DNA of 41,227 nt from an uncultured Bacillota bacterium (GTDB lineage: Bacteria; Bacillota_I; Bacilli_A; RFN20; CAG-826): contig CASEFL010000009.1 in NCBI GenBank assembly GCA_949287245.1, positions 1-41,227 of the forward strand, in the 5' to 3' direction. Positions 1-41,227 of the stretch are shown piece after piece; positions within the stretch are counted from its first letter, which is position 1; every line of letters starts with the position of its first letter. The notes below the pieces were generated by a model. It did not search any database. It had not been told where the DNA came from and saw nothing but the letters and a program-made list of their open reading frames with translations. Position numbers and translations under genes: made by a program.

Positions 1-139
1 CCAATCGCCTACAAGAGAAAACTATTGATAAGCCAAACAATTTAATATTAAATGCAGTTAGTTTCTCAACCCATGGGCAAAAGAAATGGGGATAGTCCAC
101 AATTTGGCTTTGGGAATCCAAAGCTTTTTTTATGAGAAA

Positions 140-168
140 TTGTCGATTAAATTGGGATTGGATAAAAT
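140..168 (+). promoter_or_regulatory. Promoter of the GH3 gene, predicted leaderless
   Basis: A -35 box TTGTCG (140-145), a 17-base spacer and a -10 box TAAAAT (163-168) are followed by six bases and the ATG at 175. With normal -10 to +1 spacing, transcription starts on the A of ATG. There is no Shine-Dalgarno sequence. Bases 1-139 show no gene. Confidence 0.7.
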
Positions 169-174
169 AAGATC

Positions 175-2589
175 ATGTCGATACGGGATCGTGAAGCATT
201 AAATAAAAGAGCAGAAGAGATTCTCTCGCGATTAAAGGACGGAGAAAAATGTCGTCTCCTATATGGGGATGGCTTATGGAACACCCATGCTCTTCTTAAA
301 AAAGGTATTGTTTCTGTTACCATGCATGATGGTCCTTTAGGTTTGCGTGTTCCTATTGAAAAAGTTGATGATTTTCATCCTGATAGTGAACCTGCAACTT
401 GTTTTCCTGCGCCCTGTTTGCTTGCTTGTTCTTGGGATGTTGCTTTAGAAAAAGAGATTGGCCGCGCGATGGCTATGGAAGCAATTACCTATGATACAGA
501 CTTACTTTTAGCCCCCGGTGTGAATTTAAAAAGAAACCCTTTATGTGGAAGAAATTTTGAATATTTTTCTGAAGATCCTTATCTTTCTGGAAAAATGGGT
601 GCTGCCTTTATTCAAGGAGTTCAAAGTCAAGGAGTAGGTTGTTGCCTAAAACACTATGCTTTGAATAATCAGGAATATCATCGCTTTACTGTGGATGTAG
701 AACTTGATGAAAGAACGCTTCGTGAATTTTATTTGCTTCCTTTTGAAATTGCCGTTAAAGAAGCAGAACCTTGGGCAGTAATGGCTTCGTATAATCGAAT
801 AAATGGGACATATGCCTGTGATAACTCTTATCTTTTAGAAGATGTTTTAATGAAAGAATGGTCATTTGATGGTCCTGTTATTAGCGATTGGGGGGCGACA
901 AGTCATCCTGTTCGTTCTCATGATTTTGGTCTTTGCCTTGAAATGCCAGGTTTAGAAAAGCGTGAAAAGACTTTAAAGAAGGCTTTAAGAAAACGAGAAC
1001 TTCGAAAAGAAAAATTAAACGAGGCAGCAAAACGTGTGATTAAGTTATCTCTTCTTTCCTCTGGAAGAGCAAAAAATACCGAAGGATGGATGTTTGCGGA
1101 CAATCATAGATTAGCAAAAAAAGCTGCAATTGAATCGATGATTTTATTAAAAAATGACGACGGTTTTCTTCCTTTTCGGAATTATTCTGAATGCTGCATC
1201 ATTGGTGCTTTAGCGGATAAATTCCGCTATCAAGGGGAGGGATCAAGTCGCGTTACTCCTCAGGCTCTTGTTAATTTTTTATCTGCTATTCCTGAAGGGG
1301 AAGAGGTACCTTACGCGCCTGGATATCCATTAAAAGGGGACGAATGTAGTGCACAGGAATATTTTCAAGAGGCTTTAGATCTTGTTTCACGAAAAAAACG
1401 CGTGATTTTATTCTTAGGCTTGCCTGATGGAGTAGAATCCGAGGGTTTTGACCGAAAGAAAATGACTTTACCTCAAGATCAACTTTCCTTATTTGAGGCA
1501 ATAAGGGCATTAACAGAGGAGATAGTAGTTGTGTTGCTTACTGGTTCTCCTATAGAGCTAGGAAGCATTAAAAAGGCAAAGTCAATTTTATTGGCTTATT
1601 TACCTGGAGAAGCAGGAGGAGAAGCCATTGATGAACTGCTTCGTGGTGTCCATTCTCCTTCAGGAAAACTTGCCGAGTCTTGGCCTTTAAGTTATTCTCA
1701 AGTTCCTAGCAGTTCCTATTTTGATAAGGAAGAACGTGTCGCTCCTTATAAAGAGGCCTTCTTTATCGGCTATCGTTATTATGATTCCTTTAAGGAAGAG
1801 ATTGCTTATCCTTTTGGATTTGGACTTTCTTATACTTCTTTTCACTTTGAAAATGTTGTTTTGGATAAAAAAGAAAAAAAGATTTCTTTTACGATAGAAA
1901 ATATTGGGAATTTTCCTGCCTTTGAAACTCCACAAGTTTATGTTTCTTATTTAGGGAAGGACGCTATCAAACCCAAAAAAGAGTTAGCAGGATTTACGAA
2001 GGTTTTCCTTGAACCAAAGCAAAAGAAAACGGTCACAATTTCTCTTTCTCCATATCCCTTCCGTATTTGGGATACAAATGATCATCTTTTTAAAGAGTTA
2101 GCAGGAAAATACGAGATTTATCTTGCCCTTTCTTCTCAAAATTTTGTCGCAAAACCTATGTCTTATGTGATTAAAAAGGGAGAAAGTAGTTACAAAGCGT
2201 CAGAAGAATTTCTAATGCAAGTGCCAACCTATTTATCTTTTAAAGATACAGGTAATTTATGTATTGATGAACGGGAATTTTCTGCTCTTTTAGGGCGCCC
2301 TTTAACTCCCGACGCAAAGAAAACAAATCGACCATTTAATTTAAATTCAACATTGGAGGAAGTGGGAAGCTTTACAAAAAGTGGCAAATTTATTTTATCC
2401 TTATTAAGGAAAAAATATATTGGCCGGGAGAAAGAATATGACCTTATGTTGTCCACTCCTATTCGCATGTTAACTCATGTTTTAAAACCTAGTGTGATTG
2501 CTTTTTTGTTAGATTGTGCAAACGGGCGACACATGCGAGCGTTTTTTGAACTCATTTTTGGAGTTAATTCTTCCTATTTTGCTTTTTAA
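175..2589 (+). CDS. Glycoside hydrolase family 3 beta-glucosidase-like enzyme
   Basis: An 804-residue GH3 enzyme that should remove terminal beta-linked sugars from oligosaccharides. The N-terminal barrel carries the substrate-side motifs GRNFEYFSEDP and LKHYALNNQE, and the nucleophile is the aspartate of VISDWGA (D238). A second alpha/beta domain follows (around residues 320-530), then a fibronectin III-like domain that begins near the AYPFGFGLSYTSF motif. About 150 further residues lie after it, as in many gut Bacillota enzymes. There is no signal peptide, so it should work in the cytosol on imported sugars. Its start sits six bases after a -10 box, so the mRNA is probably leaderless. The next gene starts one base after the stop and is probably co-transcribed. 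The family is certain; the sugar specificity is not. Confidence 0.93.
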   Translation: MSIRDREALNKRAEEILSRLKDGEKCRLLYGDGLWNTHALLKKGIVSVTMHDGPLGLRVPIEKVDDFHPDSEPATCFPAPCLLACSWDVALEKEIGRAMAMEAITYDTDLLLAPGVNLKRNPLCGRNFEYFSEDPYLSGKMGAAFIQGVQSQGVGCCLKHYALNNQEYHRFTVDVELDERTLREFYLLPFEIAVKEAEPWAVMASYNRINGTYACDNSYLLEDVLMKEWSFDGPVISDWGATSHPVRSHDFGLCLEMPGLEKREKTLKKALRKRELRKEKLNEAAKRVIKLSLLSSGRAKNTEGWMFADNHRLAKKAAIESMILLKNDDGFLPFRNYSECCIIGALADKFRYQGEGSSRVTPQALVNFLSAIPEGEEVPYAPGYPLKGDECSAQEYFQEALDLVSRKKRVILFLGLPDGVESEGFDRKKMTLPQDQLSLFEAIRALTEEIVVVLLTGSPIELGSIKKAKSILLAYLPGEAGGEAIDELLRGVHSPSGKLAESWPLSYSQVPSSSYFDKEERVAPYKEAFFIGYRYYDSFKEEIAYPFGFGLSYTSFHFENVVLDKKEKKISFTIENIGNFPAFETPQVYVSYLGKDAIKPKKELAGFTKVFLEPKQKKTVTISLSPYPFRIWDTNDHLFKELAGKYEIYLALSSQNFVAKPMSYVIKKGESSYKASEEFLMQVPTYLSFKDTGNLCIDEREFSALLGRPLTPDAKKTNRPFNLNSTLEEVGSFTKSGKFILSLLRKKYIGREKEYDLMLSTPIRMLTHVLKPSVIAFLLDCANGRHMRAFFELIFGVNSSYFAF

Positions 2590-2590
2590 T

Positions 2591-3526
2591 ATGTGTCTGC
2601 TCTCTTTTTCTCTTTCTCGTTTACTCGCAAGAAACGAAAAACAACGAAGTGATAATCATCCTGCCTTGCCTTTTTATTTCGCAAAGAATCTTGATTTAAA
2701 AGAACAGCGTTTCTCCTTTCGCTCAGGGAAAAATGTTTTACATGGAAGTTTCTATCAAAAAAGTATCATTAGTAAGAGGCCTTTAATCGTCTTTTTTCAT
2801 GGCCTAGGAAGTGGACGACTTGCCTATACAAGATTAATTGCGGCTTTTTGTGAAAAAGGTTACGAAGTTGTTTCTTTTGACTATACGGGTTGTGGCGAAA
2901 GTGAAGGAAAATGGATTGGACCATTAACTCATGTTTATTACGATTTAGAAGCGTTTTTTACTTACTTAAAATCTCTCCCTCATTTGTGTAATCGAGAAAT
3001 TTTTACCGTAGGACATTCCTGGGGAGGATATGCCGCACTTTTATCTCTTGATTCTAAATTTTCCGTGCAAAAGTCCATTTCTTTTTCTGGTTTCTCAAAA
3101 TATTCATTAGAAATTTCCCACTATTTTCCTGAAAAATTAAGAAAATTTCTTTTGCCAATAATCAAAGAAACTTTATTTTGGGAAGGAGGAGTTAACGGGG
3201 ATCGTGATGCTTTAAAAATTATTAAGAATACTTCTTCTAAACTTTTATATATTCAAGGGGAAGAAGATTGTATGGTTCCTCTTTTTGCGGGCATTATGCG
3301 AATTGAGGAATGTGCAAAGAAAAACCAAAATATCAAAACCATTCTTCTTCCCAAAAAAGGACATCAACCATATTTAACATTAAAGGCAGAAAAACATTAC
3401 ACGGAATGTATCGCTTCCGGCATCTTGTCTTTAAAATCGTCATCAAAAAAATCTCTTAATCTTTCTCTTGCAACAGAACTAGATAAAAATGTCATGAATG
3501 TCGTATTCGACTTTCTTGAAGGATGA
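2591..3526 (+). CDS. Alpha/beta hydrolase
   Basis: A hydrolase of about 311 residues with the alpha/beta fold. Visible are the oxyanion-side motif FFHGLGSGR, the nucleophile elbow GHSWGG (serine in G-x-S-x-G), a late acidic segment (YIQGEEDCMVP) and a final histidine in KKGHQPY, which together make a Ser-Asp-His triad. An upstream in-frame GTG at 2516 would overlap the GH3 gene by 74 bases. I prefer the ATG one base after the GH3 stop, although neither start has a good ribosome binding site, so translation may depend on coupling. The first 15-20 residues are hydrophobic and could be a weak membrane anchor. The substrate is unknown; esters or acyl groups on carbohydrate are possible given the GH3 neighbour, but that is inference. 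Confidence 0.82.
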   Translation: MCLLSFSLSRLLARNEKQRSDNHPALPFYFAKNLDLKEQRFSFRSGKNVLHGSFYQKSIISKRPLIVFFHGLGSGRLAYTRLIAAFCEKGYEVVSFDYTGCGESEGKWIGPLTHVYYDLEAFFTYLKSLPHLCNREIFTVGHSWGGYAALLSLDSKFSVQKSISFSGFSKYSLEISHYFPEKLRKFLLPIIKETLFWEGGVNGDRDALKIIKNTSSKLLYIQGEEDCMVPLFAGIMRIEECAKKNQNIKTILLPKKGHQPYLTLKAEKHYTECIASGILSLKSSSKKSLNLSLATELDKNVMNVVFDFLEG

Positions 3527-3545
3527 GGGTATCATGCTTACTCGT

Positions 3546-3630
3546 GCACTGGTGGCGGAATTGGTATACGCGCTAGTTTCAGGCACTAGTCGGGCAACCG
3601 GTGTGAGTTCGACTCTCATCCAGTGCACCA
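3546..3630 (+). tRNA. tRNA-Leu(CAG)
   Basis: The acceptor arm GCACTGG pairs with CCAGTGC, followed by A and an encoded CCA. The anticodon stem CTAGT/ACTAG encloses the loop TTCAGGC, giving CAG. It has the long variable arm of a class II tRNA. It begins 20 bases after the hydrolase stop. A possible promoter TTCGAC-18 bp-TATCAT (3506-3535) overlaps the end of that gene. Confidence 0.97.
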
Positions 3631-3642
3631 TAAATAACAACT

Positions 3643-3719
3643 GCGCCCATAGCTCAGATGGATAGAGTGCAACCCTCCGAAGGTTGAGGTCAGGCGTTCG
3701 AATCGCCTTGGGCGCGCCA
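3643..3719 (+). tRNA. tRNA-Arg(CCG)
   Basis: Acceptor GCGCCCA/TGGGCGC with discriminator G and encoded CCA. The anticodon stem CAACC/GGTTG encloses CTCCGAA, giving CCG. It lies 12 bases after tRNA-Leu and is probably on the same transcript. An imperfect inverted repeat (AACTCA...TGAGTT) follows within 60 bases but has no T run. Confidence 0.97.
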
Positions 3720-3809
3720 AATTCAATAATTTCTCGCCTTTAAAAACTCATGGTTATAAAAATGTGAGTTAGATTATGAAAGATGCTATCTTTCTTCTTA
3801 CAATTTCCT

Positions 3810-3815
3810 TATAAT
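3810..3815 (+). promoter_or_regulatory. -10 box of tRNA-Leu(CAA)
   Basis: A perfect TATAAT. Six bases later the predicted start leaves a four-base leader before the tRNA. No good -35 box is visible at 16-18 bp. Confidence 0.6.
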
Positions 3816-3825
3816 CACGAGCGCT

Positions 3826-3912
3826 GCCCGCGTGGTGAAATGGTAGACGCAGCGGACTCAAAATCCGCCGGGCGATGAACCCATGCCGGTTCGAGTCCGG
3901 CCGCGGGCACCA
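3826..3912 (+). tRNA. tRNA-Leu(CAA)
   Basis: Acceptor GCCCGCG/CGCGGGC, discriminator A and encoded CCA. The anticodon stem GCGGA/TCCGC encloses CTCAAAA, giving CAA. It has a long variable arm. A terminator follows immediately. Confidence 0.97.
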
Positions 3913-3915
3913 CTT

Positions 3916-3939
3916 TCCCCTTAGTAATGGGGATTTTTT
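3916..3939 (+). terminator. Rho-independent terminator after tRNA-Leu(CAA)
   Basis: TCCCC and GGGGA form a 5-bp stem around an 8-base loop, followed by TTTTTT. It reaches into the stop codon of the convergent gene. Confidence 0.7.
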
Positions 3940-4693
3940 AATATTTTCTATTGGGATTGAGTACGATTAATGTGCGCCTTCGATAATTTTTCTCCGAGCG
4001 GACACTGAGAGCTTTAAATAGGAGGAAAAAGAGAAGCAAAACAAGAAGAAGGCCTGGATACCAAATAAGATACCACCACCAAGTCAAAGCAAAGTTTGGC
4101 AAGATAACTTGAATTAATGATCCATCAATAATTTTTAAAATTACATCGTTCCCAACAATGCCTGTAGCTTTATATAAAATAAGGGCATAAATAATCGCGA
4201 ATAAATCGTAAAGAAGAAAACCCCAAAAATCTTTCCATTTCACAAGCGTTGTTGAGATTGCCAATATTCCACCAAGAAGCAAAATGTTGTGATTAATAAT
4301 GCGAAGAAGGGTGTAACGAACTGTGTAAGTTTCCATTTGTAAATCTGGATAAAGGAAAAGCATAAGATCAAACATTAAACCAGCAACAATTGCTGCAAGC
4401 GAACTTACTGAACGAAATCGAGGAAAAGGTAGCATTAAGGATAATCCGAAGAAGAAATAAGTAATGGAGCTATACTCAATGGGTATGGTTTGCATATCGA
4501 TGTTATCCCAAATTTTAAAGAAGAAACAATAAGCTCCAACAATAAATAAAAACACAGCAGAAAACCTTCTTGCGCGAGGAAGAAGCATATATCCAAAAAT
4601 AAAGCATGCAAGAATAAGGAAGAGACTAATTGGGGCCATCCACCACCATGTGCTTTGATAAAACATTCTCATAACGTATCTTCTTTTTTCCAT
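3938..4693 (-). CDS. Integral membrane protein, possibly TIGR02206/YwaF-like
   Basis: Up to 251 residues with about seven hydrophobic segments spread over the whole length. Aromatic clusters (WWWMAP, WWWYLIWYP) and a conserved-looking NHNILLLGG segment are visible. The size, topology and the asparagine/histidine motif resemble the YwaF/TMEM164-like family, which has no agreed function. The upstream ATG has no Shine-Dalgarno sequence; the in-frame ATGs at codons 8 and 10 are alternative starts. It is convergent with the tRNA-Leu terminator and divergent from the MEMO/AMMECR1 gene. The membrane nature is certain; the family call is tentative. Confidence 0.65.
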   Translation of the reverse strand: MEKRRYVMRMFYQSTWWWMAPISLFLILACFIFGYMLLPRARRFSAVFLFIVGAYCFFFKIWDNIDMQTIPIEYSSITYFFFGLSLMLPFPRFRSVSSLAAIVAGLMFDLMLFLYPDLQMETYTVRYTLLRIINHNILLLGGILAISTTLVKWKDFWGFLLYDLFAIIYALILYKATGIVGNDVILKIIDGSLIQVILPNFALTWWWYLIWYPGLLLVLLLFFLLFKALSVRSEKNYRRRTLIVLNPNRKY

Positions 4694-4751
4694 ATTGGCA
4701 ATAAAAGAATGAATATTTGACTATTCTCTATCTTCATTTCGTCTTTTTCTT

Positions 4752-4757
4752 TAGAAT
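4752..4757 (+). promoter_or_regulatory. -10 box giving a leaderless mRNA
   Basis: TAGAAT, then six bases (acatgt), then the ATG at 4764. No ribosome binding site is present and the -35 region is weak. Confidence 0.6.
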
Positions 4758-4763
4758 ACATGT

Positions 4764-6134
4764 ATGGCAATTTTAGCAACTGCATTACTCCCACATCCCA
4801 TTCACGTTATTCCTGAAATTGGTTTAGAAAACGCTTTAATTCCTTTATCAAATGAGATGGAAAATATTGCAAGCCAAATCGCCCTTTTAAAACCAGAAAC
4901 GATTGTTATTCTTTCGGCACATGCAGAAGGATACCGGGATTATTTTCAGGTTTTTGATGGGGAAGTAGGCATGGGCTCACTTGCGCAATTTGGTGCGCAT
5001 GATATTAATTTTCGGATTCTTTACGACAAAGAGTTTTCTCGGCGGTTATCTTCTTTAGCCGAAAGTAGGAAATTTCCTGCAGGCATAACCGGTGACCGGG
5101 GGAGTTTTCTTGACTATGGGACAATGGTTCCTTTGTATTTTGTATTAAAGAAAATTTCTAATTTTCGACTTGTTCGTATTGCTGTTTCCTCTTTATCCCT
5201 TTTAGATCATTATCGTTTAGGAGAATTGATTCGGGAAATTAGTGAAATACTTAAACGGAAGGTGGTTATTATTGCTTCTGGTGAACTATCTCATCATCTT
5301 GAAGAAGGAGGAGATTTTGGGTTTAGTCAAGACGGTCCTAAATACGAAGAAAGCATGCAAAAAGCCCTTGAAAATGCTAATTTTTTACAATTTTTAACGC
5401 AAAATCGATATATATTAGCCAACGCTGGTGAATGTGGACATCGTTGTCTTTGTGTGATGGCGGGGGCTTTAGATGCGCAACGTGTAAGTGTTTCCTCATA
5501 CTTTCATCATGTTTGGAAAGGGATTGGGTATGCTACATCTTTTTATAAAGTTCTTGGTGCAGATGCCACTCGTTCTTTTGAAAAACTTTATTTATCAAAG
5601 GAAGCTTATTCGATTAGCAATCTTCTTGCGACCTCTCATAAATATACTCAACTTGCGCGGAAGGCAATTCAAGTTAAGATAAGCGAAGATGCGAAAATTG
5701 CGGTTCCTGAAGAAGAAGAGTTTTTAGTTCCTTCTAAGCCTTTATTTGTCACGATTCGTATGCATGGAACATTGCATGGCTGTATTGGTACTTTAAAACC
5801 TTTACGGAAAAACTTAGGTAGTGAAATTATTGAAAATGCAATCTCCGCTTCTAAAGATCCGCGTTTTCCCCCTCTTAAAAGAGATCATTTTCCTTATTTA
5901 GATGTTTCTATTGATATATTAGGGTCTTTCCAACGTATTCATTCTCTTTTTAAACTAGATCCCTCGCGTTATGGAGTTTTTGTACAAAGCGGAAAACGAC
6001 ATGGTTTTGTCCTTCCTAATCAAGAAGGCATTGAGACACGAGAAGAACAACTAGAGGCGGCAAAAATTAAGGCTGGCATTGCTTTTGATGATCCAGTTAC
6101 TTTATATCGAGTGCCTGTTACACACTACCGTTGA
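4764..6134 (+). CDS. Fused MEMO-like / AMMECR1 protein (AmmeMemoRadiSam system A/B)
   Basis: A 456-residue fusion. Residues 1 to about 265 form a MEMO-like domain related to class III extradiol dioxygenases, with LLPHPIHVIPEIG at the start, SAHAEGY, and SGELSHHLEE in the middle. Residues from about 280 to the end are an AMMECR1 domain with MHGTLHGCIGTL and DPRFPPL. The family is known from the three-part AmmeMemoRadiSam set, whose third member is a radical SAM enzyme. No radical SAM gene lies in this window, so it would have to be elsewhere. The biochemical role is not established; a redox modification is suspected for the family. The gene is predicted to be leaderless. Its neighbours do not indicate a pathway. 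Confidence 0.88.
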   Translation: MAILATALLPHPIHVIPEIGLENALIPLSNEMENIASQIALLKPETIVILSAHAEGYRDYFQVFDGEVGMGSLAQFGAHDINFRILYDKEFSRRLSSLAESRKFPAGITGDRGSFLDYGTMVPLYFVLKKISNFRLVRIAVSSLSLLDHYRLGELIREISEILKRKVVIIASGELSHHLEEGGDFGFSQDGPKYEESMQKALENANFLQFLTQNRYILANAGECGHRCLCVMAGALDAQRVSVSSYFHHVWKGIGYATSFYKVLGADATRSFEKLYLSKEAYSISNLLATSHKYTQLARKAIQVKISEDAKIAVPEEEEFLVPSKPLFVTIRMHGTLHGCIGTLKPLRKNLGSEIIENAISASKDPRFPPLKRDHFPYLDVSIDILGSFQRIHSLFKLDPSRYGVFVQSGKRHGFVLPNQEGIETREEQLEAAKIKAGIAFDDPVTLYRVPVTHYR

Positions 6135-6136
6135 TT

Positions 6137-6529
6137 TTATTTAATAATCTTATAAATCATCATTTGATTTTCACCAATATATTCTTTCATTATCCAGCCG
6201 TTCTTTTGATAGAAAGTATATTCTTCTTTTTTAATCCTTTTGAATAACCGTGTGACAGAAATTTCTTTTAGATGGATAAAATGAAATTTTAAGAGATAAG
6301 AAAAAATTTCAACGGGTGTTTTAGGGAATAAGAAATCTTGAATAATTTCATACTCCTCAGGACTACGTTTACGGCTAATAATGAAACCTAATGAATCACA
6401 ATCTTTTTTAAGAAAGGTAATTAAAAAACCTCCATCTTCCTTAAAATCGTGAATTTGAGATGGATTTTGCTGAGAAATTTCTCTTTTTAGTTCCTCGATT
6501 TTATAGAAACGATAACAGTTAATTCTCAT
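6137..6529 (-). CDS. Hypothetical protein, 130 aa (possible degenerate GNAT fold)
   Basis: A lysine- and isoleucine-rich soluble protein that I do not recognise firmly. The last third (TFYQKNGWIMKEYIGENQMM) resembles the end of GNAT acetyltransferases, where a FYxKxGF element precedes the last beta strands. The acetyl-CoA loop (Q/RxxGxG/A) is not visible, so it may be a divergent or inactive member. The stop lies two bases from the convergent MEMO/AMMECR1 gene. On the other side it is divergent from the membrane protein at 6565. There is only a weak purine stretch (AAGAAAG) before the ATG. Confidence 0.6.
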   Translation of the reverse strand: MRINCYRFYKIEELKREISQQNPSQIHDFKEDGGFLITFLKKDCDSLGFIISRKRSPEEYEIIQDFLFPKTPVEIFSYLLKFHFIHLKEISVTRLFKRIKKEEYTFYQKNGWIMKEYIGENQMMIYKIIK

Positions 6530-6552
6530 ATCTTTCTTATTTATATTTGCGC

Positions 6553-6558
6553 TAAAAT
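6553..6558 (+). promoter_or_regulatory. -10 box that decides the start codon at 6565
   Basis: TAAAAT followed by six bases and then ATG at 6565. The other in-frame ATG, at 6559, directly abuts the -10 box and would lie upstream of the predicted transcript start. Confidence 0.6.
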
Positions 6559-6564
6559 ATGCCC

Positions 6565-7200
6565 ATGAAAATTCTACAACATTTACGTTATGCCAATTGG
6601 AAAAGAATTCTTGCTATCTTTTTTTCTACTTTGGCACTCTTTTCGACATTAATTGGTTTTGTCTTACAAATGATTGATGGCGTTCATTCAATGGACACAT
6701 CAGACTTCATTATTCAAATTTTGAATTTTGTTGTCATCATGCTTGTGGCCTACTATCTATTGGATGGAAATGTCCGCAATTCAAATTCTGCTTATCGCGG
6801 TGTGCTTTCCTATGTTTTTATTATGGCGTTAAGTGCGCTTTTTTCTATTTTAGAGATTGTTATCACCGGTATTGCCGCAAACGCTCTTTTTACCTTTCTT
6901 TATTCAAGTGCGTTTGTTTTAGCTCTTGCATCCTCTATTGTTGGATTTATTTTGTACCGCAAGATTGTTCGTTATTTATCCGGTGATTACATAACTACTT
7001 CTTATAAAAATGTGGTTGTATGGACGTTTGTTTTTATGATTTTGTGTCTTCTTTCCGTTATTTTTCTCGTCGTGATTGCTGCTTATGGCTTAGTTTCAAC
7101 TCCTTATTCAGTTGGTGTATGGGGCGGATTTTTGACTCTTCTTGGACAACTTGCATTCCCAATAGCTATTTTTATAACTGTTTTGCGACTTAGACATTAA
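6565..7200 (+). CDS. Six-helix membrane protein of unknown function
   Basis: 211 residues with a short basic N-terminus (KILQHLRYANWKR) and six predicted membrane helices that fill the rest. No charged catalytic or transport motif is visible and I do not recognise the family. The start is taken at the second ATG, because the -10 box TAAAAT ends six bases before it and abuts the first. The Mn2+ riboswitch and P-type ATPase follow, but they have their own promoter region, so co-transcription is not indicated. Confidence 0.75.
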   Translation: MKILQHLRYANWKRILAIFFSTLALFSTLIGFVLQMIDGVHSMDTSDFIIQILNFVVIMLVAYYLLDGNVRNSNSAYRGVLSYVFIMALSALFSILEIVITGIAANALFTFLYSSAFVLALASSIVGFILYRKIVRYLSGDYITTSYKNVVVWTFVFMILCLLSVIFLVVIAAYGLVSTPYSVGVWGGFLTLLGQLAFPIAIFITVLRLRH

Positions 7201-7214
7201 AAATTGTCTATTGT

Positions 7215-7220
7215 TATGAT
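7215..7220 (+). promoter_or_regulatory. Likely -10 box for the riboswitch transcript
   Basis: TATGAT, with a possible -35 TAGACA (7191-7196) 18 bp upstream, overlapping the end of the previous gene. TAGTAT at 7220-7225 is an alternative. Confidence 0.45.
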
Positions 7221-7229
7221 AGTATTTAC

Positions 7230-7340
7230 GCCCGTGAGGGGAGTAGCATTTCATACCTTCCGACAGCACGCTACATAGTAGCCGGAATTATGAGGGCATG
7301 GCCTTAGCGAGACCTCCAAGTCGTTTGACGAATAGGAGGC
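7230..7340 (+). promoter_or_regulatory. yybP-ykoY (Mn2+-sensing) riboswitch with translational switch
   Basis: The two conserved strands of this class are present: GAGGGGAGTAGC near 7236-7247 and TTAGCGAGACCTC ending near 7316. They are brought together by a basal GAGG/CCTC helix, with hairpin arms between. The expression platform is readable. CCTCC (7313-7317) is complementary to GGAGG (7335-7339), the ribosome binding site six bases before the ATPase ATG, and a small GTC/GAC stem (about 7319-7328) lies between. Mn2+ binding should hold CCTCC in the basal helix and free the ribosome site. Without the metal, CCTCC can mask it. No T-rich terminator is seen, so control is probably translational. 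Known members of the class sense Mn2+ and often control efflux pumps. Confidence 0.9.
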
Positions 7341-7344
7341 ATTT

Positions 7345-10044
7345 ATGTTTGAAAATAAATCTTCAAAAGAAACACTTTTGGAACTGTCTGTTCGTGAAGA
7401 AGAAGGTTTATCCGAGGACGAAGTTAAACGTCGACAGGCTTTATACAGGGAAAATAAACTAGAAGAAAAAAAGAAAAAAGGACCTTTTGCAATTTTCCTT
7501 GGAGAATTTAAAGACCCAATGGTTATTGTCCTTTTTATTGCTGCTTTAGTTTCCTCCATTGTCGGAATTATTCAAAAGGACTATGAGCAGTTTGTTGATG
7601 TTGGGATTATTTTAGCTGTTGTCGTCATTAACGCCATTATTGGCACAATTATGGAGACAAGAGCAGAAAAAGCTCTCGAAGCATTAAAAAAATTAGCTTC
7701 TCCTACAGCAACTGTACGTAGAGGAGGGAAAATTGTTGAAGTTAAGGCTTCCGAACTTGTCCCTGGAGATATTGTTATCTTAGAAGAGGGACGTTCGGTT
7801 CCTGCTGATCTTCGCTTATTAAAAACTTTTTCTTTAAAAGCCGATGAATCTTCTTTAACGGGAGAATCTTTACCTGTAGAGAAGGATGCAGATTTAACCT
7901 TAACGGATGAAGTTGGTCCTGGAGATCGTTTAAACATTTGCTATATGTCTACTCCTGTTGTTTATGGAAGAGGAGTGGGTGTTGTTGTCGCAACGGGAAT
8001 GAACACGGAAATTGGTCGTATTGCCTCCTCCTTGTCCTTAGAAGGAGAAGAACAGACTCCTTTACAAGTTCAATTAGCCCGTCTTTCTAAATTCTTAGGC
8101 ATTCTTTCCGCTGTTGTTGTGGGACTTATGCTTGTTGTTAGTTTACTATATAGCGCTTTCTTAAATCACAATATCGAGACTCACTGGGTTGGCGATTTGA
8201 TGGATAGTGTTTCTCTTGCCGTAGCAGCAATTCCGGAAGGTTTGCCTGCCGTTGTTACCATTGTCCTTGCTCTTGGCATGACAAAAATGGTGAAAGTTAA
8301 CACGAATGTTCGCCGTTTGGCTTCGGTGGAAACTCTTGGAGCAGTATCAGTTATTTGTAGTGATAAAACGGGTACATTGACCGAAAACAAAATGACGGTT
8401 GTTGCTGCTTATTTTGATGGAAACGATTATAACCACGAGAACATGGAAAATCCTAAACTCACTTTATTGGCAAAAGGGATGTGTTTGTGTTCGGATGCTT
8501 CTATTGAAAATGGGGTCTATGGTGATCCTACTGAGGTTGCTTTGGTTCGTTTTGCCGATGGTCTTGGTTATTCTAAAAAAAGTCTTGAAGAAGTAACGCC
8601 TCGTATCGATGAACTTCCTTTTGACTCTGTTAGAAAGATGATGTCAACGCTTCATCAAGAAGGAGATAAGAAAGTTCTTTATACCAAAGGGGCAATGGAT
8701 CAAGTTTTGCTTCATTCCTCCTCTATTTATGAAAACGGTCAAGTTCGTCCAATCACAAAGGATGACATCAACAAAATTCAAGAAGCTTCTTCAAAAATGA
8801 GCAATAACGCTTTACGGGTTTTAGCTTTAGCGATACGTGAAGATGGGGAATTAGAAGAAGAGCATTTAACCTTTGTTGGTTTAGTTGGGATGGTTGATCC
8901 TCCAAGAGAAGCGGCAAAACCTGCTGTAAAAACACTAAAAGAGGCAGGAATTACCACAATAATGATTACTGGTGACCATCGTGATACGGCCTTTGCGATT
9001 GCTCGTGAACTCGGAATAGCCTCTTCTAGCGAAGAGTGCATGACCGGTGCTGAAATTGACGCATGTACTCCAGAAGAGTTACAGAAAAAAGTGGAGACTG
9101 TTCGTGTCTTTGCTAGAGTTTCTCCTGAAAACAAAGTTCAAATCGTTAAGGCTATTAAGGCCAATGGACATATTGCTGCTATGACAGGAGACGGTGTCAA
9201 TGATGCGCCATCCTTAAAGGCTGCCGATATTGGTATTGCGATGGGTATCACGGGCACGGATGTTGCTAAGGGTGCCGCGGATATGGTTTTAACCGACGAT
9301 AATTTTGCTTCTATTGAAAAGGCAGTTGAGGAAGGTCGGGGAATTTATGCCAATATTCGGAAAACTATTTATTTCCTTTTGTCATGTAACATTGGTGAAG
9401 TTTTATCGATGTTCGTGGCTGTTTTGATTGGTTTTCCCGCTCCTTTGGTGGCGGTTCACTTGCTTTGGGTAAATTTAATTACCGATAGTTTACCAGCTGT
9501 AGCTTTGGGTGCAGATAAAAAACCAGAAGGAATCATGGAAGAAAAACCACGTGATCCAAAAGCAAATATCTTTGCCGGGGGAGGATATGGTGTTGTTTTC
9601 GGCTATGGGGCGGCTATTGGGTTAGCAACGCTTATTGCCTTCTTTATCCCTTCTTTTACTGCGGGTTATTTCTCCTATTCCGATATTCAAAGTTTCTTGG
9701 CAGACGAATCTCATTTAGCGGAATCTCAATCTATGGCCTTCTGCGTTTTATCTATTAGTCAACTCTTCCATATGTTGGGGATGACAGACTTTAACCATTC
9801 AGTCTTCCGTGTATTCAAGGATAAAAATACCATGCTTTGGGCAAGTTTCTTTATTGGTATGGCTCTCCAATTCTTTGTTATTGAAACTCCGGGGGTGCGT
9901 GATTTCTTCTCAGTTTATCAATTAAGTGATCATCCGATTGATTATTTATGGGTGTTCCTCCTTGCTTTAGTACCACTGTTTATTCATGAGATTTATGTCC
10001 TCACTCTTTTTATTCGTAAGAAGATAAAATTAATAAACAATTAA
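7345..10044 (+). CDS. P-type II ATPase, probably Mn2+ (or Ca2+/Mn2+) exporter
   Basis: 899 residues with all hallmarks of a type II cation ATPase. It has an N-terminal cation-ATPase domain, the actuator motif LTGESLPV, the phosphorylation site CSDKTGTLTENKM (D340), the hinge MTGDGVNDAPSLKAADIG, the helix-4 motif AAIPEGLPAVV and the helix-6 motif NLITDSLPAVALGAD, which carry cation ligands. Ten membrane helices are expected. Sequence alone would suggest a SERCA-like Ca2+ pump. The Mn2+ riboswitch directly upstream argues for Mn2+ export, as for Lactococcus YoaB-type pumps under the same class. It has a strong GGAGG six bases before ATG that the riboswitch can mask. tRNA-Thr follows without a clear intervening terminator. 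Confidence 0.92.
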   Translation: MFENKSSKETLLELSVREEEGLSEDEVKRRQALYRENKLEEKKKKGPFAIFLGEFKDPMVIVLFIAALVSSIVGIIQKDYEQFVDVGIILAVVVINAIIGTIMETRAEKALEALKKLASPTATVRRGGKIVEVKASELVPGDIVILEEGRSVPADLRLLKTFSLKADESSLTGESLPVEKDADLTLTDEVGPGDRLNICYMSTPVVYGRGVGVVVATGMNTEIGRIASSLSLEGEEQTPLQVQLARLSKFLGILSAVVVGLMLVVSLLYSAFLNHNIETHWVGDLMDSVSLAVAAIPEGLPAVVTIVLALGMTKMVKVNTNVRRLASVETLGAVSVICSDKTGTLTENKMTVVAAYFDGNDYNHENMENPKLTLLAKGMCLCSDASIENGVYGDPTEVALVRFADGLGYSKKSLEEVTPRIDELPFDSVRKMMSTLHQEGDKKVLYTKGAMDQVLLHSSSIYENGQVRPITKDDINKIQEASSKMSNNALRVLALAIREDGELEEEHLTFVGLVGMVDPPREAAKPAVKTLKEAGITTIMITGDHRDTAFAIARELGIASSSEECMTGAEIDACTPEELQKKVETVRVFARVSPENKVQIVKAIKANGHIAAMTGDGVNDAPSLKAADIGIAMGITGTDVAKGAADMVLTDDNFASIEKAVEEGRGIYANIRKTIYFLLSCNIGEVLSMFVAVLIGFPAPLVAVHLLWVNLITDSLPAVALGADKKPEGIMEEKPRDPKANIFAGGGYGVVFGYGAAIGLATLIAFFIPSFTAGYFSYSDIQSFLADESHLAESQSMAFCVLSISQLFHMLGMTDFNHSVFRVFKDKNTMLWASFFIGMALQFFVIETPGVRDFFSVYQLSDHPIDYLWVFLLALVPLFIHEIYVLTLFIRKKIKLINN

Positions 10045-10074
10045 TAAGTTCTTTTGCTAAGCGGGAAGAGATGC

Positions 10075-10102
10075 TATATTGTGCACTTGCCGCAAGGCAA
10101 AT
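10075..10102 (+). promoter_or_regulatory. tRNA-Thr promoter -10 and 5' leader hairpin
   Basis: TATATT (10075-10080) places +1 at 10087 by the six-base rule. A hairpin TTGCC-GCAA-GGCAA begins exactly there and ends two bases (AT) before the tRNA. Confidence 0.6.
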
Positions 10103-10178
10103 GCCGTCTTAGCGCAACTGGCAGAGCAACTGAATCGTAATCAGTAGGTTGGGGGTTCAATTCCCTTAGACGGCACCA
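10103..10178 (+). tRNA. tRNA-Thr(CGT)
   Basis: Acceptor GCCGTCT/AGACGGC, discriminator A and encoded CCA. The anticodon stem ACTGA/TCAGT encloses ATCGTAA, giving CGT. It is a singleton gene with its own promoter and terminator. Confidence 0.97.
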
Positions 10179-10189
10179 AGCGAAGAATG

Positions 10190-10227
10190 AAAGGTTTGTA
10201 ATAGTTCGTCTATTCAAACCTTTTTTA
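10190..10227 (+). terminator. Rho-independent terminator after tRNA-Thr
   Basis: AAAGGTTTG pairs with CAAACCTTT; an inner AATAG/CTATT stem extends it around a TTCGT loop. A T run follows. Confidence 0.85.
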
Positions 10228-10299
10228 TTATCTTTGATAAAAAGTATTGATTTTCCTGGGAGGGGTAGAATCCATATTGGATAGTTAGGAGGAGAAACA

Positions 10300-10508
10300 A
10301 TGAAATTACAGCATTCATTCTTTGCCTTATTAGTACGATAGCAATGGGCGTATTTCTTATCCCTCTTTGTTGGTGTATCCCTATGACGATTCAAGTTTAT
10401 AAAGCATATAAATGGGACACATCTCTTAGTGGAGGATTTAAAGTCTGCGTACTTTTGTTTCTCAATTTAATTGCCGGAATTCTTCTTTTTTGTGATTCAG
10501 ATTATTAA
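10300..10508 (+). pseudogene. Small two-helix membrane protein gene, frameshifted after the start
   Basis: A strong AGGAGGAG (10287-10294) precedes ATG at 10300, but that frame stops after 13 codons. The -1 frame, entered at 10305, is open to TAA at 10506 and encodes a coherent small membrane protein: TAFILCLISTIAMGVF, then PLCWCIPMTIQVYKAYKWD, then a second helix ending LLFCDSDY. One extra A in the AAA after ATG would join ribosome site, ATG and full frame into a protein of about 69 residues. So this is either a one-base deletion, a sequencing error, or a frame that relies on slippage; translation could also begin at the internal ATG 10344. I do not know the function. The interval 10227-10572 holds only this gene and unassigned AT-rich sequence. 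Confidence 0.6.
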
Positions 10509-10572
10509 TAGATTTTGTTAGAGTTTTCTTGTACCTATAGCATTTTTTCTTTTTTCTTAAAGGGAGAGTAGT

Positions 10573-10578
10573 TACAAT
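10573..10578 (+). promoter_or_regulatory. -10 box of uppP, predicted leaderless
   Basis: TACAAT, six bases (ctcttc), then ATG at 10585. No Shine-Dalgarno sequence; the -35 region is only a T run. Confidence 0.6.
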
Positions 10579-10584
10579 CTCTTC

Positions 10585-11550
10585 ATGGATTTTCTTCTTC
10601 TTTTAGAAATTGTTCTCTTTGGAATCGTAGAAGGAATAACGGAATGGTTGCCTATTAGTAGTACTGGCCACATGATTCTTTTAGAAGAACTTCTTCCTAT
10701 AAAGGAACAGTTGGGGTCTAATGGGGAGGCTTTTTGGGAATTTTTTCTTGTTTTTATTCAATTTGGTGCCATTCTTGCAGTGATTTTTAATTTTTTCCAT
10801 GAGTTATGGCCTTTTGGAAAAAAGAAAGCAAAAGAGCAAAAAAATAGTATTTGGAAAATATGGCTTTACATCATTATTGCTTGTTTACCTGCAGCCATAA
10901 TTGGAGTTTTTCTTGATGATTTATTGAACAAATATTTGTATAACTTTCTCACTGTTTCCTTAACTTTATTGATTTATGGGATTTTCTTTGTTGTTTTTGA
11001 ACTCTTATATAAAAGGAAAGGCTTCTCAACAAGATTTCCTACAGTAGAAAACTTTAATTGGAAGGTTGCCTTAATAATTGGTATTACTCAGACTTTAGCT
11101 TTAATTCCGGGTACGTCACGATCTGGCGTGACGATTCTTATTGCTTTACTTTTAGGATGTAGTCGTGAAGCCAGCGCAAAATTTTCTTTTTATGTATCCA
11201 TACCGATAATGATAGGAGCAACACTTCTAAAAGGCTTTAATTTCTTCTATGAAGGAAACGTGATGAGTGGGGCAGAATGGGGTTATCTTTTTATTGGTGC
11301 TTTCATTGCCTTCTTTGTTTCGTTACTTGTTATTCGTTTCTTTATGAAATTCCTCAAAAACCATTCTTTCCTTGGATTTGGAATTTATCGTATCGTGTTT
11401 GGAATTGTTTTGCTGATTTTATTCTTTTCTCTTCCAAGTTTTCATTCTCTTTCTCCAGAGGCCTCTAATTTATCTTCATCTTTTCAATTGAATTTATCTT
11501 ATTTACGTGTTGTTTTTACTAACTTTAAAAACTTCGCCTTGCCCTCTTAA
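10585..11550 (+). CDS. uppP: Undecaprenyl-diphosphate phosphatase UppP (BacA)
   Basis: A 321-residue membrane enzyme that recycles undecaprenyl pyrophosphate to undecaprenyl phosphate, the lipid carrier for peptidoglycan and other surface glycans. Both family signatures are present: EGITEWLPISSTGH near the N-terminus and the phosphate-binding PGTSRSGVT near residue 178. About eight membrane helices fit the family. The C-terminal tail of about 30 residues after the last helix is Ser/Leu-rich and longer than usual. The mRNA is predicted to be leaderless. The promoter of the downstream tRNA-Val lies within the last codons of the gene. Together with glmM, glmS and the sugar transferase it indicates a cell that makes surface glycans or a wall. 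Confidence 0.95.
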   Translation: MDFLLLLEIVLFGIVEGITEWLPISSTGHMILLEELLPIKEQLGSNGEAFWEFFLVFIQFGAILAVIFNFFHELWPFGKKKAKEQKNSIWKIWLYIIIACLPAAIIGVFLDDLLNKYLYNFLTVSLTLLIYGIFFVVFELLYKRKGFSTRFPTVENFNWKVALIIGITQTLALIPGTSRSGVTILIALLLGCSREASAKFSFYVSIPIMIGATLLKGFNFFYEGNVMSGAEWGYLFIGAFIAFFVSLLVIRFFMKFLKNHSFLGFGIYRIVFGIVLLILFFSLPSFHSLSPEASNLSSSFQLNLSYLRVVFTNFKNFALPS

Positions 11551-11567
11551 ATGGAGATGAGTATAAT
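11539..11567 (+). promoter_or_regulatory. tRNA-Val promoter inside the end of uppP
   Basis: TTGCCC (11539-11544), 17 bp, TATAAT (11562-11567). This predicts a leader of about 17 bases without an obvious hairpin. Confidence 0.75.
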
Positions 11568-11590
11568 CCGCGTTGCAAGTTTCCCATAAT

Positions 11591-11666
11591 GGGTGCTTAG
11601 CTCAGCTGGAAGAGCGTCTGCTTGACGTGCAGAAGGTCAGGAGTTCGAGCCTCTTAGCACCCACCA
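11591..11666 (+). tRNA. tRNA-Val(GAC)
   Basis: Acceptor GGGTGCT/AGCACCC, discriminator A and encoded CCA. The anticodon stem TCTGC/GCAGA encloses TTGACGT, giving GAC. Confidence 0.97.
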
Positions 11667-11677
11667 CTAGGGAACTT

Positions 11678-11698
11678 AGGACCTTCGGGTCCTTTTTT
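11678..11698 (+). terminator. Rho-independent terminator after tRNA-Val
   Basis: AGGACC-TTCG-GGTCCT, a stable TTCG tetraloop hairpin followed by TTTTTT. Confidence 0.9.
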
Positions 11699-11753
11699 GT
11701 ATTCCCTCCATATTTGAACAAATAATGTTAAAATAAATCAAAGGAGATTTGTT

Positions 11754-11969
11754 ATGGCAGAGGAAGAAAAGAAGCGTGGCGGGAAGACTTATCACATTAC
11801 ACAGCGTCAAGAGGATGGTATGTGGCAAGTAAAGCTTGGCGGGGGCCAAAAGGCTTTAAAGCGTTTTCGCACTCAAAAGGAGGCAATCGATTACGCGGAA
11901 AAAGTATCTGGAAATCAAGAAGGAAGCATTCGCGTCCATAGAAAAGATGGAAAGATACGGAAAAAATAA
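11754..11969 (+). CDS. DUF2188 family small basic protein
   Basis: 71 residues that match the pattern of the DUF2188 family: KTYHITQRQEDGMWQVKLGG, then a segment like FRTQKEAIDYAEKV, then a basic end GSIRVHRKDGKIRKK. These short soluble proteins are common in bacteria and have no established function. The start has a good AAAGGAG ribosome site, with a TAAAAT box further upstream. It stands alone between two tRNA genes that have their own promoters. Confidence 0.85.
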   Translation: MAEEEKKRGGKTYHITQRQEDGMWQVKLGGGQKALKRFRTQKEAIDYAEKVSGNQEGSIRVHRKDGKIRKK

Positions 11970-11977
11970 ATCTTTGC

Positions 11978-12024
11978 TCGACACTTTTTCTCACTTTTTG
12001 TATAGTATCCGAGCCGCAAGGCTC
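11978..12024 (+). promoter_or_regulatory. tRNA-Gly(CCC) promoter and leader hairpin
   Basis: TCGACA (11978-11983), 17 bp, TATAGT (12001-12006). A hairpin GAGCC-GCAA-GGCTC (12011-12024) starts within two bases of the predicted +1 and is followed by AT and the tRNA. Confidence 0.7.
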
Positions 12025-12026
12025 AT

Positions 12027-12100
12027 GCATCTGTAGTTCAATGGCAGAACTCCAGCTTCCCAAGCTGGTCACGCGGGTTCGATTCCCGTCAGATGCTCCA
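12027..12100 (+). tRNA. tRNA-Gly(CCC)
   Basis: Acceptor GCATCTG/CAGATGC, discriminator T and encoded CCA. The anticodon stem CCAGC/GCTGG encloses TTCCCAA, giving CCC. Confidence 0.97.
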
Positions 12101-12108
12101 GAAATTTT

Positions 12109-12132
12109 AGCCCGACTTTTGCCGGGCTTTTT
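12109..12132 (+). terminator. Rho-independent terminator after tRNA-Gly(CCC)
   Basis: AGCCCG and CGGGCT form a 6-bp stem with an 8-base loop, followed by TTTTTC. Confidence 0.85.
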
Positions 12133-12216
12133 CTATAGAAATTTTAAAATTTTTTAAAAATTTTTATAAAAATATTGAGGTTTTGCAGCGATATTATTTT
12201 TATTATTTTCTTGCCT

Positions 12217-12245
12217 CTATGCTTCGCATAGAAAAAAGTTAAAAT
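12217..12245 (+). promoter_or_regulatory. pgpA-cdaA-glmM-glmS operon promoter with upstream palindrome
   Basis: The -10 box TAAAAT (12240-12245) is six bases from ATG 12252. A perfect inverted repeat CTATGC-TTC-GCATAG (12217-12231) occupies the place where a -35 box would be. It could be an operator, but no regulator is known from this window. Confidence 0.5.
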
Positions 12246-12251
12246 GTAAAC

Positions 12252-12758
12252 ATGGAAATGGAAGAGAAAGATTACTTTGATTATTGCGTGACTCTTCTAA
12301 AGAAAAGAGGAGTTCGTTTAGAAGATATCGCCGATTGTGCTCGATATTTGCAAAGCAGTTATCATCATTCTCTTACCAGCGAAGAGCTAATGGAGTCGGT
12401 TTGTAAAGTTCTTGGAAAAAGGGAAGTTCAATTTGCTGTTATAACCGGTATTGCTTTTGATGAAGCAGCAGAAGAAAATCGCTTAAAAGATAAAGAATTG
12501 GAAGAGATTTTACTTCGTGATGAGCCTTTATATGGCGTAGATGAAGTTTTAGCTTATGGTATATGCAACACCTATGGTTCTATTGCTTTAACGAATTTTG
12601 GTTTTATTGATAAAGACAAATATGGAATTATTCGTAAACTAAATGAAGAAGGCAAAAATACAGGTCATTGCAATACTTTTTTAGACGATCTAGTGGGTGC
12701 TATTGCTGCCTCAGCAGCATCTCGTTTTGCTCATAATTCGGAAGAGGAGGATGTTTAA
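12252..12758 (+). CDS. pgpA: PgpA/YutG-like phosphatidylglycerophosphatase A
   Basis: A 168-residue protein of the PgpA/YutG family. Members of the E. coli-type PgpA group dephosphorylate phosphatidylglycerophosphate in phospholipid synthesis; YutG-type members in Bacillota are shorter in function data. Typical segments are LLKKRGVRLEDIADCARYLQ at the N-terminus, an acidic ITGIAFDEAAEENRL region, and the glycine-rich YGVDEVLAYGICNTYGSIALTNFG. The end (TGHCNTFLDDLVGAIAAS) carries the paired acidic residues expected for metal-dependent hydrolysis. It heads the operon with cdaA, glmM and glmS; cdaA begins one base after the stop. The mRNA is predicted to be leaderless. Confidence 0.8.
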   Translation: MEMEEKDYFDYCVTLLKKRGVRLEDIADCARYLQSSYHHSLTSEELMESVCKVLGKREVQFAVITGIAFDEAAEENRLKDKELEEILLRDEPLYGVDEVLAYGICNTYGSIALTNFGFIDKDKYGIIRKLNEEGKNTGHCNTFLDDLVGAIAASAASRFAHNSEEEDV

Positions 12759-12759
12759 T

Positions 12760-13572
12760 ATGCCGATTTCTTTTACCAATCCTTACGCAGTGACTGATTT
12801 TATTTTGGGTTTATTGCTTCTTATTGCTTTGATTACTTTAATGGGATTTTTCTGCCGTAAACTATTGCCGACTTTAATTTTTGGAATACTTGGTGTTTTG
12901 ACGTTCTTCTTTTATTGTTTAGGGTTAACTTATTGCGCAATCGTTTTTACTGTTTTATTTGCTGTTGCCTTCTTGCTTATTCTTTTTGTCAATATGTCTT
13001 TTTTTCGAACATTTATTTCTGCAAATAGTAACTCTTCATTGCTTCATCTTGCACGCAAGAAAAGAAAAACAGACGCGGAAGAACTTTATGACCAAGATGA
13101 TTTTTTAAATAAACTTGTTACCTCTGTTTTGACGATGTCCCGGTTAAAAAGAGGCGCTTTAATTACCATTGAAAAGAAAGATGATATCTTAGCTCCAGAT
13201 AAAGTTGGAACAATGATTCGCCAAAAGGGAGTGGAAATTAATGCGCCTTTCGTTCCGGAACTTGTGGAAACCATTTTTTACGAAGGAACGAGGCTTCATG
13301 ATGGTGCGGTAGTTGTTAAAAACGGGATGATTCTTAGAGCTGCTGTATTTTTTGTTTCTACACAACGTGCCCTTGATGGAAAATTTGGTTCTCGTCATCA
13401 AGCGGCAATTGGTATTAGTGAAAATAGTGATTCCGTTACTGTGATTGTAAGTGAAGAAACGGGGCGTATTGCGATTGCCTTTCAAGGGGAACTTACTCCG
13501 GTTTCTTCCGATAATCTCCTGCGTGTATTAGAAGATGATTTAGCTTATCAAGACGATAGCACCGATTATTGA
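12760..13572 (+). CDS. cdaA: Diadenylate cyclase CdaA (c-di-AMP synthase)
   Basis: A 270-residue membrane-bound c-di-AMP synthase. The N-terminus has three membrane helices (about residues 8-85), then a linker and a DAC domain. The substrate motif LHDGAVVV is intact (D181-G182-A183). The second ATP-binding motif, RHR in the family, reads R212-H213-Q214 (GSRHQAAIGISE). The start at 12760 is chosen because GGAGG lies just before it and it abuts the pgpA stop; upstream in-frame starts would sit inside pgpA. In most Bacillota cdaA is followed by the regulator gene cdaR and then glmM; here glmM follows directly. CdaA and GlmM are known to interact, so the retained pair fits control of c-di-AMP by wall-precursor synthesis. 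Confidence 0.92.
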   Translation: MPISFTNPYAVTDFILGLLLLIALITLMGFFCRKLLPTLIFGILGVLTFFFYCLGLTYCAIVFTVLFAVAFLLILFVNMSFFRTFISANSNSSLLHLARKKRKTDAEELYDQDDFLNKLVTSVLTMSRLKRGALITIEKKDDILAPDKVGTMIRQKGVEINAPFVPELVETIFYEGTRLHDGAVVVKNGMILRAAVFFVSTQRALDGKFGSRHQAAIGISENSDSVTVIVSEETGRIAIAFQGELTPVSSDNLLRVLEDDLAYQDDSTDY

Positions 13573-13588
13573 TTTTTGGATTTTATTT

Positions 13589-14911
13589 ATGAAACGTTAT
13601 TTTGGTACAGACGGAATTCGCGGTCGCGCCAATTCCGATTTGACAATAGACTGTGCAATGCGTTTAGCTAACGCTTTATCTTTACACTATACCCGCGTTT
13701 TTGTTGGAAGAGATACACGTTTATCTTCTCCGATGTTTGCTAGCGCCTTTATTGCTCAAGCCATGGCTATCGGCATGGAGATTATTGATGCTGGTGTAGT
13801 TGGTACACCATGCTTATGTTATGCCTTGCGGAGCGAAGAAGATGCAAATTCTTGTGGAGTTATGATAACGGCATCTCATAATCCCTATTTTGATAATGGG
13901 TTAAAAGTCTTGTCTTCATCTGGGGAAAAATTATCGAATGAAGAAGAAAGTTATTTAGAAGGGGCCATGGATCAAAAAACGGGAGAGTTTTATTCATTAA
14001 ATGTCGGTTCATATTTTCAAGATAAAAGTATCTTAAAAAATTATGTGAATTTTTTACTTTCTTTATGCCCAAATGCCTATTTTTCTGGTCGGTTAAAATT
14101 TGATGGTGCGAATGGTTCTGCCGCCTTAGCGTTAAGAAAAGTAGCGACGAAAACCGGCTTTGATTATTCTTTTTATCACCAACATCCCAATGGGTACAAC
14201 ATTAATGCCCATTGTGGAGTTTTAGCGATTCATGAAGTTTTTGATCGTTTAAAAAATTTAGAAAAAAACGGAAAAGAAAAACCATTTGAAATTCTTGTTT
14301 CTTTAGACGGAGATGGTGATCGTTGTCAAATGATATTAAAGGATGGAACTTTTCTTGATGGCGATGCTTTGTGTTATCTTTTTGCTAAAGCATTCAAAGA
14401 ACAAGGGCTACTAAAGTCAATGAAGGTGGCAGTCACTACCATGTCCTCTCTTGGTTTGCTTGAAAGTCTAAAAGCCCTAGGGATTGATACGGTTGTTACT
14501 AAAGTAGGAGATCGTGCTTTAGCTGAAGCAATAAGGGAAGAACACCTTGTACTTGGTTCTGAGCAATCTGGCCATATTATTTTGGGGGATGCTATTGGTA
14601 GCGGTGATGGTATTTATACTGCCCTCCTTTTCTTCTCTTTTTATCATTCATTTGAAGAAATTAAGGCCGCTTTACAAGATTACAAGCCCTCCTTTCAAGT
14701 ACTAAAAAATATTTCTTTTTCTAGCAAAGAAGCTCTTGCAAATTATTTACTTTCGAAAGAATATCAAAATTTATACGAGGTTTTTGCAGAGTTTTCTCAT
14801 ATTAGAGTCGTGATTCGCCCTTCAGGAACTGAGCCGATTTTGCGTGTTTTATTTGATGGAGACGAGGGGGAAGTTCTTAAGGCAAAAGAAAAATTAGAGT
14901 CTTTGTTTTAA
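13589..14911 (+). CDS. glmM: Phosphoglucosamine mutase GlmM
   Basis: A 440-residue alpha-D-phosphohexomutase that converts glucosamine-6-phosphate to glucosamine-1-phosphate for UDP-GlcNAc. It begins with the signature KRYFGTDGIRG. The phosphorylated serine is S96 in MITASHNPYFDNGLK, the Mg2+ loop is LDGDGDRC, and the phosphate-binding C-terminus is RPSGTEPILRVL. The length matches the family (about 445). It starts 16 bases after cdaA with only a weak GGA before ATG, so coupling to cdaA translation is likely. glmS follows after 11 bases and makes the substrate of this enzyme. Confidence 0.97.
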   Translation: MKRYFGTDGIRGRANSDLTIDCAMRLANALSLHYTRVFVGRDTRLSSPMFASAFIAQAMAIGMEIIDAGVVGTPCLCYALRSEEDANSCGVMITASHNPYFDNGLKVLSSSGEKLSNEEESYLEGAMDQKTGEFYSLNVGSYFQDKSILKNYVNFLLSLCPNAYFSGRLKFDGANGSAALALRKVATKTGFDYSFYHQHPNGYNINAHCGVLAIHEVFDRLKNLEKNGKEKPFEILVSLDGDGDRCQMILKDGTFLDGDALCYLFAKAFKEQGLLKSMKVAVTTMSSLGLLESLKALGIDTVVTKVGDRALAEAIREEHLVLGSEQSGHIILGDAIGSGDGIYTALLFFSFYHSFEEIKAALQDYKPSFQVLKNISFSSKEALANYLLSKEYQNLYEVFAEFSHIRVVIRPSGTEPILRVLFDGDEGEVLKAKEKLESLF

Positions 14912-14922
14912 AGGAGAAAATT

Positions 14923-16665
14923 ATGTGTGGAATTGTTGGACATATTGGGAAAGCTCCCTTAAGAAAATTCTTATTCACTGGTTTGTCTTCTTTACAGTAT
15001 CGGGGATACGATTCTGCGGGTATTGCTTTTATGGATGTGCAAAAAAACATCGTAGTTTATAAAAGCGTTGGTACGGTTGAAAATTTGGAAACAATCACCC
15101 CACAATTTGAATCTCATATCGGAATTGGACACACTCGATGGGCGACAAATGGGCTTCCGAATAAAAATAATGCCCATCCTCAAGTTTCTCAACATGGGCG
15201 TGTGGCGATTGTTCATAATGGTGTAATTGAAAACCATTCTTCGCTTCGCATTCATTTACAAAATCATGGGGTAAAATTTCAAAGTTCAACTGATACAGAA
15301 ATTATTGCAAACTTTTTAGAACATCAACTTCTTTTAGGCGCTAAACCATTGGATGCCATTAAACGTTTGTTTTTTCTTTTTGAAGGTTCCTTCGCGATTG
15401 CCGTTTTATTCCAAGGAGAAGAAAGACTATATTTCGCAAAAAGACTTTCTCCTTTAGTTTTAGGGAGAGGAAAAGAAGGAAATTATTGCGCTTCCGATCC
15501 TGCTGCTTTAGTAGGATATGCAAATCAATTTTTTGATTTAGAAGATGGTGATTATGGTTATTTAACAGAGGAACAAGTAATTCTTTATCGTGAGGATCAA
15601 ATGTTGGATCCACGTTTTGCGATAAAAGATTTAGAACATTATGAAATTAATCTGAATGGTTATTCACACTTTATGTTAAAGGAAATTGAAGAGGAGCCCT
15701 CTGTTATTGAAAAAATCATGAATAAGGAGAATTTATTTTCTCCTGAGCTTCTTTCTCTTATGAGAAATGCTTCTTCTTTACGCTTTCTTGCCTGTGGTTC
15801 TTCCTTTCATGCTGCTTTGCTTGCCGCAAGATATGCTCGAAGTTTAGGTTTAGATGCTTATTGTTATCGCGCTAGTGAATTTAATGTTGACCCTTTTTAT
15901 CCGCAGGAGAAAAACGCCGTGTTTGTTCTTTTGTCGCAATCTGGAGAAACAGTCGATACTTTGGATAGTTTTTATCTTTTAAAAAGTAAAGGTTATCCCT
16001 TAATTTCTATTACTAACGCAAAAGAAAGTAATCTTGCAAGAAAAACAGAATGCCATCTTTATTTAGATTGCGGGGTAGAAGTGGCAGTAGCCGCAACAAA
16101 AACATACATGGCAGAAGTCGCTTTGCTTTATCGTTTATTGTCTGAAGCTTTTGATAAGGAATATAAAACATTTTTTGAAGAAGCAATTTTTTCTCTAAAA
16201 GAAGTTATTGCGCGTAAAAATGAAATTTCCTATCTTGCATCGCCTTTAGCGCGCGTAAACCGCTTTTATTTTCTTGGTCGAGCAGATAGTTATGATGCTT
16301 CTTTAGAGTGCGCTTTAAAGGTTAAAGAAGTTTCGGGCGTAAGTTGTGAAGCCTTTCCTAGTGGCGAATTTAAGCATGGACCAATTGCTTTAATTGAAAA
16401 AGGAACACCGATATTAGTTTTTCTTGGGGAGAAAGGTGGTAATTTTATTCGGTTAAATGTTGAAGAAGCGGAGAATAGAGGCGCGGATACCACCATTATT
16501 TCTTCTTGTTCACAAGATGATATTGTTTTACCACACGCAAAAGGAGAGTTGTCGGCACTTTCTTTTGTTATGTTTGGCCAGTATTTGTCTTACTATTTGG
16601 CTTTAGAATTAGGAAAACCATGCGATCGCCCACAAAATTTAGCAAAAAGTGTCACGGTGCGCTGA
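14923..16665 (+). CDS. glmS: Glutamine-fructose-6-phosphate aminotransferase GlmS
   Basis: A 580-residue enzyme that makes glucosamine-6-phosphate from fructose-6-phosphate and glutamine. The N-terminal nucleophile cysteine is in MCGIVGHIG, with the glutaminase motifs HTRWATNGLPN and VHNGVIEN. Two SIS sugar-isomerase domains follow (ACGSSFHA, LSQSGETVDT, GRADSYDASLECALK). It ends in the classical RPQNLAKSVTV motif. A good AAAGGAG site precedes the ATG. The 11-base gap to glmM leaves no room for a glmS ribozyme, so feedback through that RNA is absent here. It is probably the last gene of the pgpA-cdaA-glmM-glmS operon. Confidence 0.97.
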   Translation: MCGIVGHIGKAPLRKFLFTGLSSLQYRGYDSAGIAFMDVQKNIVVYKSVGTVENLETITPQFESHIGIGHTRWATNGLPNKNNAHPQVSQHGRVAIVHNGVIENHSSLRIHLQNHGVKFQSSTDTEIIANFLEHQLLLGAKPLDAIKRLFFLFEGSFAIAVLFQGEERLYFAKRLSPLVLGRGKEGNYCASDPAALVGYANQFFDLEDGDYGYLTEEQVILYREDQMLDPRFAIKDLEHYEINLNGYSHFMLKEIEEEPSVIEKIMNKENLFSPELLSLMRNASSLRFLACGSSFHAALLAARYARSLGLDAYCYRASEFNVDPFYPQEKNAVFVLLSQSGETVDTLDSFYLLKSKGYPLISITNAKESNLARKTECHLYLDCGVEVAVAATKTYMAEVALLYRLLSEAFDKEYKTFFEEAIFSLKEVIARKNEISYLASPLARVNRFYFLGRADSYDASLECALKVKEVSGVSCEAFPSGEFKHGPIALIEKGTPILVFLGEKGGNFIRLNVEEAENRGADTTIISSCSQDDIVLPHAKGELSALSFVMFGQYLSYYLALELGKPCDRPQNLAKSVTVR

Positions 16666-16691
16666 TTGTGAATTTTCTTCTTTGGCTTTAA

Positions 16692-16697
16692 TATGAT
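16692..16697 (+). promoter_or_regulatory. -10 box before deoD
   Basis: TATGAT, giving a predicted 14-base leader with AAGGAGG near its 5' end, before the ATG at 16718. The -35 region is unclear. Confidence 0.5.
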
Positions 16698-16717
16698 AAG
16701 GGTTAAGGAGGTAAGAT

Positions 16718-17446
16718 ATGGGAACTCCTCATATTGGAGCAAAACTTGGAGATTTTGCTAAAGTTGTTTTAATGCCTGGAGATCCGTTGCGGGCAAAATG
16801 GATTGCGGATACTTATTTGCATGATGTACGACTTGTAAATGAGGTTCGTGGCGTTCTTGGCTTTACAGGAAAAACGAAAAATAACATTCCTCTTTCAGTA
16901 ATGGCAAGTGGTATGGGTATGCCTTCCATTGGAATTTATTCTCATGAACTTTTTACGCATTATGGGGTCGAAGCCATTATCCGTATCGGTACTATGGGAA
17001 CTTATCAAAAAGATGTTCATCTTAAAGATATTTTATTAGCAGAAGGTGCCTCTACCGATAGCAACTGGATGAGTCAACATCATTTAGGAGGGACATATTC
17101 TGCTATTGCGGATTTCTCTCTTCTTTTAACTGCCTATCAAGCAGCAAAAACTCTTGGACATCCCGTTCATGTGGGGAACATTCTTTCTGCGGATATCTTT
17201 TATGATACCGATCAAAATACATGGAAACGATGGGCGGATTTAGGGATCCTTGGCGTGGAAATGGAGGCTTACGCTTTATATGTTGAGGCTTGTAAACTAA
17301 AGAAAAAAGCCTTAGCGATGATGACGGTTACCGATAGTTTTATCCTTGAAGAGAAGTTAACAGCTGAAGAGCGTCAACTTGGTCTTTCTCAAATGGTTGA
17401 AACTGCAATCTTGACTGCGGAAGAGTATACGAAAAATGCCTTATGA
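16718..17446 (+). CDS. deoD: Purine-nucleoside phosphorylase DeoD
   Basis: A 242-residue trimeric/hexameric-type purine nucleoside phosphorylase that splits purine (deoxy)ribonucleosides with phosphate in salvage. Typical motifs are MGTPHIGAKLGDFAKVVLMPGDPLRAKW at the N-terminus (phosphate site), GMGMPSIGIYSHEL, IRIGTMGTY and the ribose-binding GVEMEAYALY; the catalytic aspartate is in VTDSF. Length and start match the family (about 235). It has a strong AAGGAGG site. It overlaps the next gene by 11 bases, forming a three-gene unit with two membrane proteins of unknown role. Confidence 0.96.
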   Translation: MGTPHIGAKLGDFAKVVLMPGDPLRAKWIADTYLHDVRLVNEVRGVLGFTGKTKNNIPLSVMASGMGMPSIGIYSHELFTHYGVEAIIRIGTMGTYQKDVHLKDILLAEGASTDSNWMSQHHLGGTYSAIADFSLLLTAYQAAKTLGHPVHVGNILSADIFYDTDQNTWKRWADLGILGVEMEAYALYVEACKLKKKALAMMTVTDSFILEEKLTAEERQLGLSQMVETAILTAEEYTKNAL

Positions 17447-18053
17447 AGTCCGTTTAACAATTTTTGTCGTTCTCATTCTTATTGTTCTTTCTTTCTTTCT
17501 TTTTCTATTTTTCTATCCTCCTTTAAGGCGATATTTATATCGCAAAATGCCAGTAAGAATGTTTTATCGCACGGTAATAAAAGTTGTGCGCGATGGCGAT
17601 TATTATTTATTAAATAATTTGCAGCTACGTTTAGACCAAAAAACGTATGTTCGTATTAATCATTTAATCGGTGGAGATAAGTTTATTTATGTAATAACGG
17701 ACCGTTATTATGAAGGGGCAATTAACGCTAAACCTGATGACTATCGATGGATGTATTATGAACGTAGCGGCGGGAAGAGATTTGTTTCTAATCCTTTACT
17801 TGAAAATAAGGCTGCTATGGAACGCCTATCTATAATTTCTGGAATTCAGACTTCCTTTATGGTAGGAATTGTTTTGGTAAACAAAGATTGTTTTGTGAAT
17901 CGTTTTTCCGAGGAAGAACCGAAAAATTTACTTGTTTCCGAAAATAAACTAGGGAAAATTATTGAGTCTTTTGAACAAAAGGAAGTAAAACCCTTTGTCA
18001 AAGAAGAACTTTGGCAGTGCATTCAAGACTTACATATGTTAAGGAGAAAGTAA
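17436..18053 (+). CDS. Membrane-anchored NERD-like domain protein
   Basis: 205 residues. One N-terminal membrane helix (about residues 7-28) is followed by a soluble domain. The order of elements (NNLQLRLDQKTYVRINHLIGG, then KFIYVITDRYYEG, then a WMYYERSGGKRFVSNPL segment, then an alpha-helical end) resembles NERD, the nuclease-related domain. The usual glutamate-x-lysine of the nuclease core (ETK) is not seen; ITDRYYEG stands in its place, so activity is doubtful. The gene starts inside deoD (11-base overlap) with a weak purine-rich site, so coupled translation is likely. The domain assignment is by pattern and is tentative. Confidence 0.6.
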   Translation: MPYEVRLTIFVVLILIVLSFFLFLFFYPPLRRYLYRKMPVRMFYRTVIKVVRDGDYYLLNNLQLRLDQKTYVRINHLIGGDKFIYVITDRYYEGAINAKPDDYRWMYYERSGGKRFVSNPLLENKAAMERLSIISGIQTSFMVGIVLVNKDCFVNRFSEEEPKNLLVSENKLGKIIESFEQKEVKPFVKEELWQCIQDLHMLRRK

Positions 18054-18054
18054 C

Positions 18055-19212
18055 ATGGACGAGGAAAAAGAAACTCATCAAGAAAATATTGATATGTCTA
18101 ACTCTATAAAAGCAAATCCAAAAGAGTGTATGAAAGAAACTTGGCAACAACTAATGAAGAATTTGATTCGAATTCTTCCTTTTTTCCTTGTTGCTCTTTT
18201 ATTTTTTGTTCTCGTTGGCTTTTCTGGTTATTTGACTTTCTTACTTCTAATTACGATTCCTTTCATTCTTCTTCCGTTTTTTGCCGCTTTAACTGTTGTT
18301 GTTGATGCATCTGTTAGTGGGATGGACTTAAACGGAAAGTTATTAGGACTTGGTTTACGATCCTATTTCCGTCATCCATTTTTCGGAAATTACCGCATAA
18401 TCCGTACATTTATTTATGGTTTTCTCATTATTGCTATATTAGGACCTATTCTTGAGAGTCTTCTCATTTTATCTTCGTCTAGTTGGAATCCTGCTTTATT
18501 TGAGGAAGTGAATACGCTTTACTCTTTGATTGGTCAAGATGGCTCGTTTGGTTCTTCTCTTTTCTCTTTTCCTGAAGAATATCCGAATATTTACAATTTT
18601 TCGATGTATTTCCTTGTTGGTGAAATTGGCGTTATTTTTGCTATTTTTGTATACCGGCAAAATAATGCGACGATTGTTCCTATGATTTCTGGTCATTTAA
18701 ATGATCCACGCATTGCTTACCCTTTGTTAAGAAGAACAATTCGTGATACGAATGGAGCTTATTTAAAGGATTATTGGGCTGGAAACGCAATTTCATTATC
18801 GATTCCCCTTTTAGGTTATGTTATTGGTTCCTTAATTGGTGGCTTTACCTTGCCTTCTTCTTGGTTAATTCCCTTTGCTCTGATCTTTGGTTTGGTTTTT
18901 TATCTTTTCGCTTTGCTTTGGCATTTAAATTATGTTGTTGTCTTATTTCATAAATATGAGAAGGCTTTTGCGGTAGGGACATATCGAATTATGGAAGAGA
19001 TGTACCAAAGATTCCGCACTTTGGGACAAATCTCGGAAGAAGAAGCAAACCGTTTTGAGGAAATGCTAAAAGAAGCAAAAAATAATTTAGAAAATGAAAA
19101 TCCTTCTTTATCTTCTGAAGACGATGAGGAAGAAGAAAAAGAGGAAACTACTTCCTCTCATCACGATTTAAGTGATTACGGTCCGCGTGATTATCAAGAT
19201 AAAGATAAGTAA
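18055..19212 (+). CDS. Polytopic membrane protein with acidic tail
   Basis: 385 residues. A short hydrophilic start is followed by about six membrane helices (first pair around residues 40-85, last around 270-290) and a cytosolic C-terminus. The tail has a helical segment and an Asp/Glu/Ser-rich end (SSEDDEEEEKEE) that is probably disordered. The N-terminal arrangement (CMKETWQQLMKNLIRILPFFLVALL) recalls DUF975-type membrane proteins, but I cannot assign a family. It begins one base after the NERD-like gene with a good AAGGAG site and ends the deoD unit. Its stop is four bases from the convergent sugar transferase gene. Confidence 0.7.
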   Translation: MDEEKETHQENIDMSNSIKANPKECMKETWQQLMKNLIRILPFFLVALLFFVLVGFSGYLTFLLLITIPFILLPFFAALTVVVDASVSGMDLNGKLLGLGLRSYFRHPFFGNYRIIRTFIYGFLIIAILGPILESLLILSSSSWNPALFEEVNTLYSLIGQDGSFGSSLFSFPEEYPNIYNFSMYFLVGEIGVIFAIFVYRQNNATIVPMISGHLNDPRIAYPLLRRTIRDTNGAYLKDYWAGNAISLSIPLLGYVIGSLIGGFTLPSSWLIPFALIFGLVFYLFALLWHLNYVVVLFHKYEKAFAVGTYRIMEEMYQRFRTLGQISEEEANRFEEMLKEAKNNLENENPSLSSEDDEEEEKEETTSSHHDLSDYGPRDYQDKDK

Positions 19213-19216
19213 TATC

Positions 19217-19834
19217 CTATTTTCTCTTTTTTAAAATTAGTCGAATTAGCATCGGAATGGTTGCAAAAAATATTTTAAAATCTTGAAAAAGAGTGAAGTT
19301 TTGCACGTATTCTGCATCATATTTGGCTTTTCTATCAATATCATGCGTGCAGTTCATTTTCACTTGCGCTAAACCGGTTAATCCTGGTCGAACCATAAAA
19401 GGACTGGGGGAATATTTCTTCCTTTCTTCATATAAAGGCAGCTCATATTCTTTACTCATTTGAGGTCTTGGACCAACAAAGGACATATCTCCTCGAAAAA
19501 TATTCCAAAGTTGGGGCAATTCATCAATACGAGATTTTCTTAAAAATAAAGCAAACTTAGGAACCATGTTTTTATATTCATCGTGTAAATCTTCCGCTCC
19601 AACATTAGGATTAGCGTCTATTTTCATCGTACGAAATTTATAAATTGTGAAGGGAACTTCGTCTTTTCCTAATCTTTGTTGGCGAAATAAAATTGGTCCT
19701 GGTGAACCGATTTTTATAAGAATTACAGCAAGAAGCATAAAAGGAGACGAAAGAATCAAACCAAAACCAGATACAAAAATATCAAATGTTCTTTTTATGA
19801 AACGAAAGAAGAGATGTCCCTGGCGTTTTTCCAT
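19217..19834 (-). CDS. Bacterial sugar transferase (polyprenyl-phosphate glycosyl-1-P transferase)
   Basis: A 205-residue protein of the WcaJ/WbaP catalytic-core type, which moves a sugar-1-phosphate from a nucleotide sugar to undecaprenyl phosphate to start surface glycan synthesis. It has one N-terminal hydrophobic hairpin (about residues 20-45) after KRTFDIF, then RQQRLGKD, YKFRTMKID, LRKSRIDELPQLWNI, FVGPRPQM and RPGLTGLAQV, which are the family motifs with the catalytic Asp-Glu pair. It is the short form without the N-terminal four-helix domain. No other glycan cluster gene is near. A minus-strand TAAAAT (19843-19848) lies eight bases before ATG, or five before an in-frame TTG at 19837, so it too may be close to leaderless. 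Confidence 0.93.
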   Translation of the reverse strand: MEKRQGHLFFRFIKRTFDIFVSGFGLILSSPFMLLAVILIKIGSPGPILFRQQRLGKDEVPFTIYKFRTMKIDANPNVGAEDLHDEYKNMVPKFALFLRKSRIDELPQLWNIFRGDMSFVGPRPQMSKEYELPLYEERKKYSPSPFMVRPGLTGLAQVKMNCTHDIDRKAKYDAEYVQNFTLFQDFKIFFATIPMLIRLILKKRK

Positions 19835-19865
19835 CAAGCGCGATTTTACACAAAAAGCAAAGACG

Positions 19866-19892
19866 AAAAAAGCCTAACTACGAGGTTAGGCC
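19866..19892 (-). terminator. Terminator of tRNA-Gly(GCC)
   Basis: On the minus strand GCCTAAC and GTTAGGC form a 7-bp stem with a 6-base loop, followed by TTTTTT. Confidence 0.9.
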
Positions 19893-19902
19893 AATTTTCT
19901 TC

Positions 19903-19976
19903 TGGAGCAAGTGACGGGAATCGAACCCGCATATTAACCTTGGCAAGGTTACGTTCTACCACTGAACTACACCTGC
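19903..19976 (-). tRNA. tRNA-Gly(GCC)
   Basis: Acceptor GCAGGTG/CACTTGC with one G-T pair, discriminator T and encoded CCA. The anticodon stem TAACC/GGTTA encloses TTGCCAA, giving GCC. Confidence 0.97.
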
Positions 19977-19978
19977 AT

Positions 19979-20028
19979 CGCTTCTAAGAAGCGTAGCGGA
20001 TTATAAACGTCTCACCTTTCGATGGCAA
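19979..20028 (-). promoter_or_regulatory. tRNA-Gly(GCC) promoter and leader hairpin
   Basis: On the minus strand TTGCCA (20028-20023), 17 bp, TATAAT (20005-20000). Six bases later a hairpin CGCTTC-TTA-GAAGCG (19993-19979) starts exactly at the predicted +1 and is followed by AT and the tRNA. Confidence 0.85.
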
Positions 20029-20051
20029 GAGTGACTTTCATCTCCTATAAT
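20023..20051 (+). promoter_or_regulatory. gltX promoter sharing its -35 position with the divergent tRNA promoter
   Basis: TATAAT (20046-20051) lies 17 bp after bases 20023-20028, which are the -35 box of the divergent tRNA-Gly promoter. Read forward they are TGGCAA, a weak -35. The predicted +1 at 20058 excludes the upstream ATG at 20022. Confidence 0.6.
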
Positions 20052-20069
20052 CTCTCCGCGGAGGATCAT

Positions 20070-21749
20070 ATGGTAACCAATGAAGAAATTGCAGAATTAC
20101 TGCTGCCAAATATTAAAGAAACCCCGGAACACTTAGAAGAAATATATCCGAATCGAAATTTACCAGTTGGAGCTTATGTCACACGATTTGCCCCATCACC
20201 AACCGGTTTTTTGCATACTGGGAGTTTATTTACGGCCTTTTTAGCCTACCGTTTGGCAAAACAATCTAGCGGAGTATTCTTTTTACGAATCGAAGATACA
20301 GACACAAAAAGAACCATTGCCGGTTCTGCAGAAGAGCTTATTACCCAACTTGCTCGTTTTGGGATAGTCGCGGATGAAGGCTTTACTCCTAATGGAGAAA
20401 AAGGGAACTATGGGCCTTATCAGCAAAGTCATCGGGGAGATATTTATAAAGTTTTTGTTAAGAAACTTTTAAAAGAAGGAAAGGCCTATCCTGATTTTTG
20501 TACGCCTGCAGATCTTGATAAGATTCGTGCCTTCCAAGAAGCAAATAAAATTCTTCCTGGTTATTATGGCCCTTATGCCCGCGATCGAAAATTAACAAAC
20601 GAAGAACGAAAAGAGAGAATTTTAAAAGGTGAACCTTGGGTAATTCGTTTCAAAAGTGAAGGAAATCACGATCATAAAATTCGTTTTCACGATGAAATTC
20701 GCGGTGATCTTGATATTGCGGAGAACGATGTTGACATTGTTATCTTAAAAAGTGATGGTTTACCAACCTATCACTTTGCCCATGTGGTAGATGATCATTT
20801 AATGCATACGAATTTAGTGTCTCGGGGAGAAGAATGGATTCCTTCTACGCCTATCCATTTAGAATTATTCCGCGCGTTAAATTGGGAAGCACCTCGCTAT
20901 GCACATTTACCAGTAATTATGAAACTTGATCATGGGAATAAACGAAAACTTTCCAAGAGAAAAGATCCAGAAGCGGCCGTATCCTATTTCTTAAAAGAAG
21001 GGTATCCACCTGAATCATTACTTGTCTATCTTATGTCAATCGCGAATTCGAATTTTGAAGAATGGACAATGGAGAAAAAAACATACGATCTAAACCAATT
21101 TACTTTTACTTTTGAAAAAATGTCTCTTGATGGAGCTTTATTTGATTTAGATAAACTTTGCTATTTTTCTCGCGAACTTTTAGCAAAATGGACAGGAGAA
21201 GAGATGAATTCTGCTTTGCTTACCTGGAGCAAAGAAAATGCACCATCTTTCTTTGCAAGAATTTCCCAAAACCCTAGTTACATGGAAAAGATTTTAAACA
21301 TTGAAAAAGACCGCCCAAACCCAAGAAAAGATTACGCAAAATGGTCTGATGTTGAGCCTGCATGTTCCTTCTTTTATCGCGATTTATTTGAGGAAGAAGA
21401 AAAGAAGGGTTTTCCTTATAATCCTAAATTTTCTGCTGAATTCATTTCTACGTTTTTAAAAGATGCTAGTGAATCCATGATTTATGGGGTTGAGGAATCC
21501 TTGTGGTGGAACTCGATAAAAGAGGTAGCAAGCAAATATCGTTTTGCTCTAAATAACAAAGAATACAAAGCAAATCCAGAAAATTTTGTTGGTACATTAA
21601 CAGAAGCTGCGGAACTTCTTCGTCTTGCGATAACTGGGGCAAAAAAATCTCCTAATCTCCATGAAGTAATTGAAATTCTTGGGAAAGAGGAAACAAAAAG
21701 ACGTTTAAATTATTCTGTTACGATCCGCGAAGAGATTAGTGAAAACTGA
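20070..21749 (+). CDS. gltX: Glutamate-tRNA ligase GltX
   Basis: A 559-residue class I aminoacyl-tRNA synthetase that charges tRNA-Glu. The HIGH-type motif is in FAPSPTGFLHTGSLFTAF and the KMSKS-type motif is KRKLSKRKDPE. It has an N-terminal extension of about 35 residues before the catalytic core, and the total is longer than the usual 460-500, so it belongs to an extended form of the enzyme. An ATG at 20022 is open in the same frame, but the TATAAT box lies between it and 20070, and GGAGG (20060-20064) sits just before 20070, so I take the latter. tRNA-Glu(CTC), one of its substrates, lies directly downstream with its own promoter. Confidence 0.95.
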   Translation: MVTNEEIAELLLPNIKETPEHLEEIYPNRNLPVGAYVTRFAPSPTGFLHTGSLFTAFLAYRLAKQSSGVFFLRIEDTDTKRTIAGSAEELITQLARFGIVADEGFTPNGEKGNYGPYQQSHRGDIYKVFVKKLLKEGKAYPDFCTPADLDKIRAFQEANKILPGYYGPYARDRKLTNEERKERILKGEPWVIRFKSEGNHDHKIRFHDEIRGDLDIAENDVDIVILKSDGLPTYHFAHVVDDHLMHTNLVSRGEEWIPSTPIHLELFRALNWEAPRYAHLPVIMKLDHGNKRKLSKRKDPEAAVSYFLKEGYPPESLLVYLMSIANSNFEEWTMEKKTYDLNQFTFTFEKMSLDGALFDLDKLCYFSRELLAKWTGEEMNSALLTWSKENAPSFFARISQNPSYMEKILNIEKDRPNPRKDYAKWSDVEPACSFFYRDLFEEEEKKGFPYNPKFSAEFISTFLKDASESMIYGVEESLWWNSIKEVASKYRFALNNKEYKANPENFVGTLTEAAELLRLAITGAKKSPNLHEVIEILGKEETKRRLNYSVTIREEISEN

Positions 21750-21767
21750 GTTTTTCATTATCTATTC

Positions 21768-21796
21768 TTGCACCAATAAGCAGTCTATGGTATAAA
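21768..21796 (+). promoter_or_regulatory. tRNA-Glu(CTC) promoter
   Basis: TTGCAC (21768-21773), 17 bp, TATAAA (21791-21796). The predicted leader is only three bases. Confidence 0.75.
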
Positions 21797-21805
21797 CCCA
21801 TCCGC

Positions 21806-21880
21806 GGCCCTGTGGTCAAGCGGCTAAGACGCAACCCTCTCAAGGTTGAATCCCGGGTTCGATTCCCGGCTGGGTCACCA
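21806..21880 (+). tRNA. tRNA-Glu(CTC)
   Basis: The acceptor GGCCCTG pairs with CTGGGTC, with a T-T mismatch at the sixth pair and a G-T at the second. Discriminator A and encoded CCA are present. The anticodon stem CAACC/GGTTG encloses CTCTCAA, giving CTC. The other Glu tRNA at 32735 has a regular acceptor stem. Confidence 0.93.
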
Positions 21881-21893
21881 TTTTGTACGAGAT

Positions 21894-21922
21894 AAACTAG
21901 GCGAGTTTCGCCTAGTTTTTTA
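21894..21922 (+). terminator. Rho-independent terminator after tRNA-Glu(CTC)
   Basis: AACTAGGCGA and TCGCCTAGTT form a 10-bp stem with a 3-base loop, followed by a T run. The rest of the gap to 22030 is AT-rich and shows nothing recognisable. Confidence 0.92.
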
Positions 21923-22029
21923 AAAAACCCCAGTAATTTATATTTTTAAGGAACAGCATAGTTAACTTTTACATAACGTTTGGTTTTAAAAAATTTTAAT
22001 TTCCATATTTCTATAATTTTTTGAAACTT

Positions 22030-22035
22030 TAAAAT
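22030..22035 (+). promoter_or_regulatory. -10 box giving a leaderless mRNA
   Basis: TAAAAT, six bases (tggtct), then ATG at 22042. No ribosome binding site; the -35 region is weak. Confidence 0.6.
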
Positions 22036-22041
22036 TGGTCT

Positions 22042-22533
22042 ATGCAATTAAATTACCTTGTCGCAAGAAAAGCTGATACTGCGGAATGCCAAAGTTTAAA
22101 AAATGAAGTTGTGGAACAGCTTATAAATGAGGGCTTAAAAATTTGGAATGATGAATATCCTAGTGATTCTTTAATCGCGGAAGATATTTCTTCAAATACC
22201 GGAAGAGTTATCAAATATCAAAACGAGATTATCGCTTATGCAAATTTATCTTTCGTAAAGGAAGAGTTTGGTGAAGAAATATTTTCAAAACAAAATCTTT
22301 ATTGTTTTTCCCGTTTTATGGTGAAAGGAAAATATCGGGGAAAACATGTGGCAACTTATTTTATTCAGGCAATGTTAAAGGAAATAAAATATAAAGGCGG
22401 ACTAGGGTGTGGAATTATGGTTCATCCAGTCAATAAACGCGCCATTCAAATGTATGAAAAAATTGGTTTCCGTTTTGAGAAAAAAGCACAATACCCTTAT
22501 GGTGAATTTATTACGTATTCATATTTATTTTAA
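22042..22533 (+). CDS. GNAT family N-acetyltransferase
   Basis: A 163-residue acetyltransferase that should move an acetyl group from acetyl-CoA to an amine. The core is visible as strand YCFSRFMVKGKYRGKHVATYFIQ, where GKYRGKHVA matches the acetyl-CoA loop, and the later GIMVHPVNKRAIQMYEKIGFRFEKK, the usual NxxAxxxYEKxGF element. The N-terminal 60 residues are the variable substrate part. The substrate cannot be predicted. It stands alone between the tRNA-Glu terminator and pyrG and is predicted to be leaderless. Confidence 0.88.
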   Translation: MQLNYLVARKADTAECQSLKNEVVEQLINEGLKIWNDEYPSDSLIAEDISSNTGRVIKYQNEIIAYANLSFVKEEFGEEIFSKQNLYCFSRFMVKGKYRGKHVATYFIQAMLKEIKYKGGLGCGIMVHPVNKRAIQMYEKIGFRFEKKAQYPYGEFITYSYLF

Positions 22534-22618
22534 AAAACTGTGCAAAAACCCATTTAAATTTTTTATTTTGTTATTTTTTAAGTTCAATCCAATGTCTTTT
22601 ATTTCATGTTATTAAATG

Positions 22619-22643
22619 GTTTTAAAAATAAAACGTTTTTTTT
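22619..22643 (+). terminator. Possible weak terminator after the GNAT gene
   Basis: GTTTTA-AAAA-TAAAAC followed by G and eight T. The stem is nearly all A-T, so strength is doubtful. Confidence 0.4.
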
Positions 22644-22733
22644 ACAAATTATTACTCTGTTTAACTTTTGTTTCTTTTTCTTTTCCTTTTTGAAAACAAT
22701 TCGATAATTTATAAAGGAATATTTGGAGTGGTT

Positions 22734-24353
22734 ATGAGCACGAAATATGTCTTTGTTACAGGTGGGGTAGTTTCTTCTTTAGGAAAAGGAATTTTTGCCT
22801 CATCTTTAGGTCTTTTGTTAAAAAGCCGAGGAATCAAAATTTCTATGATGAAATTAGATCCCTATTTAAATGTAGACCCTGGAACAATGTCTCCTTATCA
22901 ACATGGAGAGGTATTTGTTACTGCAGACGGGGCGGAAACTGATCTCGACCTAGGTCATTATGAACGATGGATTGATCAAAACTTAACAAAGGAATGCTCC
23001 ATCACTTCTGGTAAGGTTTATATGTCCGTTATGGATAAAGAGAGGCGCGGGGATTATCTTGGTGCGTGTATTCAAGTTATTCCTCATGTTACTGACGAAA
23101 TTAAAAATAAAATTCGCGAAGCCGCAAAAGCAGCAAAGGCCGATGTTTTGATTTGTGAAATTGGGGGAACTGTAGGCGATATTGAGTCTCTTCCTTTTTT
23201 AGAGGCGATTCGAGAAATGAGACTAGAAGAAGGTATGGATTCAACCTTCTTTGTTCATAATACTTTAGTTCCTTATTTACGCGCGGCTGATGAAACAAAA
23301 ACGAAGCCCACTCAACATAGTGTTAAAGAACTTCAAGAATTAGGCATTCAACCGGATGCGATTGTTTTACGAAGTGAGGTCCCTTTAAGCGAGTCACAAA
23401 TTGCAAAGATTTCCCTTTTTTGTAACGTTCCTAAATATGGTGTTTTTACTGCGCTAGACGAAAAAGTTGTTTATGATTTGCCTCTTCACCTTCATGAGCA
23501 AGGCCTGGATGACTATGTAGCAAAAAGATTAAATTTAGTGACAAATGAAGCGAATTTGTCTTCCTGGAAAACATGGGTAAATTCTTTTAAGGACCGTGAA
23601 GGAGCGATTGAAATTGCTCTTGTAGGAAAATATGTTGAGCTAAAGGACGCTTATTTATCTGTAAAAAGCGCTTTAGTTCATGCAGGAGCCAGTTTAGGAA
23701 AAAATATTCATATTTCCTGGATAAAATCTTCACTTCTTACGCAAGAAAATGTTGATTCCTATTTAGGAAAAGCACAAGGAATTTTGGTTCCTGGTGGTTT
23801 TGGTGAGAGGGGAAGCGAAGGAAAAAAAGAAGCCATCCGCTATGCTAGAGAAAGAAAAATCCCTTTCCTTGGCATTTGTTTTGGTATGCAACTTGCCTTA
23901 ATTGAATATGCTCAACATGTTATTGGGTGGAAAGAAGCAGATTCTGCAGAGTTTGATCCTCATTGTGAAAAGCCTGTTATTGATTTATTGCGAGGCCAAT
24001 ATGATGGGATTGAACTTGGTGGAACAATGCGTTTAGGAAATTATTCCTGCTTATTAAAAGAAGGCAGTCTTGCAAGGAAATTGTATGGGAAAGAGATAGT
24101 TGAAGAACGTCACCGTCATCGATACGAATTTAATTCTCGTTTCCGAAAGGAATTTGAAGATGCAGGAATGATTTTTTCCGGAATCAATCCTGATTCCCAA
24201 CTTGTTGAGATTTGTGAATTAGAAAACCATCCTTTTTTCTTAGCTTCTCAATTTCATCCAGAATTTACCTCACGTCCATTAAAACCTAATCCATTGTTCC
24301 TTGGATTTGTTGAAGCAGCAAACGCGATTTCTTTAAAAAATAAGGTTGCATAG
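22734..24353 (+). CDS. pyrG: CTP synthase PyrG
   Basis: A 539-residue enzyme that makes CTP from UTP, ATP and glutamine. The synthase domain begins with KYVFVTGGVVSSLGKG and contains LKLDPYLNVDPGTMSP-type and CEIGGTVGDIES motifs. The C-terminal glutaminase has its nucleophile C382 in FLGICFGMQ and its His-Glu pair in FHPEFTSRP. The start at 22734 is the family start (MSTKYVF) and follows GGAG; an in-frame codon at 22668 would add 22 unrelated residues. No CTP-attenuator hairpin is visible between the likely promoter region and the gene. Confidence 0.97.
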   Translation: MSTKYVFVTGGVVSSLGKGIFASSLGLLLKSRGIKISMMKLDPYLNVDPGTMSPYQHGEVFVTADGAETDLDLGHYERWIDQNLTKECSITSGKVYMSVMDKERRGDYLGACIQVIPHVTDEIKNKIREAAKAAKADVLICEIGGTVGDIESLPFLEAIREMRLEEGMDSTFFVHNTLVPYLRAADETKTKPTQHSVKELQELGIQPDAIVLRSEVPLSESQIAKISLFCNVPKYGVFTALDEKVVYDLPLHLHEQGLDDYVAKRLNLVTNEANLSSWKTWVNSFKDREGAIEIALVGKYVELKDAYLSVKSALVHAGASLGKNIHISWIKSSLLTQENVDSYLGKAQGILVPGGFGERGSEGKKEAIRYARERKIPFLGICFGMQLALIEYAQHVIGWKEADSAEFDPHCEKPVIDLLRGQYDGIELGGTMRLGNYSCLLKEGSLARKLYGKEIVEERHRHRYEFNSRFRKEFEDAGMIFSGINPDSQLVEICELENHPFFLASQFHPEFTSRPLKPNPLFLGFVEAANAISLKNKVA

Positions 24354-24414
24354 TGCTTTTTATAATTAATTTCCTAAAAATAATGGGGATTTTTTAGAAA
24401 TACATAACCTTTGC

Positions 24415-24443
24415 AGGGGTTTTTTCAATGAAACCCCTTTTAT
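24415..24443 (+). terminator. Rho-independent terminator after pyrG
   Basis: AGGGGTTT and AAACCCCT form an 8-bp stem around an 8-base loop, followed by TTTTAT. Confidence 0.88.
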
Positions 24444-24459
24444 AATTGTAAAAGCTGAA

Positions 24460-24465
24460 TATAAT
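24460..24465 (+). promoter_or_regulatory. -10 box of the coiled-coil membrane protein gene
   Basis: TATAAT, with the predicted +1 near 24472. AAAGGAG follows before the ATG at 24501. Confidence 0.5.
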
Positions 24466-24500
24466 CTTTTTATCAATAAATAGGGGAAAGGAGACCCTTT

Positions 24501-26885
24501 ATGAAAAAAAGTTCGTTCGTCTTAACCATTCTAGCGACGATCTTTGCGGTACTTGGTATCGTCCTTTTAGGATTAACACCAACGATTGCAGGGGCGAATA
24601 GCTGGATGACTGCAGCTTCTTTTGGTGAAGTTGCCACATCGTACGCGGATATTTTCTTTGGACCTGCTGGTTCTTATCTTGCCGCGTGGAATCTTGTAAC
24701 TAGTGGAAACATTTATGCAATTGTCGCTTTTGCGGTTGCTTGTGTTTTTGTGGTTACTTGGTTAATTCACTTGATTCTTGTTTTTGCTCGTCGCCGCTAT
24801 CGTTCTTTATTTCCTAACATCATGTGGTTAATCGGTGGCTTTGTCCTTACCGGTTTTGTTTGTGGAGCAATTGTTCCTGATTTCTTACCTTTAAATGCAG
24901 ATGCGCTTGCAACATCCACCTCCCATAACATTATTAATGTTTGGAATTATTTATTTGTAGGCGAGAGTTCCTATATTAAGGTTGCTGGTGATAATGCCGT
25001 CTTAAATTGGGTTTATGCCATTCTTATGCTTTTGCCTTACGCCCTTTTTACGGTTGGTTGGATTTTAGGACTTATTGGCTGTTTTGTAGCGATGGGGGAC
25101 TGTGTTGCCCATCCTGGTGTAAAGAAACAAAAAGAAAACGCTGCTCGTGCAAAGGCTTTAAAAGATGCTCGTTTGCCTGTTGATGATAACGACGCTTTAA
25201 AAGCAGCTTTATATGATGAATTAGATCCATCTGCAAAACCTGTAGTTGCGACTCCAGCCGCTGTTACTACAGATAAGAGTGGAGATACTCCTATTATCGT
25301 TCAACATATTTACTACAATGGTCAACCAGCACAAACCATTACCTCAACGCCAGAACCTAAGAAAGAAGAAGAGGAGAAAAAGGTTGAACCAACTCCTGCT
25401 ATTGAAGCAACAAAGGAACCTCAAAAAGAGATTCATATTCATATTTATAACCCTGGTCCCGAACCGAAGAAGGAAGAAGAGGAGAAAAAGGTTGAACCAA
25501 CTCCCGTTCCTGAAGTTAAACCTGCTCCAGCTCCTGTTATCGAAGAGGAGAATCGTCCATTAACGGCAAGAGAATTGCGTTCCATCATCAAAGAAGCGCT
25601 TGATGATCATGATCATCCTGATAATGACAAACCTTTAACTGATGAAGAAGCCCGCAATTTGGTTCGTGAAGAGTTAAATGATTACTACGCAAAAACTCTT
25701 CCTGTTGTAGAAGAAGAGGATGATGTTGACCTTCTTCCAGAAGAAGATCTTTACGAAACCGTTCGTCAAATTATCCACGAGGAATTAGAAGATGTTCTTT
25801 CTGCTCATAAAGAGGAGCCAAAAGAAGAACATGCTGTTGAAGAGAAGAAGGAAGAAACTCCTGCTTCTTCTGAAACTTTAACCAAAGATGAAATCAAGGC
25901 GATTCTTGAAGAAGAACTTACCTCTTTAAAAGAAGAGATGGCTCAAAAAGAAGCCGAAAAGAAAGCGGAAGAAGAAGCAAAGGCCAAAGCCGAAGAAGAA
26001 GCCAAAGCAAAGGCTGAAGAAGAAGCAAAGGCCAAAGCTGAAGAAGAAGCAAAAGCAAAGGCTGAAGAAGAAGAGAAGGCTCGTTTAGAGGCTGAAACAA
26101 AGGCGAAAGAAGAAGCAGAACGTCGCGCGCATGAGGCGGAAGAAGCGGCACGTATTCGTGAAAAAAATCTTAATATCCAAAAGGAAGTAGATGATGCACA
26201 AAATGCAGCAATTGCTTCCATTCGCGATTCCATGTTAAAAGCCGAAGATATTCGCGCGATTATTGCGGAGGAATTAGCAAAACTTCCCAAGCCAGAGCCG
26301 GTTGTTGTTGAAAAAGAAGTAGAAGTTCCTGCTCCTGCTCCCGAACCAGTCGTTGAGGAAAAAGTAGAACCTGTTGTTGAAGAAACAAAGCCTGCTACCG
26401 AAGAAGTAAAAGAAGCGAAACCCAAAATTATTCGTATCCCTTTCCCAACAAGACTTCTTGATGCCGACGATGAAATGAAGGCAAATTATAATGAACTTAA
26501 GGCTGAATGTTTAAGTTATGGTCTAAAGAGTCGTCTTTCGAACTCTGGAGATACCTTCCGTCTTCATACGAAGACTTATGTCAAGATTACTGTTGCCGGG
26601 AAATCTTTGAAACTTTATCTTGCTCTTGATCCAAAGGATTACGAAAATTCGACAATTCCAGTGAAAGATGCTGGCGGGAAAAATATTTATCGCGAAATTC
26701 CTGTTGTCTTTAAAGTGAAGAGTGCTCTTTCCATGAAGCGCGCGAAGCAGCTTATTGCCGATGCTTGTGAGCATGATGATCTTGAACAAGGAAAGATTAT
26801 TGAAAAAGATTACGTCCATGAACTTATTGATTATCGCCCCCAAAATGCCTCTGGAGCAGAGGATGATGAGGACGATGAGGAATAA
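24501..26885 (+). CDS. Large membrane protein with Pro/Glu linkers and Ala-Glu-Lys coiled coil
   Basis: 794 residues in four parts. (1) Four membrane helices within residues 1-205. (2) A Pro/Glu/Lys-rich linker with two copies of EPKKEEEEKKVEPTP, each after a short histidine- or tyrosine-containing strand (QHIYYNG, HIHIYNPG). (3) Short helical blocks of the form ELRSIIKEALDDH / ARNLVREELNDYY / DEIKAILEEELTSL, then a coiled coil with four 8-residue AEEEAKAK repeats. (4) A compact basic C-terminal domain of about 150 residues (from IRIPFPTRLLDADDEMKANY to the end), a type seen in other uncharacterised proteins of gut Bacillota. It may link the membrane to a cytosolic structure such as the nucleoid or division machinery; that is inference. 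It is monocistronic between two terminators. Confidence 0.75.
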   Translation: MKKSSFVLTILATIFAVLGIVLLGLTPTIAGANSWMTAASFGEVATSYADIFFGPAGSYLAAWNLVTSGNIYAIVAFAVACVFVVTWLIHLILVFARRRYRSLFPNIMWLIGGFVLTGFVCGAIVPDFLPLNADALATSTSHNIINVWNYLFVGESSYIKVAGDNAVLNWVYAILMLLPYALFTVGWILGLIGCFVAMGDCVAHPGVKKQKENAARAKALKDARLPVDDNDALKAALYDELDPSAKPVVATPAAVTTDKSGDTPIIVQHIYYNGQPAQTITSTPEPKKEEEEKKVEPTPAIEATKEPQKEIHIHIYNPGPEPKKEEEEKKVEPTPVPEVKPAPAPVIEEENRPLTARELRSIIKEALDDHDHPDNDKPLTDEEARNLVREELNDYYAKTLPVVEEEDDVDLLPEEDLYETVRQIIHEELEDVLSAHKEEPKEEHAVEEKKEETPASSETLTKDEIKAILEEELTSLKEEMAQKEAEKKAEEEAKAKAEEEAKAKAEEEAKAKAEEEAKAKAEEEEKARLEAETKAKEEAERRAHEAEEAARIREKNLNIQKEVDDAQNAAIASIRDSMLKAEDIRAIIAEELAKLPKPEPVVVEKEVEVPAPAPEPVVEEKVEPVVEETKPATEEVKEAKPKIIRIPFPTRLLDADDEMKANYNELKAECLSYGLKSRLSNSGDTFRLHTKTYVKITVAGKSLKLYLALDPKDYENSTIPVKDAGGKNIYREIPVVFKVKSALSMKRAKQLIADACEHDDLEQGKIIEKDYVHELIDYRPQNASGAEDDEDDEE
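25965..26078 (+). repeat. 24-bp tandem repeat (AEEEAKAK units)
   Basis: Four full copies of a 24-base unit start at 25965, 25989, 26013 and 26037, with a partial fifth to 26078. The copies differ only at synonymous third positions. They code for a charged coiled coil. Confidence 0.9.
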
Positions 26886-26902
26886 TCTTCCTTTATAAAA
26901 AG

Positions 26903-26926
26903 AAGCGCCCTTGAGGCGCTTTTTTC
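26903..26926. terminator. Bidirectional terminator
   Basis: AAGCGCC-CTTGA-GGCGCTT followed by TTTTT on the plus strand and by a T-rich run on the minus strand. It serves both convergent genes. Confidence 0.88.
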
Positions 26927-26932
26927 TTAAGT

Positions 26933-27475
26933 TTAATGAAGTTTTGTTAAACGATCTTGATATTTTTGATAAATCTCATCAGCAATTTCTTCAATACTGC
27001 GTTTTGTTGTTGAAATGATAAAATCTGTTTTTCCTACGCGACCAATAGAAAACTCTTGATCATCAAAAGCAAGTCTTTTTTGAATTTGCTCTTCCGTATC
27101 TCCACGCATGCGCATTCGTTCTTCTCGTTCCTCCCTTTTTGCTTCTAAGAAAAAGGTAACAATATGGGAATTTCTTAAGGCTAAAAAACTTCGTAATCCA
27201 TTAGGATCGACCACAACCAAAGTATTTTCGGCAATCTGATTTTTCGCGCATCCATAATAATTTCCACCATAAAAGGTATGTTCAACAAAGAAACAAGAGG
27301 CAAGTAAGGAAAGAAATTCCTCTTGTGAGACAAAATAGTAATCAACCCCGTTCTTTTCCCCTTTTCTTGGAGCTCTTGTGGTATGCGTAATGGCTTTATG
27401 AATGCCGTATTTATAAGAAAGATATTTTGCAACTTGAGTTTTTCCACTTGCAGAAGCGCCAATAAGAAGAATCAT
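26933..27475 (-). CDS. Guanylate kinase-like protein
   Basis: A 180-residue P-loop kinase of the guanylate kinase type, which converts GMP to GDP. It has the Walker A motif GASASGKT at the N-terminus and the GMP-binding stretch THTTRAPRKGEKNGVDYYFVS. It is somewhat shorter than typical Gmk (about 200 residues) and its P-loop departs from the usual SGPSGVGK. It could therefore be a paralogue or related nucleotide kinase rather than the only Gmk. On the minus strand TATCCT is followed by six bases and ATG, consistent with a leaderless start, with no ribosome site. Confidence 0.75.
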   Translation of the reverse strand: MILLIGASASGKTQVAKYLSYKYGIHKAITHTTRAPRKGEKNGVDYYFVSQEEFLSLLASCFFVEHTFYGGNYYGCAKNQIAENTLVVVDPNGLRSFLALRNSHIVTFFLEAKREEREERMRMRGDTEEQIQKRLAFDDQEFSIGRVGKTDFIISTTKRSIEEIADEIYQKYQDRLTKLH

Positions 27476-27564
27476 ATTTTAAGGATACCGCGCTTTTCTT
27501 TCTGCACCTACAAAATATTGAATTTTTTCAAAAGAAAAGGGCCATTATTTTTTATTAGCCCCTA

Positions 27565-27570
27565 TATAAT
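27565..27570 (+). promoter_or_regulatory. -10 box of the Tad-like operon
   Basis: TATAAT. The predicted +1 near 27577 leaves a 14-base leader containing AAGGAGG before ATG 27591. Confidence 0.6.
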
Positions 27571-27590
27571 ACGTGTAAGGAGGTTTATTT

Positions 27591-27962
27591 ATGAGCGAAT
27601 CGATTCCCTTCTTTTTGAAGGCTGATTCCCGCGGTTGCTCGCTCCTGGTTGGAAGCATTTTCCGTCAGGCCCTTGTCGAGATTGGATATAGTCCGGATCG
27701 CCATGTATACGATCTCGACAGGGAGTATGTGCACCGCTGTAAGGAAAGCGCTGCTGGAGCGTTTTTAGAAAAAGTGATTGGGTTTTATGATTCATTACCC
27801 ATAGAGGAACGGAAGATTTTTCTTTGTGATTGTCTAGAAAGAGGAAGGCATTATTTTTGGTGGTGGTATGACTGTTTTGACCGTCACTCATATAATCGCG
27901 CAACAAAAAATGTACTCAATAAAGTTTATGGGAACTTTATGAGTGCATCTTTTGCTTCTTAA
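27591..27962 (+). CDS. Unknown 123-aa protein, first gene of the Tad-like operon
   Basis: I do not recognise this soluble protein. It is rich in aromatic residues near the end (RHYFWWWYDCFDRHSYNRA) and has five cysteines. The first 40 codons are G+C-rich: bases 27601-27720 hold 62 G or C out of 120 by hand count, against clearly AT-rich neighbours. They also hold a hairpin CCTTC-TTTTT-GAAGG (27607-27621) and a 9-base inverted repeat TGTCGAGAT/ATCTCGACA (27674-27682, 27712-27720). It has a strong AAGGAGG site. The next gene starts 18 bases after the stop, and no terminator intervenes, so it should be co-transcribed with the secretion genes. Confidence 0.65.
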   Translation: MSESIPFFLKADSRGCSLLVGSIFRQALVEIGYSPDRHVYDLDREYVHRCKESAAGAFLEKVIGFYDSLPIEERKIFLCDCLERGRHYFWWWYDCFDRHSYNRATKNVLNKVYGNFMSASFAS

Positions 27963-27979
27963 TTTCAGGAACGATTATC

Positions 27980-29038
27980 TTGCCAATAGGTAAAAAACTT
28001 GCCTCTCTTTTTAGTTTGTCATTTTTTCTTCTTTCCCCGTCTTCTTCATCTGCTCGTTCTCTTTTTGACAATGTGTGGGTTGATTTAAATTTCCCTGCGT
28101 GGAATGGGGGAAATTACATATATAGTTTTGAGATTGAAGCTCCTATTGATCTTGCTTCTTTTAGTTATGGTCTTTATGTTTCTAATCCTATGTATCCCTC
28201 TTCAACATACGGAACAAGTGGAAAGTTATTAATTGATCGTTTTGACTTAAATGCCGTTATTAAAAAAGGGGATACCTATATTTGTAGCGGGATGATTCTA
28301 GCAAGTAAGTTATCCAAATCTTATAACGATGCAAAACTTTACTTTAAAACAAAATACGATGGTGGGAGCTATAACTGGTATATTCCCTTCAGTCTTGATT
28401 ACTCTCCGCCAACAACCTTTCGTTTTGAGCCAGAAAAGGAATCCTCCTATGTTGCCTCTGAAGCCCGGGGGATTGGTATTTCTCATGATGGATCCGTATA
28501 TGAAGGACCTTATCGATTTGAAAGTTTATATTGCAAGGAAAACTATGTGAATCCTTCCTTTCATAAAATTCCTTTAAGAGAAATGCGCTTTCGTGAAGTT
28601 GCTTACTCTATTGAGTTAAATCCCTTTGAACCAAAAGAAATATCCCTACGAATCCTTAATTATTTTGATGATTTTCCACTTTTTACCCCAGAGATAATTG
28701 AAGGAAGAAAATGTATTGAAATCCCGTTAAAAGCGATTCCTTCGGGTCTTGGAGTCTATACAACTTTGCAAACGGTTGATGAGTTTGTAATCAGCGCGGA
28801 TGGTCGCACAATGCGGCATTGGAAAGATGCTCAAAAAGGGGACACTTATATTCATGACATTATTCTTCCCCCAGTAAAAGGAGGGGAAAGCAAAACTTAT
28901 GAATTTGAAATTTATGCGTCTGGATTTGGAGAAGTGGATGCTTGGTCAATGATTTATCCCTTTACGATATCCATTAACGCAAATTGGTTTGGGAGTTGCC
29001 AAAACGCCACGTGGTGTGTTGAGGAAATTTACTTATGA
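27980..29038 (+). CDS. Secreted or surface protein of the Tad-like operon
   Basis: 352 residues beginning at TTG after an AGGA site. The N-terminus is a clear signal peptide: basic GKKLAS, a hydrophobic core LFSLSFFLLSPS, then a small-residue region (SSSSARS). The mature part is rich in aromatic and beta-prone stretches (NGGNYIYSFEIEAPIDLASFSYGLYV), has few cysteines except near the end (GSCQNATWCVEEIYL), and has no membrane anchor or sortase motif. It overlaps the next gene by four bases (ATGA). I do not know the family. Its place in the operon suggests an adhesin, a tip protein or a secreted cargo of the machine; that is inference. Confidence 0.7.
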   Translation: MPIGKKLASLFSLSFFLLSPSSSSARSLFDNVWVDLNFPAWNGGNYIYSFEIEAPIDLASFSYGLYVSNPMYPSSTYGTSGKLLIDRFDLNAVIKKGDTYICSGMILASKLSKSYNDAKLYFKTKYDGGSYNWYIPFSLDYSPPTTFRFEPEKESSYVASEARGIGISHDGSVYEGPYRFESLYCKENYVNPSFHKIPLREMRFREVAYSIELNPFEPKEISLRILNYFDDFPLFTPEIIEGRKCIEIPLKAIPSGLGVYTTLQTVDEFVISADGRTMRHWKDAQKGDTYIHDIILPPVKGGESKTYEFEIYASGFGEVDAWSMIYPFTISINANWFGSCQNATWCVEEIYL

Positions 29039-29412
29039 TTCAACTTTTTATCAGTGCATTACTTGTTGCTTTTTCCCTACAGCTTTTCTCTGCTACCCGT
29101 GCACATGGAGTTATTGCTCGTACATGGTCCGGCTTATCAAAGGAAATGCTTTATGGCGCAATTGTCACTCCTTTTGATGAATCGATGCCTTATTGGGATG
29201 TGGAATATGCATATGAAATAGTCCGTCAATATTTTTCCTCCTCTTTTGATTCGTACAAGGTTCATTACGTTTTTGATGTTTTAGGAGAAGGAGGAATGAG
29301 TGCTTCTACACCCATGACCTTAGTTGTTGTTCTTAAAGCAAATTTAGGAATGGTTGATTTAGATAAGGATTACCGGGTTTTTGTTATCCAGGAAGGAGAA
29401 AATTATGAGTGA
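29035..29412 (+). CDS. Pilin-like membrane-anchored protein
   Basis: 125 residues. A single hydrophobic N-terminal helix (IQLFISALLVAFSLQLFSATRA) is followed by a soluble domain of about 95 residues ending in an acidic tail. The layout matches minor pseudopilins of Tad or type II/IV systems, which sit in the membrane by an N-terminal helix. A classical prepilin peptidase site (G before F/MxxxE) is not obvious. It overlaps the secreted-protein gene by four bases and TadA by eight, so expression is tightly coupled. Confidence 0.6.
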   Translation: MIQLFISALLVAFSLQLFSATRAHGVIARTWSGLSKEMLYGAIVTPFDESMPYWDVEYAYEIVRQYFSSSFDSYKVHYVFDVLGEGGMSASTPMTLVVVLKANLGMVDLDKDYRVFVIQEGENYE

Positions 29413-30352
29413 GCTTGAAGCAAGTAACTATATAGAAAAAACAAAAATTCATTCTTTAGTTGAAGATCCTAACATCAGTGATGTGAGTTATAACGGAGAA
29501 GCGCTTTATTATCTTCATTCTTTTAAGGGACGAAGAAAAAGTGATATCGCCTTTTCTCCCAAGGAAGCGTTTGAGTTTCTTTTACAAATTTCAAATTTAA
29601 CAGAACATCCTTTTAGTTATAGCAACCCTATTCTTGATGTTTCTTTTGGGAGATACCGTTTAAACGGCATTCACCCTTCATTAGGTAGAAAAGGTGGCGA
29701 ACGATGTCCAACATTTTCTTTACGTCTTGCAAGTGAAAAAAGCAAAATCGAAGGAGATATTCGATTTTTCCCTCCACACACAGAAGAAATCCTTACGGAC
29801 TGGATGGAAAAAGGGGAGTCTATTGTTATTGGGGGAATATCCTCATCAGGAAAAACAGAACTCCAAAAATATCTTCTAAAAAAACTTCCTAATCAAAGAA
29901 AATGTATTGTCATTGATAATATTGACGAACTGGGTTTGCTTAAAAATGTGAATGCAGACATTTCAACTTGGCTAGTAACTAGTAAAGCCTCCTATAGCGA
30001 TTTGATTCGTAATGCTTTGCGGAATGATCCTGACTACATCATTTTAGCAGAAGCTAGAGGAGGGGAAATGTTAGATGCTTTAACCTCAGCCTTATCGGGG
30101 CACCCTATAATTTTGACGATTCACGCAGACAAGATTGAAGATTTACCAGAACGTATGGTTCGTTTAGCAATGCAAGGGAAAGAAAGGCTTTTAGAAGAGG
30201 AGTTAAGAAAAATCATAAACTCCTGTCTCACTCATTATGTATTACTTGGAAGAAGTTTTGATGAAAATGGTGGGATTTATCGTTCCATAAAAGCTTTAGG
30301 AGAAACAAACGAACAAGGGGAAATGCAAATACTTTATAAGGAGAATCTATGA
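29405..30352 (+). CDS. tadA: TadA/GspE-type secretion ATPase
   Basis: A 315-residue hexameric ATPase that powers pilus assembly or secretion. It has Walker A GGISSSGKTE (K150), an Asp box (CIVIDNIDEL), an arginine-bearing segment SDLIRNALRNDPD, a Walker B-type AEARGGEMLD and a His box ILTIHADK. It is shorter than classical TadA/CpaF (about 400 or more) because the N-terminal part is reduced to about 130 residues. The start at 29405 follows a good GGAAGGAG site. It is followed by tadB with a four-base overlap, the classical tadA-tadB-tadC order. Confidence 0.92.
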   Translation: MSELEASNYIEKTKIHSLVEDPNISDVSYNGEALYYLHSFKGRRKSDIAFSPKEAFEFLLQISNLTEHPFSYSNPILDVSFGRYRLNGIHPSLGRKGGERCPTFSLRLASEKSKIEGDIRFFPPHTEEILTDWMEKGESIVIGGISSSGKTELQKYLLKKLPNQRKCIVIDNIDELGLLKNVNADISTWLVTSKASYSDLIRNALRNDPDYIILAEARGGEMLDALTSALSGHPIILTIHADKIEDLPERMVRLAMQGKERLLEEELRKIINSCLTHYVLLGRSFDENGGIYRSIKALGETNEQGEMQILYKENL

Positions 30353-31086
30353 TTAATCGAATTAGTATTTCTTGTGTTGGATTTTTTATCGCTGGTTTTC
30401 TTGGCTATTTCATTAGCAATCAGTTATGGGTTGGTGTTCTTTCGGGTTTGTTAGTTTTTCTTGCTCTTTTCTTTATCAGTATCCCTTATTTAATGGCAAG
30501 AAAAGAAAAAGGGGAACGGAGGAATGAAGCATATCGTTTTGCGAATTCTTTCATCATCTCTTTATCGGTTAATGGATCACTAGAAGAAAGTTTTAAAAGT
30601 GCATCTTTGTTTCTTTCTCCAAGTTACCGTGAAATCATTTTGCATTTAGAAAATCTTGAAATCATAGAAAAGATTAAATATTTGCAGCAATATTTTCAAG
30701 AATCGTTTTATGACATGTTTGTTTCTATGGTCACAATTTGGCGCGATCAAGGAGGAGATGTTTTGCATTTAATGGAGCCTTTGCTTCGTGAAATGGGAGA
30801 AATTGAGGAAAGCGAACGAATGGCAGATAAAAGCCGTAAGCGTTCGTTAATGCAGTTTCTTATCTTGTGGCTTATGAGTGCTTTTATTCTTCTTGCCGTA
30901 CGCTTTGGCCTTGATGCCTTTTATCAAGATTTAAGTTCCTCTATCTCTTTCCAAGTCGTTAGCTGTCTTTACTTTGTGGTCGTAAGTTTCGCCTTTTCTT
31001 ATTTTGGAATTCTGGTAGGAACGAAACCAAAAGGAGGTTTATATGTTAAAAAAGAAAGAAAATCTAAATTCCTTAAAAAGAAATAA
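30349..31086 (+). CDS. tadB: TadB-like inner-membrane platform protein
   Basis: 245 residues. Two N-terminal membrane helices (about residues 5-48) are followed by a cytosolic helical domain of the T2SF/GspF type (RFANSFIISLSVNGSLEESFKSAS ... MVTIWRDQGGDVLHLMEPLL) and two C-terminal helices (about residues 168-225). This is the expected TadB layout. The start overlaps the tadA stop as ATGA. The protein should form the membrane platform with TadC, on which TadA acts. It overlaps tadC by 44 bases. Confidence 0.85.
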   Translation: MINRISISCVGFFIAGFLGYFISNQLWVGVLSGLLVFLALFFISIPYLMARKEKGERRNEAYRFANSFIISLSVNGSLEESFKSASLFLSPSYREIILHLENLEIIEKIKYLQQYFQESFYDMFVSMVTIWRDQGGDVLHLMEPLLREMGEIEESERMADKSRKRSLMQFLILWLMSAFILLAVRFGLDAFYQDLSSSISFQVVSCLYFVVVSFAFSYFGILVGTKPKGGLYVKKERKSKFLKKK

Positions 31087-31705
31087 AAACAAAGTATTGT
31101 TAATCGTTATTAATATTTGCCTTTTTGCTTTAGTTGTTGCACTTCAATTTCTTTTTGAAAATATATTTTTAACCATCGGATTATTGTTGCTTATAGGAAT
31201 TACGGATTATTTCCTTTGCAACTTTCCTAGGCAGAAAGAAGAGAAGAATAAAGAATACTTATCAAAAGCATTTGTTGAAGCATTCTCTTATTTCTCTATT
31301 TATATCGAGACAGGATTGCCTGTTTATAAGGCGTTACAAGCCACGATTCCCTTTGCTAAAAAAGAACTTCAGGAAAAGATAGTTACTTTGCTTAGGGAGA
31401 TTGATGAAGATAAATCCATTCAACCGTATATTCACTTTAGTAATGCATTTTCCTCTTTAGCAATTCGTCAAGTTATGCTCTCTATTTATAAGATTAATGA
31501 AGAAGGAGGAAGTGAAAATTATCTCCAGCAATTTCGAGCATTATTTGCTTCCTTTGCTTTTGAAAGTCGTAAAGAAAAACTTTTAGCCTTAGAAAATAAA
31601 ATGAATAGCACCGCTGTGTTTCCTTTAATTGCCTCTTCTTTAGTCATGGCTTTAATTGCTTTGGGAATTGTTGCCGTTTTAGGAGGAATGATGAATGGGC
31701 TCTAA
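31043..31705 (+). CDS. tadC: TadC-like inner-membrane platform protein
   Basis: 220 residues with the same fold plan as TadB: two membrane helices (about 20-55), a cytosolic T2SF domain (AFVEAFSYFSIYIETGLPVYKALQAT, YKINEEGGSENYLQQF) and a final helix ending VAVLGGMMNGL. The start at 31043 is chosen because a perfect AAGGAGG lies six bases upstream, although it overlaps the tadB end by 44 bases. Together with TadB it makes the paired platform typical of Tad systems, which differ from type II systems in splitting the platform into two genes. Confidence 0.85.
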   Translation: MLKKKENLNSLKRNKNKVLLIVINICLFALVVALQFLFENIFLTIGLLLLIGITDYFLCNFPRQKEEKNKEYLSKAFVEAFSYFSIYIETGLPVYKALQATIPFAKKELQEKIVTLLREIDEDKSIQPYIHFSNAFSSLAIRQVMLSIYKINEEGGSENYLQQFRALFASFAFESRKEKLLALENKMNSTAVFPLIASSLVMALIALGIVAVLGGMMNGL

Positions 31706-32036
31706 ACTTGCTTTTCTTCTTTCTTTGTTTTTTGTCATCGGAATTATGGGAATGGCGGGTGATTTAGCATCGATTCAAGTCATTCAAACAAGCCTTGATG
31801 CCGCTTCGATTACAGCGGCAAGAAGCATTGCAATTCATGGTGGTATAAACCAACAAATTATCGCTTCTATTGAAAAAGAATGCGGTGGTCATTTAATTTC
31901 TTTAGAAGAGGAACCAGTACAAGTAGGGGATATCTTTCATTTTATGATTACGAAAGAATATCAGCCCTTTGTACTTTCAAGTAGCCCATTAACTGTGAAA
32001 GTGGAACGCTCCACAGTTATTGGATATTTAGATTAA
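31695..32036 (+). CDS. TadE/TadG-like pseudopilin
   Basis: 113 residues. A hydrophobic N-terminal helix (KLAFLLSLFFVIGIMGMAGDLASIQVIQ) runs into the segment QTSLDAASITAARSIAIHGG. That pattern, a helix followed by a D-A-A-x-x-A-A-R-like stretch, is typical of TadE/TadG pseudopilins. The rest is a small beta-rich domain. It overlaps tadC by 11 bases and has AGGAGG upstream. It should be a minor pilin exported by this machine. Confidence 0.72.
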   Translation: MGSKLAFLLSLFFVIGIMGMAGDLASIQVIQTSLDAASITAARSIAIHGGINQQIIASIEKECGGHLISLEEEPVQVGDIFHFMITKEYQPFVLSSSPLTVKVERSTVIGYLD

Positions 32037-32052
32037 GAAAGGAGGTGAAAGG

Positions 32053-32229
32053 ATGTCAGAACTAAAAGGTCAGTTATTAGGAATGATTCTTGTTCTTGGG
32101 ATTTTTGGAATTATTGCCGGAACATTAATTCCTGCTTTCCAAAATACTGCTGAACGGCTAGAAAGCGAAATGGATGTTAATCTATCTTCACAAGTCTCTT
32201 CGCGTTTAATTCAAGTAAATATTCAATAA
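32053..32229 (+). CDS. Flp-like small pilin candidate
   Basis: A 58-residue protein that starts MSELKGQLLGMILVLGIFGIIAG and has one long hydrophobic helix, then a short polar tail of about 30 residues. Size, single helix near the N-terminus and position in the operon fit a Flp-type major pilin. The GQLLG segment before the helix could be a prepilin peptidase region, but no glutamate at the usual position five is seen. GGAGG lies nine bases before ATG. It is the last gene before the terminator. Confidence 0.65.
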   Translation: MSELKGQLLGMILVLGIFGIIAGTLIPAFQNTAERLESEMDVNLSSQVSSRLIQVNIQ

Positions 32230-32235
32230 TCGAAC

Positions 32236-32262
32236 GGGGGCCATCGCCCCCTTATTTTCTTT
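32236..32262 (+). terminator. Rho-independent terminator of the Tad-like operon
   Basis: GGGGGC-CATC-GCCCCC, a strong 6-bp stem, followed by TTATTTTCTTT. Confidence 0.88.
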
Positions 32263-32277
32263 ATGAGAAGAAAACTT

Positions 32278-32283
32278 TATAAT
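32278..32283 (+). promoter_or_regulatory. -10 box of acpP
   Basis: TATAAT directly after the Tad operon terminator; ATG is 26 bases downstream. Confidence 0.55.
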
Positions 32284-32308
32284 AAATAAAGAAAGGTTTC
32301 TTATTTAT

Positions 32309-32536
32309 ATGGTTTTAGATGATATTCGTACGGCATTAGCTAAAAAAAGTAAACGCGAAACAATTACTGAGGATGTTCTTTTAAAAGATCTTGGGCTTGA
32401 TTCTTTAGATGTGGTAGAGATGTGCCTAGATTTTGAAGAAAAATATGGTATTACTTTCGAAACGGCAGAATTAGGAACATTAAAAACCGTTGGGGATTTA
32501 ATGGATACCATTCAAAAGAAATTAATAAATAAATAA
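32309..32536 (+). CDS. acpP: Acyl carrier protein
   Basis: 75 residues, the normal length of ACP, which carries fatty acyl chains on a phosphopantetheine arm. The attachment serine is S32 in LGLDSLDVVEM, the canonical motif. Acidic helices II and III follow (LDFEEKYGITF, TVGDLMDTIQ). It is a single-gene unit and no fatty acid synthesis gene is adjacent. The ribosome site is weak (AAAGG, more than ten bases from ATG). Confidence 0.96.
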   Translation: MVLDDIRTALAKKSKRETITEDVLLKDLGLDSLDVVEMCLDFEEKYGITFETAELGTLKTVGDLMDTIQKKLINK

Positions 32537-32604
32537 AAAATATCTTCAATATTTAAGATGAAACCTCTTTTTTGAGATTTTTCGTCAAGAAAGCAAAAAT
32601 TATC

Positions 32605-32652
32605 TTGCAACAAAAAAAGGGGAAAAGTAATATATGCAGGCGCTTTTGGCGC
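32605..32652 (+). promoter_or_regulatory. tRNA-Asn promoter and leader hairpin
   Basis: TTGCAA (32605-32610), 17 bp, TAATAT (32628-32633). Six bases later a G-C hairpin GCGC-TTTTG-GCGC (32640-32652) begins at the predicted +1, four bases before the tRNA. Confidence 0.8.
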
Positions 32653-32656
32653 AGGT

Positions 32657-32731
32657 GCTTGCTTAGCTCAACGGCAGAGCAATCGGCTGTTAACCGATCG
32701 GTTGTAGGTTCGAATCCTATAGCAAGCGCCA
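32657..32731 (+). tRNA. tRNA-Asn(GTT)
   Basis: Acceptor GCTTGCT/AGCAAGC, discriminator G and encoded CCA. The anticodon stem ATCGG/CCGAT encloses CTGTTAA, giving GTT. Confidence 0.97.
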
Positions 32732-32734
32732 AAT

Positions 32735-32811
32735 GGCCCGTTGGAGAAGTGGCTTAACTCACATGCCTTTCACGCATGCACTCATGGGTTCGAATCCCGT
32801 ACGGGTCACCA
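32735..32811 (+). tRNA. tRNA-Glu(TTC)
   Basis: Acceptor GGCCCGT/ACGGGTC, discriminator A and encoded CCA. The anticodon stem CATGC/GCATG encloses CTTTCAC, giving TTC. It follows tRNA-Asn by three bases on the same transcript. Confidence 0.97.
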
Positions 32812-32821
32812 ACGAAAATCT

Positions 32822-32857
32822 AAAGCTCCCTAGTATTTTAAAAGGGAGCTTTTTTCT
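32822..32857 (+). terminator. Rho-independent terminator after tRNA-Asn/Glu
   Basis: AAGCTCCC and GGGAGCTT form an 8-bp stem around an A/T-rich loop, followed by TTTTTT. The 120 bases to the next gene show no other feature. Confidence 0.9.
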
Positions 32858-32979
32858 TTAGAATTCGACCATCTAAAAGGTTTGAATACCAAATAGAGTT
32901 CTAATTGGATTAATCGTGTAATTTCTTTTGTTATCCCATTTTTGTTAAGTCAAGCGTATCATAAAAATAAGGAGAAATT

Positions 32980-34269
32980 ATGGATTACGGGAATCAGTTG
33001 ATTTATCAAGTATTTGTTAGAAATCACACAAAAGAAGGTACTTTTGCGGCGTTAATACCGGATTTAAAAAGGATTAAGGCCTTAGGAACAGATATTCTTT
33101 ATTTATTGCCAATTGCTAAAATTGGAAAGAAAGGGAGAAAAGGACATTTGGGTTCTCCTTATGCGATAGAAGATTATCGAGCGATTAATCCTCTACTTGG
33201 GACATGGGAAGATTTTTCTTTGCTTTGTAAAGAAGCACATGCCTTAGGAATGAAGGTAATGGTTGATCAAGTTTTTAATCATACGTCTCGTGATGCGACT
33301 CTTCTTTCTACTCATCCTGAGTTTTATTGGAAAGATAAAAACGGAAATTTTGGCAATAAAGTAGGAGATTGGGCCGATGTATATGATTTAGATTATCGTG
33401 ATCCTTTATTAACAGAATACTTACTAGACACCCTAGATATGTATCTTGATCAAGGCGCGGATGGTTTCCGTTTTGACGTGGCCTCTTTGATTCCCATATC
33501 CTTTTTTAAAGCGCTAAAAGAGCGTTTAAGGAAACGGAAAAATGAAGTCATTCTTTTAGCCGAATGCATTGAGTCTCATTTTGCTTTATATACAAGAAGT
33601 CTTGGATATAACGCTTGTGCTAATGGAGAACTTGCTGAAGCAGGAGTACAACTATTTTATTGCTACTCTTCTCTTCCTTTCTTAAAAGAATATTTAGAAA
33701 ATCCTAAGGAAACTTCTTTAGAGGCATATCGCGCTTCTTGTCTTTTAGAGGAAGCTGCTTTACCACAAAAAGGTGCTTATGTGGTTCGGGCACTAGAAAA
33801 TCATGATCAAGTACGCCTTGCATCATATGGAAAAGGCACTTCTGTTCATTATAACCTCCTTGCCTATTCTTTTTTCACCAAAGGACCTGCTTTCTTATAT
33901 GCAGGAGAAGAAATTGGATTAACTCATCGTCCATCCTTATTTGATGAGGACAAACTAAACTGGGAAGAAGAAGGTGGTGAGCCAATTTTCACTTTTGTGA
34001 AAAAATTAATTTCTTTAAAGAAACGCGATGAAACTCTATCTATTTCTACAACTTTATTCCCTAAGGTAGAAAATTTATTGGTTTGCGAAAATGTGGGCAA
34101 TACTATTCATGAATGGGGAATTTTTAACTTCTCTAAGGAAAGACAAATACTTCCTTCAGGAATTATTCCTCCTGGAAAATATAAAAATCTTTTAACAGAC
34201 GAAGTTGTTCTTCTTAACAAAGAAACAACTTTAGAAGTTGAACAACCCTTATGGTTAACCTCCCTTTAA
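32980..34269 (+). CDS. GH13 alpha-amylase family glucosidase
   Basis: A 429-residue alpha-glucan hydrolase. It begins QLIYQVFVRNHTKEG, followed by the four conserved GH13 regions: VMVDQVFNHTS, GFRFDVASL with nucleophile D166, the acid/base E195 in LLAECIE, and D276 in LENHDQVR. There is no signal peptide, so it acts on alpha-linked oligosaccharides or maltodextrin inside the cell. It is shorter than typical oligo-1,6-glucosidases (about 550), with a small C-terminal beta domain. A good AAGGAGA site precedes the ATG. Trehalose- or oligo-1,6-type specificity cannot be told apart here. Confidence 0.92.
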   Translation: MDYGNQLIYQVFVRNHTKEGTFAALIPDLKRIKALGTDILYLLPIAKIGKKGRKGHLGSPYAIEDYRAINPLLGTWEDFSLLCKEAHALGMKVMVDQVFNHTSRDATLLSTHPEFYWKDKNGNFGNKVGDWADVYDLDYRDPLLTEYLLDTLDMYLDQGADGFRFDVASLIPISFFKALKERLRKRKNEVILLAECIESHFALYTRSLGYNACANGELAEAGVQLFYCYSSLPFLKEYLENPKETSLEAYRASCLLEEAALPQKGAYVVRALENHDQVRLASYGKGTSVHYNLLAYSFFTKGPAFLYAGEEIGLTHRPSLFDEDKLNWEEEGGEPIFTFVKKLISLKKRDETLSISTTLFPKVENLLVCENVGNTIHEWGIFNFSKERQILPSGIIPPGKYKNLLTDEVVLLNKETTLEVEQPLWLTSL

Positions 34270-34303
34270 TTCGTTAAACTCATAAAATGTGAAAGGAGAT
34301 AAA

Positions 34304-36199
34304 ATGGCCCCTCAAGAAAGTGCAGAAATTTTTGACCCTGTTGATTATTACAAAAGTTTTTTAAGCGAAAAATGGAAAAAGAACGTAGAAGATTTTTTTA
34401 ATGCAAAGGTAAAAGAAGCAAAAATTAACGAAACAGAAAATGAACTTGCCTATAAAAAACTTCTTACTTTAGAAAGCAAAGTTAATTCAAAGAAAAAAAG
34501 TCATAGTTCTTTAAAGTTTTGGTGGTCTTTTTGTATTTTTCTTTGTGTTGTTTTCTTTCTTTTAGGTGTCATTTCGATTCCTATTCTTTGTAAAGGTTTT
34601 GATTTGACTTGGCTTTTAATTTGTATTGGTTCTTTTTTTCTTGGTATTGGTTTTGTTTTACTAATCTGTCTATATTTAAAAAAGAAACTTCATGCATCAA
34701 ATAAGGCTTTAAACAAGGCGTTGAAAGCTTATCAAGATCAAGAAGCTGCCATTCGTGCCTCTTTAGCCCCTTTATATAATGCCTTCCGCTGGGATGATTT
34801 TAAAAAGCTCATCAAAGATACAACGGATATGTTTACTGTTGATGAGTCTTTTTCTCATTCGCGAATGGAACTTTTACAAGATGTTTATCAATATAGCGAC
34901 GTTTTAGGGGAACAAGATTCGGTCATTGCTTTAATGTCGGGAGATATCCACACCAATCCCTACGTAAGAATGATGGTAAAAAGCGAACGAATTGTTGATA
35001 TTGCCTATAAGGGTTCAATGACGATTTCTTGGACAGAAACGTATCGCGATTCAGATGGACATATCCGGACGATGGTACGCACGGAAACTTTACACGCTAC
35101 TTATTATCATCCCGGACCAGAATTTACTACTACCCCCTTTACCTTATATGGGAATATGGCGGCTCCTGATTTATCTTTCTCTCGCCAACCAACAAGCATT
35201 AATACGAGCGATGAAAAAGAAGTAGATCGTTATGTTAAAAAAGAAGAGAAGAAAATCCGCGCAGCAAGTGAAAAAGCAACAAAGGCTGGAAAAAGTTTTA
35301 CTCCACTCACGAATATTGAATTTGAAGCGCTTTTTGGTGCGTATGACCGTGATCACGAAGTTCAATTCCGACTTTTATTCACTCCTTTAGCTCAGCAAAA
35401 CATGCTTGAATTAATTAAAGGCGTTGCTGGTTATGGCGATGATTTTTCTTTTCAAAAATGCAAAACAATTTCTTTGATTCAATCTCGCCATTCCGCCCAC
35501 ATTTTCTCCTATGATTCTTCTTTTGTTGGACAATACCTTTCTCTTAAAAAGATGAGAGAAGAATATACAAAATACATGGTTAATCTTTTTTCCTCATTAT
35601 ATTTTGATTTAGCTCCTTTAATGGCCATTCCTTTGTATCAAATGACCGATGCAGGAGAATATAAGCCTCACATTAAGAAGCGTAGTGTGTCAGATTATGA
35701 AGCCATGCGTTCGGTTAATGCGATGAATCCTTCTTTCTTCCGCCATCCATCGGGAGATACTGATCAAATTCTTAAAGTAAATTATGAAAAAACGATTTCT
35801 CATAGCGATCGTTTTAAGGTTTCTTCTTTATCTTTCCAAAGAACGCCTATGATTGCCTATGTTCCTACTTTAGGAGGGGATGGGAAAATGCATAACGTTC
35901 CTGTTCAATATTTTGAATACACTCCTTTAACGGCTGTTCACGAGGTTGCTATTCGGAGGATGGATGAGGAAAAAGAGAGTTGGGATAAGGAAAAAATTAA
36001 TTCCTTTTTATCTTCTAAAAATGGTTCTGTTTACCGCAATTTTGCCACATATCTTGTAAATGTTGATTCGAAGGAATGTGGTGAAAAAGAATTTGATCAA
36101 TACTTTAATGATCTTGATGTTCATCTTGAGAAACAGATTGAAAATCTTGAAAATTTCGATGAGATACTCGAGAAAAATGAAGATTTGAATAAGAAATAA
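34304..36199 (+). CDS. Large two-helix membrane protein beside LemA
   Basis: 631 residues. A coiled N-terminal region of about 70 residues is followed by two membrane helices (about 70-125) and a large soluble part of about 500 residues. That part has a conserved-looking beta core (DIAYKGSMTISWTETYRDSDG ... ETLHATYYHPGPEF) and a basic helical segment. I do not recognise it with certainty; size and pairing with LemA recall DUF3137-type proteins, but that is only a guess. The GTG at 34289 is an alternative start; I choose ATG 34304 because AAAGGAG lies just before it. lemA follows after 69 bases that include a TATAAT box and a small AAGGG/CCCTT inverted repeat. Confidence 0.7.
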   Translation: MAPQESAEIFDPVDYYKSFLSEKWKKNVEDFFNAKVKEAKINETENELAYKKLLTLESKVNSKKKSHSSLKFWWSFCIFLCVVFFLLGVISIPILCKGFDLTWLLICIGSFFLGIGFVLLICLYLKKKLHASNKALNKALKAYQDQEAAIRASLAPLYNAFRWDDFKKLIKDTTDMFTVDESFSHSRMELLQDVYQYSDVLGEQDSVIALMSGDIHTNPYVRMMVKSERIVDIAYKGSMTISWTETYRDSDGHIRTMVRTETLHATYYHPGPEFTTTPFTLYGNMAAPDLSFSRQPTSINTSDEKEVDRYVKKEEKKIRAASEKATKAGKSFTPLTNIEFEALFGAYDRDHEVQFRLLFTPLAQQNMLELIKGVAGYGDDFSFQKCKTISLIQSRHSAHIFSYDSSFVGQYLSLKKMREEYTKYMVNLFSSLYFDLAPLMAIPLYQMTDAGEYKPHIKKRSVSDYEAMRSVNAMNPSFFRHPSGDTDQILKVNYEKTISHSDRFKVSSLSFQRTPMIAYVPTLGGDGKMHNVPVQYFEYTPLTAVHEVAIRRMDEEKESWDKEKINSFLSSKNGSVYRNFATYLVNVDSKECGEKEFDQYFNDLDVHLEKQIENLENFDEILEKNEDLNKK

Positions 36200-36232
36200 G
36201 AAAGGGAAGTCCCTTGCTTAGAAAAAAATCGA

Positions 36233-36238
36233 TATAAT
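36233..36238 (+). promoter_or_regulatory. -10 box before lemA
   Basis: TATAAT upstream of the AAAGGAGG site of lemA. No convincing -35 at 17 bp. Confidence 0.45.
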
Positions 36239-36268
36239 CAATAAAGAATTTCCAAAGGAGGACAACAT

Positions 36269-36934
36269 ATGGCAAATCCATTAGACGAAGTTCATGATCA
36301 AGTTTCTGAAGGAAGAGACGCCCGCGTCATTGAGAAACAAATTCCTGTTAAAGTTGGAATTGGTTCTACAATCTTTGAAATTATTTTATGGGTATGTGGA
36401 ATTATTCCTGGCATCATCTTCTTATTTATGAAGATTAATGCTGGCACTTATCTTCGTTCTTTAGAACAAAAGATTCAGTCGGCAGCTTCTACCATTGATA
36501 ACTATTTGGAACAAAGAGTTGTTATTTTGCAAAATGCTGCGCGTTTACTTGATAAAGCAATCGATTTAGATAAGGATGTGCTTACAAAAGTTGCTGCTTA
36601 TCGTGGTGGGGTCAATCCCAATGTTGATGCTTCAAGAAACCAAGTTTCTAGTCAAGTGGATCAATTATTTGGCCAAATTAATGTTGCCTTTGAACGCTAT
36701 CCAGATATTAAGGCGCATGATGAAATTCAAAATTGTTTGCAACAAAACTCTTATCTTCAAAAAGAGGTAACCGCAGCTCGCGATACGTATAACGATTGCG
36801 TTTTTGAATGGAATAGCGCCATCCAACAATGGCCAACGAAAATGATTGTTGCTGCAAAAGCTGGATATACCACAAGAATTCCTTTCTCGACAACGCAAGA
36901 AATTCGTAGTGCAGCTAGAGGAGTATTCTTCTAA
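36269..36934 (+). CDS. lemA: LemA family protein
   Basis: 221 residues. One N-terminal membrane helix (about 36-58, ILWVCGIIPGIIFLFMKI) is followed by the antiparallel helical bundle of LemA with LEQKIQSAASTIDNYLEQRVVILQNAARLL and the NAFERYPDIKA-like FERYPDIKAHDEIQ motif. LemA proteins are widespread, lie in or at the membrane and have no settled function. The N-terminal 30 residues before the helix are longer than usual. It has a strong AAAGGAGG site. The preceding large membrane protein is its likely partner. Confidence 0.92.
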   Translation: MANPLDEVHDQVSEGRDARVIEKQIPVKVGIGSTIFEIILWVCGIIPGIIFLFMKINAGTYLRSLEQKIQSAASTIDNYLEQRVVILQNAARLLDKAIDLDKDVLTKVAAYRGGVNPNVDASRNQVSSQVDQLFGQINVAFERYPDIKAHDEIQNCLQQNSYLQKEVTAARDTYNDCVFEWNSAIQQWPTKMIVAAKAGYTTRIPFSTTQEIRSAARGVFF

Positions 36935-36948
36935 AAGTTTCTTATTTT

Positions 36949-36976
36949 GACCGCATGTTTATGCGGTCTTTTTTTC
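36949..36976 (+). terminator. Rho-independent terminator after lemA
   Basis: GACCGCAT-GTTT-ATGCGGTC, a perfect 8-bp stem, followed by TTTTTTT. Confidence 0.92.
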
Positions 36977-37005
36977 TTTTTACTTAAAATATTTTTTGGG
37001 AGAAC

Positions 37006-37572
37006 ATGATGAAAAAATGTCCAAGTTGTGGTACAGAAATTCCTGATGATGCTTCTTTTTGTTCTTCTTGTGGAGCAAGCGTGAGTAACATTATCCTTAG
37101 TGATAAGAAAAGCCGTTTTTGTCCGCATTGTGGAAAAGCGATTGAGGGCGATGTTTCTTTTTGCCCCCATTGTGGTAAATCTTTAAAAGAAGGAAAGGGA
37201 GAACAAACTACTAAATCCTCCTTTTCTTTTGATACTTCTTCTTTAAAGAAAGTACCACCGCGGAGTGTTGCCTTATGGGTGGTTTTAAGCATCTTAACCT
37301 GTGGTATTTGTTGTTACATTTGGTATGGAATGCTGGTAAATGACATTAATGAATCCATTGAGGATGATTGGGATACCAGTGGTTGGCTGGCGGTCATTTT
37401 ATCCATTATTACTTGTAACATTTATACGATTTTTGCCTGTTACAAAATGGGGAAGAAATTAGAAACTTCAGGAAATGATTTCTCAGTTCTTGTCGCAATT
37501 ATTTCTTTATTTATTCCCCTTATATCGATAGCGATTATTCAAGATAAAGTGAACACAATTCTAGGGAAGTAG
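37006..37572 (+). CDS. Double zinc-ribbon / DUF4234 membrane protein
   Basis: 188 residues. The N-terminus has two zinc ribbons: CPSCGTEIPDDASFCSSCG and, after a short linker, CPHCGKAIEGDVSFCPHCG, each with two CxxC pairs. A DUF4234 domain follows (about residues 85-185) with RSVALWVVLSILTCGICCYIWYG, then three to four helices. This combination is common in Bacillota and its role is unknown. The second ATG (37009) is six bases from GGGAG and may be the real start. It is the first of four closely spaced genes. Confidence 0.85.
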   Translation: MMKKCPSCGTEIPDDASFCSSCGASVSNIILSDKKSRFCPHCGKAIEGDVSFCPHCGKSLKEGKGEQTTKSSFSFDTSSLKKVPPRSVALWVVLSILTCGICCYIWYGMLVNDINESIEDDWDTSGWLAVILSIITCNIYTIFACYKMGKKLETSGNDFSVLVAIISLFIPLISIAIIQDKVNTILGK

Positions 37573-37576
37573 CGGA

Positions 37577-37984
37577 ATGAATGTATCTTATCTTTCCTTG
37601 CTAGAAAAAAGAAAAAAAGAAGAACAAAAAAGATTTTCTTCTTCGCGTATTCTTCGTTATCTTTTTCTTTTTGGTGGATTATATTTTTTATATATCGAGC
37701 TTGGAGGGGTAGGACTTTTTTGCCCTTTTTATCTTCTTAGTGGTTATCAATGTCCAGGATGCGGAGTTACCACGATGTTGATGCGTCTTCTTCATGGATA
37801 CTTATTTGGTGCATTTGACGCTAATGCATTTCTTTTATGTTTTCTTCCTATATTTATTCCTCTTGTTTTTTACTTTGAAAAAAGAGGGAAGAAAACGAAA
37901 AAAGGAAAATTGATTTATAACATTTTTCTCTTTTTTATGCTTTTTCTTACTTTAGCATGGGGAATTTATCGGAATATTTTCTAA
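37577..37984 (+). CDS. DUF2752 membrane protein
   Basis: 135 residues with about three membrane helices. The family motif is clear: LFCPFYLLSGYQCPGCGVTTM, where the CPGCG pair may bind metal, followed by LLHGYLFGAFDANAF. DUF2752 proteins are small integral membrane proteins of unknown function. It starts four bases after the zinc-ribbon gene. The stop is eight bases before the next gene. Confidence 0.88.
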   Translation: MNVSYLSLLEKRKKEEQKRFSSSRILRYLFLFGGLYFLYIELGGVGLFCPFYLLSGYQCPGCGVTTMLMRLLHGYLFGAFDANAFLLCFLPIFIPLVFYFEKRGKKTKKGKLIYNIFLFFMLFLTLAWGIYRNIF

Positions 37985-37992
37985 GAGGTTTT

Positions 37993-38604
37993 ATGAGTCA
38001 TCCTTTTCGTCATTTTCTTACTATAACTCGTCATCGTCACCAAGTTCTTTCTAACGCCTATCATCTTGGCATCTTTTTTCATGCTTTAAAACACGACTTA
38101 AGTAAATATGGCTGGACGGAATTTCATTTGTCCATGAAATACTATGCTGGTGACCATTCTCCCGTATACGAAGAACGTTTGCGGAATGACTATTTCTCTT
38201 ATACATGCCAACATCATACAAAAAGAAATGCACATCACTGGGAATATTGGACGGATTTTTTTCGTGGAAGAATTCTTGCTAGGGCGATGCCTTGGAAATA
38301 CGCCATCGAATATGTCGCGGATATGTTAAGTGCTTCTAAGACGTATGATCCAAAAAACTTTAAACCAGAAACAACATATTTATATTTTATAAGACGAATG
38401 GATACTTATTTTATGCATCCTGTTACACGAGAATTTATCAAGACTTGTCTTGCAAGGTATCGTGACAGTGGATGGAAAGATTTGAAGAAAAACGAGACAA
38501 AAGCCTTATATGATTCTATGATGGAAGGAGTCGAACCTACTTACATTTATGAGACTTCTTATCAACAAGGAGATATGCCAGAAAGGATGAAAGAAAATGA
38601 GTAA
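37993..38604 (+). CDS. DUF5662 family protein
   Basis: A 203-residue soluble protein rich in histidine and aspartate. Conserved-looking elements are ITRHRHQVL, HALKHDLSKYGWTEF, a YTCQHHTKRNAHHWEYW cluster and a later MPWKYAIEYVADMLSAS segment. These match DUF5662, and the spacing of His and Asp residues recalls an HD-type metal hydrolase, but no activity is proven. The start at 37993 (MSHPFRH) follows AAGAGG. It overlaps the reductase gene by eight bases. Confidence 0.82.
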   Translation: MSHPFRHFLTITRHRHQVLSNAYHLGIFFHALKHDLSKYGWTEFHLSMKYYAGDHSPVYEERLRNDYFSYTCQHHTKRNAHHWEYWTDFFRGRILARAMPWKYAIEYVADMLSASKTYDPKNFKPETTYLYFIRRMDTYFMHPVTREFIKTCLARYRDSGWKDLKKNETKALYDSMMEGVEPTYIYETSYQQGDMPERMKENE

Positions 38605-39697
38605 TGGGAAATTAGGATTTGGGTTAATGAGATTGCCCCAAAAGGAAAATGTCATTGATATAGAACAAGTAAAAAAGATGGTCGATCTTTTTCTTTCCTC
38701 TGGTTTTACTTATTTTGATACAGCTTATGCTTATGGAGAAGGAGCTTCCGAAAGGGCAGCAAGAGACGCGATTATCAAACGTTATCCCCGTAATGCTTTT
38801 ACTCTTGCAACTAAACTTTGTAAATTAGAACCTCAAAGCAAAATGAGGGAAGAACTCAAAATTAGTCTTCAACGTAGTGAGGCCCAATATTTTGATTACT
38901 ACTTACTTCACGCGGTGAGTCGAAACAATATTGATGCTTTTAACGAACAAAAAATCTGGGATTTTGTAAAAGAAATGCAGCAAAAAGGTCTTATTAAACG
39001 TTGGGGATTTTCTTTTCACGATACTCCCGAATTTCTTGAACAAATTTTAAAAGAACATCCTGACGCTTCTTTTGTCCAACTACAAATTAATTATGCAGAC
39101 TGGAACAATCCACAAATCCAAAGCCGGGCTTGTTATGAAGTGGCAAGAAAACACGGAAAAGATATTGTCATTATGGAGCCTGTTAAAGGAGGCACACTTG
39201 CTGATCCAATAGAAGAAGCTAAGCACCTTTTTAAAGCCTATAATCCAAGTGCGTCTTACGCTTCCTGGGCTTTGCGTTTTGCTGCGTCACTAGAAGGAGT
39301 TATTGCTGTTTTATCCGGAATGTCGAATATGGAGCAGGTAGAAGATAACTGTTCTTTTATGAAAGAATTCCAGCCATTAAATAGCGGAGAATATGAAGTA
39401 ATAAAGAAAGTCCAATCTTTATATGTAGAATCCCCAAGAATTCCTTGCACAGCTTGTCATTATTGCACGCCCGGTTGTCCAAAAAATATTCCTATTCCTG
39501 AGGTTTTTGCTGCCCGTAATCTTGTTTTAGAAAAAGGCGATGTGGAAGGGGCAAAATCTTTATATCGCGAAGTAATTAAAGAAGGCAATCCTCCAAATGC
39601 TTGTATTGCTTGTCATCAATGCGAACGCATTTGTCCACAGGGAATTAAGGTTATTGATAAACTGGTAGAATGCCATTCTTATTTCGAAGGTAAATAA
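38597..39697 (+). CDS. Aldo/keto reductase with C-terminal 4Fe-4S ferredoxin domain
   Basis: 366 residues. Residues 1 to about 270 are an aldo/keto reductase barrel with the catalytic set visible: Asp and Tyr in FDTAYAYGEG, Lys in TLATKLC and His in YYLLHAVS. The C-terminus has two cysteine clusters, CTACHYCTPGCPKNI and CIACHQCERICPQGI, each able to hold a 4Fe-4S cluster. This fused form is found in anaerobes and suggests electrons from ferredoxin-type carriers as well as or instead of NAD(P)H. The start overlaps the DUF5662 gene. The substrate is unknown. Confidence 0.92.
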   Translation: MSNGKLGFGLMRLPQKENVIDIEQVKKMVDLFLSSGFTYFDTAYAYGEGASERAARDAIIKRYPRNAFTLATKLCKLEPQSKMREELKISLQRSEAQYFDYYLLHAVSRNNIDAFNEQKIWDFVKEMQQKGLIKRWGFSFHDTPEFLEQILKEHPDASFVQLQINYADWNNPQIQSRACYEVARKHGKDIVIMEPVKGGTLADPIEEAKHLFKAYNPSASYASWALRFAASLEGVIAVLSGMSNMEQVEDNCSFMKEFQPLNSGEYEVIKKVQSLYVESPRIPCTACHYCTPGCPKNIPIPEVFAARNLVLEKGDVEGAKSLYREVIKEGNPPNACIACHQCERICPQGIKVIDKLVECHSYFEGK

Positions 39698-39867
39698 GAT
39701 TTAAATCGAAATAATCGATCAAAATAGTAAAAAATATTTCATATTTGCAGGGATTTTTTGTTTTTTCTAATGTATATAGAAACATAGAAACGATATTTAA
39801 ATAGAACATATTCGCTAAAAATCCTTTTGAACCGTCTTTTTCTCTTTTCATCTTTCTTCTCTAGTGC

Positions 39868-39893
39868 TATATTTCGCAGGCAACATTTGTTGC
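39868..39893 (+). promoter_or_regulatory. tRNA-Trp -10 box and leader hairpin
   Basis: TATATT (39868-39873) and, six bases later at the predicted +1, a hairpin GCAAC-ATTT-GTTGC (39880-39893). Seven bases separate it from the tRNA. The stretch 39698-39867 holds nothing else that I can support. Confidence 0.7.
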
Positions 39894-39900
39894 ACCCATT

Positions 39901-39974
39901 AGGGGCTTGGTTCAATGGTAGAACAGAGGTCTCCAAAACCTTTGACGAGGGTTCGATTCCTTCAGCCCCTGCCA
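39901..39974 (+). tRNA. tRNA-Trp(CCA)
   Basis: Acceptor AGGGGCT/AGCCCCT, discriminator G and encoded CCA. The anticodon loop CTCCAAA gives CCA, which reads UGG only, in line with TGA as stop. No terminator is seen in the 29 bases before the IS element. Confidence 0.96.
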
Positions 39975-40003
39975 TCTTATAACTAACATTTTGATACAAT
40001 TAA

Positions 40004-40027
40004 TGAACTGAACCCCATTTAGTTCAC
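40004..40027 (+). repeat. Left terminal inverted repeat of the IS
   Basis: Twenty-four bases that are the exact reverse complement of 41204-41227. They start with TG as IS3-family ends do. Confidence 0.95.
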
Positions 40028-40037
40028 CATTATCAGA

Positions 40038-40073
40038 TTAGACACCTCTTAAGTTAAAATATACTTAGGAGGT
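40038..40073 (+). promoter_or_regulatory. IS promoter and ribosome-site-masking hairpin
   Basis: A possible promoter TTAGAC (40038-40043), 16 bp, TATACT (40060-40065). Overlapping it, ACCTCTTAAGT (40044-40054) pairs with ACTTAGGAGGT (40063-40073) over 11 positions, with one G-U pair and an 8-base loop. The second arm contains the orfA ribosome site AGGAGG (40067-40072). Transcripts entering from outside would fold and hide it. Confidence 0.7.
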
Positions 40074-40080
40074 TTTTATT

Positions 40081-40373
40081 ATGAAAAAACTAAACCTAAG
40101 AGATTTACCAATGAATTTAAAGCAAAAGTGATTAATGAATATCTTGAAGGAAAAGGAGGTAGAAGAGCACTTGCTAAGAAATATGGTCTAATACCATCTA
40201 CTATTAAATATTGGCTAGATACAAGAGATAAGGATGGAAAATTAAAAGAAGATAGAAGAAAAACACATTCAGGTAGGCTTAAGAAAGAACCAACAATTGA
40301 TGATTATAAAGAAAGGTATGAAATCTTAAAAAAATACCAAGCCTTCTTAGAAGCACGACACAAGAAAAAATAA
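40081..40373 (+). pseudogene. IS orfA (helix-turn-helix), one base short after the start codon
   Basis: AGGAGG (40067-40072) points to ATG 40081, but that frame ends after 16 codons. The adjacent frame, reading GAA AAA ACT AAA CCT from 40083, is open to TAA 40373. It encodes KTKPKRFTNEFKAKVINEYL, a helix-turn-helix with KKYGLIPSTIKYWL, and a lysine-rich end, a typical IS3 OrfA. There are six A after ATG; seven would join them into a protein of about 98 residues. So orfA has lost an A, or the A run is a sequencing error, or slippage restores the frame. A GTG at 40128 could start a shorter product of 81 residues. OrfA supplies the DNA-binding part of the OrfAB transposase. Confidence 0.75.
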
Positions 40374-41188
40374 TATTTATCAACCTCCATTTAAAAGAAT
40401 ACAAACTTTCAAATTTATGTGCTGCCCTTTCTATTTCAAAAAGAACTTACTATAAATATCGAGGTAGAAAAGACAAAGATTATCGAGATTATATTCTTAT
40501 TAAACAGGTATTCGATAGTTCAAAAGGCACATATGGATATCGTAGGATTGAAGAAGGCTTAATGATTGAATATGGTGTAAAGTTCAATCATAAAAAAATA
40601 GCAAGAATAATGAGAAAATACGGTCTTAAACCTGAATATATAAAACGAATTAGAAATTCAGGTGGTTATAAGAAAATACAGGAAAATATTAGGCCAAACT
40701 TAGTTAAAAGGAATTTTAATACTGAAAAGAAAAATCAGATATGGTGTACGGATGTTACCTACCTAACTTTTGGTAATAAACGTGCCTATTTATCAACTAT
40801 TATTGATTTATTTGATAGAAGAGTTGTTGCATATAAAATTTCCAAATTTAATAGCCTTCAATTTGTGATAGAAACACTTACCGAAGCTATTAAAAAAGAA
40901 GATAACGTAAAAGGCTTAATTATCCATAGTGATCAAGGAAGTCAATATACCTCTAATCAATATAAAGAAATATGTTTAGCAAATGGCATCCAAATTTCAA
41001 TGAGTAGAAAGGGTACTCCAATAGATGATTCCCCTATGGAAAGTTGGCATGGGATTCTTAAAAAAGAAACTTTATACAACAATCAAGTCAAATCATTAGA
41101 TGAGTATATTCAGCTTGTAGAAGATTGGATTATTTTTTATAACACAAAAAGATTAAAAAATAGGAAGCCTAAGCCTCCTATTAATTAA
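40364..41188 (+). CDS. IS3-family transposase OrfB (DDE integrase core), expressed by -1 frameshift
   Basis: The frame is open from the A-run AAGAAAAAATAA at the end of orfA (about 40364) to TAA 41188. It lacks a good start of its own; the first ATG (40562) would cut off the N-terminal helices (EYKLSNLCAALSISKRTYYKY, GTYGYRRIEEGL). As in IS3 elements, ribosomes should slip by -1 on the six A just before the orfA stop to make OrfAB. The integrase core has the first Asp in WCTDVTYL, the second in IIHSDQGSQYTS, and the Glu in DSPMESWHGILKKE, which forms the DDE triad. The reading frame is intact. Confidence 0.9.
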   Translation, partial: EKIIFINLHLKEYKLSNLCAALSISKRTYYKYRGRKDKDYRDYILIKQVFDSSKGTYGYRRIEEGLMIEYGVKFNHKKIARIMRKYGLKPEYIKRIRNSGGYKKIQENIRPNLVKRNFNTEKKNQIWCTDVTYLTFGNKRAYLSTIIDLFDRRVVAYKISKFNSLQFVIETLTEAIKKEDNVKGLIIHSDQGSQYTSNQYKEICLANGIQISMSRKGTPIDDSPMESWHGILKKETLYNNQVKSLDEYIQLVEDWIIFYNTKRLKNRKPKPPIN

Positions 41189-41203
41189 TCTGATACATTT
41201 CAT

Positions 41204-41227
41204 GTGAACTAAATGGGGTTCAGTTCA
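41204..41227 (-). repeat. Right terminal inverted repeat of the IS
   Basis: Exact reverse complement of 40004-40027, ending at the last base of the window. Confidence 0.95.

Follow-up and report, generated by a model that had tools for sequence, protein, structure and literature searches.

In descriptions of type IV filaments, the processing of prepilins counts as a core step of ancestral origin. Among known systems, the closest relative of the locus reported here is the Tad or type IVc (Flp) pilus, represented by the CpaF system of Caulobacter and by the tad locus of Bulleidia extructa, which begins with tadV (PMC12786226). This pilus has in common with our locus a TadA-class ATPase, paired TadB and TadC proteins, a small pilin devoid of a globular domain and minor subunits of the TadE/F type. 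In the Tad pilin of Caulobacter, Glu5 bonds to neighbouring subunits (PMC11067988). All that the general class III rule requires is a hydrophilic leader with Gly or Ala as its last residue (PMC10191384). The locus of the MSH pilus likewise contains no prepilin peptidase gene, yet MSH genomes always hold the peptidase of another system to borrow (PMC6668835), whereas none is found here. Our literature search retrieved such systems with a borrowed peptidase (PMC6668835) as well as pilD mutants made in the laboratory (PMC8546353), and no natural peptidase-free system.

The locus described in this study shows features of the type IV filament superfamily, namely a T2SSE-class assembly ATPase, a T2SSF-type platform and a pilin with a long N-terminal helix, and, like Tad systems, it has TadB and TadC as distinct platform proteins. 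Judged by the class of its ATPase, its pair of platforms and its kind of subunits, the machine is Tad-derived, but it lacks TadV and the cleavage/Glu5 motif of Flp, both of which are defining for Tad systems. Compared to the Tad pilus, it is devoid of TadV throughout the genome and of TadZ at the locus, its TadA is devoid of the N-terminal domain, its Flp contains neither Glu5 nor a normal leader and it includes the extra genes g1 and g2.

A compact operon of eight genes

The operon spans positions 27591-32229 of the window, by which we refer to the entire analysed stretch of 41,227 nucleotides, and belongs to a genome of 1.12 Mb that is 97% complete. In the list of open reading frames of the window, it consists of eight overlapping or closely spaced genes on the + strand in the order g1-g2-g3-tadA-tadB-tadC-tadE-flp:

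27591..27962, + strand: g1, MG284/MPN403-family protein of 123 aa, probable sigma-region-4/ArpU-like regulator
27980..29038, + strand: g2, exported all-beta protein of 352 aa, TTG start, C-terminal G338-x-C340-x5-C346
29035..29412, + strand: g3, leaderless minor-pilin-like protein of 125 aa, assigned from its model and kept position
29405..30352, + strand: tadA, TadA-like secretion ATPase of 315 aa, devoid of a CpaF-type N-terminal domain
30349..31086, + strand: tadB, TadB-like platform protein of 245 aa, assigned from profile homology to TadC
31043..31705, + strand: tadC, TadC-like platform protein of 220 aa, assigned from T2SSF matches of orthologues
31695..32036, + strand: TadE-like gene, minor-pilin-type protein of 113 aa with a helix from about residue 5
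32053..32229, + strand: Flp-like gene, small pilin of 58 aa with the N-terminus MSELKGQLLGM
32236..32251, + strand: intrinsic terminator, 6 GC pairs with a T-rich tail behind them

The initial annotation had described a compact Tad-like set of eight genes ending in one terminator; all eight reading frames were found, as was the terminator following the Flp-like gene, which was graded strong, and the architecture of the machine in terms of gene set and order is well supported. Since the upstream neighbour, a guanylate-kinase-like gene at 26933-27475, runs in the opposite direction, a new transcription unit begins at g1. A TATAAT at 27565-27570 lies directly upstream of g1, where it follows an inverted repeat GGGC...GCCC (both within 27539-27570), and the two possibly constitute a regulated promoter; promoter-like sites in the scan were fewer than in shuffled sequences. 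On the other side, a gene for an acyl carrier protein (32309-32536) follows 80 bases downstream of the operon. Further upstream, at 24501-26885, the window encodes a membrane-anchored protein of 794 aa with long charged Lys/Glu-rich repeats, and a family of similar length sits upstream of the operon in 26 loci.

For tadA, the ATG at 29405 is the best start and is backed by relatives, while a TTG at 29381 is disfavoured. The resulting protein matches T2SSE with an E-value of 1.8e-16 and is the only such ATPase over the cut-off in the whole genome. Its profile aligns to residues 148-440 of the 501 residues of CpaF, consistent with the short TadA noticed earlier, and the N-terminal domain is missing. 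The Walker A, Walker B and His-box motifs are conserved among relatives, and the protein can be assigned by sequence to the TadA/VirB11/FlaI class. With respect to the platform, 6 of 25 TadC orthologues match T2SSF (PF00482, best 1.6e-5), and TadB is homologous to TadC in a profile comparison (prob 96.2). Several other assignments were rejected: a SpoIIIA sporulation complex, as no SpoIIIAA model is found among the NCBIfam matches of the ATPase at E up to 1; a defence system, as the PADLOC matches of the ATPase are only marginal; and a full Tad system elsewhere in the genome, as a single T2SSE is over the cut-off.

Conservation of the operon across the order

TadA was detected in 45 of 61 genomes searched, and 40 loci were retrieved and read. 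All of the genus shares the same gene order, which other families of the order also have, though their sequences have diverged. Among 80 named public loci, 58 contain all eight genes in this order, most of the others being cut by contig ends or devoid only of g1, which is a fast-evolving gene; their titles refer to uncultured Bacilli from gut or rumen, including Candidatus Alloenteromonas and Fiminaster. A survey of the order places compact TadA in 145 of 192 genomes, a number obtained from 148 TadA matches by subtracting three genomes with only long GspE/PilB-type ATPases. The conservation of gene order is far beyond chance. Where dS is measurable, omega is mostly 0.03-0.3, which points to purifying selection, and since the order of genes is kept under such selection across a large uncultured order of Bacilli, the locus is not a decayed one. 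The initial annotation had allowed for an absence of the first two genes from the locus in all relatives, or for a full Tad system encoded elsewhere with a decayed copy at this place. Neither was found: g1 and g2 are both present in relatives, and there is no second Tad system in the genome. Compact TadA is missing from a small number of relatives with fairly complete genomes, G004 among them, and the machine is thus dispensable. It may be a main surface appendage of abundant uncultured bacteria of gut and rumen.

Absence of a prepilin peptidase

The missing prepilin peptidase, initially remarked upon for the locus alone, extends to the entire genome of the window, where Peptidase_A24 (PF01478) has no match at E up to 10, and to 36 congeners, where it has none either. 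Across the order, PF01478 is over the cut-off in 8 of 192 genomes, five of which also contain compact TadA, each along with a second TadA-like match, and the A24 enzyme is missing in about 140 of the 145 genomes carrying the compact machine. In the four genomes for which the places of both proteins are listed, the peptidase shares a contig with a GspE/PilB-type ATPase of 560-590 aa (G082 and G087, as well as G057 and G044, the latter two without compact TadA). No A24 peptidase is linked to this locus across the order. The enzyme was found in 25 of 25 sister-clade genomes with related Tad-like loci, where it adjoins PilC-type T4P genes in the two that were read. Its recovery in sister clades indicates that the search is sensitive and that, within the limits of draft genomes, the enzyme is truly absent, although PF01478 could miss a very divergent enzyme. 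We also considered a peptidase hidden beside the operon, which we rejected, the recurring flanks including guanylate kinase, acyl carrier protein and other unrelated-looking genes, among which no membrane protease was recognised.

Pilin-type subunits with very short N-termini

In the g3, TadE-like and Flp-like proteins, the membrane helix starts 1-6 residues past the Met, and none of the three reading frames can be extended, each start being the first in its own frame. In g3, the helix begins directly at the start, leaving no leader. The g3 model, which is of high confidence (pLDDT 92.6), contains a helix at residues 2-33, further helices and a three-stranded sheet, and its predicted build is generally that of a pilin. 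A fold search with this model gave no significant match and ranked no pilin family high, and its top rows (phage gp25, pantothenate synthetase) were read as chance arrangements. The identities of the Flp-like and TadE-like proteins are based on position, helix and motifs, with Pfam support that is very weak or none; for the latter, 2 of 27 orthologues match TadF (PF16964, best 0.0011).

Ahead of its helix, the N-terminus of the Flp-like protein reads MSE[ILFV]K[GA], with E3 and K5 being invariant in 80 of 80 distinct sequences, none of which contains a Glu at +5 or a G-x(4)-E-Y processing motif. A complete AGGAGG precedes the gene in 92% of the loci, compared to 3-34% for the other genes, and the strongest ribosome site is thus located where it would be expected of a major subunit. 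Because the class III rule asks for so little, the extra conservation of MSE[ILFV]K[GA] suggests that these residues remain in the mature protein; alternatively, they could form the recognition site of some other protease. The claim that neither pilin carries a canonical cleavage site stands with regard to the missing Glu at +5, but is weakened by K5-[GA]6, which could be a very short class III leader.

In other Bacilli, Tad-like pilins at four loci (L250, L251, L255 and L256) begin with MK directly before a sequence resembling mature Flp or TadE, such as AVISEYGL or SAIELY, and these pilins belong to genomes possessing an A24 peptidase. Since sister Bacilli with MK-start pilins keep the enzyme beside another pilus, leaderless pilins may have preceded the loss of the peptidase and made it dispensable.

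Probable operation without prepilin processing

On balance, we lean towards a functional, vertically kept and Tad-derived filament machine that works without prepilin processing and has g2 as a tip or adhesive subunit or as a released partner. Its leaderless mode of operation appears likely. Whether this holds for the clade as a whole appears to us an even call: in such a clade-wide machine without any pilin processing, leaderless pilins would have come first and peptidase loss second, and the families f3 and f4 would have been reduced further, in which case platform, minor pilins and g2 would serve an independent function.

A less probable explanation, which we consider unlikely but still worth weighing, is an ordinary Tad pilus of normal adhesive function, with pilins processed by a peptidase that either has diverged beyond the reach of PF01478 or belongs to another class, and with Flp cut at KG/Q. 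Such processing would be compatible with K5-[GA]6 and the ensuing hydrophobic helix, which fit the general class III rule (PMC10191384), and the strong conservation of MSExK could reflect a recognition motif. It is difficult to reconcile with the missing A24 match at E up to 10 in a search that works in relatives of the order and class, with a Flp-like protein without Glu5 and a g3 without any leader, and with flanks in which no recurrent membrane-protease-like gene was recognised. If the favoured reading of unprocessed pilins is correct, leader cleavage would not be mechanistically needed for pulling pilins from the membrane, and the machine would provide a small natural parts list for assembly studies. 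In mostly wall-less bacteria without a peptidase, the need for trimming becomes directly testable.

The exported protein g2 and the function of the machine

All homologues of g2 carry an export signal, and the model of the protein is all-beta (pLDDT 88.2). In a fold search that covered mainly residues 27-143 and barely the C-terminal part, this region matches Ig/FnIII-like sandwiches, including a domain of GbpA (Z 9.3, 2.6 A over 94 residues) and RbmA (Z 8.7). Beta-sandwich matches of this kind, here obtained with a predicted structure, are common and would not indicate a function. A G-x-C-x5-C-V motif at the C-terminus recurs across the order, and its two cysteines are either both present or both absent within the genus, which suggests that g2 carries a disulfide outside the cell. 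We infer that g2 is a tip or adhesive subunit.

We further infer filament formation, the absence of processing, the place and role of g2 and regulation by g1, which combine into the following mechanism. The machine would consist of one ATPase (TadA), a platform of two parts (TadB/TadC), three pilin-type proteins with very short N-termini and the regulator-like g1 at the head of the operon. As the pilins would be translated essentially leaderless, with 1-6 residues before the membrane helix, an A24 enzyme would be unneeded. TadA and TadB/TadC would lift Flp-like subunits from the membrane into a short filament that would be initiated by g3 and the TadE-like protein and would, in most of these species, pass an envelope without peptidoglycan. 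The same two proteins would bear the exported, disulfide-bearing g2 as adhesive tip or released partner. A comparable arrangement is found in the TCP type IVb pilus, where the tip carries a minor pilin to which an exported soluble protein of the pilus operon binds (TcpB-TcpF, PMC9565799). This likeness concerns how the machine may work rather than membership, as no sequence relation was found and binding between g2 and g3 is hypothetical.

As to the envelope, none of the 11 genomes tested in the window's family contains a PBP transpeptidase, making its cell probably wall-less. Peptidoglycan-deficient families are reported in order RFN20 (PMC10868615), to which the window would belong judging by the names of its relatives. 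The enzyme PBP transpeptidase is also missing in one f2 and one f3 genome and present in f8, f6, f4 and most f3 members, and the machine is found in both walled and wall-less cells. The proposal of a compact Tad-like machine in a single-membrane cell is supported.

In two other families of this order, f3 and f4, where none of nine genomes searched contains a T2SSE over the cut-off, we found reduced operons of g1, g2-like, g3-like, multi-TM platform and TadE-like genes without Flp (L204 2970-5819, L205 2491-5299, L206, L215-L217, L219 and L220). In profile comparisons, their members relate to the families of the window with prob values of 94 for g2, 92 for g3, 73 for the platform versus TadB and 97 for TadE. 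That a platform should be retained in the absence of both motor and major pilin is unexpected, and it suggests g2, g3, TadE and platform as the functional core. The composition of these operons implies that part of the function may be independent of a filament, and it raises the question of the job of a pilus platform without a motor. A different assembly is found at L249 (4218-12863), where a Tad-like TadE-TadA-TadB-TadC set without Flp is located beside TrbL-, PrgI- and TraG-type conjugation genes.

With regard to function, we favour a filament for adhesion or surface contact that bears g2 at its tip. The main functional rival is a secretion-type pseudopilus, in which Flp would form no more than a short stub within the membrane and, in the manner of a T2SS piston, push out Sec-exported g2 or another cargo, with no filament at the surface. 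We regard this as rather improbable. A piston would be in keeping with the export of g2 and its encoding beside g3, with the retention of g2, g3, platform and TadE without Flp and ATPase in f3 and f4, and with a single-membrane cell that has no secretin to cross; in such a mostly wall-less cell, however, Sec export alone frees g2, which leaves a piston with little to do, and the strong ribosome site of Flp suggests an abundant subunit.

A Com-like pseudopilus for DNA uptake would suit an order in which ComEC is common and in which most genomes with the machine have no other pilus system. We rejected this very unlikely role, as ComEC does not track the machine, being as frequent with it (98 of 145) as without it (30 of 47), and was not detected in the window's own genome. 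Least credible of all is the decay of a former Tad or conjugative system into a remnant, which a reduced gene set, the related TadA-B-C set beside TrbL/PrgI/TraG-type genes and the existence of ATPase-less versions might suggest, but against which selection argues strongly, given intact catalytic motifs, low omega and the same eight genes across many genera.

A regulator-like protein at the head of the operon

The product of g1, which the initial annotation had listed as an unknown protein, can be reassigned to the MG284/MPN403 family of transcription-regulator-like proteins. Among its 51 orthologues, NF045770 is matched by 39 (best 1.5e-20) and the phage regulator ArpU by 10, with individual sequences resembling sigma factors, while g1 of the window on its own reaches an E-value of 0.0046 and 16.9 bits, below the cut-off of 37.3. 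The protein is thus probably a diverged member of the family, and its likeliest role is that of a sigma-region-4-like regulator. In relatives, g1 is the first gene of the cluster. The family is also present in Mycoplasma-type genomes, but with hhalign prob values under 8, the genes following g1 there are not detectably related to g2, to g3 or to the pilins. At three such loci with TGA encoding Trp (L209, L223 and L225), g1 is succeeded by a protein of ~375 aa, a one-TM protein of ~140-170 aa and an acyl-carrier-like gene. In other Bacilli, members of the family also stand alone, for example beside a ptsI-like gene.
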